Source: Thermoplasmata archaeon (GTDB lineage: Archaea; Thermoplasmatota; Thermoplasmata; Thermoplasmatales; Thermoplasmataceae). Taken from it: a stretch of 64,000 bases of DNA. Location of the stretch: NCBI GenBank assembly GCA_021818715.1, contig JAKATN010000004.1:1-64000 (forward strand), written 5' to 3'. Numbering within the stretch: the first letter of the stretch is position 1; every line of letters starts with the position of its first letter. The notes under the pieces are model-generated. The model worked only from the letters and a program-made list of their open reading frames with translations. It searched no databases and was not told where the DNA came from. Position numbers and translations under genes: made by a program. Positions 1 through 64,000 of this stretch are shown here, piece after piece.

Positions 1-902
1 GACGTGATCCCGAGGGAAGTCAGGGAGTATGTCACGTAGAAGCTGAATCCCCAGCTTATCACCCCCACTATGACATTCAGGGACATTGCAAAGCCAAGTA
101 CCCTGTTCTTACCGATGGCAAAGACATCCTTCAGCATCCTGATCATGGTGAGGGTGCCCCTCTTCCCGTCCTCAAGTGGTATCCCTTCAGGGATCTCCCC
201 GTAGACGGACTGCAGGATTTCCCTGGCCTTCCGGTATCTTCCGCTGTAAGCCAGCCATATGGGCGTTTCCGGGATCCTGTATCTCAGGATTATGATCACG
301 GTTGCAAAGAAGCCGCCCAGTATGAAGGGCACTCTCCAGATCAGGTTGTCGCTGTATGTGGCGTAATAGAATATCATGCTTACAAGCACTGCAAGAATCG
401 CCGTCGCTGAGAACGCGTATGCCCAGAGGGAGTAGAATTTTTTCCTCTGGCTGTCGCTTATGAACTCATATATGTATGAGAACCCGGTTGCTACGTCCGA
501 TCCGAGGCCGAACCCCATTATCGTCCTGAAAATCGTGAACTCGTAGATGTTTGTTGACAGCGCCTGCAGGAATGCGGTCACCACGAAGATTATCATGCTG
601 TAGATGAACATAGATCGCCTGCCCAGCCTGTCCGTGAGCAGCCCACCGAAAATGGCGCCGAAGACCGCACCGATGTTCGCGGAGCTCACTGCCAGGGCCA
701 GCATTGCCGATCCGGGATCGAAATAGTTCCTGAAAGGGGTGAGGACTATTCCCAGCGCGGTAAGATCCCACACGTCAATGAAGATGCCTGCAGCAGCCAG
801 GAATATGAAGAGTTGCATCCTCAGGTTTTCCCTGGTGAAGACAAACTTCGCGACCGCTAAACGTGGATCCCCTTCCATCCCAGCGAAGAAGTTGCCTTTC
901 AT
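1..902 (-). CDS. MFS transporter, C-terminal part cut by the window edge
   Basis: A reverse-strand frame stays open from ATG 902 to the window edge, about 300 codons. It shows a short cytosolic N-terminus, a first membrane helix containing DVWDL, the loop 2-3 signature GGLLTDRLGRRS that marks the major facilitator superfamily, and after helix 6 the motif PETPIWLAYSGR seen in sugar/organic-solute porters. It is probably a proton-coupled solute carrier in the cytoplasmic membrane; the substrate cannot be read. The TATA-like element at 903-911 is too close to ATG 902 but suits ATG 878 (residue 9), which may be the true leaderless start. Divergent from the Tfx regulator. Confidence 0.85.
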   Translation of the reverse strand, partial: MKGNFFAGMEGDPRLAVAKFVFTRENLRMQLFIFLAAAGIFIDVWDLTALGIVLTPFRNYFDPGSAMLALAVSSANIGAVFGAIFGGLLTDRLGRRSMFIYSMIIFVVTAFLQALSTNIYEFTIFRTIMGFGLGSDVATGFSYIYEFISDSQRKKFYSLWAYAFSATAILAVLVSMIFYYATYSDNLIWRVPFILGGFFATVIIILRYRIPETPIWLAYSGRYRKAREILQSVYGEIPEGIPLEDGKRGTLTMIRMLKDVFAIGKNRVLGFAMSLNVIVGVISWGFSFYVTYSLTSLGIT

Positions 903-910
903 TATAAATA

Positions 911-950
911 TTGTTAATTCCTCTCGCTCGAGGGAGCATATTATTAACAA
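911..950. promoter_or_regulatory. Divergent promoter region with TTGTTAA/TTAACAA dyad
   Basis: Between the divergent MFS gene and tfx lies an inverted repeat: TTGTTAA at 911-917 and TTAACAA at 944-950, 26 bp apart, with a CTCGAG palindrome between them. The right arm overlaps the TATA-like TATTAAC for tfx (start 973). Such a dyad could bind the dimeric regulator next door; that is inference. Confidence 0.35.
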
Positions 951-972
951 CTTTGTTATAGTTAAGACACAA

Positions 973-1416
973 ATGAACGACAGTAGCAATTCCATACTCA
1001 CAGCCAGGCAGTGGCAGATCATCGAGCTCAGATCGGAAGGAAAGAGCACCAGGGAGATTGCCACCCTGATAGGGACGGGGGTGCAGAACGTGCTTGTTCT
1101 TGAGAGCAGGGCGAGGAAAAAGATAGAGAGAGCCAGAAATACGCTTGAAATTATTGGCAGGATGAACTCTGCCGCCACCATCCTCATAGAGAAAGGCACC
1201 CACCTCCTCGACGCGGCAAAAAAGGTGCTGAGTGAATCCGATCATGCAGGCGTGAAGCTGTCGGGCAATGTGGTTGACCTGATGAGCTCGATCAGGGCGT
1301 CGTGCCATGACATTATTGATAATGCAGTTCTCACCCAATCCACTGCCGTTTACGTGGACAGGGATGGCAGGTATTCAGTTCACAAATTTACAGATCTGCG
1401 CAACAGGGGTAAGTGA
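973..1416 (+). CDS. tfx: Tfx-family DNA-binding transcriptional regulator
   Basis: This 147-residue protein begins with the Tfx helix-turn-helix: LTARQWQIIELRSEGKS, then TREIATLIGT and VQNVLVLESRARKKIERA (residues ~10-55). This matches the archaeal Tfx family first described in methanogens. The C-terminal ~85 residues form the family's second domain. ATG 973 is chosen because the HTH starts right after it and a TATA-like TATTAAC lies ~29 bp upstream; the frame is open further upstream but without similarity. The gene is divergent from an MFS transporter, which it may regulate. It follows no operon partner; the next gene has its own upstream region. Confidence 0.85.
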   Translation: MNDSSNSILTARQWQIIELRSEGKSTREIATLIGTGVQNVLVLESRARKKIERARNTLEIIGRMNSAATILIEKGTHLLDAAKKVLSESDHAGVKLSGNVVDLMSSIRASCHDIIDNAVLTQSTAVYVDRDGRYSVHKFTDLRNRGK

Positions 1417-1591
1417 GATCTTCCCTGACCCGGACTCTGGCGCCTGGCCAAAGGCTGCAGCTAAATGGTGATGCATTCTACGCCCCCAGCTGTTCCGGTC
1501 CGCATGAAACATCTCCGGAGAATGATCGCCGATCCCACACGTCACCAATGCCAGGCTGGAAACATTATGAACGCCCACCCGATCAAGTACG

Positions 1592-2485
1592 ATGCAGCTT
1601 GAAAACCTGAAAAAAATTGGCGTTGTCGGATCAGGCGTCATGGGGCATGGGATTGCAGTGACCTTCGCCAGGCATGGTTACCATGTAATCATGAACGACA
1701 TTAGCGAGGATTTTCTCAGGAAGGGAATGGATTCAATAGTCAGCGGAAGATTCGGACTCCAGAAGCAGGTCGAGAAGGGCAGGATGACGGAAGCGGATCT
1801 GAAACAGACCGTTTCCAGGATATCCACATCGGCCGATATCAAATCCCTCTCGGAATGCAGCCTAATTGTTGAGGCGGTGACCGAGGACCTGAAAGTAAAG
1901 GGGGAGATATTCTCCAGGCTCGATTCCATATGCCCGCCGGAAACCGTGTTCGCGTCCAATACTTCAGGGATAAGGATTGACGACCTTGCATCATTTGTGA
2001 AGAGGGGTGACAGGTTTGTGGGCATGCACTGGTTCAACCCTCCCCAGGTGATGCAGCTTGTCGAGGTGGTAAAGGGGCCGCAGACTTCAGAGGAAACGCT
2101 GAAACTTGTCGTTTCCGTCTCTGAAAAAATGGGAAAGATCCCAATCACGGTGAACGACGGGCCCGGATTTTTCACCACCCGCTTCATCAACTCATGGTCA
2201 ATGGAAGCATACCGGCTTTTCGATATGGGGATCGCCGGAATCAGGGAGATAGACCAGATGTCGAAGCTGGCATTCGGTTTCCCCATGGGCCCGTTTGAGC
2301 TTGGGGACCTGATAGGGCTGGACACCATGCTGCACATAGCCGAATACATGTTCAAGGAAACTGGAAATGCAGCCTATGCCCCTACCCCGTCACTGGAGAA
2401 GCTTGTGCACGAGGGCTATCTGGGGAAGAAGGCCGGGAGCAGGGGGGGCTGGTACGATTACTACCGGATCGCGCCACTGAAATAG
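1592..2485 (+). CDS. hbd: 3-hydroxyacyl-CoA dehydrogenase (3-hydroxybutyryl-CoA type)
   Basis: This 297-residue protein oxidises L-3-hydroxyacyl-CoA to 3-ketoacyl-CoA with NAD in beta-oxidation-like pathways. The N-terminal Rossmann motif GVVGSGVMGHGIAVTFARHG (residues ~8-27) and an acidic residue after the second strand (MNDIS) bind NAD. The catalytic His is in GMHWFNPP, and the second half carries NDGPGFFTTRFI and GFPMGPFELGDLIGLD, all typical of the single-domain HBD family. Length is normal (~285-300). A TATA-like ACATTATG lies ~27 bp upstream of ATG 1592. It stands alone, so its thiolase and hydratase partners are elsewhere; an acyl-CoA synthetase occurs at the other end of the window. 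Confidence 0.93.
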   Translation: MQLENLKKIGVVGSGVMGHGIAVTFARHGYHVIMNDISEDFLRKGMDSIVSGRFGLQKQVEKGRMTEADLKQTVSRISTSADIKSLSECSLIVEAVTEDLKVKGEIFSRLDSICPPETVFASNTSGIRIDDLASFVKRGDRFVGMHWFNPPQVMQLVEVVKGPQTSEETLKLVVSVSEKMGKIPITVNDGPGFFTTRFINSWSMEAYRLFDMGIAGIREIDQMSKLAFGFPMGPFELGDLIGLDTMLHIAEYMFKETGNAAYAPTPSLEKLVHEGYLGKKAGSRGGWYDYYRIAPLK

Positions 2486-2554
2486 CCGATCCATTCTCCT
2501 GGCTGATCATTGATATGATGCCCTCATCTTCCTCCCTCATGGCAAGCGGTCTTT

Positions 2555-2692
2555 ATGGATGCCGCCGGCGATCAGGCTGCCTCGTCAGCGTTCAAGAATG
2601 CGGTTGTAGGGGATAAAGCAGATGATCACAAGGAAAAACGGGCCATGGATTTTTTCTGGGCCAATAAGCCGATCGGCGCAATGCATACCTGA
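2555..2692 (+). CDS. Possible 45-residue small protein or gene remnant
   Basis: A short open frame from ATG 2555 encodes a soluble, charged 45-residue peptide (middle part GDKADDHKEKR, end DFFWANKPIGAMHT). The same frame is open for about 15 further codons upstream, up to a TGA, and reads plausibly, so this could be the tail of a decayed gene. There is no TATA box at the leaderless distance and no Shine-Dalgarno. I do not recognise it. Confidence 0.25.
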   Translation: MDAAGDQAASSAFKNAVVGDKADDHKEKRAMDFFWANKPIGAMHT

Positions 2693-2694
2693 AA

Positions 2695-2703
2695 CCTTAA
2701 ATC
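2695..2703 (+). promoter_or_regulatory. TATA box for leader ORF/unknown gene
   Basis: CTTAAATC-like element centred near 2699, about 27 bp upstream of ATG 2727. That is the leaderless distance seen for many genes here. No comparable element sits 25 bp upstream of ATG 2786. Confidence 0.5.
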
Positions 2704-2726
2704 TCTTCTATGTCATGAATTGCGGA

Positions 2727-2789
2727 ATGGTGAAAGGTTACCTTCTTGCACACAGTTATGTATGTGATGAATTTGAAGGTGCTGAATGA
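2727..2789 (+). CDS. Possible 20-residue leader peptide coupled to next gene
   Basis: ATG 2727 opens a 20-codon frame (peptide begins MVKGYLLAHS and ends EFEGAE) whose stop TGA overlaps the ATG of the 312-residue gene as ATGA (2786-2789). A TATA box is placed for leaderless transcription starting at this ATG, so the mRNA would begin with the leader and the main gene would be reached by coupling. The arrangement is seen directly; function as a leader is inference. Confidence 0.4.
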   Translation: MVKGYLLAHSYVCDEFEGAE

Positions 2790-3724
2790 GGATTTCTGAA
2801 GCCTATCGGAAGCTTGACAGGCGGCTGATAATAGCGGTGAAGCAGAGCGAAGGCGTTTTCAGGGTAATCTCAACGCTTCAGGGCAGGACGCCTGCCTACA
2901 TTTTCGAGGAGAACGGCGAGGGATATCTCCAGATGTACTTTGACAAGGAGATGATGCCCCATGGAAGCCTTGCGGCCATTGTCGCAAGGAATGATGTGAC
3001 GGACAGGACATACTATTACACGCTTGCAGAAAAGATGGAGAATCCTGAGTGCATCGACACCATTCACCGCATTATGGCGACCCGATCCGTGACAATGAAT
3101 GACTCATACCTGATGAGGGGAGAACTGTTCTTGGATTTCAGGTTCCACAACAGCGTTGCGGCAGACATCATCGAAATCCTCTCAGGGAATGGCGAGAATC
3201 CCCCTGCATTCAGGCTGGAAAGCATGAGGGAATCTGAGGGTCTCAGGGAAAGGATGATGGGGATACATCGCGAATCCCAGCTCTCGCTCGTCAGGTACTC
3301 TGTCGATATGCCGGACAGCATCGGCCTTCTGAAATATCTGAAGAGCGATACCGGGGAGGTTGTGGCTGAGGTGGAGAACCGCCACATACCCAAGGGGGGA
3401 GCACGGATTATTCTCTACTCCACCAAACCGCTGGACTTCAGTGGCTTAACGGAGATCTCCAAAACAGACAATGTGTACGAGACTTATGCCGACGATCTTG
3501 GAATCCTGCGCGGAGGTGGCAAGGATAGGATGCTCAGGATCCCGAGGCTAGCCTTCTTCCTGACAAAGGAGCACGGAAGACTGGTGGATACCACCATCGT
3601 ACAGTCAACGGGGGCAGGCGATTACGTGTCCTACATAATGTCAATGAGCGGCACGGAGCACGATCTCAAGCCCGTTGTCGAACACTATTCAGCCCTGGAT
3701 GAAAAGGTGTGGGAGTGGCTTTGA
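2786..3724 (+). CDS. Conserved-looking protein of unknown function, 312 residues
   Basis: I do not recognise this soluble 312-residue protein. It has no membrane segment, Cys cluster or nucleotide-binding loop. The two halves each contain mixed alpha/beta segments (RTYYYTLAEKMENPE in the first, GARIILYSTKPLDFSG in the second), so it could be a sensor- or ACT-like duplicated domain, but this is a guess. A stop codon directly precedes ATG 2786, so the start cannot lie upstream in frame. It is preceded by a 20-codon ORF with an ATGA overlap and followed by a 152-bp spacer before a GNAT gene. Confidence 0.7.
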   Translation: MRISEAYRKLDRRLIIAVKQSEGVFRVISTLQGRTPAYIFEENGEGYLQMYFDKEMMPHGSLAAIVARNDVTDRTYYYTLAEKMENPECIDTIHRIMATRSVTMNDSYLMRGELFLDFRFHNSVAADIIEILSGNGENPPAFRLESMRESEGLRERMMGIHRESQLSLVRYSVDMPDSIGLLKYLKSDTGEVVAEVENRHIPKGGARIILYSTKPLDFSGLTEISKTDNVYETYADDLGILRGGGKDRMLRIPRLAFFLTKEHGRLVDTTIVQSTGAGDYVSYIMSMSGTEHDLKPVVEHYSALDEKVWEWL

Positions 3725-3876
3725 CGACCGGTTCCCGGGCGTTCACATCCCACAGCCTGCATTTCCCCGGTCGGATTTCGCTGCCGTTCCCAAAACCTGG
3801 GCAACCCGGATATTGAATGCCCGCAACGCATTTCCCTTGTCCACGCCGCGAAAGCTTATGCACCGGCATGCCCTGA

Positions 3877-4362
3877 ATGGCACGTAACCGTATGACAGGC
3901 GTGAAACTTGTTCCCGTGGATGAGGAGGAATTCAGGCGATACATGGAATTTTCTGTGAAGAATTATGCCGAAGAGAAGGTAAAATCTGGTAACTGGCAGC
4001 CAGAGGACGCCATGGAGAAATCAAGGCGGGCATTCTCTGAACTGCTGCCACGGGGAAAGGATACCCCCGGGCATTCTGTGATGAGCATCGTCCCGGAAAA
4101 TGGGGAGAGAGCCGGCATTCTCTGGTTCGAGGCTGAGAACAGGGAGTTGAAGGGCGCCTACATATGGGACATCGTGGTCTGGCCCGAACACAGGGGAAAG
4201 GGATTTGGGGAGGGCGCAATGCTTGCGCTTGAGGAATTTCTCAGGGCAAGGGGGATTAGGTCGATCAACCTCCACGTGTTCGGCCACAACAGCGTTGCCA
4301 TTTCCCTGTACGAGAAGCTCGGTTACAGGCCGACAAACATGAACATGCGCAAGCTCCTTTAG
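3877..4362 (+). CDS. GNAT-family N-acetyltransferase
   Basis: This 161-residue protein has the acetyl-CoA-binding signature of GNAT enzymes: strand IVVWPEHRGKGFGEGAML (residues ~107-124, core RGKGFGEG) followed by a helix, then NLHVFGHNSVAISLYEKLGY, the usual beta5-alpha4 segment. The substrate cannot be inferred. The TATA-like AAGCTTATG (3852-3860) fits a start at 3877; the internal ATG 3892 (MTGVKL) is also possible. A second GNAT and a RimI homologue occur elsewhere in the window. Confidence 0.85.
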   Translation: MARNRMTGVKLVPVDEEEFRRYMEFSVKNYAEEKVKSGNWQPEDAMEKSRRAFSELLPRGKDTPGHSVMSIVPENGERAGILWFEAENRELKGAYIWDIVVWPEHRGKGFGEGAMLALEEFLRARGIRSINLHVFGHNSVAISLYEKLGYRPTNMNMRKLL

Positions 4363-4389
4363 CAATCCGGTTGAATGCGTTGGTCAACG

Positions 4390-4397
4390 TTTATACT
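4390..4397 (+). promoter_or_regulatory. TATA box that fixes the HTH gene start
   Basis: TTTATACT centred at ~4393.5, 25 bp upstream of ATG 4419. It supports a leaderless mRNA and rules against the earlier in-frame ATG at 4371, which lies upstream of the box. Confidence 0.65.
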
Positions 4398-4418
4398 CAC
4401 GGGCGGGCTGACTCCACG

Positions 4419-5096
4419 ATGATTGAGATCTATGAGAAGGTAGCCGGCCAGATTGCCATGTCCGATGATCCCGGCATGGCAATACGCAGGTGGAGGGAGG
4501 AGTTCAAGATCGCCCAGGGGGAGCTTGCCAGGTTCCTGAACGTGTCCCCGTCGGTGATCAGCGACTATGAATCCGGGAAGAGGCGGTCGCCTGGCGTTGC
4601 CACCATAAAGAAGATTGTGAATGCATTTATCGAGATAGATTCAAGGAGGGGCGGATCCATCCAGAGAAGGTTCAGCAGCGGCGTTCCCATTGAAGCACTG
4701 ATCGACATAAAGGACTACGACAGGGATGTCGGCCTTTACAGGGTGGTTTCAGCGATCAGCGGCAGTAACATGTCCACTGTGGACCTTAACAGGCAGATTC
4801 GCGGATACACAATCATTGATGGCATCAAGGCTGCCCTTGCCTTCTCCTACCCGGAATACACCAAGCTTTACGGATGGTCAAGCCAGAGGGCCATCTTCCT
4901 TACCGAGGTGAAGGTGGGCAGGAGCCCCATGATAGCTATCCGCGCTCATCCGCTGAAGCCGGCAGCGGTTGTATACATACAGCCTGGAAACGTAGACCAG
5001 CTCGCCCTCAAGCTGGCAGAGCTCGAGAACATACCGCTGATAACCACAGAACTGCCAGTTCAGGAAGTGGTGAGGATAATGGCCGGCCTAAGGTAG
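4419..5096 (+). CDS. HTH (XRE/Cro-type) transcriptional regulator with large C-terminal domain
   Basis: This 225-residue predicted DNA-binding regulator has an XRE-type helix-turn-helix at residues ~20-75: AIRRWREEFKIAQGELARFL, then NVSPSVISDYESGKRRSP. This pattern is found in archaeal COG1709-like regulators. The C-terminal ~140 residues contain a beta-rich segment (YGWSSQRAIFLTEVKVGRSP) and may sense a ligand. Start 4419 was chosen from the TATA spacing. Its 3' end overlaps the convergent ftsY by 9 bp. The target is unknown. Confidence 0.82.
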   Translation: MIEIYEKVAGQIAMSDDPGMAIRRWREEFKIAQGELARFLNVSPSVISDYESGKRRSPGVATIKKIVNAFIEIDSRRGGSIQRRFSSGVPIEALIDIKDYDRDVGLYRVVSAISGSNMSTVDLNRQIRGYTIIDGIKAALAFSYPEYTKLYGWSSQRAIFLTEVKVGRSPMIAIRAHPLKPAAVVYIQPGNVDQLALKLAELENIPLITTELPVQEVVRIMAGLR

Positions 5097-5954
5097 GATC
5101 TTTGAAAGGTACCAGTCCGCGTCGAATTTCTGAAGGTCTGAAAGACCCTGCCCTACCCCGATGTACAGGACGGGCTTTTTCAGTTCGTTGGTGATTGAGA
5201 GTATCGCGCCGCCTCTTGCATCGGTGTCCATCTTGGTCAGCACTATGCAGTCATAGCTGACCTCGCTGAAGAACGTCCTGGCCTGTGAGACCGCGTCCTG
5301 GCCGATCATGGCATCCAGCACCAGCACTGTGAGATCCGGCTTTGAGACCCTCCTGATCTTCTTCATCTCCTCCATGAGGTTCCTGTTGGTCTGCATCCGG
5401 CCTGCCGAATCAATGAGCACAAAGTCCAGGTTCCTCGCCCTTGCATGCTCGATCGCGTCGAACGCAACCGCAGATGGATCGCTCCCCTGGGCATGCCTGA
5501 TCAGCGGTACACCGACTGCCGCAGACAGTTCTGCAAGCTGCTCAATCGCGCCTGCCCTGAAAGTATCCGCTGCCGCTATAACTGTTCTCTTCCCGTTTCG
5601 CTTAAGATATTCCGCCACCTTGGCAATTGTGGTTGTTTTTCCGGTGCCGTTGATGCCAAGGAACAGAATGACCGAGGGCTTGCGGTCAAAAGACAGCAAA
5701 TCAGGCTGGGAACCTGCCGAGTCTATTATCTCCGTCATGGCCGCCTTGAAAGCTTCCCTTGCCTCCTGTATGGCTATCTTCCTCTGCCTGGGAAGCCTCT
5801 TCTTTGCCTCCTCTGAAATCTTCTGCGCAGTGTCGTAGGAAACGTCTGCAGTCAGCAGTATCTCCAGTATCTCAGGTTCTAAGTCAGAATAAAGGATGGA
5901 ATCGGTCCTTCCAGAAAATACCGCCTGGAATCTCTTCTTCAGTGACTCAAACAT
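5088..5954 (-). CDS. ftsY: Signal recognition particle receptor FtsY
   Basis: This 288-residue SRP-family GTPase docks SRP54/7S RNA-ribosome complexes at the membrane for co-translational insertion. The helical N domain (residues ~1-85) is followed by the G domain with GINGTGKTTT (P-loop), DTFRAGAIEQL, DSAGRMQTN and TKMD, plus the closing GVGQGLSDLQKF. Long acidic N-terminal extensions seen in bacteria are absent, as in archaea. ATG 5954 is chosen; the preceding frame is the pfdA tail. It overlaps pfdA by 8 bp (ATGTTTGA), implying coupled translation in a pgk-pfdA-ftsY operon. The RNA partner lies at 18.1-18.4 kb in this window. Confidence 0.97.
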   Translation of the reverse strand: MFESLKKRFQAVFSGRTDSILYSDLEPEILEILLTADVSYDTAQKISEEAKKRLPRQRKIAIQEAREAFKAAMTEIIDSAGSQPDLLSFDRKPSVILFLGINGTGKTTTIAKVAEYLKRNGKRTVIAAADTFRAGAIEQLAELSAAVGVPLIRHAQGSDPSAVAFDAIEHARARNLDFVLIDSAGRMQTNRNLMEEMKKIRRVSKPDLTVLVLDAMIGQDAVSQARTFFSEVSYDCIVLTKMDTDARGGAILSITNELKKPVLYIGVGQGLSDLQKFDADWYLSKILP

Positions 5955-6378
5955 TTTGCTGTGTTCCGGACTGTTGCTGCAGCATCTGGTTGTAGATCGT
6001 TCCCAGGGCGTTGATTCTTCCCTCAAGCTCTTTTCTTCTCAACCGCAATGTCTCGGAAGAGGCGGAGAGTTCCTTCAGGTTGGCGTTCAGTTTCTCAATT
6101 GCTGCCTCACTCTTTTCATCCGTGAACACCCCTGATCCGATTGGGAATATCACCGTATCCGGGTCCTTGATCTCGGCTCTCACAAAAAGGCCGGAACCAA
6201 TGGAGATCTTTCCTTCGGAAGCCGCAGCGGACTTGAGGTTCGTAAGCACGTCAATTGTTGTCACAATCTCCGCCATAGCCATCTGTATCCTGTCCAGCTG
6301 ACTGCTGACCGAGGAAAGAAGATTCCTCGTGTACTCTATCTCCTCGTCGATGCTTACCCGGTTACTCTCTTCAACCAT
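5947..6378 (-). CDS. pfdA: Prefoldin alpha subunit
   Basis: This 143-residue subunit belongs to the hexameric archaeal chaperone prefoldin (GimC), which passes unfolded chains to the thermosome. Two long coiled-coil helices (residues ~8-50 and ~95-140) flank a central beta-hairpin region containing GSGLFVRAEI and PIGSGVFTDEK, which is diagnostic for alpha prefoldins. ATG 6378 overlaps the pgk stop by 8 bp (ATGGTTGA); the in-frame ATG at 6393 would overlap further and is less likely. Its beta partner is encoded at 13171-13539. Confidence 0.95.
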   Translation of the reverse strand: MVEESNRVSIDEEIEYTRNLLSSVSSQLDRIQMAMAEIVTTIDVLTNLKSAAASEGKISIGSGLFVRAEIKDPDTVIFPIGSGVFTDEKSEAAIEKLNANLKELSASSETLRLRRKELEGRINALGTIYNQMLQQQSGTQQNV

Positions 6379-7627
6379 GATACTTTCCCGCAAAGAATTT
6401 CTTGCTGGCCTTCAGGGCCTCCAGCACTGGCATCTCCTCACCCGATAAATAGCTTATCAGAGCTCCTCCCCCCGTGGACGCGTGCGAGATTTTACTCATG
6501 AGGTTGAGGTGCTCCAGCACGCTCAGGGTGTGGCCGCCTCCGGCAATCTTCAACCCCTTGTTCCTCGCAATTGCACGCACAACCTCAAAGGTCCCAACGG
6601 AAAAGTCCTCAAATTCATACATGCCCATGGGGCCGTTCATGAAGATGGCCTGGGCCCTGGAAATAGTGTCTATGTATTCCACTATGGTATCCACCCCTAT
6701 GTCAGCCATTACCTGATCATCCGGCACGCTTTCCCCTACGATAAGCCTCTGCTTTGAAGGATAAAGGACTGCATCGGTGGGAAGCATCACGGATTCCGGG
6801 TACCTGTTGATCAGGTCCCTGCACACATCTATGAGTTCCCTGTAGTTCTTGTTGTTCTTGACGATAAATTCCTGGTTCCTCTTTCCTATTTCGATGCCTT
6901 TTGCCCACAGGAAGGCGTTGGCCACCACGCCACCGGTGAGTATCCTGTCTATGGTTCCGTTCTTCAGGAAGCTGGAAGCTACAGAGATGGACTCATTTAT
7001 CTTTGCCCCGGCGAGAATGGCGATCTTTGGCCTCATGTCTCCCCCCATGAAACTGCTCAGCGACGATATCTCCCTGTTGATGAGTTCACCGGCAATGTTG
7101 GGGACAAGCCTCTGGAAACCGACAAGGGTGGTTTGCGGCCTGTGGATGGCTGGGAACGCATCGTTCACAAAGTAGTTCATCAGCGGCACGAGCTTTCGTA
7201 CCAGGTTCGACTGCTCCATTGCAGCAAGGTCCTTGCCGTCAATGTTCACTTCCTCCGAATAGAACCTGGTGTTTTCCAGCATCATAATTTCACCGCTGCG
7301 CATCTTCTTCACCTTTGAGGTGACGTAGTCCCCAAAAAGCGAATCCACGAAATCCACATTCCTGTCGAGCAGCGACTCGAATATCCTTGCATGCTCCCTC
7401 AGGCTGGTGAAATCCTCCTTGCCAGGCCTGCTCTGGTGGGCAAGGATTACCACCTTGGAGTCCGAGAGTTTCCTGATTGTATCAAGATGCGAATGAAACC
7501 TCGTAGTGCCAATGATCTCCCCTGTTACCGGGTTCATGGGTGAATTAACGTCCACCCTGAGGAAGACCGTGGATCCCTGCAGCTTGAAGTCGTCAAGAGT
7601 GAAATACTCCCTCTCTCCAGAAGCCAT
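6371..7627 (-). CDS. pgk: Phosphoglycerate kinase
   Basis: This 418-residue enzyme catalyses 1,3-bisphosphoglycerate + ADP = 3-phosphoglycerate + ATP. Visible are FLRVDVNSPM (substrate loop), HQSRPGKED, the domain-1 signature NDAFPAIHRPQTT, the nucleotide-domain segment GPMGMYEFE, and the glycine loop AGGGHTLSVL near the end. Its length fits archaeal PGKs. A TATA box (7648-7656) lies 25 bp upstream of ATG 7627, so the mRNA is probably leaderless. It heads an operon with pfdA and ftsY, each joined by an 8-bp overlap. That is unusual company: in many euryarchaea the position before pfdA-ftsY is held by ribosomal-protein genes. Confidence 0.97.
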   Translation of the reverse strand: MASGEREYFTLDDFKLQGSTVFLRVDVNSPMNPVTGEIIGTTRFHSHLDTIRKLSDSKVVILAHQSRPGKEDFTSLREHARIFESLLDRNVDFVDSLFGDYVTSKVKKMRSGEIMMLENTRFYSEEVNIDGKDLAAMEQSNLVRKLVPLMNYFVNDAFPAIHRPQTTLVGFQRLVPNIAGELINREISSLSSFMGGDMRPKIAILAGAKINESISVASSFLKNGTIDRILTGGVVANAFLWAKGIEIGKRNQEFIVKNNKNYRELIDVCRDLINRYPESVMLPTDAVLYPSKQRLIVGESVPDDQVMADIGVDTIVEYIDTISRAQAIFMNGPMGMYEFEDFSVGTFEVVRAIARNKGLKIAGGGHTLSVLEHLNLMSKISHASTGGGALISYLSGEEMPVLEALKASKKFFAGKYHG

Positions 7628-7647
7628 GCAGGGCTATCCGTCTTACG

Positions 7648-7656
7648 TATTATTTG
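7648..7656. promoter_or_regulatory. TATA element of pgk, possibly shared with a divergent small ORF
   Basis: TATTATTTG (plus) / CAAATAATA (minus) is centred at ~7652. It is 25 bp from ATG 7627 on the minus strand (pgk) and 24 bp from ATG 7676 on the plus strand, so one AT-rich element could place initiation for both. Confidence 0.5.
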
Positions 7657-7675
7657 TTTTTCTGTTCAATTGATC

Positions 7676-7822
7676 ATGGTGGATTTGCCCGATGTGGCAG
7701 CATTACCTGTACTGCATAATGATGGTCTACGGAACGGGATGCGCTTTCCGATCGGAGAGAGAATGTTTCCAGGCATTATCTGGTCCAGATATATTCCGGC
7801 GGCAGAGTTCCCGGATACATAA
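7676..7822 (+). CDS. Candidate 48-residue small protein
   Basis: ATG 7676 opens a 48-codon frame (starts MVDLPDVAALPVLHND, ends PAAEFPDT) placed 24 bp downstream of the pgk TATA box, the spacing of leaderless genes here. It has no membrane helix and no known motif. The remainder of the 346-bp interval (7823-7973) holds no other gene that I can support. Confidence 0.3.
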   Translation: MVDLPDVAALPVLHNDGLRNGMRFPIGERMFPGIIWSRYIPAAEFPDT

Positions 7823-7973
7823 ATAAATTGGCTCCCGGAAAGACTGAACCCGCATCATTATTATCGTTGAACTGGTTCTGCTACCTATAATGCCGTCCAC
7901 TGCCATGCGGATTGTGAAATGTGTCACGGAATCAACGGAATGTGCCTTCCTGAGTATTACATGAGGGATATGA

Positions 7974-8876
7974 ATGATTGAGGCGATCCTTTCTCCCGGC
8001 GAGGTCCAGTCATTGAATTTTGGATTTGCCACTTTTTTTCCTGCGGGATATGAAGTTGAAAGCATCACAGCAAGGCATCATGATGCCGTGTGGCCCACGG
8101 TCAGGTACGAGTTTTCCGGCGATCTGTCTGGAAGGGTAAAGCAGTTCTTCATGGACTGGTTCTACTACGGTTTCCCGAAGAACCTGATGTCTTCGCTTGT
8201 GGATTCATATTCCAGGGTCGAGGCGAGGATGGGCAGGAACCCCGTATATTATGGCAGGGATTACAAGGGGATTGAGGCAGCGACCACGGCGGTGAACGGG
8301 ACTCACATCGAGGTCGAGTTCTTTGCCGGGGATCGCCAGGAACGGGAAGATTTCATGAATTCGCTAAGTGCGGATAGCAAAGATCTTCATAGGGTCTCAG
8401 GACTCAGGTATCACGAGAGGGGCTACCATACCATGGGCAATCCCGGCCAATGGTACGAGGATTTGAGGATCTCGCGCCTCAGGTGGGTTCCCTTGGATGA
8501 CCCCCGGGATTCTTTTGGAAATGCGTTCAGGGGAAGCTCCGAAGGATCGCTGGTGCATGAGGGAAAAACGGTGCAGAGATACCGGATATACCAGGAGTCC
8601 AATTTCCGCCGGGTCATATCGGTTGACGTCTGGAGGAAGGATACAACGGTTGATCATGTCAGGTACAGGATAAGGAAGGGGGGACGGTTCTTCGATATCC
8701 AGGTTGAGAAACCGGCTCTTATCCTTTACAAGAGCAGTTTTGGGCCGGCAATGATGGGGATCACCCACAATGGCCTGGAGGGGGTGGTCTCCGTCTCCGG
8801 TCCGGTTGGGTTTGATGAGGCTGCCAGCATATATGATTCCGCCCTTGAACTTATAAGAGACGGGTTTCGTTTCTAG
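7974..8876 (+). CDS. Protein of unknown function, 300 residues, aromatic-rich
   Basis: I do not recognise this soluble 300-residue protein. It is rich in Tyr, Phe and Trp (FFMDWFYYGFPKNL near residue 58) and Arg, has no signal peptide or membrane helix, and shows alternating beta-like strands in the second half (KTVQRYRIYQESNFRRVISV). It contains no Cys. ATG 7974 is the only reasonable start: the ATGs just upstream are in a frame closed by TGA. GAGG about 8 nt upstream may act as a ribosome site. It is followed 58 bp later by a MarC gene on the same strand. Confidence 0.7.
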   Translation: MIEAILSPGEVQSLNFGFATFFPAGYEVESITARHHDAVWPTVRYEFSGDLSGRVKQFFMDWFYYGFPKNLMSSLVDSYSRVEARMGRNPVYYGRDYKGIEAATTAVNGTHIEVEFFAGDRQEREDFMNSLSADSKDLHRVSGLRYHERGYHTMGNPGQWYEDLRISRLRWVPLDDPRDSFGNAFRGSSEGSLVHEGKTVQRYRIYQESNFRRVISVDVWRKDTTVDHVRYRIRKGGRFFDIQVEKPALILYKSSFGPAMMGITHNGLEGVVSVSGPVGFDEAASIYDSALELIRDGFRF

Positions 8877-8934
8877 ATGCCCCATTGACGGAATGAATGC
8901 AAAACCATATCTTCAGCCTCAGTAATTCCTGAGG

Positions 8935-9537
8935 GTGTCCGTGGGTTTTACTGTTGAGTTTCTGAAAATTTTCATCCCGCTTTTCGTGGTAATTGATCCC
9001 TTCGGAGCCCTGGTGATATTCATTTCCCTCACGTCTTCTATTGACGATCATGCAAGAGCTGCCATTACGAAGGACGCAGTTACCTACGGTTACATCATAC
9101 TCCTCCTTTTTACTGTCGTCGGGGAATACCTGCTTTCCCTTCTCGGGATATCCATCCAGGCCCTTGAGATAGCGGGAGGCACGATACTGCTCATTATGGG
9201 GATACAGATGGTCAGGGAAGGCGACAGGCCAAAATCCGCTGGCGGTTCGGTGGAGAAGGACATAGGCATAGTGCCTCTTGCCACTCCTCTACTGGCAGGC
9301 CCTGGCGCTATTTCACTAGTGATAATACTGTCCAACGGCGGGCTCTATCCGATCCTGTTCACGGTGATATCCCTGTCAATCCTTTTTGTCATAATTTACT
9401 TAAGCTTCACCTTCGCTAACAGGATATTCATGGTGATGGGTGAAAGAAACCTGAAGGCCCTGACCAGGATATTCGGCATACTGGTCGCAGCCTTTGCAGT
9501 ACAGTATTACATTTACGCGGTGCAGGCAATAGCCTGA
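8935..9537 (+). CDS. MarC-family integral membrane protein
   Basis: This 200-residue membrane protein has six predicted helices. The family hallmarks are FVVIDPFGALVIFISLT in helix 1, GGTILLIMGIQMV, and IGIVPLATPLLAGPGAISL between helices 3 and 4. MarC/UPF0056 proteins are of unresolved function despite the historical multiple-antibiotic-resistance name. The start is GTG 8935, 27 bp downstream of a TATA-like CCATATC, so probably leaderless; GTG 8941 is an alternative. Convergent with rpsG, 19 bp apart. Confidence 0.9.
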   Translation: MSVGFTVEFLKIFIPLFVVIDPFGALVIFISLTSSIDDHARAAITKDAVTYGYIILLLFTVVGEYLLSLLGISIQALEIAGGTILLIMGIQMVREGDRPKSAGGSVEKDIGIVPLATPLLAGPGAISLVIILSNGGLYPILFTVISLSILFVIIYLSFTFANRIFMVMGERNLKALTRIFGILVAAFAVQYYIYAVQAIA

Positions 9538-9556
9538 ACCGCTCCAGCTGATCTGC

Positions 9557-10120
9557 TTACCTTGCAGAGGCCGAGATCCTCTCAATTTCCTCCTTCTTCG
9601 AAACGGCAAACGACGCACCGTCGTTCTTGGCAGCCAGAATAATCTGATCCGCAAGACAGTCCTCGATTGCCTTCCTGTTCTTGTACGATGTGTTGGATGC
9701 TCCAAGGGCAAGGTTCCTCAGGGCTATGTCCACTCTCCTGGATGGTGCCACGTCGACTGCCTTCGGTACAGCTATGCCGCCGTACTTCAGTCTCGTGACT
9801 TCTTCCCTGGGTGCAGAATTCTCTATCGCGTTTATGAAGACCTGTACCGGGTTTTCCTTGGTTTTCTCGCTTATCTTCTGGAACGCGGTTCTCAGAATCC
9901 TGTATGCGCTGTATTTCTTGCCCGTCCACTTCTCGGTGCGCATGATCTTGTTGAGGAACCTTTCCATGGTGTTCATGTTCCTTTTGCCTGCTGCATAGTT
10001 CGAGTACCTCCCGCCAGTATGGAGGTTGATTCCTGACGTGAGGTTGATGTATGATGTCAGGCTGACATCGTGAACCTGCACTTCATTGACCGGATAAATA
10101 CCAAAAAGCTTGAGATCCAT
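9557..10120 (-). CDS. rpsG: Small-subunit ribosomal protein uS7
   Basis: This 187-residue 30S protein nucleates assembly of the 16S rRNA 3' domain. Archaeal/eukaryotic-type features: [18 protein letters not shown] at the N-terminus, [33 protein letters not shown], and [18 protein letters not shown]. The start ATG shares one base with the rpsL stop (TAATG), so translation is coupled. In most archaea this pair lies with RNA polymerase and elongation-factor genes. Here it stands alone, flanked by MarC and a membrane protein. Confidence 0.97.
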
Positions 10121-10548
10121 TATCTCACCGTCTTCTCCTTTCTTCCCTTGACCAGTTCCCTGAGGGAAATGCCGTTGACCTTGATAACCTTGTACCGAAC
10201 TCCCGGAATGTCGCCCTTGCTTCTACCCATCCTTCCGCCTATGCCTTCCACAACGACCTCATCATGCTCGTCTATGTAGTTTATTGCCCCGTCCCCGGGA
10301 GCAAAGGCAGTAATCTGCCTGCCATTCTTTATGAGCTGGACCTTCACGCACTTCCTTATTGCAGAATTTGGCTGCTTTGCCTCAATTCCTATCTTTTCAA
10401 TAACTATGCCTCTTGCCTGGGGTGCTCCCTCGAGTGGATCGCTCTTCTTCTTGAGCTGCAGTACCCTTCTCTTGTAGTCCCTGTCGGACCATCTTTTCTT
10501 GGATCGGCTCTCAACGAGATTTGCCCCTGCGTTTTCTCCATTTGCCAA
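10120..10548 (-). CDS. rpsL: Small-subunit ribosomal protein uS12 (TTG start)
   Basis: This 142-residue decoding-centre protein carries the invariant loop [15 protein letters not shown], with the hydroxylatable Pro in the PNSA segment, and the archaeal N-terminal [14 protein letters not shown] and [12 protein letters not shown]. The conserved family N-terminus begins at (M)ANGE, which corresponds to TTG 10548. The Shine-Dalgarno AGGTGAT lies a few bases upstream. The longer frame to ATG 10584 would start upstream of the expected transcription start (TATA at 10598-10604), so the TTG start is preferred. First gene of a rpsL-rpsG unit. Confidence 0.95.
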
Positions 10549-10594
10549 TTTATCACCTGAACAGATAACTGTAAAGTGACCCATAAAGAAAGAA

Positions 10595-10605
10595 ATGTAT
10601 TTAAG
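10595..10605 (-). promoter_or_regulatory. rpsL promoter TATA box
   Basis: CTTAAATACAT on the minus strand, centred ~10601. The expected transcription start is ~10576, giving a short leader of about 28 nt that carries the AGGTGAT site for the TTG start of rpsL. Confidence 0.6.
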
Positions 10606-10628
10606 CTGTTGGTCGGGTTATTCAACGC

Positions 10629-10655
10629 AATGGTGATCCGTCACGGATCACCATT
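10629..10655. promoter_or_regulatory. Perfect 27-bp palindrome upstream of rpsL
   Basis: The 13-bp arm AATGGTGATCCGT (10629-10641) is repeated inverted at 10643-10655 around one base. It lies 24 bp upstream of the rpsL TATA box and 45 bp after the stop of the preceding minus-strand gene. No T-run follows on the minus strand, so a protein-binding operator is more likely than a terminator. Confidence 0.55.
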
Positions 10656-10700
10656 CCCTGAATAATTGCATGAACCACCCAGACATGCAACAGTTTGCCC

Positions 10701-11411
10701 CTAATTCGTTGCTCCCCACTCAATTCTGGATCTAGCATGCAGGTAAATGATTCCCAGGAGGATGTCGGGGATTGCAGCGAGCAATCCATAAAGGGTTGTC
10801 TGGCTCTGTGCATTTGCGGATATCGTCGCGAAAGAATTGGATCCTGCACTACTGATCATGTTGGAAATTGAGCCGGAAACCAGAACGAAAGAAGTGATGG
10901 ACACCGCGACCATGATGAAGAACGCAACGATCAGAAGGGTTCTCCAGCCTCTTTCCAGAAGAGCATATGGTATCAGGACATAGGTGATACCACCTATAAA
11001 TGAGACCACGATCAGGGCTCCAAGATATGTGTTTAAAGCCGCTGACAGTTGTTGAAGTGCCTGGGATTGGGTTATTGTGCCCGAATTAAGAGACAAAAGT
11101 GTTGAATCGATGGAGAGAGCAAAAAAAACAGCAACCGCAATCGCTATAATAATCATCAGCACAAGCAAGACAATCGCCATGTTGACGTTCCGAACATGGG
11201 CATCGCTGAACCCATTTCTGCCGAAGAAAATCATGAGAAGTCCAATAAACAGGAGGATATCGCCGACGAACAGGATATACGGTATCCATGCAAGGAAAAG
11301 CCCAATTGCAAACAACAGAAAACCTGTGCTTGACCGCTGCCTATCTTCGTCTACGGCTCTGCGAAGATATTTTGAATCATCGCTGAACCTAGACTTTTGT
11401 TCCTCTGCCAT
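10701..11411 (-). CDS. Multi-pass membrane protein of unknown function
   Basis: This 236-residue protein has a charged 27-residue cytosolic N-terminus and about six hydrophobic helices: residues ~30-47, 49-64, 76-102, 133-155, 160-182 and 206-227. The loop after helix 3 is Ser/Thr/Gln-rich. I do not recognise a family. The leaderless promoter TATAAATATATC is centred ~25 bp upstream of ATG 11411. It has no operon partner; rpsL downstream has its own promoter and a palindrome in between. Confidence 0.78.
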   Translation of the reverse strand: MAEEQKSRFSDDSKYLRRAVDEDRQRSSTGFLLFAIGLFLAWIPYILFVGDILLFIGLLMIFFGRNGFSDAHVRNVNMAIVLLVLMIIIAIAVAVFFALSIDSTLLSLNSGTITQSQALQQLSAALNTYLGALIVVSFIGGITYVLIPYALLERGWRTLLIVAFFIMVAVSITSFVLVSGSISNMISSAGSNSFATISANAQSQTTLYGLLAAIPDILLGIIYLHARSRIEWGATN

Positions 11412-11581
11412 CAGATGATCAAGAATTCAGATATATTTATAATTTCCTGCGTGTTTTTAACGATTTCCTGTTAGATTCTCAAAGGCTGTTTGTTTGAACG
11501 GCATAGATTGACAAGCTTTGGGGATTTTGTTATCCGGCATTCAAAAGGTTAATCAGCAATACCGCATACTTCTCCATTCCA

Positions 11582-12805
11582 ATGGGAATGCTGCAGCTTC
11601 ACCGGAGCATCAGGGTCATAGGCGCGATCAGGTTCATCGGCGGTTTTGCCAGATTCCCGTTGATGACGCTTGTAACCCTCTATTACTATTACATCTTCGA
11701 TCTCTCGTATCTGGAAATCGGCATAGTTTTCACCCTGCAGGCCGCATTCTCTGTGCCTGCAAATCTCTACGGCGGTTACTTCGCAGACAGGATAGGAAGG
11801 AGACGCATGATTCTGCTTTCCTCAACACTTGTCTTCCTGGCTTCTCTTGCCCTGTTTTTCATTTCGTACCTCAATCTCTCCGTGATCCTCTTCATCACTG
11901 CATATATTGCCATGGGAATTGGATCTTCTGTACAAAGGCCTGTGGTCAACAGCGCAATAACAGATCTCAGCAGCGAATCCGACAGGGTGGCTGCGTTCAG
12001 CCTCAGCAGAATCACCTCAAATGCAGGCATTGGGGTGGGGCTCATTGTGGCAGGCTTTTCCTGGGGGATAGACCCGGTAATATTCTTCCTTGTGAATGTT
12101 GCAGGCGCTGCTCTGGAAACCTTGCTTTTCCTGTTTTTCGTGCCTGAATCTTTTAATTTCAGGGAAAAACCGCGGAAGGAAAAGCGAGTGATCTATTCAA
12201 GGGACAGGTTCCTGCTGATGATCTCCTCCTATCTAGCCATCTCCATTCTTTTCTCCCAGCAGTGGCTCAGTTCCATCTTCCCGCTGTACATCACGGGCCA
12301 TGACGGGCTGCCTGTCTTTGACGCTACGCTCATGTACAGTTTCAACACTGCGGTGATTGTCGTTTTCCAGCCGGCAGCGAACCGTTTTCTGGAAAGGATC
12401 GGCGAGATTCCGGCATTCGTGATCGGCACGGCGATCTTTGCGTCCGGATACATATTCTTCGGCCTGACTTCCTCTCTTATAGTGCTTTTCGCCGTGGTGT
12501 TCGTCATTTCAATAGGTGAGGATCTTGTGCTGATGATACCGCAGATTATTGTGTCGAGGATAGCTCCCATGGACCGGAGGGGTGAGTATTTCGGGACGAA
12601 TTCTGCCCTGCTCAGCATTTCATTCTCCCTGTCCCCGATTGTCGGCACCTCGCTGCTCTACATTTTCACCACCAACCAGCAGTGGGCCTGGTATGTCATC
12701 TCAATAGTCTGCTTCATCACCCTTCTCTTTTCCCCCTATGTGGCAAGGAAGCTGAAGGGAAACCTGGTTCCTGCGGAAAATCCTGCCGTGGTGGAGACCA
12801 GCTGA
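11582..12805 (+). CDS. MFS transporter (drug/solute exporter type)
   Basis: This 407-residue, 12-helix carrier has the MFS loop 2-3 motif GGYFADRIGRRRMILLS (residues ~61-77) and a pseudo-repeat in the second half. GSSVQRPVVNSAI in helix 5 resembles drug-proton antiporter groups. It is probably a proton-driven exporter; the substrate is unknown. ATG 11582 is used; ATG 11588 is equally possible. The stop codon lies 13 bp before the 3' end of the oppositely oriented tRNA-Arg. Confidence 0.88.
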   Translation: MGMLQLHRSIRVIGAIRFIGGFARFPLMTLVTLYYYYIFDLSYLEIGIVFTLQAAFSVPANLYGGYFADRIGRRRMILLSSTLVFLASLALFFISYLNLSVILFITAYIAMGIGSSVQRPVVNSAITDLSSESDRVAAFSLSRITSNAGIGVGLIVAGFSWGIDPVIFFLVNVAGAALETLLFLFFVPESFNFREKPRKEKRVIYSRDRFLLMISSYLAISILFSQQWLSSIFPLYITGHDGLPVFDATLMYSFNTAVIVVFQPAANRFLERIGEIPAFVIGTAIFASGYIFFGLTSSLIVLFAVVFVISIGEDLVLMIPQIIVSRIAPMDRRGEYFGTNSALLSISFSLSPIVGTSLLYIFTTNQQWAWYVISIVCFITLLFSPYVARKLKGNLVPAENPAVVETS

Positions 12806-12818
12806 CGGAAAACTCTAC

Positions 12819-12892
12819 GGGCCCGGGGGGATTTGAACCCCCGATCACCGACTTAGAAGGACGGTGCCTTATCCAAACTAGGCCACGGACCC
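12819..12892 (-). tRNA. tRNA-Arg (anticodon TCT)
   Basis: A 74-nt cloverleaf on the minus strand, acceptor GGGTCCG/CGGGCCC, D-stem GCCT/AGGC, anticodon loop CTTCTAA (anticodon TCT, reading AGA/AGG), T-arm GGGGG-TTCAAAT-CCCCC. No intron and no encoded CCA. The anticodon stem CCGTC/GTCGG has a U-U mismatch at 30-40. AGA/AGG are the favoured Arg codons here. Its promoter is the AT-rich element at 12913-12924. Confidence 0.95.
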
Positions 12893-12912
12893 AGCTTGAG
12901 TGAATTCACGAA

Positions 12913-12924
12913 CATATTTTAAAC
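12913..12924. promoter_or_regulatory. TATA element shared by tRNA-Arg and pcc1
   Basis: The near-symmetric CATATTTTAAA is centred at ~12918, in the middle of the 50-bp divergent interval: 25 bp from GTG 12943 (pcc1, plus) and 25 bp from the mature tRNA 5' end at 12892 (minus). No other TATA candidate exists for either gene. Confidence 0.6.
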
Positions 12925-12942
12925 CTTATCAGATGGAAGGGC

Positions 12943-13167
12943 GTGAAGTACAGCGTCAGGATTTCCTTTCCCCGTTCGGAAACCAATGTAGCTGACATCC
13001 TGTCTCCGGAAATCAGGCGCGATACGGACAGGGCAGCTGTGAGGATGGAATCCGATGACCGGAACTTCCATATTTATATAGACGCCATGGATAATGCGGC
13101 ATTGAAATCCGCACTAGGCGGGATAACCAGGCTGCTAGTGCTGATATCAAGGTTCATGGAGGAATGA
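12943..13167 (+). CDS. pcc1: KEOPS complex subunit Pcc1
   Basis: This 74-residue protein fits the small KEOPS dimerisation subunit Pcc1, which with Kae1, Bud32 and Cgi121 makes t6A37 on ANN-decoding tRNAs. It shows the family pattern: beta strands (YSVRISFPRSETN and NFHIYIDAMDNAALKSALGG) and a C-terminal helix (ITRLLVLISRFME). The start is GTG 12943, leaderless from the TATA at ~12918. It lies 3 bp before pfdB, an order also seen in other euryarchaea. Its neighbour tRNA-Arg(TCT) reads AGR, an ANN codon class, so it would be a t6A substrate. Confidence 0.85.
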   Translation: MKYSVRISFPRSETNVADILSPEIRRDTDRAAVRMESDDRNFHIYIDAMDNAALKSALGGITRLLVLISRFMEE

Positions 13168-13170
13168 CGA

Positions 13171-13539
13171 TTGGAAAACAACATCAGTAATTCGGTTCAG
13201 AATCAGTTGAGGCAGATGCAGCAGTTCGAGGTCCAGCTGGAGGATACGGCATCGCAGAAATACCAGCTGGAGATGAAGTCAAGGGAGATTGACAAGACCC
13301 TTGAGGAACTGGAAGGCCTTGGTGATTCCCCGGCGCTCTACAAGATGGTCGGGAACATTCTCTACAAGGTGGAAAACAAGTCAAAGCTAGTCGAAGATCT
13401 CAAGGAGCAGAAGGAGCTCAGCCAGATCAGGATTAAGACCCTTGAGAGGCAGCAGAAGGCCCTTGAGGATAAACTCAAAGAGCTTGACCAGAGCATGAAG
13501 AAAAGCTACGAGGAAATGAAAAAACGAGCCCCACAGTAA
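13171..13539 (+). CDS. pfdB: Prefoldin beta subunit
   Basis: A 122-residue coiled-coil chaperone subunit, four per prefoldin hexamer. The N-terminal helix (NQLRQMQQFEVQLEDTASQK) and the hairpin segment ALYKMVGNILYKVEN are the beta-prefoldin signature, followed by a long C-terminal helix ending in Lys-rich MKKSYEEMKKRAPQ. The start is TTG 13171 with GGAGG (13158-13162) about 8 nt upstream. Second gene of pcc1-pfdB-mptA; the alpha subunit is at 5947-6378. Confidence 0.95.
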   Translation: MENNISNSVQNQLRQMQQFEVQLEDTASQKYQLEMKSREIDKTLEELEGLGDSPALYKMVGNILYKVENKSKLVEDLKEQKELSQIRIKTLERQQKALEDKLKELDQSMKKSYEEMKKRAPQ

Positions 13540-13547
13540 ACAGAAAG

Positions 13548-14372
13548 GTGCCGATAGAAAGCGCCGGCATTTCCGGCTTGGTAATGCCCATAGAAATTGC
13601 GGGCTTGCGGGATGGCAGGTTTGATTCATTCGGTGTGAACACCTGGGTTTCCGTGCCGCCCGATGTGGGCAGCGCCAGTTTCGGAATGCTGAAGGATTCG
13701 GCGGTCAGGTCCTTTTCCGGGACGGTCTCCCTCGATACGGTATACAGGAAAATGGACGAGTGGGCTTCCGGCGTTCTTTCCGCTGCAAAGTCCGGTTCCT
13801 GCCGCCTTGAGCTCTCATCGAGGTATGTTCAGACCGTCAGCGGGAATAGTCAAAAGGACCTAGATTATATCGACGTTGCTTTCGCGATTTTACGGTCCGC
13901 AACAGGTGGATCAAAATACTTAATGAGTGTTGCGGTCAGCGGCTTCAATGCGTGTCCATGCACAATGAGCCATACCTCGCAGATTCTTGGGGTCTCCCCG
14001 GACAGTACGGGCAGGAGAATCTCCGTAACGCATAACCAGAGAACCAGGCTGAAGGCAAGGATTGAATCCCCTTCCGTTCCAGAATTTGATTTCAGGAGAA
14101 TTGGCGACTTGCTGAGAGATTCCATGGGCGGCAGGCTGAGGGAACTTGCCGGTGATGTCGAGGAGGCAAACGTGGTGATTCATGCGCATGAAAATCCCGG
14201 ATTGATCGAGGACGTAGTGAGGAAGGCGGCAATCGGAGTTTCCATGGAACCGTTAGTTGACGGCAGTGCGGTTCTGATCGTTGAGGGCAGGAGCCTGGAG
14301 AGCATCCACCACCACAACGCCTATGCAAGAGTGCGGCAGAAGGTGAGCGATCTCAGGTCACTTTCCGCGTGA
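13548..14372 (+). CDS. mptA: GTP cyclohydrolase MptA (FolE2 family)
   Basis: This 274-residue enzyme of the FolE2/MptA family opens GTP to a dihydroneopterin cyclic phosphate, the first step of archaeal pterin synthesis. The metal and catalytic motif FNACPCTMSHTSQ (residues ~134-146), the segment THNQRTRLKARIE, and the C-terminal ESIHHHNAYAR are visible. The third position in HHHNA differs slightly from the common HNHDA form. The start is GTG 13548, 8 bp after pfdB, with AAGG upstream. Its 3' end overlaps the convergent ribH by 15 bp. Confidence 0.93.
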   Translation: MPIESAGISGLVMPIEIAGLRDGRFDSFGVNTWVSVPPDVGSASFGMLKDSAVRSFSGTVSLDTVYRKMDEWASGVLSAAKSGSCRLELSSRYVQTVSGNSQKDLDYIDVAFAILRSATGGSKYLMSVAVSGFNACPCTMSHTSQILGVSPDSTGRRISVTHNQRTRLKARIESPSVPEFDFRRIGDLLRDSMGGRLRELAGDVEEANVVIHAHENPGLIEDVVRKAAIGVSMEPLVDGSAVLIVEGRSLESIHHHNAYARVRQKVSDLRSLSA

Positions 14373-14771
14373 CTTAATCGCCTTTACCATTTTCACAACG
14401 CTTTCCACGGCATCCTTTCCCTTTTCAATCCTCTGCATTGCCTGCATCCTTGTCTCTCCCGGTCCGCTGATGCCAAGCGCAACGGGCTTGCCGAAATCAA
14501 GTGAAAGATCTGCCAGCTTCCTGGCCGCGTTGTTCATTATCACCTGGTCATGGTCAGTCTCACCCTTGATGACCGCGCCGATCGCAGCTACCCCATCTAT
14601 TTCATCTTCAGAAAGCAGGGTCTTCACGCCCAGAGGTATTTCAAAAACCCCGGGAACTATGATCTTCCTCTCAATCTGGACTCCGAGGAATTTAGCGTGC
14701 TCCTCTGCCCGAGCCATCATCATCGTGGTGATATCCCAGTTGTATTCCGATACTACTAACCCTATTTTCAT
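14358..14771 (-). CDS. ribH: 6,7-dimethyl-8-ribityllumazine synthase
   Basis: This 137-residue lumazine synthase condenses 5-amino-6-ribitylamino-uracil with dihydroxybutanone phosphate. Motifs: LVVSEYNWDITTMM (substrate aromatic site), VPGVFEIPLGVK, AIGAVIKGETDHDQVI with the catalytic His, and ALGISGPGETRMQAMQR. It is last in the ribB-ribL-ribC-ribH operon, 8 bp after ribC. The first committed step (GTP cyclohydrolase III) is not in this window. Confidence 0.96.
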   Translation of the reverse strand: MKIGLVVSEYNWDITTMMMARAEEHAKFLGVQIERKIIVPGVFEIPLGVKTLLSEDEIDGVAAIGAVIKGETDHDQVIMNNAARKLADLSLDFGKPVALGISGPGETRMQAMQRIEKGKDAVESVVKMVKAIKSRGK

Positions 14772-14779
14772 AATGCCAC

Positions 14780-15702
<923 letters not shown>

Positions 15703-16383
15703 TGGACCACGAATCTATTATCTCTGAACCCTCTATAAAGATTAGGGAGTGGGACTCCGCGAATTTTCTCGCCTCCTCCGGCTGCATGGAACGCCCGTCG
15801 TCCCCAAGCATTTCCACTATGGTTGCAGACCTTATCAGGCCAGCCTTCTCGAGCAGGTACGTGGAAAGTTCCGTATGCCCCCTCCTTCTGCTGAAATAGC
15901 CGTCGCGGGCAATTATCAGGGGAACGTGGCCGGGCGTCCTGAATTTCCTGGCAAATTCCGAGGGAGCATTTCCGTTGTATTCCCTGGCGGAGGAAATAAA
16001 TGCGGCGAGATGGCGCACCGTGGCCGCCCGGTCATTGTCTGAAATGCCGGTGAAAGTGTCCCTGGAGTTTATCCACAAGGAGAAGGGGCTTGTCTGATCA
16101 TACCTTACATCGCCGGAATATAGCAGGTTCCTGTCCTTCAGGTCAAGCAGCCTGTCTATGTAATCCAGCCCGAACGCCTTTGCCTCAGCTTCCCTGATTG
16201 TAACGCAGATCAGGCCGCCCCCGTTCTTTCGCATGAATCTTATCGTCTCGGGTGTCACGAACTGGGAAGGCACCACTATGTCCGTCTCATTCTCCCTGGA
16301 CAGGGAATCGTGTATGAGCACCGGGTTGCCTGAGGACAGTTCCCTGATTGCCTTCTCGATCATGAGAAGGGATCGGAATTGGA

Positions 16384-16394
16384 CATATTAATTT
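16384..16394 (-). promoter_or_regulatory. TATA box of the rib operon
   Basis: AAATTAATATG on the minus strand, centred ~26 bp upstream of ribB ATG 16363. I see no riboswitch-like leader; the transcript should start at or next to the ATG. Confidence 0.6.
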
Positions 16395-16429
16395 GATTGT
16401 AAGTACGCAACATTGAGTCAAACGCTGAC

Positions 16430-16438
16430 CTTAATATT
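16430..16438 (+). promoter_or_regulatory. TATA box of rimI homologue
   Basis: CTTAATATT centred at ~16434, 25 bp upstream of GTG 16459, supporting that GTG as a leaderless start. Confidence 0.6.
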
Positions 16439-16458
16439 GCTCTAGTGATGTATTTTGA

Positions 16459-16914
16459 GTGATCCTGAGAAAGTTCCAGTTTTCTGACCTTGAAGAGATT
16501 GCATCGCTCGAGAGCCGGGCTTTTGATGTCGGCCCCTACGACGTCCGGGAGCTGCAGGCGATTTTCGAAATGGAGGGCTCTTTCAATTACGTTGCGGTGG
16601 ACACGGAAAGCGGCAGAATATCCGGATACGTGGTTGCCTGCGGAATTTCGGATTCTGTCTGTGACGTGGAAAGCATTGCCGTCGATCCTGATTTCCAGGG
16701 GAAGGGGGTGGGAAGAGACCTTCTTTTCGCGATTGAGAGGGAGATGGCCGCCCGTGGGTTTGCTGTTTCGGTGCTGGAGGTCAGGGAGAAGAACGACAAG
16801 GCAATTTCCTTTTACTCGAAGAACGGTTATTCACTGACTGAATCTGTGGTAAACTATTACAGGGAGCACCTGAAGGGATCACGAAACGCGCTCAGGATGA
16901 CAAAAAGGCTTTAG
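16459..16914 (+). CDS. rimI: N-terminal acetyltransferase (RimI/Ard1-like)
   Basis: This 151-residue GNAT resembles archaeal N-alpha-acetyltransferases that act on protein N-termini. Visible: SLESRAFDVGPY, the acetyl-CoA loop DPDFQGKGVGRDLL (residues ~76-89), SVLEVREKNDKAISFYSKNG, and the closing VVNYYREHLKGSRNALRMTK, typical of RimI/Ard1. The start is GTG 16459, leaderless. The 3' end overlaps the convergent HD-domain gene by 23 bp. Confidence 0.88.
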   Translation: MILRKFQFSDLEEIASLESRAFDVGPYDVRELQAIFEMEGSFNYVAVDTESGRISGYVVACGISDSVCDVESIAVDPDFQGKGVGRDLLFAIEREMAARGFAVSVLEVREKNDKAISFYSKNGYSLTESVVNYYREHLKGSRNALRMTKRL

Positions 16915-18058
16915 GCAGTCCCGAGGTGATCAGTTTTCCAACCCTTTCTGAGACCCCGCTATCGGCGGTGACGTAAATGCTGCGTGCGGAAAAAGCCTGA
17001 TTCAGGGATCGGGAAAGCGCTGAGACCTCGTTGAGCGGCTTGAATGTCCTTCCAATCTTAACCCTGAGATCGTCCTTTATGCGATCTGATCCGCTGAAAT
17101 CAAGCGGAGGGATTACATCCACCATGGCCTTTCCGGAGTCGATGTAGCTGCCAATAAGGTCTCTTATGGCAGTTTCGCAATCTGCGGAGTAGGGCAACTT
17201 TATCACCGTCTTGTACAATTTCCTGGAAAGCACAGAATCCACCATCCCTGCCGGGTTCCCTTCCTCACGCAGCATTGCTATGAGATCACTGTCCGTCCTC
17301 ATGAAAATGCCCTTGTCGATTCTGCCGGAAAGGGAAACCGCCAGGGAAAGCATGTTCTGGGCAATTCTTGCAGTCTTGTGCCAGTACACCGACCTGTACA
17401 TCATCAACCTTGCCACAAGGAGTTCCTCTATAGCCGGGATGCCCTTTTCCTCGATGTATATGCTGGAGTCAGCCATTATGGTTTCGAGTACCCTCATGTA
17501 GTCCACGATCCCCAGGGTAGTGCCGCAATAATATGCGTCCCGCCTGAGATAGTCAAGCTCATCGCAATCTATCGTTCCGCTTATGATCTTTCCTTCCAGG
17601 GTCTTGTCCATCCCGGCGGCTATGGACGCGACCCGCGAGGGATCAAGATCGTTCCGGGTGATCAGATCAGGAAGTGTGGATTCGCCAAAGGGTTCCCTGC
17701 CCATAATCATCCTGTACCCGGTTTCCTGATGGTTCATCCCGGTTTTTTTCTCGATGATTTCCTCAAACGTATGGCTGAACGGCGGGTGACCGACATCGTG
17801 AAGGAGTGCAGCCGCCATCAACTCATTCCTGTTCTGCACCTTGAGGCTCTCGGCCATCAGGCCGCCAATGTGCATCGAGCCCAGTGAATGCTCAAATCTG
17901 GTGTGCTGGGCGCCAGGGAAAACCATGTAGACCAGCCCGAGTTGCCTGATCTGCCTCAGCCTCTGCATTTCAGGAGAATCAAGCAGGGCAATCAGTCCTG
18001 GCCTTACTTTTATTGGCCCGTTCACAGGATCCTGGATGATCTTGTATCTCTCGCTCAT
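16892..18058 (-). CDS. HD-domain phosphohydrolase (dNTPase-like, COG1078)
   Basis: This 388-residue predicted metal-dependent phosphohydrolase has the HD signature TRFEHSLGSMHIGGLMAE (residues ~47-64) and LLHDVGHPPFSHTFEEI, with a further metal Asp in GTIDCDELDYLRRDAYY. Related proteins hydrolyse deoxynucleoside triphosphates. ATG 18058 is used because upstream codons fall inside the SRP RNA. Only 6 bp separate it from the SRP RNA 3' end and no TATA box is visible 25 bp upstream, so it may be read through from the SRP promoter. TGATC just before the ATG resembles a partial ribosome site. Confidence 0.9.
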   Translation of the reverse strand: MSERYKIIQDPVNGPIKVRPGLIALLDSPEMQRLRQIRQLGLVYMVFPGAQHTRFEHSLGSMHIGGLMAESLKVQNRNELMAAALLHDVGHPPFSHTFEEIIEKKTGMNHQETGYRMIMGREPFGESTLPDLITRNDLDPSRVASIAAGMDKTLEGKIISGTIDCDELDYLRRDAYYCGTTLGIVDYMRVLETIMADSSIYIEEKGIPAIEELLVARLMMYRSVYWHKTARIAQNMLSLAVSLSGRIDKGIFMRTDSDLIAMLREEGNPAGMVDSVLSRKLYKTVIKLPYSADCETAIRDLIGSYIDSGKAMVDVIPPLDFSGSDRIKDDLRVKIGRTFKPLNEVSALSRSLNQAFSARSIYVTADSGVSERVGKLITSGLPKAFLSS

Positions 18059-18064
18059 ATTGAT

Positions 18065-18372
18065 CAGTGCCGGGCACGTCGCCATTGGGCCGGACGTCCT
18101 GGTGGGTGCCCCCCGGGTCCACTCCACCCCGTTTGCCTTCAGCATCGTTGGTCCTAGCTACCGTTGCCCCCTTCCGGTTCTGGCGGATTCCTATGCGAGT
18201 CTGTGCCATGCCTGCCTTTGCTGGCAGCACACAGAGCCCACGATCCAAAGGGACAGAGTATCCTCATTTCACCAGGGCCCAACAGAAATCCGGTTGATCT
18301 CTGGCGACTGTCGCCCCCGCGTGTCGACTTCGGGTAACAGGATGTGCCTAGTATCCCGGCCAAGCCCGACTG
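18065..18372 (-). ncRNA. ffs: Signal recognition particle (7S) RNA
   Basis: A GC-rich ~308-nt non-coding segment with archaeal SRP RNA features. The 5' domain contains the conserved TGTTACCCGAAG (18339-18328). Helix 6 is CTGCC-AGCAAA-GGCAG (18227-18212), with a GCAA (GNAR) tetraloop. The helix 8 tip CCGGAAGG (18177-18170) has the GGAA tetraloop that binds SRP54. The ends pair as CAGT/CGGGC (18372-18364) with GCCCG/ACTG (18075-18065), forming archaeal helix 1 with a 2-nt bulge. A strong TATA box lies ~22 bp upstream. End positions are accurate to a few bases. The asymmetric loop of helix 8 departs somewhat from the usual consensus. Confidence 0.88.
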
Positions 18373-18387
18373 CTGAGCATCTGTAAC

Positions 18388-18398
18388 GGATATAAATC
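18388..18398 (-). promoter_or_regulatory. SRP RNA promoter TATA box
   Basis: GATTTATATCC on the minus strand, centred ~18394, about 22-25 bp upstream of the predicted 5' end of the SRP RNA. Confidence 0.7.
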
Positions 18399-18863
18399 CT
18401 TTCTTGAACACCCCGGGTTTCTCCTGGAGTGGCGCTCCTGATCTTTATTTCCAAACTGCCTGCGGCGGCATCTGCAGTTCCTTGCACCTGGATTATAATG
18501 TGTTGTTCATTTATGTGCACAGGCCTGCTTTCCGGGACTTTTTCAATGATCTGATGCTGTGGCTCAAAGGCGATCCTGACCACAGTTATAAGGAAAAATT
18601 GTCTTCATTCTGGCACCATTGGTTCAGGGGCATATCTCAACCCAATGGTGACAGGAGGTACAGTTTATGGCTTTCAAGCACATGACAGGCGGTACACCGT
18701 AAATCAACCATATCCCTTTATTGAAGATCATGCCTTGAAGTGATGGATTGTTGATCTGAGTGAACAGCTTTCACTTCGATTATAAAAAGGTCATTCCATG
18801 AGATGTTTGACGATTTAAGAAGCCTAAAAAAATAAAAGTTGGGAGATTAGGGTTTCAAAGGCA
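18399..18863. other. 465-bp interval without a supportable gene
   Basis: The interval lies between the SRP promoter and the end of the phosphate-type carrier gene. Open frames of 93 and 104 codons exist on the two strands but have no ribosome site, TATA box at the right distance, or protein-like composition. AT-rich spots such as GATTATAAAAAGG (18779-18790) look like promoters but lead only to a 10-codon frame. A small dyad AGTGAA-N5-TTCACT is present near 18760. The A-rich stretch at 18826-18836 reads as a T-run only for transcripts from the other side. Confidence 0.4.
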
Positions 18864-20312
18864 TCATGCGTTCTCCTGGCGGAGCCTGTTATCGCCTGAA
18901 CTCTCCTCAAGATTCATCCCCTTGGGCTCAGGCAAAAGCACGACTGTGAGGATTAGCCCCAGCACAGCAAACATTGCCAGAAGCAGGAAAAGCCCGGAGT
19001 ACCCGAAGGCAGCGATTATGAACAGGTCCAGGAATGTGCCTATGAAGGCGCCAGTCTTTCCGCCTGCAGCTGAAGCTCCAGTTCCCAATCCCCTTAAGGA
19101 GGTGGGAAACACCTCAGGCGGGTAGATGAAAGTCGTCACATTGGGTCCGAATTCTATGAAGAAGTAACTCATTCCATATATGACCAGGAACTCAGCAGCA
19201 TATGCGGCGCTCTGTATGTACGGTGCCAGGCCGAGCGTGAAGAATGTCGCCGCCATGAACAGGAAACCGATCGTCTGTATCGGCTTCCTTCCAATCCTGT
19301 CGATCGTGAAGGTTGCGATCCAGTATCCGGGGAAGGCGGCAAGAGCAAAAATCAGCAGGGTGTAGAATGTTGAGGTCTTAATCTTTGCCAGCCCGGTTAC
19401 GCTTGACGGTATGAGCACTCCGGCTATGTTCTGTGACATTATGCTGTTTCCGTAAAGAGCCCAGTCCATTAAGAACCAGGTCCCGGCTGTCCCGATCAGG
19501 GTGAGCATGAACGTCCTGTCAGTGAACAGCTTGGACCACTTTGCCTTGGATGGTTTTATCTGAGAGTCTTCGTCAACCTTCAGCCCGGTGTACTGTTCCC
19601 AGGTCTTCGCAGCCTCCTTCGTCTTTCCCTTCACGTTGAGCGTGTATCTTGGTGGTTCGGGAAGCTTCCTTCTTCCATAGATTACAAACGCAGCCGGGAT
19701 TGCACCGAATGCCAGCAAAAGCTGCCATACCAGGGTAAGTGAAATCCCGCTGTACATGAGCCCAAGGGCGATTGCTGGACCCACCACCAGGCCAAGGGAC
19801 TGCATGGAGAACACCATTCCGACCAGTTTTCCCCTGCTCTTGGTGTTGGAGTATTCAGCCATTATTGTCGAACTCGTGGCATAGTCGCCCCCGATACCTA
19901 TACCGAGCAGGAATCTCCATGCAATGAGTATGAAAGTACTGTTGACAGGGGTCAGGAAAGCGCTGCCCAGGGCACCTATCACCAGAAGCACAAGTTCAAT
20001 GCCGTAAATCGCCTTTCGCCCCAGCATATCCAGAAGCCTTCCGAAAAGAACTGCACCGATTATCGCGGATAGGAGTGCTGTGGAACCTACAAGGGCAGTG
20101 TAGTACTTCCCTGTTGCAGTTGCCGTATTCAGCGTGCTCCATCCTACAAGAGGCATTATTGCCAGTACCGTTCCTATTATGAAAAGATCATACGCATCCG
20201 TAAAGAACCCCATACCCGCAAGCAGCCACGTTTTATAGTGGAACCTGCCTACAGATGCATTGTCCATCGAATCCATAAGATCTGGTAGATCCGATCCTTC
20301 TTTGTTAGACAT
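18864..20312 (-). CDS. MFS transporter of the phosphate:H+ symporter type
   Basis: This 482-residue carrier has about 12 helices and a ~60-residue central cytosolic loop. It carries AGMGFFTDAYDLFIIG in helix 1, GRLLDMLGRKAIYGIE after helix 2, and RFLLGIGIGGDYATSSTIMA in helices 4-5, the pattern of Pho84-like phosphate/organophosphate symporters. Thermoplasmatales have several such paralogues, so phosphate specificity is only likely. ATG 20312 (MSNKEGSD) is preferred because TTTATCTA is ~26 bp upstream; the frame extends to 20351. Three AT-rich dyads lie upstream (20347-20393). Confidence 0.88.
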   Translation of the reverse strand: MSNKEGSDLPDLMDSMDNASVGRFHYKTWLLAGMGFFTDAYDLFIIGTVLAIMPLVGWSTLNTATATGKYYTALVGSTALLSAIIGAVLFGRLLDMLGRKAIYGIELVLLVIGALGSAFLTPVNSTFILIAWRFLLGIGIGGDYATSSTIMAEYSNTKSRGKLVGMVFSMQSLGLVVGPAIALGLMYSGISLTLVWQLLLAFGAIPAAFVIYGRRKLPEPPRYTLNVKGKTKEAAKTWEQYTGLKVDEDSQIKPSKAKWSKLFTDRTFMLTLIGTAGTWFLMDWALYGNSIMSQNIAGVLIPSSVTGLAKIKTSTFYTLLIFALAAFPGYWIATFTIDRIGRKPIQTIGFLFMAATFFTLGLAPYIQSAAYAAEFLVIYGMSYFFIEFGPNVTTFIYPPEVFPTSLRGLGTGASAAGGKTGAFIGTFLDLFIIAAFGYSGLFLLLAMFAVLGLILTVVLLPEPKGMNLEESSGDNRLRQENA

Positions 20313-20346
20313 CAGGATTGAATAATCAATACTTAGATAAACATTA

Positions 20347-20393
20347 TACATATACTATATGTAATAGTATTTAGAAATATATAGCATATATTT
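20347..20393. promoter_or_regulatory. Cluster of three AT-rich palindromes upstream of the phosphate-type carrier
   Basis: TACATATA-C-TATATGTA (20347-20363), ATACTAT-N5-ATAGTAT (20352-20370) and AAATATAT-AGC-ATATATTT (20375-20393) lie directly behind the TATA box (~20338) of the carrier gene. They are good candidates for binding sites of a dimeric regulator such as a phosphate-responsive one (inference). Confidence 0.45.
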
Positions 20394-20844
20394 AACTCTA
20401 TTACTCAATAGTCAGGTCATGCAAACCGGGAATCATTCAGATTGCTTCAGGTGTCTCGTTGGTCTCGCCAGCTATGACGTACGCTGTCATCGATCCCATG
20501 GTCATTCAATGTGCAATTTCCATTCAGGGGTCCGGGGTACCGGTAATTTTGGAGAAATTATGGATACCAATGTTAGAGGTGAAATACCCAGGATATGGAC
20601 TGGATTCTGTGCCTGATTTTGACTGCTGTTCCGCATGAGGCAAAAATGATCCCTCTGCGAATGCTGGTTGATTTAGCACAGTGGCGATACTTGCAGGGCG
20701 ATTCCTCTCAACCATGAGATGGAAAACGCACCCCAAAACTGGATTTCCTGGTTTCCAGGACCACGCTGTCGCCTGCAATCGGAAGGGAAAAAAGATATAT
20801 GCAATATTCTTTTACGGTTGTAAAAACTATTTGCAGGTGCATCA
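20394..20844. other. Intergenic interval, promoter at its right end
   Basis: No gene supported in about 450 bp. At the right end, GATATATGC (20794-20802) is a TATA box for the ABC importer; it implies a ~22-nt leader that carries AGGTG (20835-20839) before ATG 20845. Confidence 0.45.
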
Positions 20845-21846
20845 ATGGAAAACAGAATGATCGCAATAATAGTGGCCCTGGTGCTGGTTGCATCGGGCCT
20901 TTCTTTTTACGCTGTCTCGAACGCTGGGAATGTTGCCGGGTCCGGTACTTTTAATGCTCCGGCTCCAAACCTGAAGGTGATAAAGGTCACCGATTCCGCC
21001 GGCAGAACGTTTTATTTCCCAGGTCCGGTGAAAAGGATTGTCAGCCTGGACCCGTCCGCAACTGCCACTCTTTACGCAATCGGGGCATACAATTACTTGG
21101 TGGGGGGCAATGAATTTGATTCATATCCGCCAAATGAAACCCTGCCAAACGTGGGGAACTCGTATTCCGTTAACTATGAAGAGCTGGTAAACCTGCAGCC
21201 ACAGGTGGTTCTCGGTTATGGCGCAACCATGCCCACTTATGGCGTGTACATAAACAACACGCTGCACATCCCTTTCCTGCTTGACAACCCCAACAGCTTC
21301 TCTCAGATTGAGAATGAAACCCTTATGCTGGGGAACCTCACCGGGTGTTACCACAACGCCACACTGGTAGTGAACTGGATGCAGAAATCCCTTTCATATC
21401 TTAGGAACAGCACAGCTTCGATCACTCCTGCCGAAGAACAGACGGTCTTCTATTACCTTGACAACTATGGCGGATACTGGACTGCCGGAAACAACACCTT
21501 TTTCCAGAGTTACTTCAATATAGCGCATCTCAGGAATGTTGCTACTCAGAATGGATATTACACCATTAACCCGGAAATAATAGTGAACTCGTCCCCGGAC
21601 ATTATTCTGCTTGACCAGTACGTGCCATATTCTGCAGTCAATGTGACTCCTTTCAACACGACCAACGCATACTATTCGAATCACGTTTACGCAATCTTCA
21701 ACGACAGTTTCTTTGACGAACCTGATTTCAGGGCTGTTTATGCAGTGGCATGGCTGATAGAGGAAACGAGCAACCCGCTCATCCTGAACAATTTCCCGAT
21801 CTTCCCGATAAATCTCCCCTATCCGCCTTCATACGGATGGAACTGA
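20845..21846 (+). CDS. Substrate-binding protein of a siderophore/cobalamin-type ABC importer
   Basis: This 333-residue protein is membrane-anchored by an N-terminal hydrophobic helix (residues ~5-25) without a lipobox, as usual in these archaea. It has the class III binding-protein fold of BtuF/FecB relatives: VTDSAGRTFYFPGPVKRIVS, LDPSATATLYAIGA, the mid-helix, then ETSNPLILNN at the end. Several NxS/T sequons suggest N-glycosylation outside the cell. Leadered start with AGGTG 5 nt before ATG 20845. First gene of a three-gene importer; iron chelate, heme or corrinoid are the likely ligand classes. Confidence 0.88.
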   Translation: MENRMIAIIVALVLVASGLSFYAVSNAGNVAGSGTFNAPAPNLKVIKVTDSAGRTFYFPGPVKRIVSLDPSATATLYAIGAYNYLVGGNEFDSYPPNETLPNVGNSYSVNYEELVNLQPQVVLGYGATMPTYGVYINNTLHIPFLLDNPNSFSQIENETLMLGNLTGCYHNATLVVNWMQKSLSYLRNSTASITPAEEQTVFYYLDNYGGYWTAGNNTFFQSYFNIAHLRNVATQNGYYTINPEIIVNSSPDIILLDQYVPYSAVNVTPFNTTNAYYSNHVYAIFNDSFFDEPDFRAVYAVAWLIEETSNPLILNNFPIFPINLPYPPSYGWN

Positions 21847-22908
21847 ATGGATATCCTGAAGTCCACCTTGGGAACTTCCTCACAGCTGATGTCCTCGTTA
21901 AAATGGATCACGGCCGTCGGGGCCCTGGTGCTGGTCACCATCTTTTCCCTTTTCCTGGGGCAGGTGAACATCCCATTCCAGGACGTTCTCAGAATTGTGG
22001 AAGAGCAGATCTTCCCTTTCAGCAATGCCTATCCCAGATCAGGGGCATACTGGGTAATCGTTGTTGAGCTGCGCGAACCGGAGATACTTGGTGCCATGGT
22101 AATTGGATCCACGCTGGCTGTGGGCGGTGCTGTCATACAGAGCGTGTTCAGGAACCCCATAACAGAGCCGTACATAATAGGAATTTCCAGCGGTGCGGCC
22201 CTAGGTGCGGTCGTTGTTCTGGATTTTGGGATCACGATTCTTGGAATCTATTCGCTTCAGATCATAGCATTCACGTTTTCAGTGGCCACTGTCATGGTAG
22301 TGTACCTTGGGGCATTCAGGAAAGGCAGGGTCCCCCTTACATACCTGCTTCTCACTGGTATCGCTGTTTCCCTGTTCATATCCTCATTTGTCGCATACCT
22401 GATATTTACGAACCTGAAGCTGCAGAATATGGTCTGGATGTGGCTTATGGGATCGCTTGCACAGATCACCTGGACAGAGCTGGTGATAGCCTTCGCAATA
22501 AACTGGCTCACGATCTTCATTGTAGCCCTTTACTGGAAGGAACTAGATTCCCTGCAGCTCGGCGAGGAGTACGCCTCATCTGTGGGAATAAACGTGGAAA
22601 GGACCAAGCTCATGCTTATCCTGCTTGTCACGCTTTCCACGTCAATCTGCGTTTCCATATCAGGCCTTATAGGGTTTGTTGGCCTCGTCATACCGCACGT
22701 TTCAAGGATCATTTACGGCGGTTCAAACAGGGTGACAATACCGGCTGCCATGGTTATAGGGGGGATATTTCTCATCCTCTGTGAGGATATAGCCAACATT
22801 GCCATTACCCAGGAAGTACTGCCAATCGGGATAGTGACCGGAGTTATAGGGGCTCCATTCTTCCTCTATCTGCTGTCCAGAATGGCGGGGGGAGGATATG
22901 CAACTTGA
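21847..22908 (+). CDS. FecCD/BtuC-family ABC permease
   Basis: This 353-residue permease has about ten hydrophobic helices. FecCD signatures include LREPEILGAMVIGSTLAVGG, GAVIQSVFRNPITEPYIIGI, SGAALGAVVVL, and GLIGFVGLVIPHVSRIIYGG, the cytoplasmic coupling helix that contacts the ATPase. The ATG follows the stop of the binding protein directly, so they are translated in series. A single gene implies a homodimeric channel. Confidence 0.95.
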   Translation: MDILKSTLGTSSQLMSSLKWITAVGALVLVTIFSLFLGQVNIPFQDVLRIVEEQIFPFSNAYPRSGAYWVIVVELREPEILGAMVIGSTLAVGGAVIQSVFRNPITEPYIIGISSGAALGAVVVLDFGITILGIYSLQIIAFTFSVATVMVVYLGAFRKGRVPLTYLLLTGIAVSLFISSFVAYLIFTNLKLQNMVWMWLMGSLAQITWTELVIAFAINWLTIFIVALYWKELDSLQLGEEYASSVGINVERTKLMLILLVTLSTSICVSISGLIGFVGLVIPHVSRIIYGGSNRVTIPAAMVIGGIFLILCEDIANIAITQEVLPIGIVTGVIGAPFFLYLLSRMAGGGYAT

Positions 22909-23635
22909 AGCCTCGGGCCTTAGGCTGAACAGGGGTAGGTTTTCCCTCTGTGTGGACAACTTTTCAGTGAAGGGGGGAGAAATTGTGGGAATCGGCGGAC
23001 CCAACGGTTCCGGGAAATCCACCTTCCTCAGATTGCTCTGCGGCATAAGCGCCCCAGAATCCGGGGTGGTCAGGTTGGATGGAAAAGACATGCGCAGATT
23101 CCCGAGAATTGAGATCGCCAGGCATATCTCGCTTATGGGGCAGGAGATTCCCATGCCCTTTGCCCTCTCGGTTAACGATATACTCAGGACATCCGCCTAT
23201 TCCAATCCGCAAAATGAAGATCGTGTGGAAGAAATTCTTGATATTTGCAGCATATCTGCCTTGAGGTACCGTGACTATAACACGCTAAGCGGAGGGGAGA
23301 AGAGGATGGTGCTCTTCGCCGCATCGATTTTGCAGGATGCAGTCATTCTTCTTATGGATGAGCCTGGCACCTACCTTGATCCGGACAGGGAGAGGATTAT
23401 CTTTTCCGTAATAGAAGAACTCAGGGATAAGGGGAAATCCATAGTCCTCGTGCTGCACGACATCAGTGCGCTGCACAGGTATTCGGACAAGGTCTGTCTG
23501 ATGAGAGAAGGTAAGACTGTGGGTTTCGGGCCAAAGAATGAGATCATGACGGAGGAAAACCTGAAAACAGCCTTCGGACTGCCTTTCAGGACCTATGATT
23601 CACCAGAGGGCAGAAGATTCACCTACACTTTCTGA
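22898..23635 (+). CDS. ABC ATPase of the siderophore/cobalamin-type importer
   Basis: This 245-residue ATPase has Walker A GGPNGSGKSTFLRLL (residues ~33-47), a Q-loop (SLMGQEIPMPF), the signature LSGGEKRMVLFAA, Walker B VILLMDEPGTYLD and the H-loop LVLHDISAL. It overlaps the permease gene by 11 bp, giving a complete operon: binding protein, permease, ATPase. The 3' end overlaps the convergent small membrane protein by 13 bp. Confidence 0.95.
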   Translation: MQLEASGLRLNRGRFSLCVDNFSVKGGEIVGIGGPNGSGKSTFLRLLCGISAPESGVVRLDGKDMRRFPRIEIARHISLMGQEIPMPFALSVNDILRTSAYSNPQNEDRVEEILDICSISALRYRDYNTLSGGEKRMVLFAASILQDAVILLMDEPGTYLDPDRERIIFSVIEELRDKGKSIVLVLHDISALHRYSDKVCLMREGKTVGFGPKNEIMTEENLKTAFGLPFRTYDSPEGRRFTYTF

Positions 23636-23835
23636 GGCTTGAAGAAGGTGTTGTAGAGGTAGACTATCGCAATGAGAATCGCGCCGATGATGATCATGAT
23701 CAGACTGCCATAAAAGGAGGTCTGGTTAGTGATAGCAATAGTTCCGGCGAGAATATATATGCCTATCACAAGCAAAAGTAATCCCAGCACCGCCAGCAGA
23801 ATATTGGTCTGCTTTGCACTCAACCCGGCTGCCAT
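23623..23835 (-). CDS. Small two-helix membrane protein
   Basis: This 70-residue protein has two hydrophobic helices (residues ~12-33 and 42-62) separated by a short polar loop, and a basic C-terminus (FFKPQKV), suggesting both ends in the cytoplasm. A good TATA box TTTATATA (23861-23869) lies upstream and gives a leader of about 5 nt. No family recognised. Confidence 0.75.
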   Translation of the reverse strand: MAAGLSAKQTNILLAVLGLLLLVIGIYILAGTIAITNQTSFYGSLIMIIIGAILIAIVYLYNTFFKPQKV

Positions 23836-23993
23836 ATTATCTTGGTTACGAGATGCAACAGGTATATAAATTATATTGCGGATTTTAAAATGAGTTCGAA
23901 ATATGCTTCATGTGGGATTTAATGGTTTAATCGGACCAGTCAGGCGTGGAACAAAGTGAAAATAGGATTTGAGATATCATGGGATGAAAGCAC

Positions 23994-24488
23994 TTGATCA
24001 GAATATCCTATGTTGACGAGCGGATGGATGATCCGCGGAAGTCGACAATGAGGAAGCTTTCCAGGTTCGGGATGGCATACAGGATAGATGCAAGAATGAT
24101 ACGTGGAAAGGTTCTCTTATGGCCATTTTCAGATAAATACCTGACCGCCAGGGACAAAACTATTGCCGAAAAGTATGGTCTGTGCGTTATCGAGACCTCA
24201 TGGAAACGAATCGAGGACAGGTATTCCCAAAAATCCGGGAACCAGAGAAAATTGCCGCTAATTCTCCCCGTCAATCCCGTAAACTTTGGCAAGCCGGGGA
24301 TGCTATCTTCGGTAGAGGCGATCGCGTCTTCTCTCTATATCATGGGTGAAAATTCTCTTGCAGATTCCCTCCTTTCAAAGTTCCCATGGGCACACACTTT
24401 TCACGAGACGAACATGGAATTGCTGAATGCGTATTCCTCCTGCGGCAGCAACGAGGAGGTTATCTCGGTTCAGGCCGAATTCTTCTGA
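23994..24488 (+). CDS. tsr3: rRNA aminocarboxypropyltransferase Tsr3 (DUF367)
   Basis: This 164-residue member of the Tsr3 family transfers the aminocarboxypropyl group of S-adenosylmethionine to a hypermodified base in small-subunit rRNA. Conserved: DDPRKSTMRKLSRFGMAYRI, LLWPFSDKYLTARDKTIAEK, VIETSWKR, RKLPLILPVNPVNFGKPGML, SSVEAIASSLYIMG, and LSKFPWAHTFHETNMELL. The start is TTG 23994; an in-frame TGA lies just upstream, so no earlier start exists. The 3' end overlaps the convergent PP-loop gene by 19 bp. Confidence 0.93.
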   Translation: MIRISYVDERMDDPRKSTMRKLSRFGMAYRIDARMIRGKVLLWPFSDKYLTARDKTIAEKYGLCVIETSWKRIEDRYSQKSGNQRKLPLILPVNPVNFGKPGMLSSVEAIASSLYIMGENSLADSLLSKFPWAHTFHETNMELLNAYSSCGSNEEVISVQAEFF

Positions 24489-25882
24489 ACGTTGACCCAC
24501 TGGTCCCCCCTGAGTTCATATTTTCCCTTCGCGTATTCATTGACTATTGCAATGATCTTTTCCCTGACGGGTGGATCGATGCGCTCAAAAGGAACCTTTT
24601 CACCGGGAATTATGTGTACACCCTCAATGTGCCTGGCGCTTCCAAGAGGCCTGTCCTGCAGCACTGAGATCAGGTAGGCGACCTCGTCCCTGTCAAGCCT
24701 TATCCTGTCGGAAAGCAGTGATTTCGCGGCATTTTCTACAGCCTCATGGGTATAATTGATTTCTTCAGGATTTCCGCCTGCTGCAAGGATAAGTGAAATT
24801 ACGCCGATACACTTTGAGCATCTGCCGCATGGGATCACCTTTCCGTTTACAATCCTTGAGCTGTGGCACGACCTCTGCAGCCTGAAGAGGTCGGGATATC
24901 TCCTGACCAGTATTTCCTCGACCTTTGATGCGCTGATCGGGTATACCCCGGACCTCAGCCTGATGCCTATGCCCTTCTGCCCAAGGTACGCGTTGAACTC
25001 CCTCTCGAAGTCGGCAGTCTGGTCGTATATGCCGTAATAGTGCCTGATCCCCCTGTAAGGTACCATTTCCCGGGTATCGTCAAACTCATTCCCCATGTAA
25101 ACTGCCCCGATTTTCCTCTCGATCATCAGGGGAAGCAGGGCCATCAGGTATACCGGGAATATGAAGAGCTGGACCGGGTATGTATCAGCTACCCCAGCCA
25201 CCGCTGCCTGGTCAAGCACCTTCATCCTGCGGAGAACCCACCTGTAGAACCTGTCGGTGTTTGTCCACACCTTGAACGCGTGGCCGTTTCCATCCAGGTG
25301 CCTGTAGCTCGGTAGGGCAGGGAACCAGTGCGATCCTGATTCGTTGTAGAAGAAAGCGTCCGGGTCCTCTCCTGCTTCCGTGAGCATGCCGAGGGTGGTC
25401 AGGCTCTCCTTGCCGCCGGAAAGCAGCACACCGGTCCTTTTCCCTGAATATTTCCTTGGGAAACGTGCTTCCCCCTCGGCTTCAAGGATGTTGCTTCCAA
25501 TGGCGTTCTGCAGGGTGATCTCGCCTTCCTCCGGCAGGAATTCCCTCCTGTAGAATTCATACCGCCTCCTGCAGATCTTGTTTACGAACACCTCCGTATT
25601 GTTGATCGCGAGCATCTTCGTGAGAAACTGCAGGTCTGCCTTCTCCATTGGGAATTCTCCCCTGATACGCCTTGTGAAAAGGCCGAAATTGACCATGGGA
25701 AAGAGCGAGATTAGACCGGCAATGTTCCTGTCCATCTCTGGAACGTCATGACTGTAGGAAAATATGATCCTGAACTTTTCCCCGTCAAGATCCACGGTGG
25801 AAACAATCCTTTTCCCGGTCACTTCCTCAGGGTGAATACTTGCTGTGTCGAAGCAGGCAATTCGCGAAAGGTAATCAGACAT
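24470..25882 (-). CDS. PP-loop ATP pyrophosphatase-like enzyme with Cys cluster
   Basis: This 470-residue protein carries a PP-loop GVLLSGGKESLTTLGML (residues ~150-166), as in N-type ATP pyrophosphatases that adenylate substrates. A QueC-like cysteine set follows in CHSSRIVNGKVIPCGRCSKC (near residue 345), probably binding zinc. It has an N-terminal ~145-residue domain of unknown type, longer than QueC. Third gene of the PLP/DUF1611/PP-loop cluster; ATG 25882 overlaps the DUF1611 stop by 8 bp (ATGTCTGA). A MurL-like adenylating epimerase is one possible relative, but I cannot confirm it. Substrate unknown. Confidence 0.75.
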   Translation of the reverse strand: MSDYLSRIACFDTASIHPEEVTGKRIVSTVDLDGEKFRIIFSYSHDVPEMDRNIAGLISLFPMVNFGLFTRRIRGEFPMEKADLQFLTKMLAINNTEVFVNKICRRRYEFYRREFLPEEGEITLQNAIGSNILEAEGEARFPRKYSGKRTGVLLSGGKESLTTLGMLTEAGEDPDAFFYNESGSHWFPALPSYRHLDGNGHAFKVWTNTDRFYRWVLRRMKVLDQAAVAGVADTYPVQLFIFPVYLMALLPLMIERKIGAVYMGNEFDDTREMVPYRGIRHYYGIYDQTADFEREFNAYLGQKGIGIRLRSGVYPISASKVEEILVRRYPDLFRLQRSCHSSRIVNGKVIPCGRCSKCIGVISLILAAGGNPEEINYTHEAVENAAKSLLSDRIRLDRDEVAYLISVLQDRPLGSARHIEGVHIIPGEKVPFERIDPPVREKIIAIVNEYAKGKYELRGDQWVNVQKNSA

Positions 25883-26921
25883 TGATTTCAGGCGAGATTG
25901 TCTCTATATATTTTGTTATCTCTCTCAGATCGGAAAGGGGATCGAACACAGGTATCCCAATCCTCTTTGCCATGGCCGTTATCTCCTGTTCCTTCCTCTC
26001 CTGCGGAATGTTTTCAAGATTCAGTGACACTGCAATAACCGGTTTTCCGGAGACAAGCTGAAGGATCTTGATGTACTTTTCAATGCTCTCAATCTTGAAG
26101 TCAGGAAAACCGTCATAGTATAACCTGGATGGTGAATGCTGCAGGATAATGGCATCCGGCCTGCAGGCAGCTATTATCTCGAAGCTGCCGGGATACGCCG
26201 GATGAAGGATCGATCCCTGGCCTTCAAGGAAAATGAAGTCCGGGTGTAGGTCTTTCCAAGCCCTGTAAACCGTATCTTCCAGATTTCCTGAGATGAAATC
26301 ATTGATCATGGCATCTATCACAACAGTATAGGGGAAACCCTGCATCCAGGCAGTCTGTCCGGTTCCGATCATAACACTTGTCCTGTTGTTCTCCTGCATT
26401 GATCTGTTCAGGTACACTGCAGTTGTACGTTTTCCTACGGCGCTGTCAGTGCCCAGCACTGCAATCTTGAATGACCTGACTTCCCTGATCTTCCCGGTGT
26501 AAGGGATCTTCATGTCCCTGAACATTTTCCTGACATCGGTTATGGTGCAGCCGTACTTCTTCGCCAGCGCTGAAAATTCCGAATCGTCTGAGAGAAATTC
26601 ATGAAGCCCGCATACGACGTTCAGGCCACGTTCGAGCCCTTCCCTGATTGCCGGCCTGTATTCCTTGGGCAGAAAACCGCCGTCGCTGGCAATTCCAACC
26701 ACCAGGGTAGAGGGGTGATAGACCATCGCGTCCTGCAGAGAAGCTACTATTGGTATCCCTTTCCGCCTGCCTTCAAGCACTTCGCCCGCATCCATTCCGG
26801 CTTTGGTAGAATCTATCACTGCCACGGGCCTGAATCTTGTGCCGTATCTGATTAGCCCGTTCGCGGTCTTCCCGTAAGTTGTGCCGAAAACTCCCTCGCT
26901 CAGGATTACTGCGTTGTCCAC
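25875..26921 (-). CDS. DUF1611 (DgcN-like) P-loop protein
   Basis: This ~348-residue protein matches the DUF1611/COG3367 family: an N-terminal Rossmann-like part (KTANGLIRYGTRFRPVAVID), then a P-loop AVLGTDSAVGKRTTAVYLNR (residues ~155-174), TGQTAWMQGF and FLEGQGSILHPAYPG. A bacterial member, DgcN, is reported as a D-glutamate N-acetyltransferase; whether this one is, is inference. GTG 26921 is chosen (AGAGGAA upstream, 16-bp overlap with the PLP gene); the frame also allows GTG 26954. Middle gene of the cluster. Confidence 0.82.
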   Translation of the reverse strand: MDNAVILSEGVFGTTYGKTANGLIRYGTRFRPVAVIDSTKAGMDAGEVLEGRRKGIPIVASLQDAMVYHPSTLVVGIASDGGFLPKEYRPAIREGLERGLNVVCGLHEFLSDDSEFSALAKKYGCTITDVRKMFRDMKIPYTGKIREVRSFKIAVLGTDSAVGKRTTAVYLNRSMQENNRTSVMIGTGQTAWMQGFPYTVVIDAMINDFISGNLEDTVYRAWKDLHPDFIFLEGQGSILHPAYPGSFEIIAACRPDAIILQHSPSRLYYDGFPDFKIESIEKYIKILQLVSGKPVIAVSLNLENIPQERKEQEITAMAKRIGIPVFDPLSDLREITKYIETISPEINV

Positions 26922-27874
26922 GGCTTTCCTCTTCCTGTAAGAACAACCACGCACTCTGGATAATCCACGAATTTCCGCATCACCCTGACAGCAACGGAAA
27001 GTGCAGAGGAAGAGGCGGGCAGTGCCTGCACCTTTTCCAGCCTTTCAATGAAGGATGAGGTGCGGATCATCTCCTCGTCGGAAACGTATCCGGCGAATCC
27101 CCGGCTCTCGTAAATGGCATTGAGCGCCTTCTGTCCGTCGATTGAATGATACGATACCAGCGGCTCGTTCGCCCTGCTTTCCTTTAGGCGCAGCGGATCA
27201 AGGTCAACTATCTTCCTGCTCTTCATCTTCCACGAGTGCACAATCGCGTTCCCGCCGTCGGTAGAGGAGGCGATCAGTCTTGGAATATGATCGATCTGCC
27301 CCATCCTGTAGGCTTTCTTGAATCCGGAATATATGCCGGTCATCGTGGTTCCATTGCCCACGGGGACGGCTACGAAGTTGGGTGCATGCCCCAGCTGGGA
27401 AATGATTTCAAACGCTATGTTCTCGTACCCAAGGAAGTCGATGAATGAGTTCTGCGAACCTGGGTTGCAGTCGTACCAGCAGTTATCGTTGCCAAGGTCC
27501 CGCATCATGTCTACAAGATTTTCATACTTCCCGTCCTCACGCAGGAGAGTTCCGCCATACTGTTCAATCTCCGCGTTTCTCTCCCCCGAATATCCACTCG
27601 GTACCGCCACTACGCTCCCAAGCCCTTGCACCCTGGCATAATACGAGACTGAAGCTCCATAGTTGCCGCAGGAAGCCAGCGACAGGGTGTCATATCCCAG
27701 CGCTTTAGCCCTTCTTGCATGCAACCTTGAGATCCTGTCTTTCTGAGTCCCGGTTATGCTCGCCCCTTCAAACTTGATGTACAATTTCTTGAGTTTGAGG
27801 GATTTTTCAATATTGCTGGCCCTAAAAAAAGGAGTCGTATCCGGAGGTTCTTCCTCCTCACTCACTATCTCCAT
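26906..27874 (-). CDS. PLP-dependent enzyme, threonine synthase/dehydratase fold
   Basis: This 322-residue fold-type II PLP protein has the Schiff-base lysine in GTQKDRISRLHARRAKALG (residues ~42-60), the substrate loop SLASCGNYGASVSYYA, and the phosphate-binding loop VPVGNGTTMTGIY. It is shorter than threonine synthase (~350-400) and lacks the N-terminal zinc-like segment, so threonine synthase itself is not assured; a dehydratase, lyase or racemase is possible. First gene of the cluster, under a TATA box flanked by a perfect dyad. Leader of ~26 nt with AGGT before ATG 27874. Confidence 0.8.
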   Translation of the reverse strand: MEIVSEEEEPPDTTPFFRASNIEKSLKLKKLYIKFEGASITGTQKDRISRLHARRAKALGYDTLSLASCGNYGASVSYYARVQGLGSVVAVPSGYSGERNAEIEQYGGTLLREDGKYENLVDMMRDLGNDNCWYDCNPGSQNSFIDFLGYENIAFEIISQLGHAPNFVAVPVGNGTTMTGIYSGFKKAYRMGQIDHIPRLIASSTDGGNAIVHSWKMKSRKIVDLDPLRLKESRANEPLVSYHSIDGQKALNAIYESRGFAGYVSDEEMIRTSSFIERLEKVQALPASSSALSVAVRVMRKFVDYPECVVVLTGRGKPWTTQ

Positions 27875-27895
27875 TACCTTTTGTTCCCCTCAGGA

Positions 27896-27921
27896 GAAAC
27901 CTGTTAAAAATGTCAGGTTTC
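27896..27921. promoter_or_regulatory. Operator-like dyad next to the TATA box of the PLP/DUF1611/PP-loop cluster
   Basis: GAAACCTG (27896-27903) and its exact inverse CAGGTTTC (27914-27921) flank a 10-bp AT-rich spacer. The right arm abuts the TATA box and the left arm covers the expected transcription start (~27900). A protein bound here would block initiation. No such dyad is visible elsewhere in the window by eye. Confidence 0.55.
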
Positions 27922-27934
27922 TATTATATATAAA
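27922..27934 (-). promoter_or_regulatory. TATA box of the PLP/DUF1611/PP-loop cluster
   Basis: Strong TTTATATATAAT on the minus strand, one of the best TATA boxes in the window, about 50 bp upstream of ATG 27874, giving a leadered mRNA. Confidence 0.65.
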
Positions 27935-28039
27935 TGTTGTGTCTAATATCTTACTACAAATGTAAAGGGGACCCTGAATTATCCGGCATCCGACAAAATT
28001 TTAACATAAACATAATTATAATATTATTTATTGTTATGA

Positions 28040-28831
28040 TTAAATTTCAATCAGCTCCAGGCCCATATCGGCTGCAACTGCCCTGGCAGTGTTTCTCATC
28101 TCAGAGTTGCATCCCTTGAAGTCCATGATGAGCCCTCTGCAGTTTGGAGTCATTTCCACCGCCTGCCTGATTGTCTGATCATTTACGTGATCCCTCTGGT
28201 ACTTCGGGACTATGTGGCCGATGTTCGCTTTCTCAGACATTACATATTGCGTGAATTTTGGCGCATAATGGCCTCCGCCGATGCCTACGAAGTTCGGGTA
28301 TGTGTTTCCCTTTGCTTCGACCAGCGAGGACAGGACGCAGTCGAGGATGGCCTCATTATTCCACTCCTCCTCGGTTGTCCCTATCTCAAGATAGAATGCC
28401 GGTGTCTGGGTGAATGGTCCATGGTGGGTGGCTTCAAACGTCACCTCCATCTCCTTTACCGTATTCCTGGCCTTGAGATTCCTTAATGTATCGGTCATCC
28501 TGTCCGGGAATGCACGTGAAAGCCTGCCTTCAAGGCCTCCAAGTAACGCTTCAGAGAAATTTCCGACGGGATGCACTGTCATGGACCTGATTTTTGCGCT
28601 GGAGCTGTGTTTTGAAAGGAAGACTATTCCTTCCGGTGGCCCCGAAGTCTTCGCACTGCGGATGATCTCCTCTGTGTCTGAATACAGGTGTGAAGCGTCG
28701 ATTATCTTGAGCGTCAGGTTGGCCTTCCTGAATGTTGAGATGTCGATTCTGTCCAGCCCGTAATTCTCAACAAGATATTCCCCCATTCTCCTGCTTGCAG
28801 GATCTGAAACGGATGAAACTGCTATGATCAT
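28040..28831 (-). CDS. dtdA: D-aminoacyl-tRNA deacylase, archaeal type (DtdA)
   Basis: This 263-residue enzyme hydrolyses D-aminoacyl-tRNAs, recycling tRNA mischarged with D-amino acids. Family motifs: GIVFLSKHSSSAKIRSMTVH, PVGNFSEALLGG, EVTFEATHHGPFTQTPAFYL, EIGTTEEEWNN, and VGIGGGHYAPKFTQYV with the metal-binding histidines. It is a zinc enzyme shared by archaea and plants. ATG 28831 is 5 bp after the upstream helical gene's stop, so they form an operon. The PLP/DUF1611 cluster follows on the same strand with its own promoter. Confidence 0.95.
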   Translation of the reverse strand: MIIAVSSVSDPASRRMGEYLVENYGLDRIDISTFRKANLTLKIIDASHLYSDTEEIIRSAKTSGPPEGIVFLSKHSSSAKIRSMTVHPVGNFSEALLGGLEGRLSRAFPDRMTDTLRNLKARNTVKEMEVTFEATHHGPFTQTPAFYLEIGTTEEEWNNEAILDCVLSSLVEAKGNTYPNFVGIGGGHYAPKFTQYVMSEKANIGHIVPKYQRDHVNDQTIRQAVEMTPNCRGLIMDFKGCNSEMRNTARAVAADMGLELIEI

Positions 28832-28836
28832 CAGTA

Positions 28837-29268
28837 TTATTTCTGTATGATTTCGTCGTAGATTATCTCTGCTTTCATGCTCGCCTTCTGCAGAACCTCA
28901 ACCACGGACTCCTCTGCCGATCCAATTTGGAATCCGGCTTTTCTTGAGATTTTTTCTGCACCTTCGTAAAGCTTCCTCTGCTCACCTGTCATGAAACGGA
29001 GAATACTTGAGAGACTTCCTGAATCCGTTGATTCCTGTGGCGAAAGATGATCTGTGGCGTGTATGTCCGTATGCAGGTCGATCGGTACAGCAACGCTCTC
29101 CTTCTTTCTCAGGGCTGTCAGGCAGCTTCTGTTTATGCCGATGAAAAACTCCAGGAACTCCCTGGCGTTCCCCATGCTGGTTCGCCTGTACAGCGAATTG
29201 TATTCGCTTATGCTTTTGGCGAGCATTTCCGCAATCCGTTCTCGCGGATCGATCCGGTTCCCTGACAT
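28837..29268 (-). CDS. Helical protein of unknown function, co-transcribed with dtdA
   Basis: This 143-residue soluble protein is predicted to be mostly helical, with an acidic-polar linker in the middle (STDSGSLSSILRFMTGE) and an amphipathic C-terminal helix (VVEVLQKASMKAEIIYDEII). I do not recognise a family. A TATA box TTTTAAA (29292-29298) lies 26 bp upstream of ATG 29268, so the mRNA is leaderless. It precedes dtdA by 5 bp and may cooperate with it. Confidence 0.72.
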   Translation of the reverse strand: MSGNRIDPRERIAEMLAKSISEYNSLYRRTSMGNAREFLEFFIGINRSCLTALRKKESVAVPIDLHTDIHATDHLSPQESTDSGSLSSILRFMTGEQRKLYEGAEKISRKAGFQIGSAEESVVEVLQKASMKAEIIYDEIIQK

Positions 29269-29330
29269 CTACCCACCATTCCTGACCGGGGTTTAAAAGT
29301 GACTGTTTTTTAGCAGACCCGACAGAATTC

Positions 29331-29339
29331 TAATTATAT
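29331..29339 (+). promoter_or_regulatory. TATA box that fixes the valS start
   Basis: TAATTATAT centred ~29336, 23 bp upstream of ATG 29359. The in-frame ATG 29338 lies inside the box and is therefore unlikely to start translation. Confidence 0.55.
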
Positions 29340-29358
29340 GGAAAAAAAATGCAGACCG

Positions 29359-31713
29359 ATGGATCTGGACATAAAAGCGGTTGAGGAGAAATGGAAGGAC
29401 CGCTGGTATGAAGGGGGCATATTCGAATTCAAAAAGCAGTCCGGGAAAGGCCTCTATTCAATCGATACCCCTCCTCCTACCGTGTCGGGTGCCCTGCACA
29501 TGGGGCATGCCTTTTCATATCCGCACCAGGATTTTGTTGCCAGATACAGAAGGATGAGAGGTTATCGCGTGCTTTACCCGTGGGGACTGGATGATAACGG
29601 CCTGCCCACAGAAAGATATGTGGAAAAGGTGCTGGGAAAGAGGGGGAGCAGGGAAAACCTTTCAGAGTTCAATGCAGAGTGCTTCAGGATAAGCACTGAT
29701 CTGGAGAAGGAGATGACGGCAATGGCAATGAACATGGGATTGAGCGCTGACTTCAGGCATCCCTACCGCACCGTGGAAAGGGATACCCAGAGGATTTCCC
29801 AGAAGCTGTTCCTGGATCTCCTTAGAAGCGGTACCGCTTACAGGGCAAGGGCTCCGTCTTACTGGTGCCCCACTTGCGGGACTGCCATCTCCCAGAGCGA
29901 ATTGAAAAACAAGACAAAAGAAACGGACTTTGTGGACATAGAGTTCAGGGGAGATGATGGAAACGTGGTCATTTCCACCACAAGACCGGAACTGCTGTTT
30001 GCATGTGTGGCAATCGCCGTAAACCCTTCCGATGAGCGGTACAGGCCAGTTGCAGGATCAAGCGTCAGGGTTCCTATGGCCGGGTATGAGGTACCCGTAA
30101 TCAAGGACGAGTCCGTGGTGATGGACAAGGGAACCGGGGCAGAGATGGTCTGCACCTTCGGGGATCAGAACGATCTCGAGATCTGGAAGAAGTTCAGGCT
30201 TCCGCTGAGGGAAATTGTGGGAGAAGACGGAAGGATGAACTCCCAGGCATTGTTCCTTTCAGGCCTGCGGATAGGCGAAGCAAGGAAGACAATCATCTCG
30301 AGGCTTGAGTCTGAGGGGTACCTGAAGGGGAGCAGGAAGATAGTCCACACCGTGAATGCGCATGAAAGGTGCGATACCCCGGTTGAGATCTCTATAAGCA
30401 CCCAGTGGTTCGTGAAGAGCCTTGATCTCAAGGAAGATCTGATTAAGCGGGGAAGGGAGATTCTCTGGAAACCTGATTTCATGAGAATCCGTTACGAGAA
30501 CTGGGTGAACGGCCTCAGGTGGGACTGGTGCATTTCCAGACAGAGATTTTACGGGATCCCGTTCCCTGTATGGTACTGCAGGAATTGCGGATCTGCAGTC
30601 CTGCCAAAAGACGAGGAACTCCCGGTGGATCCAAGGCTCGGTTCTGGGGGCCAAAAATGTGAAAAGTGCGGATCGGGTGATCTTGTTCCGGACACGGACG
30701 TCATGGACACATGGGCCACTTCCTCGCTCACTCCCGACATTGCAATGAACAGATACGGGCTGGGCGAGCCGGAGTATCCATTCAGCTGCAGGTTCCAGGC
30801 ACATGACATAATTTCCACCTGGGCCTTCACCACCATACTCAGGGCGCATCTCAACCATTCAGGCATTCCCTGGAGGGAAATTTCAATCAGCGGAAACGTA
30901 ACAGATCCTGAGGGCAAGAAAATGAGCAAGAGCAAGGGAAATGCCCTTTCCCCATCCCAGATCATAGAGAAGTACGGTTCAGACGCGTTGCGATACTGGA
31001 GCGCGTCCGTTTCCCCCTGGGAAGATGTCACCCTGAATGATCAGGAGCTGGTGAGGGGGCGCAGGCTTGTGGTGAAGATCCACAACGTCGCCAGGCTGCT
31101 TTCAATGCTTGCCGACGGGAAAACGGTATCCCCTTCATATGAAAGCAGCGCGCCGTATGATTCATGGATACTTAATTCGCTGAAAACCGTTGCTTCCGAG
31201 ATGACTTCCGCTATGGAGGATCACAATTTCTACAGAGGCAGGCTGGCCCTTGACACCTTCTTCTGGGGCAGCTACTGCGACAACTACCTGGAGATACTGA
31301 AGAGTGAGTCCAGGGCAGGCAAGGATCCCGATGGCAGCAGCCTGGGTGTTGCATATTTCGTATTTCTCAACGTGCTGAAACTTTATGCCCCAATAATGCC
31401 ATTCATAACCGAGGAGGTTTACAGCAATCTTTCGGTCCCGGGAAAGCTGGATAGCCTGCACATGGAAAGATGGCCCGATATGGATGGCATTACGTTCAGG
31501 GAGACCGATTTCGAGAATACCCTGAAAATGATAGCGGGGATAAGATCCATAAGATCATCGAGACAGATTGCCCCCTCTGCCACGATACCAAGGGTGGCCG
31601 TGCGCGGCCCGGAGGCGTCAATCAAGAGGGATGCAGGGCTCGTATGCAGATTGCTGAAGGTCGATGATCTTGTCTTTGCGGGCAGTGCCCAGGAGATAAG
31701 CGTGGAAACCTGA
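29359..31713 (+). CDS. valS: Valyl-tRNA synthetase
   Basis: This 784-residue class Ia synthetase charges tRNA-Val. The HIGH box is HMGH in VSGALHMGHAFSYPHQDF (residues ~40-57), and the KMSKS box lies in GKKMSKSKGNALSP near residue 525. Two zinc-type CxxC pairs (WCPTCG and CRNCG/KCEKCG) and an editing domain (STTRPELLFACVAIAVNP) are present. The C-terminal coiled coil of bacterial ValRS is absent, so the protein is short. Start 29359 from TATA spacing. Divergent from the dtdA operon. Confidence 0.96.
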   Translation: MDLDIKAVEEKWKDRWYEGGIFEFKKQSGKGLYSIDTPPPTVSGALHMGHAFSYPHQDFVARYRRMRGYRVLYPWGLDDNGLPTERYVEKVLGKRGSRENLSEFNAECFRISTDLEKEMTAMAMNMGLSADFRHPYRTVERDTQRISQKLFLDLLRSGTAYRARAPSYWCPTCGTAISQSELKNKTKETDFVDIEFRGDDGNVVISTTRPELLFACVAIAVNPSDERYRPVAGSSVRVPMAGYEVPVIKDESVVMDKGTGAEMVCTFGDQNDLEIWKKFRLPLREIVGEDGRMNSQALFLSGLRIGEARKTIISRLESEGYLKGSRKIVHTVNAHERCDTPVEISISTQWFVKSLDLKEDLIKRGREILWKPDFMRIRYENWVNGLRWDWCISRQRFYGIPFPVWYCRNCGSAVLPKDEELPVDPRLGSGGQKCEKCGSGDLVPDTDVMDTWATSSLTPDIAMNRYGLGEPEYPFSCRFQAHDIISTWAFTTILRAHLNHSGIPWREISISGNVTDPEGKKMSKSKGNALSPSQIIEKYGSDALRYWSASVSPWEDVTLNDQELVRGRRLVVKIHNVARLLSMLADGKTVSPSYESSAPYDSWILNSLKTVASEMTSAMEDHNFYRGRLALDTFFWGSYCDNYLEILKSESRAGKDPDGSSLGVAYFVFLNVLKLYAPIMPFITEEVYSNLSVPGKLDSLHMERWPDMDGITFRETDFENTLKMIAGIRSIRSSRQIAPSATIPRVAVRGPEASIKRDAGLVCRLLKVDDLVFAGSAQEISVET

Positions 31714-31756
31714 CAGGAGATCGATCATTATTTTAACGGATCGGCATTAAGTGGAT

Positions 31757-32287
31757 ATGGCCATACCCAGCCCGAGGATGCTATTCAGGATCGGGGCGAT
31801 CGTTGTCGCCGCCTCGCTTGTTTTCCTTGGGATCTCCCTGTCCGAGATAGGTTCCGGAGGAGAGGGATTCCCAGTTCAGAGCATTGCGCCGCATTCATCC
31901 GGATCGCTCACGTTCTCCAGGTACGTGAATGCCGGGGATGACCTGGAATACATTGTGACCCCTGAATATTCCGGGAGCAGCGCAATCAGCCTTACCGTAT
32001 ATCTGGTATCCCCCGGGAACCAGAGTATCGCATATACAAATGTGACCCTCTCCGCATCCGTATCCGATGTTATTGTGGCGCCTCAGTCCGGAACGTGGCA
32101 GATAGGATTCCAGAACAACGGCAACAGCAATCTGAATTTCACCGTATACATGTCTGTGGTGCCCTTTGTCTCCCTTGTTTTACTGGATCTTGCTCTTGCC
32201 CTGCTGGTCTCAGGTGGCGGAATACTGATTCTCGCATATGTGATAAGGAGGAGGGAGATCAGTATAGCGCTCAGGCGCAACTACTGA
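31757..32287 (+). CDS. Two-helix surface protein with extracytoplasmic beta domain
   Basis: This 176-residue protein has helices at residues ~10-27 and ~135-160, with a ~105-residue Ser/Thr-rich, beta-like domain between them carrying NxS/T sequons (NQSIAYTNVTL) and a short basic cytosolic tail (RRREISIALRRN). ATG 31757 is 25 bp from ATTATTTTAA; GTG 31751 is an alternative. I do not recognise it. The 3' end overlaps the convergent GH15 gene by 7 bp. Confidence 0.75.
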   Translation: MAIPSPRMLFRIGAIVVAASLVFLGISLSEIGSGGEGFPVQSIAPHSSGSLTFSRYVNAGDDLEYIVTPEYSGSSAISLTVYLVSPGNQSIAYTNVTLSASVSDVIVAPQSGTWQIGFQNNGNSNLNFTVYMSVVPFVSLVLLDLALALLVSGGGILILAYVIRRREISIALRRNY

Positions 32288-34140
32288 TCCTGTATCCCCT
32301 CTTTCCGGTAAATCTGGGACTTTCCCTTGAAGACGTCGTTAAGGCGCTTTGCTGCCCTTATGAGACCAAGATGGCTCATGGCCTGCGGGAAATTCCCGAT
32401 GGGCTCAAGGGACTCCAGATCCACTTCCTCGGACATCAGGTAAAGGTGATTGGAAAACTTCTGCAGGTGATCGAAGACCTCCCTGGCCTTTTCGTATTCC
32501 CTCATGAGGACCAGGTCTTCCACATACCAGTATGAAAGAAGGAGAAAGGCGTTGTCCGGGCATTTCAGGCCGTCATCGTTTGTGTACCGCCTGAAAAGGA
32601 AGTCCTTCGTCATAAGCTCATCCTCTATTCTCTTCACCGTCGACTGGATAATCTCGTCGTTTGGGGAGAGGATTCCAAAATGAGGGATCCTGAGAAGCGC
32701 CCCGTCCGTATTCTGCGACCCGTAATACTGGACAAAGGAGTTGGTCTTCCTGTCTACGGCGTTCGCAAGTATGCTCTCCCTGATCAGGTCGGCATTTTTC
32801 TGCCACTGAGAATATGGAGCGGTGAATCCAATCTTTCTCCCCATTTCTATTGCCCTCCTGAAGGCAACCCATGCTACTGCCTTGGAAAATGTGTAATGCC
32901 TGGGTGCGGTCCTGAACTCCCAGATGGACGAGTCCTCCTTCTGCCATATCCTCGAGAGGTGGGCAAGCGTCTCCCTGACAAAGTCCCAGAGGAAGCTGTT
33001 AACAGTGCCGCCTGCATTTGCGACAAAATAGATTGCATTTATTATGCTTCCATATTCGTCGATCTGCAGCTGTGTCGCTGCCTGGTTCCCCATCCGGACA
33101 GGCTGAGAATCCATGTAACCGGAATAATCTATGGTTTCCTCCTCAAGAGACCCGTGTTCGTTGATCTGGTAGATTGTCTTCAGCTTTCTCTGCTTCTTGA
33201 CGGTTTCCATTATATCGTAAAGGAACTTTATGGCCTCCCTCTTGTATCCCAGGATGGCAAGAGACTCTACCACATAGGCCGTATCCCTGATCCATGTGAA
33301 CCTGTAGTCCCAGTTGCGCTCGCCACCGATGCACTCGGGAAGGCTGGAAGTCGGAGCGGCAACCATCAGCCCGGTGGGCTCATAGAAAAGCCCCTTCAGG
33401 ACGAGGGCCGATCTCACCGTTTCCCGGTTGTAAAGGGCCGGATAACGTCCCTGTGAAACCCAGTCCTTCCAGTACTTGGAAGTCTCTTCCATCCTTTCCA
33501 GGGTCTGGTAGTCCGATACCCTCTGCACATCCCTGACTCCATGAAGAACGACAACCCTGGCATCTTCCCCCTTTTTCATCCTTATGCCGCCGGCAAGGCT
33601 CCGTCCCCTGATTTTCAGGGGGAGATCCGACGATACACCCAGGGAGTGGCTCTTCGCCCGGAATACGAAACCTTCCTTCATCTTGGAAATCGCAGGTTCG
33701 GTCCTCCCGTAATCAAAGACCGGTTCGACTGTGACCTTCACGTCAATGTCCCTGTTCGGTGTTTCGAGGTACCTGTGTATTTCCGGAAAGTTGATCGTGC
33801 TGTATTCCGATGTCGGCAGGAAGTCCGTGACCCTCAGGGCCAATACCAGATCGTCGTAGAATTCGGTGATGAGTATGTTCGTGTGATCGTGATAATACTG
33901 GATCACCTTCAGGTGATCGGTGGCCATCGGGGTAACCTGGAAATGCCCTCCCTTCCTGCTGTCAAGTATGGAGGAAAACACCGGATCAGAATTGAAGTGC
34001 GGGAGGCAGGCCCAGTCTATAGTGCCGTTCATTGAGACAAGTGCGGCAGTCCTGTTGTTGCAGATCATCCCGTGGTTCCTGATCAGGGAATAGCCATCCC
34101 TGTCAATCTTCCCGTAAGGAGTGCCGCCTATAGATAGCAT
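32281..34140 (-). CDS. GH15 glycosidase (trehalase/glucoamylase type)
   Basis: This 619-residue cytosolic glycoside hydrolase has an N-terminal beta-sandwich (residues ~15-235: YSLIRNHGMICNNRTAALVS, IDWACLPHFNSDPVF) and an (alpha/alpha)6 barrel with GGERNWDYRFTWIRDTAYVV and the acidic motif SSIWEFRTAPRHYTFSKAVA. Thermoplasma GH15 enzymes have been characterised as trehalases, so trehalose is the likeliest substrate; glucoamylase is possible. No signal peptide. GGAG lies just upstream of ATG 34140, with TTAATACC behind it. Divergent from aroB. Confidence 0.9.
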   Translation of the reverse strand: MLSIGGTPYGKIDRDGYSLIRNHGMICNNRTAALVSMNGTIDWACLPHFNSDPVFSSILDSRKGGHFQVTPMATDHLKVIQYYHDHTNILITEFYDDLVLALRVTDFLPTSEYSTINFPEIHRYLETPNRDIDVKVTVEPVFDYGRTEPAISKMKEGFVFRAKSHSLGVSSDLPLKIRGRSLAGGIRMKKGEDARVVVLHGVRDVQRVSDYQTLERMEETSKYWKDWVSQGRYPALYNRETVRSALVLKGLFYEPTGLMVAAPTSSLPECIGGERNWDYRFTWIRDTAYVVESLAILGYKREAIKFLYDIMETVKKQRKLKTIYQINEHGSLEEETIDYSGYMDSQPVRMGNQAATQLQIDEYGSIINAIYFVANAGGTVNSFLWDFVRETLAHLSRIWQKEDSSIWEFRTAPRHYTFSKAVAWVAFRRAIEMGRKIGFTAPYSQWQKNADLIRESILANAVDRKTNSFVQYYGSQNTDGALLRIPHFGILSPNDEIIQSTVKRIEDELMTKDFLFRRYTNDDGLKCPDNAFLLLSYWYVEDLVLMREYEKAREVFDHLQKFSNHLYLMSEEVDLESLEPIGNFPQAMSHLGLIRAAKRLNDVFKGKSQIYRKEGIQDQ

Positions 34141-34188
34141 CTTTTCTCCTTAAATGGCGCATGGTATTAACTTTTAACCGTCCATGCA

Positions 34189-35280
34189 ATGCAATCCGGA
34201 TATCCATTGCAGACATGCAGCTACAGGATCGAAGGAATGGAGACCTCAATTTCAATAGGCTACAGGATCCTTCGTGATCCCGCAAACGCCGCTATTAAAT
34301 CCTCCCGGATAGTCTTTATATCCGCCGGGTTGCCTGGCAGGTACCAGGATTATCTCGCAGATTTGTTCCAGAACTCAGAAATAGTGAGAGTCAAGGACGG
34401 GGAGACCCTGAAATCCCTTGACGGTGCTGTCTCAATATTTGATTCTCTGGCAGGCAGTTCCATCGGAAGAGGGGATTCAATAGCATACGCAGGAGGCGGA
34501 ACCCTGGGAGACGTAGTTGGATTTGCGGCCTCCACTTTCAAAAGGGGTGTTGGCCTTGTCTCGATACCGACCACTTTCCTTGCGCAGATTGACAGCGCCA
34601 TAGGCGGGAAGAACGGCATCAATTTCCGGAATGCAAAGAACATGATCGGATCGTTTTACCTTCCGGAATTTGTTTATTCCGACAGCTATTTCCTTGAGGG
34701 AATGACGGATAAGCTTTTCCTGAACGGTCTGGGCGAACTCCTCAAGTATTATATCCTGAACCCGGAGGAATTCAGGTGGTCGCTTCTTGGCGGGGGGGCG
34801 GATGACATGCGATGGAATATGGAAGCGCTCGATCAGGCTGTCTTCACCTGCACCAGACTGAAGATGGACTATGTATCCAGGGATTTCCGCGACCTGGCAG
34901 GAATCCGCAGGATGCTGAATTTCGGTCATACGATTGGTCATGCGCTTGAATCTGCAACAGAATTCAGGATTTCCCATGGAGAGGCCGTATTCTGGGGAAT
35001 GATGCTTGAGTCTCTATGGGTGCAGGCTAAGGGAATAAATGCATCCCGCATAGTGTCGCTCCTCAGGCCTTACCTGCCATTCTTTGCGAGCTCAAGAAAA
35101 CTCCTTGAACCGGTGCTTGGCGATCTGAAGGGTTTCGTGATGCAGGACAAAAAGATCACCCGGGACACCATTGCACTCCCTTTCCCTATGGAACCTGGCG
35201 TGGCCGGCAGCGTTGACATGAAGATTTCTGATCTTGAATGGTTCCTTTCCCATAATCCTCTGGAGGGTGAGGTTGAGTAG
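34189..35280 (+). CDS. aroB: 3-dehydroquinate synthase (canonical AroB)
   Basis: This 363-residue enzyme converts DAHP to 3-dehydroquinate with NAD and a divalent metal. Motifs: AYAGGGTLGDVVGFAASTFK (NAD loop), GVGLVSIPTTFLAQIDSAIG, GGKNGINFRNAKNMIGSF, the metal ligands in NGLGELLKYY, and NFGHTIGHALE. This is the bacterial-type enzyme, not the DHQ synthase II of many euryarchaea, so the organism should make DAHP. ATG 34189 is tentative; ATG 34237 (METSISIG) is a credible alternative. First gene of aroB-aroE-aroK-aroA. Confidence 0.94.
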   Translation: MQSGYPLQTCSYRIEGMETSISIGYRILRDPANAAIKSSRIVFISAGLPGRYQDYLADLFQNSEIVRVKDGETLKSLDGAVSIFDSLAGSSIGRGDSIAYAGGGTLGDVVGFAASTFKRGVGLVSIPTTFLAQIDSAIGGKNGINFRNAKNMIGSFYLPEFVYSDSYFLEGMTDKLFLNGLGELLKYYILNPEEFRWSLLGGGADDMRWNMEALDQAVFTCTRLKMDYVSRDFRDLAGIRRMLNFGHTIGHALESATEFRISHGEAVFWGMMLESLWVQAKGINASRIVSLLRPYLPFFASSRKLLEPVLGDLKGFVMQDKKITRDTIALPFPMEPGVAGSVDMKISDLEWFLSHNPLEGEVE

Positions 35281-36055
35281 CCTTTACGGAGTGCTTGGAT
35301 CCCCTATTTCCAGGTCCAGCAGTGCACATCTTTTCAATGAATACTTCAAGAAACACTCAATTGATGCGCTGTACCTGCCGCTTGACTGCGATACTTTAAG
35401 GTTTTCCCACATTATGCCCGCAGTGAAACATGCATTCAGCGGAGTCAACGTAACCTCGCCGCTGAAGAGGGAGATCTACCGTGAGTGCACGTCTCATGAC
35501 GAGGCCAGCAGCGTTACAGGTTCCGTCAACGTCGTGAAAATCAGCATGGGGAAGCTTGAGGGCTACAACTCGGATCCCGCCGGCTTCAGGTATCTCATTG
35601 ATTCTAACGGGGTTGAGGTATCAGGCAAAAGTATCGCCGTTCTTGGCAGCGGAGGCGCATCCGCTTCTGTTGCATATGCATTGCGCAGATGGTACACCCC
35701 CGGTTCTGTTGCCATTGTCAGCAGGCGCGCTGGAAAGAGTGATGGGAGTTTGACAGATTACGCGAACCTCAGGGAAAGGTATGACGTTTTGATAAGCACC
35801 ATTCCTTACCAGCATCAGGAGAGCTTCTTATCGCAGTTTGAAATGGTGATAGGCAGGATCAGGCCAGCAGTGGTGATAGACATAGTGTACAATCCGAAGG
35901 TTACTCTCTTCATGAAGGCAGCGGCACTCAGTGGGATAAGAACTGTCGGCGGCACGGACATGTTTCTCGGGCAGGCCAGCACCGCTTTCGATTTGTGGTT
36001 CAAAAGGAAGGCTGACATGGAAGAACTCAGGGAAATACTTCTATCAGGGGAGTGA
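35273..36055 (+). CDS. aroE: Shikimate dehydrogenase
   Basis: This 260-residue enzyme reduces 3-dehydroshikimate with NADPH. Motifs: LGSPISRSSSAHLFNEYF, GVNVTSPLKREIY (catalytic Lys), GYNSDPAGF, the nucleotide loop VLGSGGASASVAYAL, and GTDMFLGQASTAFDLWF. The start is TTG 35273, 6 nt after GGAGG (35262-35266); it overlaps the aroB stop by 8 bp. The longer frame from 35234 lacks similarity. Confidence 0.95.
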   Translation: MSSLYGVLGSPISRSSSAHLFNEYFKKHSIDALYLPLDCDTLRFSHIMPAVKHAFSGVNVTSPLKREIYRECTSHDEASSVTGSVNVVKISMGKLEGYNSDPAGFRYLIDSNGVEVSGKSIAVLGSGGASASVAYALRRWYTPGSVAIVSRRAGKSDGSLTDYANLRERYDVLISTIPYQHQESFLSQFEMVIGRIRPAVVIDIVYNPKVTLFMKAAALSGIRTVGGTDMFLGQASTAFDLWFKRKADMEELREILLSGE

Positions 36056-36059
36056 ACAG

Positions 36060-36884
36060 TTGTCCATCATAAGCGTCAATGGCGGGATAAGCGTGATTTC
36101 GGCCTTCGCCAACGGGATCGGTTCGGCTGTATCGATAGACCTTTCCATGAGAATCATGAGTTCCAGAAGCGGGGAAACCCCTGATCCAATCGTCCATGAT
36201 CTTGCAAGCTGGTACTGTGATCGGTTTTCGCTGAAGGAAGTGCCTGAAATCTCCATACACAGCAGGATTCCAAGAGGGCAGGGACTGAAAAGCAGCAGTG
36301 CGCTGGCTATTGGCATTCTTGAACTTCTCATCATGGAGAATGGCGTCAGTATTCCAGATGAGGAAAAGCTGTCCGCTGCCGCAATTGCGTCAAAAGAACA
36401 CAAGCTTTCGGCCACAGGAGCTTACGATGACCTGACCGCTGCATACTACGGAGGGCTCACCCTCACCGATAACAACGAGAACAAACTGTACCTGAGAAAA
36501 GAGGTTCCGCTTATGCCCGTAATGATTGTGTACGATCCCCTGGAGACGAGAAGTTCCTATCTGCTGAAAGATGCTTTTGCTGAAACTCCTGCATCAGATA
36601 TTCAGACCATGGCAGAGAAGGTGAAGAAAGGGTCATTCCTGCCGGTGGCGGTTATGAACGGGCAGATTATGGGGAGAAAGACCGGCATCAGGAACGACTT
36701 GATAGATCAGATCAGGAAGTTCTCGCCACTTGCAGTTTCTCAATCCGGAAAGGGACCATCGATCTTTGCATTCTTCAAGAACACAATTGAAATGAGGAAA
36801 TGTGCCGCTTCTCTGGCCAGTAAGAAGGGGATCAGCATAATACTGTCTAGAACTTCCAACGATCCGATCCAGAGGTCAGAATGA
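36060..36884 (+). CDS. aroK: Shikimate kinase, archaeal GHMP type
   Basis: This 274-residue GHMP-superfamily kinase makes shikimate 3-phosphate; it is unrelated to bacterial AroK. The phosphate-binding motif PRGQGLKSSSALAIGI (residues ~77-92) and the C-terminal GHMP motif SQSGKGPSIFAFF are clear, with ATGAYDDLTAAYYGG between them. The start is TTG 36060, 4 bp after the aroE stop, with GGGGAGTGA upstream. It overlaps aroA as ATGA. Confidence 0.95.
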   Translation: MSIISVNGGISVISAFANGIGSAVSIDLSMRIMSSRSGETPDPIVHDLASWYCDRFSLKEVPEISIHSRIPRGQGLKSSSALAIGILELLIMENGVSIPDEEKLSAAAIASKEHKLSATGAYDDLTAAYYGGLTLTDNNENKLYLRKEVPLMPVMIVYDPLETRSSYLLKDAFAETPASDIQTMAEKVKKGSFLPVAVMNGQIMGRKTGIRNDLIDQIRKFSPLAVSQSGKGPSIFAFFKNTIEMRKCAASLASKKGISIILSRTSNDPIQRSE

Positions 36885-38140
36885 AAGCCGTATTCAGCTG
36901 CGTGTCTCCCTATGGGGAAATTTCCATCCCCGGCTCCAAGAGTTACTCCCAGCGCCTGATCCTGCTTTCGGCACTTTTCTCCATTCCTCTCTCGCTGGAA
37001 AACATTTCATATTCGGAAGATGAGCTCAGGGCCGTCTCAGCAGCTTCACAGTGCGGAATGACCGTCAGGAATTCCGGCGGCCGGTGCCTGATCTCCGGAA
37101 AGTTCAGATCGCCAGGAAAGCTCTTTGTAGGAGAATCAGCAACGCTGTTCCGCCTTGCTGCAGGAGGCCTCGCGGGCAAGAGGGAGACTGTTGAGTTCAG
37201 GCTTTCTGACTCCCTGCTCCACAGAAATCATGGAGACCTTTTGAATGCTCTCGCCTCACAGGGTGTGCACTTCGAATCCATTCCCAGAGGTTTTCTGATG
37301 GATGCCTCTTCTGCAGTCACTGGCCCGGTGTCTGTAACCGGAAGAATAAGTTCACAGTTCGTTTCCTCACTTATTGTCATGAAGGCGTCAATGGGTGATT
37401 TCGGTTCTGAGGTGAGCGTTACCGACGGCCTTTCCTCTGCCGGATATGTTCAGATCACCATGGATGTCATGAGGAAACTGGGTTTTACCATAAGGTCGAG
37501 AGCTTCCTCCTTTTCCGTTGAGTCATTCAAGCCCACAGACTCCGTGAACTTATCGCTTGAGGGGGATTTCTCCTCTGCAGCATATTTCATGGTGCTTGCT
37601 GCGCTGAAATCTGCAAACGGCATCGTTCTGAGGGGACTCGACCCCAACACTCTTCAGCCGGACAGGAAAATGCTTGATTTCATGAGACAGGCGGGGGTAA
37701 ACATCACCATAGGCATGGACAACGTAACCATCAGGGAATCCGGTCTCAGTGGAGGGACTTACGAAGTGGACGGCTGTCCTGATCTCGCCCTTCCACTTAC
37801 CGTTATGTCCCTCTTTTCTAAGGGAAAGTCAGAGATTACAGGCGTTTCACGGTTAAGATATAAGGAAACTGACAGGATAGAGTCCATGATCAAGCTTGCC
37901 CGTTCCTTCGGCGCTTCTGCGGAATATTCAGACAACTCGGTTTCAATCACTCCCCCGGACGTGATCAGGGCCCCTGATGATCTTGAATTCCTGGAACACA
38001 GATCCATCATGGCAGGAATCATAGCGTCCATTGCCTCGGGAAGCCGGGTAGTAAATCAGAACGTCGAAAGGATTTCCAAGAGCTTCCCGGGATTCACCGG
38101 AATGCTGGAGCAGGTCGGCTGCCGCATAGAGAGATTATAG
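36881..38140 (+). CDS. aroA: 3-phosphoshikimate 1-carboxyvinyltransferase (EPSP synthase)
   Basis: This 419-residue enzyme joins PEP to shikimate 3-phosphate. The six-fold repeated domain is intact: ISIPGSKSYSQRLILLSAL (N-terminal motif), ESATLFRLAAG (replacing the usual NxGT), LSLEGDFSSAAYFMVLAAL and RYKETDRIESM. Fourth gene of the operon, ATGA overlap with aroK. Chorismate synthase and dehydroquinate dehydratase are not in the window. Confidence 0.95.
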   Translation: MKAVFSCVSPYGEISIPGSKSYSQRLILLSALFSIPLSLENISYSEDELRAVSAASQCGMTVRNSGGRCLISGKFRSPGKLFVGESATLFRLAAGGLAGKRETVEFRLSDSLLHRNHGDLLNALASQGVHFESIPRGFLMDASSAVTGPVSVTGRISSQFVSSLIVMKASMGDFGSEVSVTDGLSSAGYVQITMDVMRKLGFTIRSRASSFSVESFKPTDSVNLSLEGDFSSAAYFMVLAALKSANGIVLRGLDPNTLQPDRKMLDFMRQAGVNITIGMDNVTIRESGLSGGTYEVDGCPDLALPLTVMSLFSKGKSEITGVSRLRYKETDRIESMIKLARSFGASAEYSDNSVSITPPDVIRAPDDLEFLEHRSIMAGIIASIASGSRVVNQNVERISKSFPGFTGMLEQVGCRIERL

Positions 38141-38384
38141 TAACAAAGGCGTAAACAGCGGATCCCTGGATTCTGGTCGTACCCGCAGGACATGAAAACG
38201 CATTCTCTGTCCTGAGATGCGGCGATTGTCCTGGTGGAACTTATCCGGTTCCCCATCGAATCGCGTGGGCGTTTGAATTGCATTCCATATGCCGTCTTCA
38301 TGTGTAAGGGGCGTAACCTTCCATCGTATAGCGCCACAAGCTTGCCAGCAAATGTTAAATCGGGATCACCAATAAGTGTTCCCA
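38141..38384. other. Spacer between aroA and argS
   Basis: A 244-bp spacer. It contains CAGGACA-N15-TGTCCTG (near 38185-38215), a possible stem, but no T-run. A TATA-like TTAAAT (38355-38360) serves argS. Confidence 0.4.
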
Positions 38385-40025
38385 ATGCTTCTTTATGACG
38401 ATTTCAGGAAGAAAATAGCAGATTGCACCTCAGGTGGAAGGATAGAACTTCACAGATCGGATATAGAGATCGACACCAGAGGCTTTGCTGATTTCGTAGT
38501 GAAGACATTCAGGCACAAGGATCAGGCGGCAATAGGTGAACTTGTTGAAAGGATAAGGGGGCTTGAGTTCGTTGAACGCTGCGATCATTCCGGCGATTAC
38601 GTTAACGTCAGCATCAGAGCGGAATCGCTGTTCTCTCTCCTTGACAGTGCGATATCCTCCACCGGGATCTTCCCGGATGTCTTCCAGGACCCTGAAAGGG
38701 TGGTGGTGGAACATACCAGTGCAAACCCTACCGGCCCGATTCATGTCGGAAGGATCAGGAACTCGATAATAGGGGATTCCATGGCCAGGATATATTCCCG
38801 ATACGGGTATCGCGTTTCCACCCAGTATTTCGTCAACGATTCCGGCAAGCAGGTCATGGCGATGTATGCAGGCTTCCAGAGGTACTGCGCAGGGCTTCCG
38901 CTCTCAGTGGAAAATCTCCTGCATGGTTATCAGGAGATTTACAGGCACATGGATGCACTTGGAGGAGAGGATGCGGTTATATCACCTCTTCTCAAGAGGT
39001 ACGAAACCCCGGATGAAGCCCTTCTTGCCGAAATAAAGAATGCCTGTTCCGTAGTGCTGAAGGACATCAGGGACACAATGAGCAGGCTCGGCATTAGCAT
39101 AGAAGATTATGTCTGGGAATCAGGATTTCTTCAATCTGAAGAACTCGTCGAGGTATTCGAGTCCCTCAAGCCGAAATTGAAGGAGGACGGGGATGCGAGA
39201 TATGTACAGATGCCATGGGGAAAGAAGGAGTATCTTGTAAGATCGGATGGTACCAGGCTTTATCTGGCACGGGACCTGGCATACCACCTGTTCAAGGCAC
39301 ATCATTTCGATGTCATTGTTGACGTGCTTGGCGAGGATCACAAGGATTATGCCCGCACCATAGGCCACGTACTTTCTGATCTCATGGAAGTCGACAGGCG
39401 GTTTGAATTCCTGATCTATTCCTTCATTTCGCTGGAAGGTGCAAAGCTATCCACCAGGCAGGGCAACATTATCACGGTGAATGATCTCATTGAGAGGGGG
39501 AGAGAGGAAGCTTCCAGAATAGTATCCGGGAAGGAAAATTCGTATGACAGCAAAACCCGCGAATCAATAGCTGAGGCTGTGGCGGTATCGTCAATCCGCT
39601 TCAACGTCATCAGGGTCAATCCGCAGAAGGCCATAGTATTCAGGTGGGATGAGGCGCTGAGCACAGAGGGTGATTCGGCACCATTCGTGATGTACTCCTT
39701 TGCAAGGTCGACTTCCATACTTGACAAGGGAACTGCTTCAAATCTCAGGAAGAGGCAGTTCGACGTGGAGGAGAAGTCACTGCTGTGGAACATGTACCTT
39801 TATCCTGAATCGCTTGAACGATCGCTCGCTTCCAAGAGGCCTGACCTGATAGCAGCTTATGTGCTTTCTCTCACCAAGGCCTTCAACGACTTCTACTCTT
39901 CCTGCCAGGTCAACGTGCAGGATGATGAGGTGAGGGGGACCAGAAGGAGAATAGTGGAGATGTACCGCACCATTGTAAAAGATGCTGCCGATCTGATTGG
40001 AATAAAGATGCTTGAGCGGATGTGA
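38385..40025 (+). CDS. argS: Arginyl-tRNA synthetase
   Basis: This 546-residue class Ia synthetase has an N-terminal Arg-S additional domain, the HIGH-like SANPTGPIHVGRIRNSIIGD (residues ~113-132), the editing-free core with YFVNDSGKQVM, LVRSDGTRLYLARDLAYHL, and the C-terminal anticodon domain starting near SFARSTSI. As in many ArgRS, a canonical KMSKS is absent; GAKLSTRQGN takes that place. ATG 38385 is ~27 bp from the TATA box; GTG 38376 is an alternative. Its substrate tRNA-Arg(TCT) lies at 12819-12892. Confidence 0.96.
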   Translation: MLLYDDFRKKIADCTSGGRIELHRSDIEIDTRGFADFVVKTFRHKDQAAIGELVERIRGLEFVERCDHSGDYVNVSIRAESLFSLLDSAISSTGIFPDVFQDPERVVVEHTSANPTGPIHVGRIRNSIIGDSMARIYSRYGYRVSTQYFVNDSGKQVMAMYAGFQRYCAGLPLSVENLLHGYQEIYRHMDALGGEDAVISPLLKRYETPDEALLAEIKNACSVVLKDIRDTMSRLGISIEDYVWESGFLQSEELVEVFESLKPKLKEDGDARYVQMPWGKKEYLVRSDGTRLYLARDLAYHLFKAHHFDVIVDVLGEDHKDYARTIGHVLSDLMEVDRRFEFLIYSFISLEGAKLSTRQGNIITVNDLIERGREEASRIVSGKENSYDSKTRESIAEAVAVSSIRFNVIRVNPQKAIVFRWDEALSTEGDSAPFVMYSFARSTSILDKGTASNLRKRQFDVEEKSLLWNMYLYPESLERSLASKRPDLIAAYVLSLTKAFNDFYSSCQVNVQDDEVRGTRRRIVEMYRTIVKDAADLIGIKMLERM

Positions 40026-40050
40026 CCCATCAGTTGGTTGTTAATGCAGT

Positions 40051-41343
40051 TCACGCAGAAGTGTCCTGCGAAGTCCTCCCCTTTCTTACCGTCCAGGTGT
40101 AAAGGAGGGAGGCAAGCACAACAACTGCACTGAGCAGGAGCAGGTAGCTGATGAAAGACAGGATAATGGCAGATGCCAGAAGCGAGATCCACGGAAGCGC
40201 CTTCCTCCATCCTCTTTCCCTCAACAGCTTGATTGCGGATGCGGATCCTACGACGTAGACGAGACCTCCAATGCCGCTTACCACCAGGAATGCAGTAACC
40301 AGGTCAATGCCGAGGAAGTAGAATGCTGCCAGGTTTGCAAGCCCGAGAGATACCATCAGAATTATTGATCTTCCGGGTGCACCGGTCCGGGGGTTGATGT
40401 GGGAAAGCCAGTGGGGCAGCCCATGGGACCTTGCCACGGAGTATATGACCCTGCTCATGCCTGCAACATATGCATTGGCGGTGCTGAATATGGCAACCAC
40501 CGCGATAACGGAAGTCGCGATCCCCCCATATGAACCCAGGAAACTGGACATCAGGACAGCAAAAGGGGTGATACCGCTTCCAGATTTGTATGATGCGGTC
40601 CCTATGGTCACAATTGAAACGGAAGTATACAGTATCCCCACCATTATTACGCTGAAAAGAATGCTTTTACGGAATATGTTTTCGGGATCGGTAACTTCAC
40701 CCGCAAGGTTTGGGACATTCTCGTATCCAAAGAATGCCCAGATTATCAGGGCAGAAGCGACCCCAATGGAATAAAAGCTCCCGCCGGGTATTATTGGCAC
40801 GTAGTTTTCATAATTCAGGTGCGTGGACGATGTTATGATTGCGGTTATTATTACCAGTATTATGGATGCAATGACGAGAAGCTGTACCCTGGAGCTGAAT
40901 CTGATCCCAAGATAGTTTACCAGGCAGGCAAGGAATATTATCGATCCAGCAACCAGGTAAACCTCAGGTTCTGTCATGCGAATAGAGAAGGAGAGGTAAT
41001 ATCCGGCCGCGATTGCATTGGCTGGGGCCCCGAACATGAACCATGCCAGAAACAGCCATCCCACTGCATTGCTGACATAAGTGCCGAATGCTTCTCTTGA
41101 GAAGGAATATATACCTCCAGATTCCGGTTTTCTCATGGCCAGCCAGGCGAATGTATAGGCGAAGGGGTAGCTGAGCAGGGAGAGAAGCACCCATGCAATT
41201 ATGGAGCCCTGTCCAGCTACGCGGGCTGCGAGACCCGGGGCAATCAGTATTCCGCCCCCCAGCACAGATGAGATGTAAATGGTAATCGCATAAGGAAGGG
41301 TGATGACCCTCTTCATTCCGGTATCAGGCATATTCCGCCCCAT
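40051..41343 (-). CDS. APC-family amino-acid permease
   Basis: This 430-residue, 12-helix amino acid/polyamine/organocation carrier has the family start ITIYISSVLGGGILIAPGLA in helix 1 (substrate-binding GxG turn), KPESGGIYSFSREAFG after helix 2, and FFGYENVPNLAGEVTDPEN in helix 6 with the conserved E/P break. It probably takes up amino acids by proton symport. The start is uncertain between ATG 41343, 41331 and 41316; no clear TATA is seen. The stop lies 25 bp from the end of argS. Confidence 0.9.
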   Translation of the reverse strand: MGRNMPDTGMKRVITLPYAITIYISSVLGGGILIAPGLAARVAGQGSIIAWVLLSLLSYPFAYTFAWLAMRKPESGGIYSFSREAFGTYVSNAVGWLFLAWFMFGAPANAIAAGYYLSFSIRMTEPEVYLVAGSIIFLACLVNYLGIRFSSRVQLLVIASIILVIITAIITSSTHLNYENYVPIIPGGSFYSIGVASALIIWAFFGYENVPNLAGEVTDPENIFRKSILFSVIMVGILYTSVSIVTIGTASYKSGSGITPFAVLMSSFLGSYGGIATSVIAVVAIFSTANAYVAGMSRVIYSVARSHGLPHWLSHINPRTGAPGRSIILMVSLGLANLAAFYFLGIDLVTAFLVVSGIGGLVYVVGSASAIKLLRERGWRKALPWISLLASAIILSFISYLLLLSAVVVLASLLYTWTVRKGRTSQDTSA

Positions 41344-41577
41344 ATTCTCTTTGCCTGCGTTTCATGGTGAGATCGCAAGTCGTTGATCCGGCGCTGTTCC
41401 TGGCAGATCCGGTGGATGCGATCGCCCTCATGCCATCAAAGAGGGAAAACGCGGAACACGCCATTTTCCGGAAACCTCTTCGGGTGCTTAAGCCAGTCGG
41501 GATGGCTGTTTCTCTATTCAGGCAATGCCGTAAACTCGTGCTGTAAATTGCAAAAATAAACCGCTTAAGACCGCTGC

Positions 41578-41617
41578 AAAAAAAGGTGGTTGACGGGGTT
41601 ACCGTCAGTAAAAAAAA
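41578..41617 (-). terminator. Terminator after the large surface-protein gene
   Basis: Minus-strand reading after the stop at 41628: a T8 tract (41617-41610), then a GACGG-TAACC-CCGTC stem (41606-41592) and a T7 tract (41584-41578). The two oligo-T runs are the archaeal termination signal; the hairpin may help. The rest of 41344-41577 has no gene that I can support. Confidence 0.6.
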
Positions 41618-41627
41618 GTTTCATGGT

Positions 41628-44600
41628 TTACTTGTTCTGCTTCTTTTCCTGCAGCTTTTTCTGCTCCAGGAGCGAAAGCTTGTCGGAGGTTGCACCCTTC
41701 TTTCGGAATCCGCCAGTCGAGATCTTGTAGTACACGTATCCTACGACTACTATCACCAGAATTATTCCCCCGATTATCAGCGGAGTCACGTAGCCTGGCG
41801 GGTTGACGGTAACGCTCTGCGTCACTTCGCCAAGAGTGGCAAAGAATCCGGCTCCCGAGCTGTCCTCCGAGGTGTTGCTTCCTGTTATGGTTATTGTGAA
41901 TGAGCCCGTCTGCCTTGGGGTCCAGTTAAGGGATACGTTGGCGTTTGCATTGACCTTCAACTGCCTTGTATAGTTCTGGTCAGCGACAACCTTTCCGCCC
42001 GCCCATATCAGGAGGTAGAAGCCATTAGCGGTAATTGTTCCCTGGTTGGTGACATTGACATAAATCGTTGTCTGCACATTCTGTGTAAGGGTACCGGGTA
42101 TGTACACACTGTTCACCGCAATTCTCGGGGTTACCACGGATATGGTAAGGGTGAGGTTTGCATAACCGGTGAGATTTGTGTACTTATTTGTCACGTTCAG
42201 GGATATTTCCATAACATTCAGGGTTGTGAACTTGATAGTAATCCAGGTTCCGTTATCGTATGGATCATTCTGGGAATCGTTCACAATAGTGTATATGGAG
42301 GCTGACTGGTTTGCTGGCGCTATGGTGCCGTTGTTCCCGTACCTGACCGTCCAGTTGAATTTCAGGTGCCCGAAGTTGCTGTCATACGGATCCCTGCTGT
42401 TTTTGCTGATAACATTGTTCTTGCTCAGTGCAGTGAAGTTCACTATCTGTCCGGCTACCGGGTTGCCGATGGCCTTCCCGGTGGCGTTGTACATATTCAC
42501 ATATGCTATTGGTTTGGTGGTATCGTTGACGTGGACAAAGAATTCCATGATCCTGGACTGGCCCGTGACGGTCATCACTGTGACATTGGCGTACTGATAG
42601 CTGTTGTTTTCAAGGTTCGGCTTTGAGAATGTGTAGGTGGCATTCACAGCCTGCGTGGTGAAGTTTGTGAATTTCCACTTGTAAAGCAGCGGGACAAAAT
42701 ACTTCCCAATTCCTGCAGAAGAGTTGTACACCGAGAATATTGAAAGTGTGTTCTGAGGAACGGACACAATCGGCGAAGTGCCGTTGTAAGTCCCGTTGAA
42801 ATGTATTTTACCGCTGTAGTTCACGGAGTAGTTCACTGTCAGCGTGCCGCTGAAGGCATAAACATAAAAGGTCGTCTGGTTGGTGCCGTTCGACGGGCTG
42901 GTGGCATTTATCACTACAGAGTAGTTCTTTCCTGCTGTGCCGAAGGAGAATGAGTTGTTGTAGGTTTTCCCGCTGGTGAAGTTGCTCACAGATTTGCCAT
43001 CCACAAACCAGCTGAAATCAGTAAGCAGATAGTCGTTCGTTCCAGTGACCGGGTTGAAGTAAGCGTTGGAAACGTTCATGTATACTGTAGTTCCGGTTGG
43101 AACCACGAAAGCGGTGTTGTTCATCGAAGTGTTGAGCACGTATTTTGAGCTGTTAAGGCCATTCCAGAAAAATTTGATATACTGATCTATGAATTTTGGG
43201 CCCTTGACGGCCGTAAACTTCATGTTAACCCAGTGCGACGAGGCCTGCGAGGAAATGTCTATCGGCGACTTGAAAGTGGATGTCGGGAAATTGGACGATT
43301 CCAGTGCCAAGCTGGTGTTTGCATAGGCAAAGGAGTAGGTATAGTTTACCTGCCCAGATGTGAAGTTGGTTGCCGTGGCGAATATTGACACGTTGTTTAT
43401 TGTGGAAACATTGGAGAGCGCGGAGTTGTTGTAAGTTGCATTGACCTCTGCCGTGAGAGTCCATTTGTTCAGTGCTGTGGGCTTGACAATGCTCAGGCCA
43501 ATTGATCCTGATCTCATCTCATATGCATTTCCATTTATCTTGAAGCTGCTGTTGGTGTAAGTTTCTAGATACGATGAAAAAACGGTATAGAGGTTGACTT
43601 TGTCCAGCTTCATCTGCCAGTATATTGACCCGATGGTGCTGTTAGGCAGAAACGGAACGGCGGTTCCGTTGTTGAATGTAAAGTTCACGAATTCGCTTAC
43701 TCTGCCAAGGGAGTAGTTGACTGTGTATGTTGTCGCCACAGATGCATTCTCCGAAACGAGCGAGGGCACTGTGACTGCCCCTGCAGACTGCACATTTACT
43801 TCGCTGGGCGCGTAACCCGGCGAACTGATTATGAGTGCGGTATTTGATAATTTGTTGACATCCGTGAACAGCGAAAACGTGTTTCCTGTGAATGAGAGTG
43901 TAGAGTACCTGAGTGAGGTTTCATTGAGTATTGCAACGTTTACCTTGCTGATCTGGGAGCCGTCAAGTGCGTTCACAACCCCGAACAGGTAATCAGTCGA
44001 GAGATCAATAGTGATCGTGCTGTTTGCCGGAACCGTTTCCGCGTAAATATGAGATTCCCCTCCGTAAATCACGTTGGCAAAAAATGACACCCCGAGCGGG
44101 AGTAAAGCGTGGAAACTGTTTGATGTGTAATTCGCTGTCTTTCCTGAAATGAAGGTGTAGCCGGCATTTGTGGTGAAGCTAACGGATGCAGTGTTTCCCG
44201 GAGCGATCCCGATCAGGTTCACCGTGGTGTTTGCGGTGAGTTCCACGGGAATGGTGATGTTCTGGGTCGGAATACTGGAAGTTGTGATGTTGAGGTATTC
44301 AGTGTATGCCGATGATAATATGTCACTGCCAATACGGGCATTGAAAGAATACAGTTCCGGTATGGTGACCTTGTATTCCCCAAACGGGAGCGTGGTTGAA
44401 ATGGAGTAGCCTGTAATCGGTCCCCTGACGGTCTGCCCAGATATCGTGGAAAAAGTCACCGCCGTAGAAGAGGATGCGAATGAGAAGGGGCTCGGACCCT
44501 GAGTGCTGTTTTCATAATATAGCACCAAATTTACATTGGCCGTGCCGGGTTTGAATGCCTGGGAATTGACTGTCAGCGCCATTGAGCTGAACAGTAGTGC

Positions 44601-44654
44601 CATCACGATGAGCACTGAAATTGCAAGATTCTTGTTCACTGAAATCTTCCTCAC
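41628..44654 (-). CDS. Large cell-surface protein with CARDB-type domain and C-terminal anchor
   Basis: This 1008-residue secreted protein has a signal/anchor helix at residues ~8-30 (LAISVLIVMALLFSSMALTV) and a long extracellular part rich in Asn, Thr and Ser with very many NxS/T sequons. It includes beta-sandwich repeats, a carboxypeptidase-regulatory-like segment (GVVNALDGSQISKVNVAIL), and near the end a CARDB-like domain (IYVNVTNQGTITANGFYLLI). It ends with a membrane helix (~960-985) and a Lys-rich cytosolic tail. It lacks Cys except in the unlikely upstream extension. The start is GTG 44654, 27 bp from TTTATAT. Likely an S-layer-like or adhesive glycoprotein. Confidence 0.85.
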   Translation of the reverse strand: MRKISVNKNLAISVLIVMALLFSSMALTVNSQAFKPGTANVNLVLYYENSTQGPSPFSFASSSTAVTFSTISGQTVRGPITGYSISTTLPFGEYKVTIPELYSFNARIGSDILSSAYTEYLNITTSSIPTQNITIPVELTANTTVNLIGIAPGNTASVSFTTNAGYTFISGKTANYTSNSFHALLPLGVSFFANVIYGGESHIYAETVPANSTITIDLSTDYLFGVVNALDGSQISKVNVAILNETSLRYSTLSFTGNTFSLFTDVNKLSNTALIISSPGYAPSEVNVQSAGAVTVPSLVSENASVATTYTVNYSLGRVSEFVNFTFNNGTAVPFLPNSTIGSIYWQMKLDKVNLYTVFSSYLETYTNSSFKINGNAYEMRSGSIGLSIVKPTALNKWTLTAEVNATYNNSALSNVSTINNVSIFATATNFTSGQVNYTYSFAYANTSLALESSNFPTSTFKSPIDISSQASSHWVNMKFTAVKGPKFIDQYIKFFWNGLNSSKYVLNTSMNNTAFVVPTGTTVYMNVSNAYFNPVTGTNDYLLTDFSWFVDGKSVSNFTSGKTYNNSFSFGTAGKNYSVVINATSPSNGTNQTTFYVYAFSGTLTVNYSVNYSGKIHFNGTYNGTSPIVSVPQNTLSIFSVYNSSAGIGKYFVPLLYKWKFTNFTTQAVNATYTFSKPNLENNSYQYANVTVMTVTGQSRIMEFFVHVNDTTKPIAYVNMYNATGKAIGNPVAGQIVNFTALSKNNVISKNSRDPYDSNFGHLKFNWTVRYGNNGTIAPANQSASIYTIVNDSQNDPYDNGTWITIKFTTLNVMEISLNVTNKYTNLTGYANLTLTISVVTPRIAVNSVYIPGTLTQNVQTTIYVNVTNQGTITANGFYLLIWAGGKVVADQNYTRQLKVNANANVSLNWTPRQTGSFTITITGSNTSEDSSGAGFFATLGEVTQSVTVNPPGYVTPLIIGGIILVIVVVGYVYYKISTGGFRKKGATSDKLSLLEQKKLQEKKQNK

Positions 44655-44675
44655 AGTAGCGGTGAAAGGAATATC

Positions 44676-44686
44676 CCGATATAAAC
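44676..44686 (-). promoter_or_regulatory. TATA box of the surface-protein gene
   Basis: GTTTATATCGG on the minus strand, centred ~44681, 27 bp upstream of GTG 44654. It lies inside the longer open frame, which is why the upstream ATG 44735 is rejected. Confidence 0.6.
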
Positions 44687-44769
44687 ATTCTTTTGATGCC
44701 TGGTGGGAAAGAGCATTACGGTAGTTTCCTTCCAAACAAATTCCGTGTATTGCCAGAAAAACCGCTGTT

Positions 44770-45795
44770 TCACTGGAGTTTCACGATTCTTTTTTTCAGA
44801 GATTGCCCCTTCGTGACCACTTCATATGAGGATAGTACTTCGTTTTCGAACAGTATTGCCTCAGATCCTGGTTCAATTTTTCCCCAGTTTCGGTTTTCAG
44901 TCCATGGGTTCCTAAGTGCAGTTTCTATGATTTCTTCCGGCGAGATACTTGATTTTGAACGTTGTATAAGGTAGAGGAATGCCATTTCCGAAAACAGGTC
45001 AGGCGGAAATGACATCCCGTTATCCGTGCCAAGGCAAACGTTTCCATGGGCTGATAAAAAAGTTGAGTAGTCAGCCTCCAGCCCATAGAATCTGTTTGAT
45101 CTCGGGGTGATGCATATCGGTATCTTTTGTTCTTTGAGCCTTGCAAGGTCATCCTTCCTGCAGTAAATCCCGTGCACTACCAGGGAGGGGTTAAGGGAGA
45201 TCAGTCTGTCGATATCCTCCCTCTTCCTCTCGGAGAAGTGGATGGCAAAAGTTTTCCCATGCTTTCTGGCTATCTCTGACAGATCTTCGAGGAATCCGAA
45301 GTCGTGATCCGAAATGGAACTCATCCCGAAGCCATCTGTGAGGCGGATCATTTCCTTCCCTTCTTCCACTGTCGCCGGTCTTCCCAGGATCTTCACCACA
45401 ATCCCGGTTCCCGTGCTGGCTTCCCTGATCATCTTCGCTCCGCGAATTCCACCTTCCCTGAAGTCTGCCAGCAGGCCGGTTCCACTTTCTCTCGCAATAT
45501 TCAGGCTTCTTTTGAGCCCTATCTCTATTTCCTGATCGTTCGCCTTTTCCAGGTTCCGGTGCTTGAAACCGCCAGGTCCGACGGATTCCTCAAGATCGTT
45601 CGGAGGCTCCTGCTGAATAAATGAGTCTCCAAGATGTGTATGGCAGTTTGCCAGCACTGGCATGAGGGTGCCCTTGAATTTTGCCTCCGCCTCCAAGCCC
45701 CCAGAGATGCGGATTTCTCCATTCTTTTCATGGATGGTCGCGCGGACAAACCTGCCTTCAGAATACAGATGGCCCGTGAATACCGGAATGGTCAT
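44770..45795 (-). CDS. Metal-dependent amidohydrolase (deaminase-like)
   Basis: This 341-residue amidohydrolase-superfamily protein has the metal motif MPVLANCHTHLGDSF (residues ~45-59), a second His in FAIHFSERK, VVHGIYCRKDDLARL, and the metal Asp in CLGTDNGMSFPPDLF. This pattern resembles adenosine/guanine deaminase and chlorohydrolase-like enzymes (COG0402). Substrate unknown. ATG 45795 overlaps the rtcB stop by 4 bp (ATGA), so the two are co-translated. Confidence 0.87.
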   Translation of the reverse strand: MTIPVFTGHLYSEGRFVRATIHEKNGEIRISGGLEAEAKFKGTLMPVLANCHTHLGDSFIQQEPPNDLEESVGPGGFKHRNLEKANDQEIEIGLKRSLNIARESGTGLLADFREGGIRGAKMIREASTGTGIVVKILGRPATVEEGKEMIRLTDGFGMSSISDHDFGFLEDLSEIARKHGKTFAIHFSERKREDIDRLISLNPSLVVHGIYCRKDDLARLKEQKIPICITPRSNRFYGLEADYSTFLSAHGNVCLGTDNGMSFPPDLFSEMAFLYLIQRSKSSISPEEIIETALRNPWTENRNWGKIEPGSEAILFENEVLSSYEVVTKGQSLKKRIVKLQ

Positions 45796-47225
45796 CCCTT
45801 TACCACACCCAGGGGCCTCAGTGATGCCACAGGCCTGGAAAGGCCGGCACCGATTACCGACTCTATGACATCCTCTATCCCCTTGTAGCTTTCCGGCGCT
45901 TCCTCAAGGATGGCCCTGCTGGAGGCGGTTTTAAGCATTACTCCCAGTCCCTCGAGTTCTGCGGCAACTTTCGATCTGCTAAGCGATTCCAGTGCCCTGT
46001 GCCGTGAGATTGATCTTCCGGCGCCATGGCATGTTGACCCGAATGAAAGAGGGAGGTTTTCCCGCTCGCCAACAAGTACGTAAGACTTTGTGCCCATGCT
46101 TCCCGGGACCAGGACCGGGTGCCCGGTTGCTACAAATTCCTTCCCGTTTTCCTGCCTTCCAGCCGGGAATGCCCTGGTAGCTCCCTTCCTGTGGACAATC
46201 AGCTTCTTCCTGCTCCCGCCCACTGAATGCTCCTCCACCCTCGCCAGGTTGTGGGAAATGCTGTAAACAAGCCGCATTTCAATCGGATCGATGTTGAATG
46301 ATCGCGCAAATACTTTCCTGACCTGGTCAATTATGACCTCCCTGTTCACGAATGCAAAGTTTGCAGCCCCCTGCATGGCAGCCATATAATCGTCGAAGAC
46401 CCTTTCACCAGACCTGGCATAAACAAGCTGCCTGTCGGGAAGATCCTCAGTGCCGGAATTAAGGAGCTTTTCTATGTAATCCGTTGCGACCTGGTGTCCC
46501 AATCCTCTGGATCCCGTGTGAACCATCACCGTTACAGTTCCTTTCGACAGGCCGAATGCCTCTGCTGCCTGAAGGTCAAGCACCTGATCCACGGCCTGAA
46601 TTTCCAGGAAATGGTTACCTGCGCCAAGGGTCCCTATCTGCCTGATTCCTCTCGCCCTTGCGCTTTCCGAAATCTTTGATGCATCAGCGCCTTTGAATGA
46701 TCCGTACTCATCCGTGCGCCCTCTGTCCTCAGGATTACCAATGCCGTTTGCAATGGCCCACTCGATCCCCTCTTCCAGGATGGCGGAAAGCTGCCCGCCT
46801 GTGAGGCGAATCCTTCCTTTTGTCCCCACCCCTGATGGTACGCTGTTGAAGAGAGCGTCAATGACCTCCTTTCTTGATTTCAGGAATTCATCTATTGTAA
46901 GGGGTACGCTGACAAGAGAAACCCCGCAGTTTATGTCATATCCCACGCCTCCGGGCGATATTATTCCATCGTCGTAGGCAAAGGCGGCTACACCGCCAAT
47001 GGGAAACCCGTAACCGCTATGGATGTCCGGCATGGCCATTGCCGACCCCACGATCCCGGGCAGCTTGGAAACATTGATAAGCTGGGCTATGGATCCGTCC
47101 TTCCCGGCACGGTCGACAAGATCCCGGGAGCCGAAGACCAGGGCATCGCAGTTCATGCCGGCGCTGATATCCCTGTCTACCCTGTAAATGAAATCAGTTT
47201 CCCTCCGGAGTTGAGGATTTCCCAC
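45792..47225 (-). CDS. rtcB: RNA-splicing ligase RtcB
   Basis: This 477-residue tRNA ligase joins 2',3'-cyclic-phosphate and 5'-OH ends after intron removal, using GTP and Mn. Motifs: PDIHSGYGFPIGGVAAF, GVGYDINCGVSLV (metal Cys), GAGNHFLEIQ, VHTGSRGLGHQVA, SISHNLARVEEH, HRKGATRAFPAG, GSMGTKSYVL and STCHGAGRSISRH with the guanylated His. No intein. The start is GTG 47225, ~29 bp after TGATAATAG. Heads an operon with the amidohydrolase. Confidence 0.96.
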   Translation of the reverse strand: MGNPQLRRETDFIYRVDRDISAGMNCDALVFGSRDLVDRAGKDGSIAQLINVSKLPGIVGSAMAMPDIHSGYGFPIGGVAAFAYDDGIISPGGVGYDINCGVSLVSVPLTIDEFLKSRKEVIDALFNSVPSGVGTKGRIRLTGGQLSAILEEGIEWAIANGIGNPEDRGRTDEYGSFKGADASKISESARARGIRQIGTLGAGNHFLEIQAVDQVLDLQAAEAFGLSKGTVTVMVHTGSRGLGHQVATDYIEKLLNSGTEDLPDRQLVYARSGERVFDDYMAAMQGAANFAFVNREVIIDQVRKVFARSFNIDPIEMRLVYSISHNLARVEEHSVGGSRKKLIVHRKGATRAFPAGRQENGKEFVATGHPVLVPGSMGTKSYVLVGERENLPLSFGSTCHGAGRSISRHRALESLSRSKVAAELEGLGVMLKTASSRAILEEAPESYKGIEDVIESVIGAGLSRPVASLRPLGVVKG

Positions 47226-47297
47226 GCTCTTGAATTGCTGGAAGCTCTATTATCATTTGCTGAGGTTATCTTTTTAATCTGAAATAGATAAGGAGGC

Positions 47298-47501
47298 ATG
47301 GATATCTCTTCCCTGCCTGAGGATCTCAAGTTTGAGATCAGGCTGCAGGTTGCCCTTCTGAGAAATGCAGAGAGGATTCGCGATGTTTCCAGGAACCCTG
47401 AAAAGTTCTCTGGTTACATTGCCAAGAGAAAGGAGGCCATAGCGGGCCTCACCGGGAATGAAGCTGAGATACTTTACGAAGGGAAGAAAATCTATCCTTG
47501 A
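47298..47501 (+). CDS. Small helical protein of unknown function
   Basis: This 67-residue charged, probably helical protein (FEIRLQVALLRNAERIRDVS in the first half) has no known motif. CTTTTTAATC lies ~24 bp upstream of ATG 47298, so initiation may be leaderless, although AAGGAGG also sits immediately before the ATG. The stop is 8 bp before the start of the winged-helix gene; the two are probably co-transcribed. Confidence 0.65.
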   Translation: MDISSLPEDLKFEIRLQVALLRNAERIRDVSRNPEKFSGYIAKRKEAIAGLTGNEAEILYEGKKIYP

Positions 47502-47509
47502 GGTCTTTG

Positions 47510-47881
47510 ATGATCAGAAAAAACGCCTTTGATGCCATGCTGCTTGAAATGGGAAAGTCGCTGGAGAAGATAGAGAGGACCCTGCGCATCCTGCAGGTAA
47601 TTCTGAATTCCCAGCCGATAGGGATATCGAGGCTGTCAGATGCCACCGGCCTCCCGGTTCATGTGGTCAGGTATTCCCTCAGGCTCATGCAGAGAGACGG
47701 GATAATCGAGCCTTCAAAGGCAGGAGCGATAGTTTCCCCGGAGTTCCTGGACAGGAGATCGATCCTCATTGACAGCATCAGGAAGATGAGCGAGAGGGTG
47801 GATGCGCTCAAGACTATGTCCGAGACGCTCCTTTCGGGTCACGTGGAGAGGAAGAGGGTTGCTGAGAAAGAAGATCCTTAA
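47510..47881 (+). CDS. Winged-helix regulator-like protein
   Basis: This 123-residue protein has a helix-turn-helix core at residues ~28-75: ILQVILNSQPIGISRLSDAT, then LPVHVVRYSLRLMQRDGIIE and a wing (AGAIVSPEF). A C-terminal coiled helix (SIRKMSERVDALKTMSETLL) may dimerise. ATG 47510 is chosen because GAGGT lies 6 nt upstream; TTG 47498 would overlap the previous gene. Target unknown. Confidence 0.75.
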   Translation: MIRKNAFDAMLLEMGKSLEKIERTLRILQVILNSQPIGISRLSDATGLPVHVVRYSLRLMQRDGIIEPSKAGAIVSPEFLDRRSILIDSIRKMSERVDALKTMSETLLSGHVERKRVAEKEDP

Positions 47882-48380
47882 GCCTGATACCCCCCAGGTT
47901 TTGGTTAGGAGGGGAGAACCCTCCGATGCATCTGGCGTGATAGGGTGCATGCAGTCAGTCATGGATGAGGGGATCTATCTTCTGGGTGATTATTACCTCA
48001 TGACTGAAAGGGCAGAGAGGGAAAGGCTCAGTTCCAGATCTGATCTTACTCTCGTTGCGGATGCAAGCAGGGAGGTTGTGGGAGTGTTGACGCTCCAGAG
48101 GGGGGCCTACCGGAAGAACCGGCATACTGCCACACTGGGAATAGCAATAAAAAAAGAATACAGGGGTGCCGGCCTCGGGAAGAAAATGATCACTGAGGCT
48201 CTTTCATGGGCGAGAGCCGAGGGCATAAGGAAAGTGAATCTTGAGGTCTTTTCCTCTAACCTGAATGCAATTGGACTATACAAGAATCTCGGCTTTTCCT
48301 ATGAGGGCGTGAGAAAAGGGCAATTTATGATAAATGACTCTTTAGTCGATGACGTATTAATGTCTGTATGGCTTGACTGA
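47859..48380 (+). CDS. GNAT-family N-acetyltransferase
   Basis: This ~173-residue GNAT with an acetyl-CoA loop KKEYRGAGLGKKMITEAL (core RGAGLG) has the segment VNLEVFSSNLNAIGLYKNLG and a C-terminal strand DDVLMSVWLD, resembling RimJ/RimL or phosphinothricin-type acetyltransferases. The start is uncertain: TTG 47859 (after GAGGAAGAGGG, overlapping the previous gene by 23 bp) or TTG 47901. Third gene of a small plus-strand unit. Confidence 0.82.
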   Translation: MLRKKILKPDTPQVLVRRGEPSDASGVIGCMQSVMDEGIYLLGDYYLMTERAERERLSSRSDLTLVADASREVVGVLTLQRGAYRKNRHTATLGIAIKKEYRGAGLGKKMITEALSWARAEGIRKVNLEVFSSNLNAIGLYKNLGFSYEGVRKGQFMINDSLVDDVLMSVWLD

Positions 48381-48420
48381 TGTGTAAGGCCTTGGTAAGC
48401 CTCTTGCATTACAGTGCTGG

Positions 48421-48831
48421 TCAAAGATCATCATTTTCAGGCGATTTTGTTTCTTTCTTGTCACCCAGAAAAAATTCCGCCATCAGATCCTCTTCTCTGG
48501 ATCTGCTCAGTTTGGAAGAGTAGAGCCTGAGTTCCAGGATTATCAGAGGTACTAGTGTAAAAATGTACAGAATTGCGAAGTAATAATCAATTACAACAGG
48601 CTGCGATGTGAAATATGGAAGATAGTACAGCACAACGGCAATAAAGTAAAGGAATAGAGATGGGACGCCTAAAAAATCAATTATTATGATAAGTATCCAG
48701 AAGGTCCAGCGGGCAAACGGGCCAAACAGGTATCTGTAGCGGAGTTCCCTGGGCAATTCCTTAAGGGAGATCTTGTCCAGATCTCTCCTTATCAGCGGTT
48801 TCTCAGTTATTGGTATAGATCTCGGCGCCAT
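48421..48831 (-). CDS. Small membrane protein at the end of the opp operon
   Basis: This 136-residue protein has a basic N-terminus, two to three hydrophobic helices (residues ~40-62, ~60-75 and ~82-102) and an acidic, Lys-rich cytosolic tail ending PENDDL. It overlaps oppF by 29 bp, so it is the sixth component of the peptide-transport unit. No family recognised; it could assist or regulate the transporter. Confidence 0.75.
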   Translation of the reverse strand: MAPRSIPITEKPLIRRDLDKISLKELPRELRYRYLFGPFARWTFWILIIIIDFLGVPSLFLYFIAVVLYYLPYFTSQPVVIDYYFAILYIFTLVPLIILELRLYSSKLSRSREEDLMAEFFLGDKKETKSPENDDL

Positions 48832-50272
48832 GCTCTTCCTTTGTCTCTGCCTGGGCGTCGTAATAGTTGTAGTTGTATATCAGGCAGGAGACAAAATGCC
48901 CTCTCTTGACTTCTTTCAGTCTCGGTATATCGGGCTTGATCATGGTGAACCTGATGGCATTTTCACCCTCCGCTCTCTCTACTGACTTTATGGCCTTGAA
49001 TGCTGCGCCTTTCGCAAGGAAAGTTTCCTTTTCTATCAGCCCTTTGATTAGCTCCATTGTGTCGTCTCCTGTAACGTGACCTTCCTCGAAGACCAGGTCA
49101 AGGTAGTTGTTCTCCTCGTCTGTCTGGATTTCCTTAATGCCGGTGATAGCCTCCGCCTCCGGATTCCGTACAGGATCAAGCATTGATTTGATGAGTTCCG
49201 ACATATCCCTGGGAGACCATCCGCAGTTTGGCATGGCGACAGGGCATCTGGGGTGGAAGTGGCATCCCTGCGGAGGATCGGCCGGATTCGGTATCTCCCC
49301 TTCAAGAATGGTCCTCTGCACCTTCACTTCTGGGTCCGGGATAGGTATTGCCGAAAGCAATGCCTTGGTGTACGGGTGAAGCATCTCGTTGAAAAGCTCT
49401 TCCGTCGTGGTGAGTTCCACCACCTTGCCGAGATACATGACTGCTACCCTGTCTGACATCATCCTTATCACGTTCAGGTGATGTGAAATGAACAGGTAAG
49501 AGAGACCCATCCTGTTCTGCAGGTCCCTGAGTATGTTAAGGATCTGGGCCTGAACGGAGACGTCCAGCGCTGAAGTGGGTTCGTCCAGCACAAGCAGTTT
49601 TGGCTCTATTGATATGGCCCTGGCAATACCTATTCTCTGTCTCTGCCCGCCGCTGAATTCATGGGGAAATCTGTACAGGTGATCTTCTGACAGACCGATT
49701 TCCTCGATTATCTTTCTTTCTCGTTTCAGGATCTCTAAACTGCTGAGCTTGAGCAATACGGCCATGGGCTCTCCTATGATCTGTCTGACAATCTTACGCG
49801 GATCAAGCGAACTGAAAGGATCCTGAAATACCGGCTGCATGAATCGCCTTATCCTTCTCAAGTCCCTCTGCTTTAGCCTCAGGAGCGAGTATTTCTTCCT
49901 GAACCTGGAGATTTCCCCAAGGAGATTCTTGAGGTCAGCATCGGTCTCCTCATCTGCGCCTGCGTTCAGTTTCTCGTCAACTTTCTCCTCGAGTTCTATA
50001 ATATGGAGCATTTCTTCCCTCGGGATGTTGAAATAAACGTCACCGTCGGTAGCAGGTATCAACCTCAGGATTGTTCTGCCCAGAGTTGTCTTTCCACACC
50101 CAGTTTCACCCACAATCCCGAGAGATTCGCCCTCCCTCAGGTAAAATGTGACATCGTCCAGTGCCTTGACGTATCCCTTGACTCCGCCCATACCTCCGTA
50201 TATCGGAAAATATTTTTTCAGGCCATGAACGTACATCAGGACGTTTTCGTCAGCCGATATCTTAGTAGTCAT
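48803..50272 (-). CDS. oppF: Oligopeptide ABC transporter ATPase OppF
   Basis: This 489-residue ATPase is longer than the usual ~320. Walker A GIVGETGCGKTTLGRTI (residues ~54-70), signature FSGGQRQRIGIARAI, Walker B LLVLDEPTSALDVS and H-loop LFISHHLNV are intact. Two insertions stand out: a ~50-residue acidic coiled segment (MLHIIELEEKVDEKLNA onward) between Walker A and the Q-loop, and ~100 residues inside the C-terminal oligopeptide domain before GHFVSCLIYN. The latter domain has the Cys-containing GCHFHPRCPVAMPNC. ATG 50272 overlaps the oppD stop by 4 bp. Confidence 0.94.
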   Translation of the reverse strand: MTTKISADENVLMYVHGLKKYFPIYGGMGGVKGYVKALDDVTFYLREGESLGIVGETGCGKTTLGRTILRLIPATDGDVYFNIPREEMLHIIELEEKVDEKLNAGADEETDADLKNLLGEISRFRKKYSLLRLKQRDLRRIRRFMQPVFQDPFSSLDPRKIVRQIIGEPMAVLLKLSSLEILKRERKIIEEIGLSEDHLYRFPHEFSGGQRQRIGIARAISIEPKLLVLDEPTSALDVSVQAQILNILRDLQNRMGLSYLFISHHLNVIRMMSDRVAVMYLGKVVELTTTEELFNEMLHPYTKALLSAIPIPDPEVKVQRTILEGEIPNPADPPQGCHFHPRCPVAMPNCGWSPRDMSELIKSMLDPVRNPEAEAITGIKEIQTDEENNYLDLVFEEGHVTGDDTMELIKGLIEKETFLAKGAAFKAIKSVERAEGENAIRFTMIKPDIPRLKEVKRGHFVSCLIYNYNYYDAQAETKEEHGAEIYTNN

Positions 50273-51855
50273 GGTACATCCTCCTCAACTTCCTCTTCAA
50301 CCTCGTCCGAATACAGGAAGCATGCTGCCTTGTGATTCTTCTCTATCTCGACCAGCTTCGGTTTCTTCTCGGAACATATGTCCATCTTGAACTTGCACCT
50401 CGGGTGGAATCTGCAACCGGAAGGGGGGGAGATAAGGTTTGGAACGCTCCCCGGTATTGATTCCAGTCTTGCCGATTTCTCGTACCGCCTCTCAGCCTTG
50501 GGTATGGCGTTCATCAGGCCGGTGGTGTATGGATGCTTTGCATTGTAGAATATCTCCTTTACGGGCGCCTCTTCCACCAGGTTGCCCCCGTAGATAACGC
50601 CGACCCTATCGCACATTTCTGCTATTACCGCAAGATCGTGCGTTATGAAAAGTATGGACGTGTTGTAGGTTTTGTTCACTTCCCTCATCAGATCCAGTAT
50701 CTGTGCCTGGGTGGTCACGTCAAGTGCAGTGGTCGGTTCGTCCGCTATCAGGATCTTTGGGTTCGACGAGAAAGCCATCGCAATCATGCACCTCTGCAGC
50801 ATTCCTCCGCTGAGTTCGTGGGGATAGGCGTCCATTACCCTCTCGGGACCTGCAATGTTCACTTCGGTCAAAAGTTCAAGAACCCTTCCATCTGCATATT
50901 CCTCAAATGGCCTATCCATGAACCTCTTCAGGAATAACCTTTTCAGGACGAATAAAAGATAATCGGATCTGATCTGCGACTTTATCTGATAGATTTGTTT
51001 CCTGACCTCATCAATTTTCACTTCGTCTTCCTGTTTCTCGGCCTCAATCAGCTTCAGGTATAGGTCATGCTCCCTATCCTTTAAAAGGAAGTAATTCCTT
51101 GCCTGTTCCAGCTCTTCAAGATTGAGTCCGACCTTCTTGGTTGAAACCAGAGCAAGGCTTTCCTTCATTATGAATTCCCTGTCAGTTGAATTTTCATACA
51201 GATCAGTGAATGGTTTTGCAAGATCGGGGATAGCATACTGGCTGCACATCCTGGCAATCAGCTTCTTTCTGGTCTGGTTGTCCGGCTGTGCCATCAGAGT
51301 GTCAACCATCTTTGCGATGTCGTCTTCATTGAGTGTTTCCCTCTTGATGATGGAGTTGGAAATTTCGACCCTGCTGTGGAGCAGTATGGCCTCCTTGATC
51401 TGCTCCCCGATTGTCATAACCGGGTTGAGGGAAAGGAAGGGCTCCTGAAAGATCATTGAAACTTTGTCTCCCCTTATGCCTGACATTATGTAGTTGTGCC
51501 TCTTGATCAGCCGCTTCCGTCGCCTTATCCTGACATCGTAGGGACTCCTCACCTTGATGGTGACAAGCCTCTCAAGATCGTTCAGAATGTTGTATCCGTT
51601 TATGAAAATCCTTCCCCTTATTATGCGCCCTGGGGGGTCGGGTATGAGATCCATTGCGGCAGTTGCTGTCACGCTCTTTCCGCTCCCGCTCTCCCCGACA
51701 AGGCCGTATGATTCTCCTTCCTCTATGTAAAAAGAGAGGTTGTCGATTGCTTTCACTATGCCTTTGCTGGTAAAGAACCTCACCTTGAGGTCCTCAACGA
51801 TCAGTTGTTTCTCTTCTTTTCCTATCTGTATGCTCTGTTCCATTACGTTTTTCAC
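50269..51855 (-). CDS. oppD: Oligopeptide ABC transporter ATPase OppD
   Basis: This 528-residue ATPase has Walker [22 protein letters not shown]-loop [13 protein letters not shown], signature [17 protein letters not shown], Walker [14 protein letters not shown], and [15 protein letters not shown] in the oligopeptide C-terminal domain. An insertion of ~160 mostly helical, charged residues (around ERETLNEDD-like [18 protein letters not shown] to [14 protein letters not shown]) separates the Q-loop from the signature. This accounts for the extra length. It overlaps oppC as ATGA. Confidence 0.94.
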
Positions 51856-52877
51856 TTCCTGAGTTTTGGATCAAGCGCATCTCTAAGCCCGTCTCCAAAG
51901 AGGTTAATGGAGACTGTGAAGATAAGCAGGAATATGCCAGGTATCACGATGGGCCACCATATTATCGCAGTTCCCAGTATCTTGTTTGTGGACCACGAGA
52001 GCATGAAAACCTCTCCATTACTTATCAGCCCGCCAAGTTCCGGGAATGTATAAGTTCCATTGGGGAAAAAGCCCCCAACACCAAGGAAAGAAAGGGTCGC
52101 AAATATCAATATGATCGATCCCAGATCCAGCGATATCTGCACGAATACTGGCGAAAGCACATTCGGGAAAACATGGTAGAAGATGTTCCTTATCCTCGAA
52201 GATCCGGCAGCCGTAGCGGCTTCAACATAGTTCAATGACTTTGTTGAGAGGGCCAGGCTCCTTGTAAGCCTTGCATAAATGGGCCACCAGACTATTATCA
52301 ATGCGAGAAGCATGGCATTTAATGAGCTGTGAAGCGGTGCCGTAAATGCCACTGTAAATGCTATTACTATGATCAGGAAAGGTATGCTGAAGAAGATGTC
52401 CGTGATCCTCATCATCAGTTCGTCCGCCCATCTTCCCAGATATCCAGCAGTGACGCCGACGATTGATCCTGCCGTAGCACCTATGGCCACTATGAGAAAT
52501 GAATATCCGAGATCAAATTTCAGTGAGGCAAACATTGCTGGGAGGAGCGGATAGTTGTAGATGGTTCCCCCAAACCAATATATGAAACCGTGACTGAACC
52601 CTGGTGCGAATGGTGAGGGGTATGTCTGCTGTGTGGTCGCGTACTGCGGAGCATAGGTGTTTATGTAAGTGTATGTCGCAGCTGGTATCCCGAACAGGGC
52701 AGGATCGAAGATATCAACCATGGTTATTCCAACATATATCAGAACGATTATAAGCCCTGCAACTGCGGATTTGTAGAACAGGAAACTCTTCAACGTTGCT
52801 GTGAACTGTTCGACTCTGGGACTATACCTCTTGCCTGTTTGCAGGCCTGTCTGTTCAAATCCTACTTCTTCAACCAA
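51852..52877 (-). CDS. oppC: Oligopeptide ABC transporter permease OppC
   Basis: This 341-residue permease has six helices. The first helix (residues ~32-52) is followed by a ~55-residue extracellular segment rich in Tyr/Pro, then five helices with the coupling motif EAATAAGSSRIRNIFYHVFP. The end, GDGLRDALDPKLR, is the usual DppC C-terminus. It starts 12 bp after oppB. Confidence 0.95.
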   Translation of the reverse strand: MVEEVGFEQTGLQTGKRYSPRVEQFTATLKSFLFYKSAVAGLIIVLIYVGITMVDIFDPALFGIPAATYTYINTYAPQYATTQQTYPSPFAPGFSHGFIYWFGGTIYNYPLLPAMFASLKFDLGYSFLIVAIGATAGSIVGVTAGYLGRWADELMMRITDIFFSIPFLIIVIAFTVAFTAPLHSSLNAMLLALIIVWWPIYARLTRSLALSTKSLNYVEAATAAGSSRIRNIFYHVFPNVLSPVFVQISLDLGSIILIFATLSFLGVGGFFPNGTYTFPELGGLISNGEVFMLSWSTNKILGTAIIWWPIVIPGIFLLIFTVSINLFGDGLRDALDPKLRK

Positions 52878-52889
52878 ACTTGATCACCT

Positions 52890-53981
52890 TCAGTACCTTA
52901 TCCTCGGGTCGAGGAACGCATAAACAACATCCACTAGCAAATTTGTAATCATAAGTATGAGTCCAAACACAAAGGTGAGCGCCAGTATTCCCCATACCTG
53001 AACACCCAACGCAAAGTTCACCGCCAGATATCCGATGCCAAGATAGTTGAAAACAATTTCAACCGTGACCACACCACCCAGTAGGCCGGATATCAACAAC
53101 CCCAGCACAGTCACCGTAGGCAGCAGGGCATTCTTTCTGATGTGTTTCTTTATCACTAGCCTTTCTGGAACTCCCTTTGCCCTGGCTGTCTTGATAAATT
53201 CCTGTCCGGCAGCGTCGACCATACCGGCACGGATAAATCTCAGTATGCCGGCAAGGATGCCGTATGTGATTGTGACGACTGGAAGCACGAGATGGGCGAC
53301 AGCGCTGACGAAAAGACTCAGGTTCCCGGCAAGCAGGGAATCTATGAGAAGGATGTGCGTCGGGTCGCTTAGGCCAAACTCCCCTATGGGAACGCCTGTA
53401 GCTCCTGCTACCCCAGATCCAGAATAGGGGAACGCTGAGGCCACCAGGCCAATTCCGTGATTGGCGAAGAGTGCTATCAGTATATATCCAAGCCAGAATG
53501 CGGGCAGCGCATAACCGCTGAGAGAGAATATTCTTCCCACTGCGTCGGCAGGCGTATTCGGCCTTGCTCCAATGTATGTCCCAAGCGGGATGGCGATTAT
53601 TACTGAGAGTATTGTTGCTCCCAGAGCAAGCTGTATAGTGTTGGGGATGAAAACTCCGATTGCGGTCATGGTGGAAACACGAGATGGAAAGGTAACCTGA
53701 CCCCAGTTACCCGTGAAAAGGTCTGCTACGAACCTAAAATAGCTTCCAATCGGGTTGGTGAACTGCAACTGCCCGTTTATAACTGCTGCACTGAAACCCT
53801 GCTGGTCAAGGTAATTGGCAAGAGTCGCCAGACCGTGATTACCGTGCAGATCCGGGTTAAATGCAACTGCAATCTGATATGGCCCAAAGGCCCAGAGCAG
53901 AATAAAAACCAGAACCGTCAGTCCCATGAGAGTCGGGATAATAATGAGGCCCCTCCTTATGATGAAGTACTTTAGCTCCAT
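52890..53981 (-). CDS. oppB: Oligopeptide ABC transporter permease OppB
   Basis: This 363-residue permease of the DppB type opens with YFIIRRGLIIIPTLMGLTVL, contains a large extracellular loop (residues ~40-105), GTYIGARPNTPADAVGRIFS and the coupling motif EFIKTARAKGVPERLVIKKH, and ends DVVYAFLDPRIRY. ATG 53981 is 26 bp from TATA (54003-54013), so oppBCDF starts as a leaderless unit separate from oppA. Confidence 0.95.
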   Translation of the reverse strand: MELKYFIIRRGLIIIPTLMGLTVLVFILLWAFGPYQIAVAFNPDLHGNHGLATLANYLDQQGFSAAVINGQLQFTNPIGSYFRFVADLFTGNWGQVTFPSRVSTMTAIGVFIPNTIQLALGATILSVIIAIPLGTYIGARPNTPADAVGRIFSLSGYALPAFWLGYILIALFANHGIGLVASAFPYSGSGVAGATGVPIGEFGLSDPTHILLIDSLLAGNLSLFVSAVAHLVLPVVTITYGILAGILRFIRAGMVDAAGQEFIKTARAKGVPERLVIKKHIRKNALLPTVTVLGLLISGLLGGVVTVEIVFNYLGIGYLAVNFALGVQVWGILALTFVFGLILMITNLLVDVVYAFLDPRIRY

Positions 53982-54002
53982 GGCTTGATAGGATGTAAAA
54001 TT

Positions 54003-54013
54003 ACATATTTAAT
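54003..54013 (-). promoter_or_regulatory. TATA box of oppBCDF
   Basis: ATTAAATATGT on the minus strand, centred ~54007, 26 bp upstream of ATG 53981. Confidence 0.6.
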
Positions 54014-54339
54014 GTTACTGTGACTGCACGCGGTTAAGGTCATCCGGATGGATTTCAGCGCATCCATTCGCCTGGTTTCCTGCGTATCATCCTGCTTTTA
54101 CTTTCAGCCCACTCCTGGATAAGTATTTTAACTGATCATGCTGCACCTCATATCAAAAAGAAATTACCCATAAACCGGGCTGGAATTCAATAGTATAGGA
54201 AAAACCATGGTGCGAAGCTATTTCCAGTCAACGCCTTGCGGCGGTGCGTTACTCCAGATTTAAAACGTTATGCTGAAATGACCGCAGCATTAAGATGTGA
54301 GCAAAAGGCCTTTATTGTTAAACGGAAAGAAACTTGAAT
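54014..54339. other. Interval between oppA and oppB without a gene
   Basis: About 325 bp between the oppA terminator and the oppB promoter. I see only short frames, scattered AT-rich spots and a weak GCC-N4-GGC stem near 54230; no gene is supported. Confidence 0.4.
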
Positions 54340-54398
54340 GTAAACAGTGAAAAATCAAAAAGAATAAAATTAAAAAAATTAATTAAAAATAAAAAAAC
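54340..54398 (-). terminator. T-rich terminator after oppA
   Basis: Directly after the oppA stop (minus strand), the transcript runs through successive T tracts (T7, T5, T7, T4, T5) in ~55 nt. This is the classic archaeal oligo-T termination signal and separates oppA from oppBCDF. Confidence 0.65.
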
Positions 54399-54400
54399 TT

Positions 54401-57136
54401 CTACGTTGTGTAGAAGTAGTTGTAGAGCCATCCCATCGATGATATCATGACGTTCTCCATGTACTTGTACACAATGGTGGACGGCACATGCGTGTTCACA
54501 AGCTGGAACCCATATGCCTGGTAGAGGTACACATAGAAGGTCATGTTAACCAGATTCTGGTTCATCTGATGGAATGCGGCTTCCTGCTGAGCAAGAGTCC
54601 TGGAGACGTTTGTGCCGTTTGCATACTCAGACAGCATCTGGTTCATTACCGCTGCCTCGGTTGCATTTGGCGTCGGATTGTTTGGATTACCGTTGAACCA
54701 GTAAGGAGTGAAATCGTTCGGTCCAGGATATGTGCTTGCATTGATCGGCTCTGCCATCGGGCCAAGGTAGTCTGTCGGGTTAGGATAGTCAGGTGCCCAG
54801 CCAAGCTCGTAAACAGGCATCGGGTTCAGGCCCTGCTGCATGTATCCAAGTTCAGTGTTGAAGTTGATTGGATGCACAGGGAAGTTGCCGTTGTCCGAGG
54901 TTGTGCCGAATATGACTTCCGACAGGTTGTAGGCCCAGTTCTGCACAGCGAGCTGATCAACCGGATCAGGGTTGAATATCATGATCGGTATGTTCAGCGG
55001 GCTGCCATTGTAGTTTCCGCTCGCGGTTACGCCCATGACCTTGTTTGCAGGGCTGTTAAGGAACTGGTTCCAGTAGTTCTTTGCCATCGTGAGGTCAAAG
55101 TACGGAACGCCCGTAGTGGTGGAGTTAAGGTCTGAGATTGTCTGCGCGTATGCCATACCAGCCGGCAACATTCCCGCATATGACTCTGCGAATATCGTGT
55201 TGTAGACTACGTTTCCGACCAGATAGTTGATGTAGTAGTTGTAGGCGAATGTGTACGCAAACACGTTCCTGACGGCGAGCGATGTGAAGAAGGTCTGTGG
55301 CACGTTAGATCCTGGATAGGCGCTTGCAAGCATCTTTGTGTTGATGTTGGCATTCAGGTTAAACCAGAATATGTTGAGCGTTGGCAGGTGATAGATGTTG
55401 ATGATGTTCTTGGACTGCATTGCCTGCACTGTTGACCAGTAGGTCGTGGGAATACCTGCTGCTGTCTGTGCCTGTCCAGACTCAAGATCGAGCACCGCGG
55501 TGTCCGGCGTAGCTATGTATTTGATGTTGACTGTGGTCTCCTGGGGTTTCGGGTACCATGGTCCAGGTGACTGGAATGCCGGGTTGGCAGTGAAGATTAC
55601 TTCCTGGTTGGGTGAGTTGTAGCTTATCTCGTACGGACCGTTTGCAAAGGCGTTGAACTCTACGTATGTGTTATAGTACTGCTCAACGCCCTGCTTCTGG
55701 TAAGCGGCGAAACCTGCAGGAGTGAAAGTTATTCCTGCGCCATGCTGGATCAGCCACTTGGAACTCATTACAAAGTCACCGCTGGCCGAGAGCAGCTGGA
55801 ACACGTAAGTCGGTGTCTCAGAGGCCACGAAGTGGAAGGTTATCTGGTTTGTGGCATTGTCATATGTCAGGGCATGGGTGATGTTGGCATATGTGTTGCT
55901 GACGTAATAGTTACCAGGCAGCAAAACCTGCGCTATGATCCATCCTCCAGTTCCCGGGGAGCCTGCATCAAACAGCAGAGTTCTCACAAACGAGTAGTAG
56001 ACGTCGTATGCAGTAACTGGGGTACCGTCCTGCCACGAGGCGTTAGCCCTTATGGTGAACGTGTAGTTCATGTAGTTGCTGCTGATTCCGCCATTGGCCA
56101 CTGAGGGGAGTTTTGCTGCCAGTTCAGGGAAGAATGTGCTGTTGGAAGACCCGTTGTACTGCACCAGATACTGGTATACGTTGCTCAGAATTTCGTCACT
56201 CACCGTATCATAGGCAATAGCCCCGTCGAGTGTCTTGTATCCACCTGCGACAACTTCGTCGTTGGTGAAGACATGGGTTGTTGACTTTGATACCAGACCG
56301 CCGTTGGCGAAGACTGCAATGTCAAAACCAGTCACGGTCGAAGTGAAATTGGCATATCCCACAGAGGCGTTTCCCGTTGCACTAGTCGTGGTGACCAGTA
56401 CCGCGTATAGCCCGGGTGCCGCGTTCGAGACATTGTAGAATGGATAATTCAGATTGACCTGTCCGGCCAGATTCCAAATGATTCCACCGCTGCTTGTCAG
56501 GGTTTGGTAGGACTGCGAGATGACTGTATATCCGCTGCCGTTTATATCAGTGTAACCGATGAAGTAGCTGAAGTGTGACCCAGGCGCAAAGATGTTGGTT
56601 GAGTTCACCACAACTGCGCTTGATGCACTCACGTTAAGCGACATCAGTGCGGTTGACTGACCAGTAATAGATGTTGTCTTAGCGGCAATTACCGGTAGCA
56701 GACTCCCGGCATTGTTAGCCGAGCTCCCGTCACTGTACGTTACAGTGTAATAGATGTAGAAACTGCCCGATATCTGGTACGTGTGCGTTACGTGAAGTAC
56801 GCCGTTGCTGACCGATGAGGAATTGTATGTGGCGCTCTGCCCGTCGCCGAAATAGAATGTAGCAGATTCAAAATTGCTGGCCACGCTTGCGTCAAACCCA
56901 TAGCTTTGCCCCACAGTTGCAGTGTAATTATTGCCCGAAATTGTAGGTAGGGGCCCTGTCCCTGGTGTACTTGTGCTTGGCGATTTCAGAACATACGCGA
57001 CCGCAAGTGCCGCAACCGCAAGTATCAAAACGACAGTTATTACCTGCCATTTCGTTACCGAGGAAGCTTTCCTTGGGGGAACGATAGGCTCTGATCCGCC
57101 TGTTCCTTTAGGTGTGTTTTCCGTGTTACTATCCAT
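54401..57136 (-). CDS. oppA: Oligopeptide-binding protein OppA with N-terminal PKD-like region
   Basis: This 911-residue extracytoplasmic binding protein is about 300 residues longer than usual. A short cytosolic N-terminus and one anchor helix (residues ~32-50) are followed by a Ser/Thr linker and a PKD-like domain (FGDGQSATYNSS ... HTYQISGSFYIYYTV), a further beta domain to ~290, then the family 5 binding domain with YTFTIRANASWQDGTPVTAY and VYYSFVRTL. NxS/T sequons abound. ATG 57136 is preceded by GGAGGT, with a TATA (AAATAAATAC) near 57173, so oppA has a short leader. The frame extends to 57265 but without support. Confidence 0.92.
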   Translation of the reverse strand: MDSNTENTPKGTGGSEPIVPPRKASSVTKWQVITVVLILAVAALAVAYVLKSPSTSTPGTGPLPTISGNNYTATVGQSYGFDASVASNFESATFYFGDGQSATYNSSSVSNGVLHVTHTYQISGSFYIYYTVTYSDGSSANNAGSLLPVIAAKTTSITGQSTALMSLNVSASSAVVVNSTNIFAPGSHFSYFIGYTDINGSGYTVISQSYQTLTSSGGIIWNLAGQVNLNYPFYNVSNAAPGLYAVLVTTTSATGNASVGYANFTSTVTGFDIAVFANGGLVSKSTTHVFTNDEVVAGGYKTLDGAIAYDTVSDEILSNVYQYLVQYNGSSNSTFFPELAAKLPSVANGGISSNYMNYTFTIRANASWQDGTPVTAYDVYYSFVRTLLFDAGSPGTGGWIIAQVLLPGNYYVSNTYANITHALTYDNATNQITFHFVASETPTYVFQLLSASGDFVMSSKWLIQHGAGITFTPAGFAAYQKQGVEQYYNTYVEFNAFANGPYEISYNSPNQEVIFTANPAFQSPGPWYPKPQETTVNIKYIATPDTAVLDLESGQAQTAAGIPTTYWSTVQAMQSKNIINIYHLPTLNIFWFNLNANINTKMLASAYPGSNVPQTFFTSLAVRNVFAYTFAYNYYINYLVGNVVYNTIFAESYAGMLPAGMAYAQTISDLNSTTTGVPYFDLTMAKNYWNQFLNSPANKVMGVTASGNYNGSPLNIPIMIFNPDPVDQLAVQNWAYNLSEVIFGTTSDNGNFPVHPINFNTELGYMQQGLNPMPVYELGWAPDYPNPTDYLGPMAEPINASTYPGPNDFTPYWFNGNPNNPTPNATEAAVMNQMLSEYANGTNVSRTLAQQEAAFHQMNQNLVNMTFYVYLYQAYGFQLVNTHVPSTIVYKYMENVMISSMGWLYNYFYTT

Positions 57137-57140
57137 AGTA

Positions 57141-57180
57141 ACCTCCGTTCCGTCCATTGGAATACATGTATTTATTTGTT
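57141..57180 (-). promoter_or_regulatory. oppA promoter and Shine-Dalgarno
   Basis: TATA-like AACAAATAAATACA (57180-57167) and GGAGGT (57146-57141) 4 nt before ATG 57136. The expected transcription start is ~57148, so this is one of the few leadered first genes. Confidence 0.55.
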
Positions 57181-57370
57181 TGCGCGATGTTTTAAATACA
57201 ATCCATGTCAGGCCGCGTATGACGGGCAACGGGTGGCTGGCTGGACCACCTGTGACATCACCCATCGTTTATTCTGTGATCTCGGGTTTGGCACCATGCA
57301 CAGATCAGAAGACTCCCTGAACGTTTTGCCAGTCAGGTAACTGCGAGGTAATATTGAGCCCTGAAACCTT

Positions 57371-58222
57371 TCAGAGGAATTCCTCAAAGTCCTCAGGCTT
57401 CAATTTCCTGTAAGGTCTTTCGGCAAGCGGGGTCTCTTCTGCGGTCACGGGATCAAGGTCCTCATAAGACTGGCTTTTCACCTGGTAGAAAATACCTATG
57501 GGGATCCTGTCGCCCCATTCCTGGACAGCCCTGTATGCCTCCTCAAAGTTCGATGGATCCTTTGCCTCGTACTTGTAGACCCTTTTCCTGAAGTAATCAT
57601 ATGTGTTGGTCTTGTTGAATGTCACGCACGGACTGAACACGTCGATGAAGGAGAAGCCCTTGTGCTGTATTCCTTTCTTAATCACTTCCTGCAGATGTTT
57701 CGGATCACCGGAAAATGACCTTGCAACAAAGGTTGCTCCAGCTGAAAGCGCAAAGGTCATTGGATTTACCGGCTTCTCTATATTTCCGTCGGGGGTCGTC
57801 TTGGATATGAAGCCTATTTCCGACGTAGGAGAAGCCTGGCCAGTGGTCAGCCCGAAAATCTGGTTGTCCGAGACGATATAGGTAAGATCGACATTCCTCT
57901 TTGCAGTATGGAAGAAGTGCTGCGTTCCCTCAAAAAATCCGTCGCCGTCCCCGCCGTAGCCAATAACTGTGAGCTTCCTGTTAGCCCACTTCACCGCGGA
58001 TGCAACCGGCAGAAGCCTGCCGTGCAGGCCGTGGAAACCGTAAGCCCTTATGAATTCAGGCAGGTTGCTGGAGCAGCCTATCCCTGATACAACCACAGCA
58101 TTTTCCGGCTCAATTTTCAGTTCGGCCAGGGCATTCTTTATAGCCGAAAGCTGCGCGAAGTTGCCGCACGCTGGGCACCAGTCCGGCCTGATTTTTCCGC
58201 TGTAATCATTGACTGTCACCAT
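57371..58222 (-). CDS. korB: 2-oxoacid:ferredoxin oxidoreductase, beta subunit
   Basis: This 283-residue thiamine-diphosphate subunit oxidises 2-oxoacids to acyl-CoA, reducing ferredoxin. The cluster motif WCPACGNFAQLSAIKNAL lies near the N-terminus; the TPP/Mg segment GYGGDGDGFFEGTQHFFHTA and SDNQIFGLTTGQASPTS are clear. With a fused alpha subunit this is the two-subunit type described in thermoacidophilic archaea, with a broad 2-oxoacid range. It overlaps korA by 7 bp (ATGGTGA); GAGGTGA precedes the ATG. Confidence 0.94.
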   Translation of the reverse strand: MVTVNDYSGKIRPDWCPACGNFAQLSAIKNALAELKIEPENAVVVSGIGCSSNLPEFIRAYGFHGLHGRLLPVASAVKWANRKLTVIGYGGDGDGFFEGTQHFFHTAKRNVDLTYIVSDNQIFGLTTGQASPTSEIGFISKTTPDGNIEKPVNPMTFALSAGATFVARSFSGDPKHLQEVIKKGIQHKGFSFIDVFSPCVTFNKTNTYDYFRKRVYKYEAKDPSNFEEAYRAVQEWGDRIPIGIFYQVKSQSYEDLDPVTAEETPLAERPYRKLKPEDFEEFL

Positions 58223-59946
58223 ATTTTCACCTCAATCATTGCCGCAAGCTCAGACGGGTAAAACGCCTCACCGTTGTACTTTCTCACTAGCACCGTTTTC
58301 AGCCCGAGTTCCGCCTTCAACAGGCGGTTGAACTGCCCGCTGTAGTTGTTTTCCACCACGATGATCTTCTTTTTCCCGGAACATAATTTCCCGATGTCCG
58401 GGTTGACCGGAAACACCCTGTTGACCTTTATAGCGCCTATTCGATGACCTTTACCGCGAAGGATGTCTATCGCCTCTTCGGTCACACCGGCAGTGGAACC
58501 CCACTGTATGACCGCATATTCTGCATCCGCGAGCATGTATGTCTCTGTGGGAGGCATTTTTCTCAAGAGTGTATCGAGTTTCCTCATCCTCTTGTCCATC
58601 ATCGCAACCCGCTTGGTCGGATCGGTCTCGGCATCGCTGACCACGTCACCATATTCGTCGTGCTCATCAGAGTCCTCATTGTGCATCAGGCCTTTCTGGC
58701 CCGGGATAGCCCTCGGGGAGATCCCGCTCTCCGTGATCAGGTATCTCTTGTAATCCTTCTCACCGTCAACCGGTCTGCGACCATCATCTATCCTGAATTC
58801 CGGATCTATGCTGTCCACGGTTTCGTTGTGTTCCGAAAGGTAGAGATCTGACATGATTATGACGGGCGTCTGGTATTCCTGTGCAAGGTTCATTGCCTCT
58901 GAGGTAAGATTGATGCAGTCCCTTGCGTCTCTTGGGCTCAGTACTATCCTTGGGAAGTCCCCCTGGGAAGCGCCCAGCACAAGATTCAGGTCTCCCTGCT
59001 CGGTCTTCGTTGGCAGGCCCGTTGACGGCCCAGGCCTCTGTGATTCGTATATAACTATCGGTATTTCCATCATTCCAGCAAGACCGAGCGCCTCCACCAT
59101 AAGGGAGAAGCCCCCTCCTGATGATCCTGTCATTGCCCTTGCGCCAGCGTAGTTTGCACCTATTGTCATATTTATGGCCGATATCTCGTCTTCCGGTATC
59201 TTGACAAAGACCCCGAAATCCCTGGCATGGGCTGCGAGGTAATGGAGCGCGGAAGAAGCGGGCGTCATAGGGTACCCTATATACATCTTGAGACCACCGC
59301 GTACTGCTCCAAGCCCAATTGCTTCTCCTCCCCCTATGAGGTACTTCCTCTTGCTGCCGAAGGAGAGTTTCTTGCCGGTTGGTTTATGGTTCGAAAGATA
59401 GTAATCGTAACCTTCTTTCGCGGCGCTCACGTTCTGTTCTGAAACTTTACCCTTCTTGCCGAACACGTCCAGGATGACCGACGAAAGGGTGTCGAAATCC
59501 ACTCCCGTGGCAGCCATTGCAGCGCCTATGGCAACCGTGTTTTTCATAAGGGCAAAGGAGCTGTGCTTTGACGCCAGGTCCGACAGAGGCATGGGCACGT
59601 AGGTGACCTTCCTCTCCGTGTAACCCGAGATGGACTTGTCGAAAATCGCAATACCGGACAGTGGCGAGGCCCCTCCCTCATTAATATCCGGGTTGGTGTG
59701 ACGCTCCACCCCGTCCTTGTTGAGCGCTATCAGGATGTCAAGCCCGTCTCCCTGCGACCTGACCTTTCCACCTGATGCCCTGACCTGGTACCAGCTTTGC
59801 CCCCCTCTGACTATGTCCTGGTAATAATTGTAAGTCATCACGTTCAGTCCCTTTCTGGAAAACGTCTTGGCAATAATCTGCCCGGCAGACTGGACCCCGT
59901 CGCCGGCTGCCCCTGCAACCCTAATAATTATCTCGTCATCCCTCAT
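58216..59946 (-). CDS. korA: 2-oxoacid:ferredoxin oxidoreductase, fused gamma-alpha subunit
   Basis: This 576-residue subunit combines an N-terminal gamma domain (IIIRVAGAAGDGVQSAGQII, residues ~5-25, to ~185) and an alpha domain with MYIGYPMTPASSALHYLA, GARAMTGSSGGGFSLM and GPSTGLPTKTEQGDL. The YPMTPAS motif replaces the YPITPSS of relatives. The C-terminal part (VIQWGSTAGVTEEAIDIL) is the domain that docks with CoA. ATG 59946 is leadered from a TATA near 59985. Divergent from aspA. Confidence 0.94.
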   Translation of the reverse strand: MRDDEIIIRVAGAAGDGVQSAGQIIAKTFSRKGLNVMTYNYYQDIVRGGQSWYQVRASGGKVRSQGDGLDILIALNKDGVERHTNPDINEGGASPLSGIAIFDKSISGYTERKVTYVPMPLSDLASKHSSFALMKNTVAIGAAMAATGVDFDTLSSVILDVFGKKGKVSEQNVSAAKEGYDYYLSNHKPTGKKLSFGSKRKYLIGGGEAIGLGAVRGGLKMYIGYPMTPASSALHYLAAHARDFGVFVKIPEDEISAINMTIGANYAGARAMTGSSGGGFSLMVEALGLAGMMEIPIVIYESQRPGPSTGLPTKTEQGDLNLVLGASQGDFPRIVLSPRDARDCINLTSEAMNLAQEYQTPVIIMSDLYLSEHNETVDSIDPEFRIDDGRRPVDGEKDYKRYLITESGISPRAIPGQKGLMHNEDSDEHDEYGDVVSDAETDPTKRVAMMDKRMRKLDTLLRKMPPTETYMLADAEYAVIQWGSTAGVTEEAIDILRGKGHRIGAIKVNRVFPVNPDIGKLCSGKKKIIVVENNYSGQFNRLLKAELGLKTVLVRKYNGEAFYPSELAAMIEVKIW

Positions 59947-60023
59947 TGCACTCTACCAGTTCTGCTGCTATCCCTAGTCTCTATAATACATTTTTGAGAT
60001 TTGTGGAACAACTCATGTGGCGA

Positions 60024-60036
60024 GTTGCGTATATAC
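60024..60036 (+). promoter_or_regulatory. TATA box of aspA
   Basis: GTATATAC (60029-60036) centred 24 bp upstream of ATG 60056. It places the start at MARKERDV and excludes the earlier in-frame ATG 60017. Confidence 0.6.
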
Positions 60037-60055
60037 TCAAAAAAGATACCTGATA

Positions 60056-61429
60056 ATGGCACGAAAAGAACGTGACGTACTGGGGGAAGTCTCCCTTCCC
60101 GAAGGCGTTTTCTACGGTGTGAATACGTACAGGGCTATGGACAACTTCAGGATATCCGGCCAGGTTGCGGACGCCGATCACATAACCTCAATGGTGACCA
60201 TAAAGAAGGCTGCAGCCCTTACAAACGCCAAGGTGGGAAAACTGCAGAAGGAAAAAGCCAATGCAATTGCCGGCGCATGCGACAAGATAGCAGGCGGTTA
60301 CCATCTTTCCGACTTCAGGATTGATATTTTCCAGGCTGGTGCCGGAACCTCTTTCAACATGAATGCAAACGAGGTCATAGCAAACGTCGCGCTGGAAATT
60401 TCCGGCAAATCCATCGGGGATTATTCGTACATACATCCAAATGATCATGTGAACATGGCGCAGAGCACCAACGACATCTTTCCAACCATGATTCGGGTTA
60501 CTGCAATGAAAAAGGCCCTGAAGCTGATCTCTGAGGCAAAGAAGCTTTCGGAGTCCTTCAGGAAGAAGGCCGAGGAGATGAGGTCTGTGGTAAAACCTGG
60601 CAGGACCCACCTGCAGGATGCCGCCCCGGTTACACTCGGGCTTGAGATGGCTGCATATGCATACGGGATGTCGAGAGATACGCGGGCAATCGAAGAGTCC
60701 ATAGAATATCTCAGGGAACTTAACATTGGCGGAACCGCGGTAGGCACCGGTATAAACACGCCAAGGGGTTTTCAGGCAGAGGTCGTGAAAGCCCTCTCCA
60801 CTCTGACAGGTATTTCGTGGATCCCTTCCCCCAACCTGCCCGGAATAATGCAATTCCAGTCAGATTTTTCAAGAGTGATGAATGCAGTAACGGATCTGGC
60901 GCTGGACCTCAACAAGATATCAAATGACATAAGGCTTCTCTATTCCGGTCCAGGTGCCGGAATCCACGAGATCAGGATACCCGCAGTTCAGCAGGGATCT
61001 TCCATTATGCCCGGAAAGATAAATCCGTCCATAGCTGAGGCAATGAACATGATATGCCACTCGGTTGTAGGAAGCCAGCAGGCGGTGAACATGTCAGTCC
61101 AGGCAGGACAACTTGAGCTAAACGTCATGATGCCGGGAATTGATCTGGAGCTTTGCAGATCCATGGACATTCTTGCGAACGGGATCAGGATGTTCAGGGA
61201 GAAGCTGGTTGACGGGCTTGAGGCAGAGGCCGAGATATGCAAGCGCCACCTCGAGACCAGTTTTGGGTCTGCAGCGCTGCTCAATCCGTATCTCGGCTAT
61301 GACACGGTCGCCAAGGTTGTCCAGGAATCCATCCACACTGGAAAATCGATCAAGGAACTTGCCCTGAAAACCGGCAAGATCACTCCAGAGGATTATGAGA
61401 AGGCAATGAAATCCGGTATCCCGGACTGA
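60056..61429 (+). CDS. aspA: Aspartate ammonia-lyase (aspartase)
   Basis: This 457-residue member of the fumarase/aspartase superfamily carries the signature GSSIMPGKINPSIAEAMNM, as well as NDHVNMAQSTNDIFPTMIRV and VKPGRTHLQDAAPVTLG. The N-terminus (VLGEVSLPEGVFYGVNTYRA) is closer to aspartase than to fumarase, with RAMDNFRIS where aspartases have RAIENFxIS. It forms fumarate and ammonia from aspartate, feeding the amino-acid catabolism suggested by opp and korAB. Fumarase activity is the alternative. Confidence 0.88.
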   Translation: MARKERDVLGEVSLPEGVFYGVNTYRAMDNFRISGQVADADHITSMVTIKKAAALTNAKVGKLQKEKANAIAGACDKIAGGYHLSDFRIDIFQAGAGTSFNMNANEVIANVALEISGKSIGDYSYIHPNDHVNMAQSTNDIFPTMIRVTAMKKALKLISEAKKLSESFRKKAEEMRSVVKPGRTHLQDAAPVTLGLEMAAYAYGMSRDTRAIEESIEYLRELNIGGTAVGTGINTPRGFQAEVVKALSTLTGISWIPSPNLPGIMQFQSDFSRVMNAVTDLALDLNKISNDIRLLYSGPGAGIHEIRIPAVQQGSSIMPGKINPSIAEAMNMICHSVVGSQQAVNMSVQAGQLELNVMMPGIDLELCRSMDILANGIRMFREKLVDGLEAEAEICKRHLETSFGSAALLNPYLGYDTVAKVVQESIHTGKSIKELALKTGKITPEDYEKAMKSGIPD

Positions 61430-61473
61430 ATCTGGGCCTCAGCTGACCGGGAAGATCCATCGCGCATTGAAAA

Positions 61474-61545
61474 GCCGGGGTACGGCGGTGAAAGCCGCCG
61501 GACGCTTGCCCCTCTGAACTTGCAAGCGCCTGGTGGCTCGCTGGC
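61474..61545. ncRNA. Candidate structured RNA element of unknown identity
   Basis: A GC-rich stretch between convergent aspA and the acyl-CoA synthetase folds well: closing stem GCCGG (61474-61478) with CTGGC (61541-61545); hairpin GGCGGT-GAAA-GCCGCC (61484-61499) with a GNRA tetraloop; hairpin CGCTTGC/GCAAGCG (61503-61509/61522-61528) with a 12-nt loop. GCCGCC can instead pair with GGTGGC (61532-61537), giving a second exclusive fold. No clear promoter on either strand, so strand and nature are unknown. Confidence 0.4.
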
Positions 61546-61613
61546 CATTTAAGGATCGGCGACTACCCATGCCTCTGTCGGCTCATACCCTAAGCGGCGT
61601 CAACGAGTTGGAC

Positions 61614-63215
61614 TTATGAGGAGATCTTTTCTCTCAGCGCCTTTTTGTCAATTTTTCCCGTGCTGGTTTTTTCGAAGGTCTCGATGTAATGGAATTCGTC
61701 AGGTATCCAGAACTTGGCTATCCTCCCGGAATTGACGTACTCCATCAGGTGGGTTTTCATCTTTTTCGGGTCTATTTCCTTCAGCCCGGATATGAATGCA
61801 ATCGGCCTCTCCCCCCACTTCTCGTCCTTCTTCCCTATGACTGCCACTTCTGCAACACCTGGAAATGTGCTGATGGCGTCCTCGAGTATGATGGTGGGAA
61901 TGAACTCGCCGCCCGATTTTACTGCGTCCTTTTCTCTGTCAACCAGTGATATGTAACCGTACCGGTTCATTACGGCAAGGTCTCCGGTGTGCATCCAGCC
62001 GCCATTCCAGAGTTTCTTTGTCCCCTCTTCATCGTTCACGTACTCGCTGGTCAGCCATGGTGCTCGCACCACTATCTCCCCTATAGTCTTGGAATCTCTG
62101 GGAACCTCCTTGCCGTCCTCCCCTATTATCCTCATTTCCACCAGTGGCACAGGAACCGACGAAAACGCTGTCATCCTTTCCTTTGCGGCATCGTCCAGTC
62201 GCATTATGGAATGGTTGATGTTGCCGTATGAGAGGACGGGCGCAGTTTCAGACATCCCGTATCCGGAAACCAGTTTCAGCCCGACTGCCTTGGCCCTGTT
62301 CGAAAGGCCCTCCGGTATCGCACCTCCGCCGATGGTTATCCTTACGCCGAGGCTCTTCAGCGCAGCAGCCCCTTCCGGGTTCGAGAGCAGCAGGTACAGG
62401 ATTGACGGCACCATCAGGGTGACAGACACCTTCTCCTTTAGCATTATCTTCGGTAACTCCTTGAAATCGTATCTTCCCGGAAGCACGTACTTTATCCCGC
62501 GGAAAAGCGCAAGATACGGAACTCCCCATGAGTGGACGTGAAACATCGGAACGAGAGGCATCATTACGTCGCTGGACTTCACGTTGGACGGCATGTCAGC
62601 CAGTACACTGGAGAGAACCAAAGTGTGGAGCATGACCTGCCTGTTGGTAAATTTCACTCCCTTGGGCAGGCCTGTGGTTCCCGACGTGTAAAATGTCGTC
62701 ACCACGTCGTCCTCCTTCATCTCAGGCAGTTCGGCTTCTGCGCCAGCCTTGATCATTTCCTCGGCGACCAGGGCTCCGTCCAGCATGGCAGAGGGCTTCT
62801 CCTGATCGCTGGTGACTATCCATTTCGTGACGAAATCGAATAGCGCGGTCTTGTCACTGATCATTGGGACGAACTCATCCCGGAGGATGACGAACCTGTC
62901 GTCTGCATGCCTCATCGTATAGAAAATGAGTTCTGGAGAATACCTTATGTTGACGGTATGCAGGATTCCGCCTGCCATGGGTACCGCATAATAAGCTATG
63001 AGGTATGTGAGGCTGTCCCAGTCCAGTACAGCCACCTTTTCGCCCTTCTTCAGTCCTGCTGCGACCAGCGACCTGGCAAACCTGTATACCCTGTCCCTGA
63101 ATTCCGAGAAGGTGATGCTACCCTCCCCCCTGTATGATATAACCTGTTCCGGGTTGTTGCTGACACTGGTGAGCAGAATCTTGTCCAGTGTCAGTTCGTA
63201 TCGATAGTTTTCCAT
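61614..63215 (-). CDS. Acyl-CoA synthetase (AMP-forming, medium/long-chain type)
   Basis: This 533-residue ANL-superfamily enzyme activates a fatty acid via acyl-AMP. P-loop TTFYTSGTTGLPKGVKFTNR (residues ~174-193), GYGMSETAPVLSYG, GGWMHTGDLAVMNRYGYISL and the C-terminal lysine in STGKIDKKALRE are intact. ATG 63215 is leaderless from AATAATATAATT (63232-63245). It could act with the hydroxyacyl-CoA dehydrogenase of this window in fatty or branched-chain acid breakdown. Chain-length preference cannot be read. Confidence 0.9.
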   Translation of the reverse strand: MENYRYELTLDKILLTSVSNNPEQVISYRGEGSITFSEFRDRVYRFARSLVAAGLKKGEKVAVLDWDSLTYLIAYYAVPMAGGILHTVNIRYSPELIFYTMRHADDRFVILRDEFVPMISDKTALFDFVTKWIVTSDQEKPSAMLDGALVAEEMIKAGAEAELPEMKEDDVVTTFYTSGTTGLPKGVKFTNRQVMLHTLVLSSVLADMPSNVKSSDVMMPLVPMFHVHSWGVPYLALFRGIKYVLPGRYDFKELPKIMLKEKVSVTLMVPSILYLLLSNPEGAAALKSLGVRITIGGGAIPEGLSNRAKAVGLKLVSGYGMSETAPVLSYGNINHSIMRLDDAAKERMTAFSSVPVPLVEMRIIGEDGKEVPRDSKTIGEIVVRAPWLTSEYVNDEEGTKKLWNGGWMHTGDLAVMNRYGYISLVDREKDAVKSGGEFIPTIILEDAISTFPGVAEVAVIGKKDEKWGERPIAFISGLKEIDPKKMKTHLMEYVNSGRIAKFWIPDEFHYIETFEKTSTGKIDKKALREKISS

Positions 63216-63326
63216 GAAAGAGTAGCTAAGTGAAATTATATTATTCTTTCTACAAATTCACGTGAAAGTTGCCTGACTGGATATATGCATCCTGCGCAAG
63301 CCTCCATGCCGACGGTCAAACAGCCC

Positions 63327-63371
63327 CTGGCGTTGCCCTGAAAGGGCATAGGCCAGATCGTTCTTGCGATC
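63327..63371. ncRNA. Candidate small RNA: two adjacent hairpins
   Basis: Hairpin A: CTGGC-gt-TGCCCT-gaa-AGGGCA-tag-GCCAG (63327-63356). Hairpin B: GATCG-N6-CGATC (63356-63371). A TATA-like GATATATG (near 63279-63287) upstream on the plus strand would start a transcript at ~63309, before the SDR promoter. No ORF fits. Identity unknown. Confidence 0.4.
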
Positions 63372-63403
63372 CTGCGGTCTTGCCAAGAATAATTACCGCA
63401 CCC

Positions 63404-63410
63404 TTTTAAA
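63404..63410 (+). promoter_or_regulatory. TATA box of the SDR gene
   Basis: TTTTAAA centred ~63407, 24 bp upstream of ATG 63431. Confidence 0.6.
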
Positions 63411-63430
63411 TGCGGTTTGCATGGTTCGGA

Positions 63431-64000
63431 ATGGCTGATAAATGGATCCTGGTAACGGGAGGCAGCAGGGGAATAGGAAAAGAGATCGCTCTTGAGTGCT
63501 CGAGAAGAGGGTACGACGTCGTCCTGACTTACAACAGCGGGAAGGAGGAAGCTGAAAACGCCAGGCAATCCATCGTTTCCCAGGGCAGAAAATGCGAGGT
63601 TTTCCAGATGGATGCAGCTGATCGGCAGAGTTACAGGAGGTTCATCACAAAGTACCTTTCTTCCGGCATCAGGGCCGACGGGATAGTCAACAACGCAGGA
63701 ATTTACCGCGGGGAAACACTTGCGGACGCGACCGACGAGATCTGGGACGAAGTGATTGCAGTGAACCTCACAACGCCCTTCAGAATAATAAGAGATCTGC
63801 GGTCGAACGTGAACGAGGGCGGATCGATAGTGAACATATCATCGGTCTACGGAATCAGGAGCGATCCGTGGGGATACGCTTACCAGGCTTCCAAGTCCGG
63901 CCTGATCCACCTTACCAGGGCTCTGGCCAAGGAATTCGCCCCAAAGATAAGGGTGAACTGCGTTGCACCTGGGTTCATCCGGACAGACATGAACTCCGAT
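63431..64000 (+). CDS. SDR-family oxidoreductase (3-oxoacyl reductase-like), C-terminus cut
   Basis: 190 codons are visible before the window edge. Short-chain dehydrogenase/reductase motifs: VTGGSRGIGKEIALECSRRG (cofactor loop, residues ~8-27), DGIVNNAGIYRGE, the catalytic Ser in IVNISSVYG and the Tyr/Lys pair in YAYQASKSGLIHLT, then APGFIRTDM. The Arg after the second strand-like SRRG suggests NADP. Likely a 3-oxoacyl or sugar/alcohol reductase. ATG 63431 is leaderless; about 50 C-terminal residues are missing. Confidence 0.9.
   Translation, partial: MADKWILVTGGSRGIGKEIALECSRRGYDVVLTYNSGKEEAENARQSIVSQGRKCEVFQMDAADRQSYRRFITKYLSSGIRADGIVNNAGIYRGETLADATDEIWDEVIAVNLTTPFRIIRDLRSNVNEGGSIVNISSVYGIRSDPWGYAYQASKSGLIHLTRALAKEFAPKIRVNCVAPGFIRTDMNSD

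Follow-up and report, generated by a model that had tools for sequence, protein, structure and literature searches.

The window analysed here, a stretch of 64,000 nucleotides from an acid-loving, wall-less archaeon of the Thermoplasmata, contains three consecutive minus-strand genes in head-to-tail arrangement, which encode a PLP fold-type II enzyme, a DUF1611 protein and a PP-loop enzyme. The gene of the D-aminoacyl-tRNA deacylase, dtdA, lies upstream on the same strand (Table 1). The PLP and DUF1611 genes overlap by 16 bp (26906-26921), the DUF1611 and PP-loop genes by 8 bp (25875-25882), and no other genes are interposed. A longer open GTG frame of the DUF1611 gene, starting from 26954, is also present. 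The ORF calls and sequence positions bear out the two overlaps, the gene order, the single promoter and the upstream dtdA described in an earlier note on this DNA.

Table 1 Features of the operon and its upstream region in the window
Feature	Position	Strand	Size	Remarks
PP-loop enzyme	24470..25882	-	470 aa	AlphaFold + Foldseek
DUF1611 protein	25875..26921	-	348 aa	GTG start at 26921; PF17396 + PF07755
PLP fold-type II enzyme	26906..27874	-	322 aa	first gene of operon; PF00291
Leader stem-loop	27883..27900	-		directly upstream of PLP start; folds
Inverted repeat AGAAACCTG-N10-CAGGTTTCT	27895..27922	-		arms 100% complementary; just downstream of TATA box
TATA-like promoter element TTTATATATAATAG	27921..27934	-		sequence position
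dtdA (D-aminoacyl-tRNA deacylase)	28040..28831	-		PF04414, 208 bits; neighbour outside conserved unit

The inverted repeat at the promoter consists of perfect 9-bp arms and a 10-bp spacer. It is imperfectly kept in the two nearest relatives and is a possible candidate for an operator. The counterparts of the leader stem-loop in relatives differ in sequence, but the pairing stays. The best-stem scores of the leaders (n = 44) had a mean of 12.1, compared with 9.5 ± 0.36 for shuffled sequences, and those for other genes of the same loci were at or near background. Judged from individual stems and shuffles, without pair counts, a covarying stem-loop is predicted to precede the first start codon of the operon in Thermoplasmatales; covariation was assessed stem by stem because a MAFFT alignment of the leader stems left the arms unaligned.

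Conservation of the three-gene unit in archaea

The operon was found in Thermoplasmata, Thermococcales, Korarchaeia and Bathyarchaeia, and 66 fetched loci contained the PLP, DUF1611 and PP-loop genes complete and in the same order. All genomes sampled from the window's family (Thermoplasmataceae) possessed the PP-loop gene, and the presence of the operon in Thermococcales was scattered. In the tree, the DUF1611 proteins adjoining a PP-loop gene formed one clade of 41 with a support of 100/99. A GNAT acetyltransferase, which is the usual fourth gene in Thermococcales and Korarchaeia and adjoins the operon in two different arrangements, is absent from the operon in the window genome. In one Thermococcales genome (L216), the PLP, DUF1611, PP-loop and GNAT genes were all broken together. 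The pairwise protein distances among the three families correlated with r 0.82-0.87, although shared ancestry alone raises r.

The three genes are passed on together, keep their arrangement and are lost together. Because their order is kept in four archaeal lineages, their DUF1611 proteins belong to one clade and they decay jointly, the data support a single functional unit, in agreement with the earlier suggestion that the three genes act together. Other parts of that suggestion did not hold. The exact overlaps differ between loci, with a PLP/DUF1611 spacing of about +38 to -181 bp, and thus the fixed stoichiometry that had been read from the coding overlaps is unsupported. A link to the wall-less lifestyle is not sustained either, since the operon also occurs in Thermococcales and Korarchaeia.

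A connection to dtdA had also been proposed. This gene adjoined the operon in 45 loci, every one from Thermoplasmatales, lay elsewhere in 2, and was not seen in 13. On the grounds of this distribution dtdA was rejected as a member of the conserved unit, its synteny being local only. In Thermococcales, the neighbours of the operon were unrelated and variable, and included agmatinase, a MetG C-terminal domain, methylthioribose-1-phosphate isomerase and an alcohol dehydrogenase. A gene neighbour was labelled M14-like from an HSDE...HH...E pattern recognised by eye; its predicted structure had a pLDDT of 43, and its profile retrieved no relative from the PDB.

The three proteins and their relatives

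The families assigned in the earlier note proved right for all three proteins. The PLP protein scored 160 bits against PF00291 and 396 bits against NF004996 (PRK06381; cut-off 266), a family that NCBIfam names threonine synthase. Like threonine synthase (ThrC) it is a fold-type II PLP enzyme, and its closest solved relatives are threonine synthases. However, it is a paralogue of the genome's own ThrC and sits in a fixed operon with the DUF1611 and PP-loop genes, and in an alignment Asp or Gln takes the place of the arginine in the NPYRxEGQ stretch of threonine synthases. Because the genome encodes a separate threonine synthase (G000:C31; NF005035, 414 bits, cut-off 301), the operon protein was ruled out as the threonine synthase of the cell.

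The DUF1611 protein matched PF07755 (194 bits) and PF17396 (102 bits), both above cut-off. It combines an N-terminal Rossmann-like domain with a P-loop domain carrying GTDSxxGKRTT, a motif conserved in the alignment, and its solved relatives are 2g0t, 2obn and 7xrj, the latter with E=1.2e-49 for the family profile. In the DgcN-DgcA pathway, a DUF1611 N-acetyltransferase acts together with an enolase-superfamily racemase. The operon protein is homologous to DgcN and is likewise paired with a candidate amino-acid epimerase, but it forms its own clade, scores far below the DgcN cut-off (NF041892; 159 bits, cut-off 480) and has the PP-loop protein and the PLP enzyme as partners. DgcN is a D-glutamate N-acetyltransferase according to a citing paper (PMC12363236).

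Across 200 genomes searched at E<=1e-50, and with kinship ignored, a DgcA/L-Ala-D/L-Glu-type epimerase occurred in 64/73 Thermoplasmata genomes with DUF1611 and without the PP-loop gene (adjacent in 17), in contrast to 8/33 genomes with the PP-loop gene (adjacent in none), the window genome being left out of the 33. In the operon, DUF1611 has a second, distinct partnership. The window genome, which is 91% complete, contained no DgcA-like protein at E<=1e-20. In several deep lineages (L119, L121, L127, L129, L130, L132) the epimerase and PP-loop genes lie side by side.

The PP-loop protein consists of an N-terminal extension (residues about 1-147), a QueC-like core (about 148-378) and a C-terminal extension. 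With its AlphaFold model (pLDDT 93.6), Foldseek retrieved QatC (9y02_B) as the top match (E=4.3e-5), and also Cap9 (9nto) and QueC (3bl5). The core carries SGGKES and the zinc-type cysteines C339/C352/C355/C358. Among 60 homologues the PP-loop and these four cysteines were invariant, SGGKE was found in nearly all, and Glu occupied the QueC Asp position in 60/60. The protein thus has a QueC-superfamily fold in which the residues of the ATP and zinc sites are kept. It shares the predicted fold, the PP-loop and the four cysteines with QueC, QatC and Cap9, and with QatC also the extensions on both sides of the core. In contrast to this superfamily it has SGGKES instead of SGGxDS, and it lacks the QueC substrate motifs YxQxHxxE, VPxRN and YPDC, in whose place N-E-S-G-x-H-W, YP-x-[QR] and GxExDD are found. 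The cysteine spacing is C(x)12CxxCxxC as opposed to C(x)8CxxCxxC in QueC, and varies in QatC too. No family member exceeded the QueC Pfam threshold (PF06508), the sequence profile gave nothing significant against the PDB, and the accessible part of a 2026 survey of the QueC family contains no description of this branch. The modelled structure indicates that the protein represents a new branch of the QueC superfamily.

By sequence, the nearest enzyme of known reaction is MurL, ahead of QueC, though the match is weak: NF041275 matched 11/60 homologues over about 100 residues, at best with E=6e-6 and 25 bits (cut-off 700). The lengths are similar, with 470 and 447 residues, respectively. To our knowledge these archaea do not make peptidoglycan, and the PP-loop gene differs from that of MurL in having DUF1611 and PLP genes as neighbours; the operon showed no Mur gene. 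MurL is paired with MurD2 in a peptidoglycan pathway. It consumes ATP and releases AMP, its substrate is an N-acylated glutamate, and free glutamate is not racemised (PMC8788868). A MurL family search in six genomes and control genomes yielded no usable MurL sequence, and a plasmid tblastn for MurL-like proteins with a Korarchaeal PP-loop query gave no match. None of these comparisons revealed a clear orthology of each protein to enzymes of unrelated known pathways.

A possible pathway and its alternatives

Most likely, the operon follows an undescribed route to build or recycle an amino acid that is chemically modified and perhaps of mirror-image form. We tentatively propose, as quite possible if short of probable, that the three genes (four with the GNAT gene elsewhere) form one archaeal pathway acting on a short peptide or an amino acid, probably an acidic one, that carries an N-acyl group. 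The PLP enzyme would make or break the amino acid in a fold-type II reaction other than threonine synthesis, and the DUF1611 protein would acylate the amino nitrogen, like DgcN. The PP-loop enzyme would adenylate the free carboxylate (ATP to AMP and PPi), after which, in the manner proposed for MurL, the activated carbon could undergo inversion and the adenylate hydrolysis; alternatively, the PP-loop enzyme might ligate the adenylated carboxylate. As an epimerase it would take the place of the DgcA-type enzyme found with DUF1611 in related archaea. The conservation of the unit, the DgcN homology, the MurL match, the QatC/Cap9/QueC fold, the contrast in epimerase partners and the GNAT neighbours argue for this pathway. 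Against it stand the weakness of the MurL match, the chemistry of the QueC relatives, which adenylate a carboxylate and then add an amine instead of epimerising, the side-by-side lineages, where the replacement is not strict, and the window operon without GNAT. The N-acyl or D-amino-acid theme of the earlier note is strengthened by the DgcN homology, the weak MurL match, the DgcA-type partners and the GNAT genes; the D-stereochemistry itself we infer. It is rather unlikely that, in an ancient archaeal pathway, the new QueC-fold family epimerises N-acylated amino acids via carboxylate adenylation, in one direction only and driven by ATP, as a non-homologous replacement of the DgcA-type epimerase beside DUF1611, and so provides archaea that lack peptidoglycan with a D-amino-acid derivative.

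The best fold matches, together with the invariant PP-loop and zinc cysteines, would also suit a ligase that joins the adenylated carboxylate to an amine, yielding an unusual amide, dipeptide or N-acylated amino acid that serves as a solute, cofactor part or signal. The PLP enzyme would supply the amino acid, and DUF1611 and the optional GNAT would modify its nitrogen. Amine acceptors are used by QueC (ammonia) and Cap9 (a protein amine) (PMC13329287, PMC13279940), and in other Thermoplasmata DUF1611/epimerase genes have Mur-ligase and GHMP-kinase genes nearby. However, the epimerase MurL is nearer than QueC by sequence, and elsewhere in the class DUF1611 tends to have an epimerase as its partner; we regard a ligase as possible but doubtful. 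Catabolic salvage, in which peptide-eating archaea convert D- or isomerised amino acids and peptide fragments to L-amino acids while dtdA protects translation in parallel, is unlikely. The DgcN/DgcA route is catabolic for D-glutamate and is also named in halophilic archaea in the title of ref. 27 of PMC12363236, and the scattered presence and decay in Thermococcales suit a dispensable function, as dtdA adjacency in Thermoplasmatales suits the parallel role. Yet the PP-loop gene occurs in all sampled members of the window's family, as would rather be expected of a function that the cells need, the MurL reaction runs from L to D, and dtdA is unlinked outside Thermoplasmatales.

QatC as the top fold match and the common extension-core-extension plan could point to protein tagging, with the PP-loop enzyme acting on a protein target in the way known from QatC and Cap9 in phage defence. 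A defence system was rejected, as PADLOC matched none of the proteins; moreover, QatB-like and 7-deazaguanine genes are absent from the operon, the QueC substrate motifs are missing, and inheritance is vertical and syntenic, unlike that of defence islands. We consider this reading very unlikely. That the PLP protein is an ordinary threonine synthase beside two neighbours without a common function accords with its NCBIfam name, but is extremely improbable given the genome's other threonine synthase, the replaced arginine and the conserved gene order and joint decay.

Kept across deep archaeal lineages, the unit almost certainly serves to produce or eliminate one particular metabolite that maps of archaeal metabolism do not yet show. 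The operon extends the QueC/MurL superfamily by an uncharted branch, and its function is testable because it occurs in Thermococcales and in cultured Thermoplasmatales. If the epimerase reading is true, the PP-loop protein would join MurL as the second amino-acid epimerase driven by ATP, and would give archaea a source of D-amino acids.

Conservation of the three-gene unit

The PLP, DUF1611 and PP-loop genes are joined by the 16-bp and 8-bp overlaps described in the earlier note, as borne out by the ORF coordinates, and the position of dtdA (D-aminoacyl-tRNA deacylase) upstream on the operon's strand was likewise confirmed.

Coordinates of the operon, its leader and its neighbours in the window
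Feature	Position	Strand	Remark
PLP fold-type II gene	27874-26906	-	gene calling
DUF1611 gene	26921-25875	-	gene calling; GTG start
PP-loop gene	25882-24470	-	gene calling
dtdA	28831-28040	-	precedes the three genes on the shared strand
tsr3	ends 24488	+	convergent with the PP-loop gene
TATA-like box	27934-27921	-	in the 165-base dtdA/PLP gap
Leader stem-loop	27883-27900	-	directly upstream of the PLP start; counterparts in the leaders of loci L061-L116

A profile scan of 84,980 species genomes yielded 126 relatives; 80 were retained, and gene calling in these and further loci recovered the order PLP-DUF1611-PP-loop in Thermoplasmata, Bathyarchaeota, Korarchaeia (Methanodesulfokora) and Thermococcales. 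Co-occurrence across Thermoplasmata had been raised as a check; the order occurs there and extends to the other archaeal lineages, with 66 complete loci whose junctions mostly overlap or span gaps of <100 bp. The PP-loop gene was present in 34/200 genomes of the class, all 34 of which also carried a DUF1611 gene. Within the order, it occurred in every sampled member of the window's family and of two more families, but all 18 genomes sampled from family f2 lacked it. Maximum-likelihood analysis of 59 DUF1611 proteins grouped every one of the 41 encoded beside a PP-loop gene into a single clade (support 100/99). The three genes are a genuine unit.

Variants were also found. The cluster is reduced to DUF1611 and PP-loop genes in family f3, and in locus L091 these two genes, elsewhere adjacent, are separated by ~4.2 kb of other genes. 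A GNAT acetyltransferase gene is the usual fourth, downstream gene in Thermococcales and Korarchaeia; in one Bathyarchaeota/deep-Thermoplasmata group it is convergent with the PP-loop gene, not fourth in the row. One Thermococcales locus (L216 6186-8933, genome G283) retains only broken fragments of the PLP, DUF1611, PP-loop and GNAT genes, and L218 (genome G265) only a short PP-loop remnant.

Flanking genes and the leader stem-loop

The earlier note had pointed to dtdA beside the cluster; a functional connection is not supported: dtdA lies directly upstream in 45 complete loci, elsewhere in 2, and is absent from 13 with room to show it. Because the dtdA-free loci include Thermococcales, Korarchaeia, Bathyarchaeota and deep Thermoplasmata, its adjacency is local synteny, as for tsr3, and alone is no evidence on function. 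The 165 bases between dtdA and the PLP gene contain the TATA-like box and a perfect inverted repeat (9-bp arms, 10-bp spacer), and a single promoter serving both dtdA and the three genes is therefore unlikely. An AT-rich imperfect inverted repeat with 23-nt arms (27996-28047) at the dtdA stop codon is possibly the transcription end of dtdA.

The short PLP leaders of Thermoplasmatales carry a stem-loop that stays paired despite changes in its sequence (arms TCAGGC/GCCTGA, ACCAGA/TCTGGT, CCAGGTT/AACCTGG, TACCAGTT/GACTGGTA and GACCT/AGGTC, for example). It is the best-supported part of the regulated promoter proposed earlier: across 44 leaders the best-stem score was 12.1 versus 9.5 ± 0.36 in shuffles, and a score of 13 was attained by 48% of leaders versus 12% of shuffles. 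Stem scores of dtdA, tsr3 and valS leaders were at background, and those of neighbour families c5 and c6 were only slightly above it. On inspection the stem-loop terminates at the ribosome-binding region, a position suggestive of an operator or of control at translation.

Relationships of the three proteins

The PLP protein falls in PRK06381, named threonine synthase by NCBI. The window genome encodes a separate threonine synthase scoring above its own cut-off, as well as threonine deaminase, two cysteine-synthase-like proteins and TrpB2. The arginine in the NPYRxEGQ stretch of threonine synthases, which binds the substrate phosphate, is replaced in the profile alignment by Asp (window) or Gln (family f14).

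The DUF1611 protein combines the two DUF1611 domains with a GTDSxxGKRTT-type P-loop; its solved relatives include 7xrj. It is homologous to DgcN, reportedly an N-acetyltransferase of D-glutamate (PMC12363236). Among Thermoplasmata with DUF1611 and no PP-loop gene, 64/73 genomes encode a DgcA/L-Ala-D/L-Glu-type epimerase (E ≤ 1e-50), adjacent in 17; the epimerase occurs in 8/33 genomes with the PP-loop gene (same threshold, own genome excluded) and is adjacent in none, both counts being uncorrected for kinship. In six deep-Thermoplasmata loci (L119 8437-11505, L121, L127, L129, L130 and L132), GNAT, M14-like and DgcA-like epimerase genes are convergent with the PP-loop gene; epimerase and PP-loop gene can therefore coexist. 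The M14-like gene shows an HSDE...HH...E pattern and matched no Pfam family. In the Thermoplasmata family f9 (L181 3537-8727, L184, L185), an L-Ala-D/L-Glu-type epimerase and a GHMP kinase adjoin DUF1611; in L181, genes for a Mur-ligase domain protein and an endonuclease III-like protein lie just upstream.

The third protein has an established PP-loop fold and matched no Pfam family above threshold. Its AlphaFold model is confident (mean pLDDT 93.6), and the top Foldseek matches among solved structures were QatC (E = 4.3e-5), Cap9 and QueC. QatC consists of a QueC core (145-377) extended at both the N- and the C-terminus and carries four zinc cysteines (PMC13279940), a plan also found in the window's protein. 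SGGKE and cysteines 339, 352, 355 and 358 are (nearly) invariant in 60 homologues.

A putative N-acyl amino acid pathway

Taken as a whole, the evidence is best accommodated if the operon would encode a putative N-acyl amino acid pathway, each chemical step of which we infer from kinship. The DUF1611 protein would modify an amino acid at its nitrogen, the PP-loop enzyme would adenylate a carboxylate, with inversion or ligation following, and the PLP enzyme would make or break the amino acid.

Comparison with MurL and QueC structures had been proposed in the earlier note. MurL, an epimerase of N-acylated glutamate that uses ATP and forms AMP (PMC8788868), is the nearest enzyme of known reaction by sequence; its model NF041275 matches 11/60 members (best E = 6e-6, 25 bits), and the two proteins are distant kin rather than one family. 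A MurL-like inversion is a tentative reading; adenylation of the alpha-carboxylate is itself a hypothesis of the MurL authors (PMC8788868). A QueC-like ligation, consistent with QueC being among the fold matches, is only slightly less likely. The QueC substrate motifs YxQxHxxE, VPxRN and YPDC (PMC13329287) are replaced in the 60 homologues, whose own motifs are N-E-S-G-x-H-W, W-x-N-x-D-R-x-Y, YP-x-[QR], G-x-E-x-D-D, D-Q and Q-R-S-C-H.

The family libraries searched hold no assignment for the combination, the linked DUF1611 clade or the PP-loop subfamily. Each protein superfamily of the operon is already known, and the operon fits the type in which DUF1611 is joined by an amino-acid-modifying partner.
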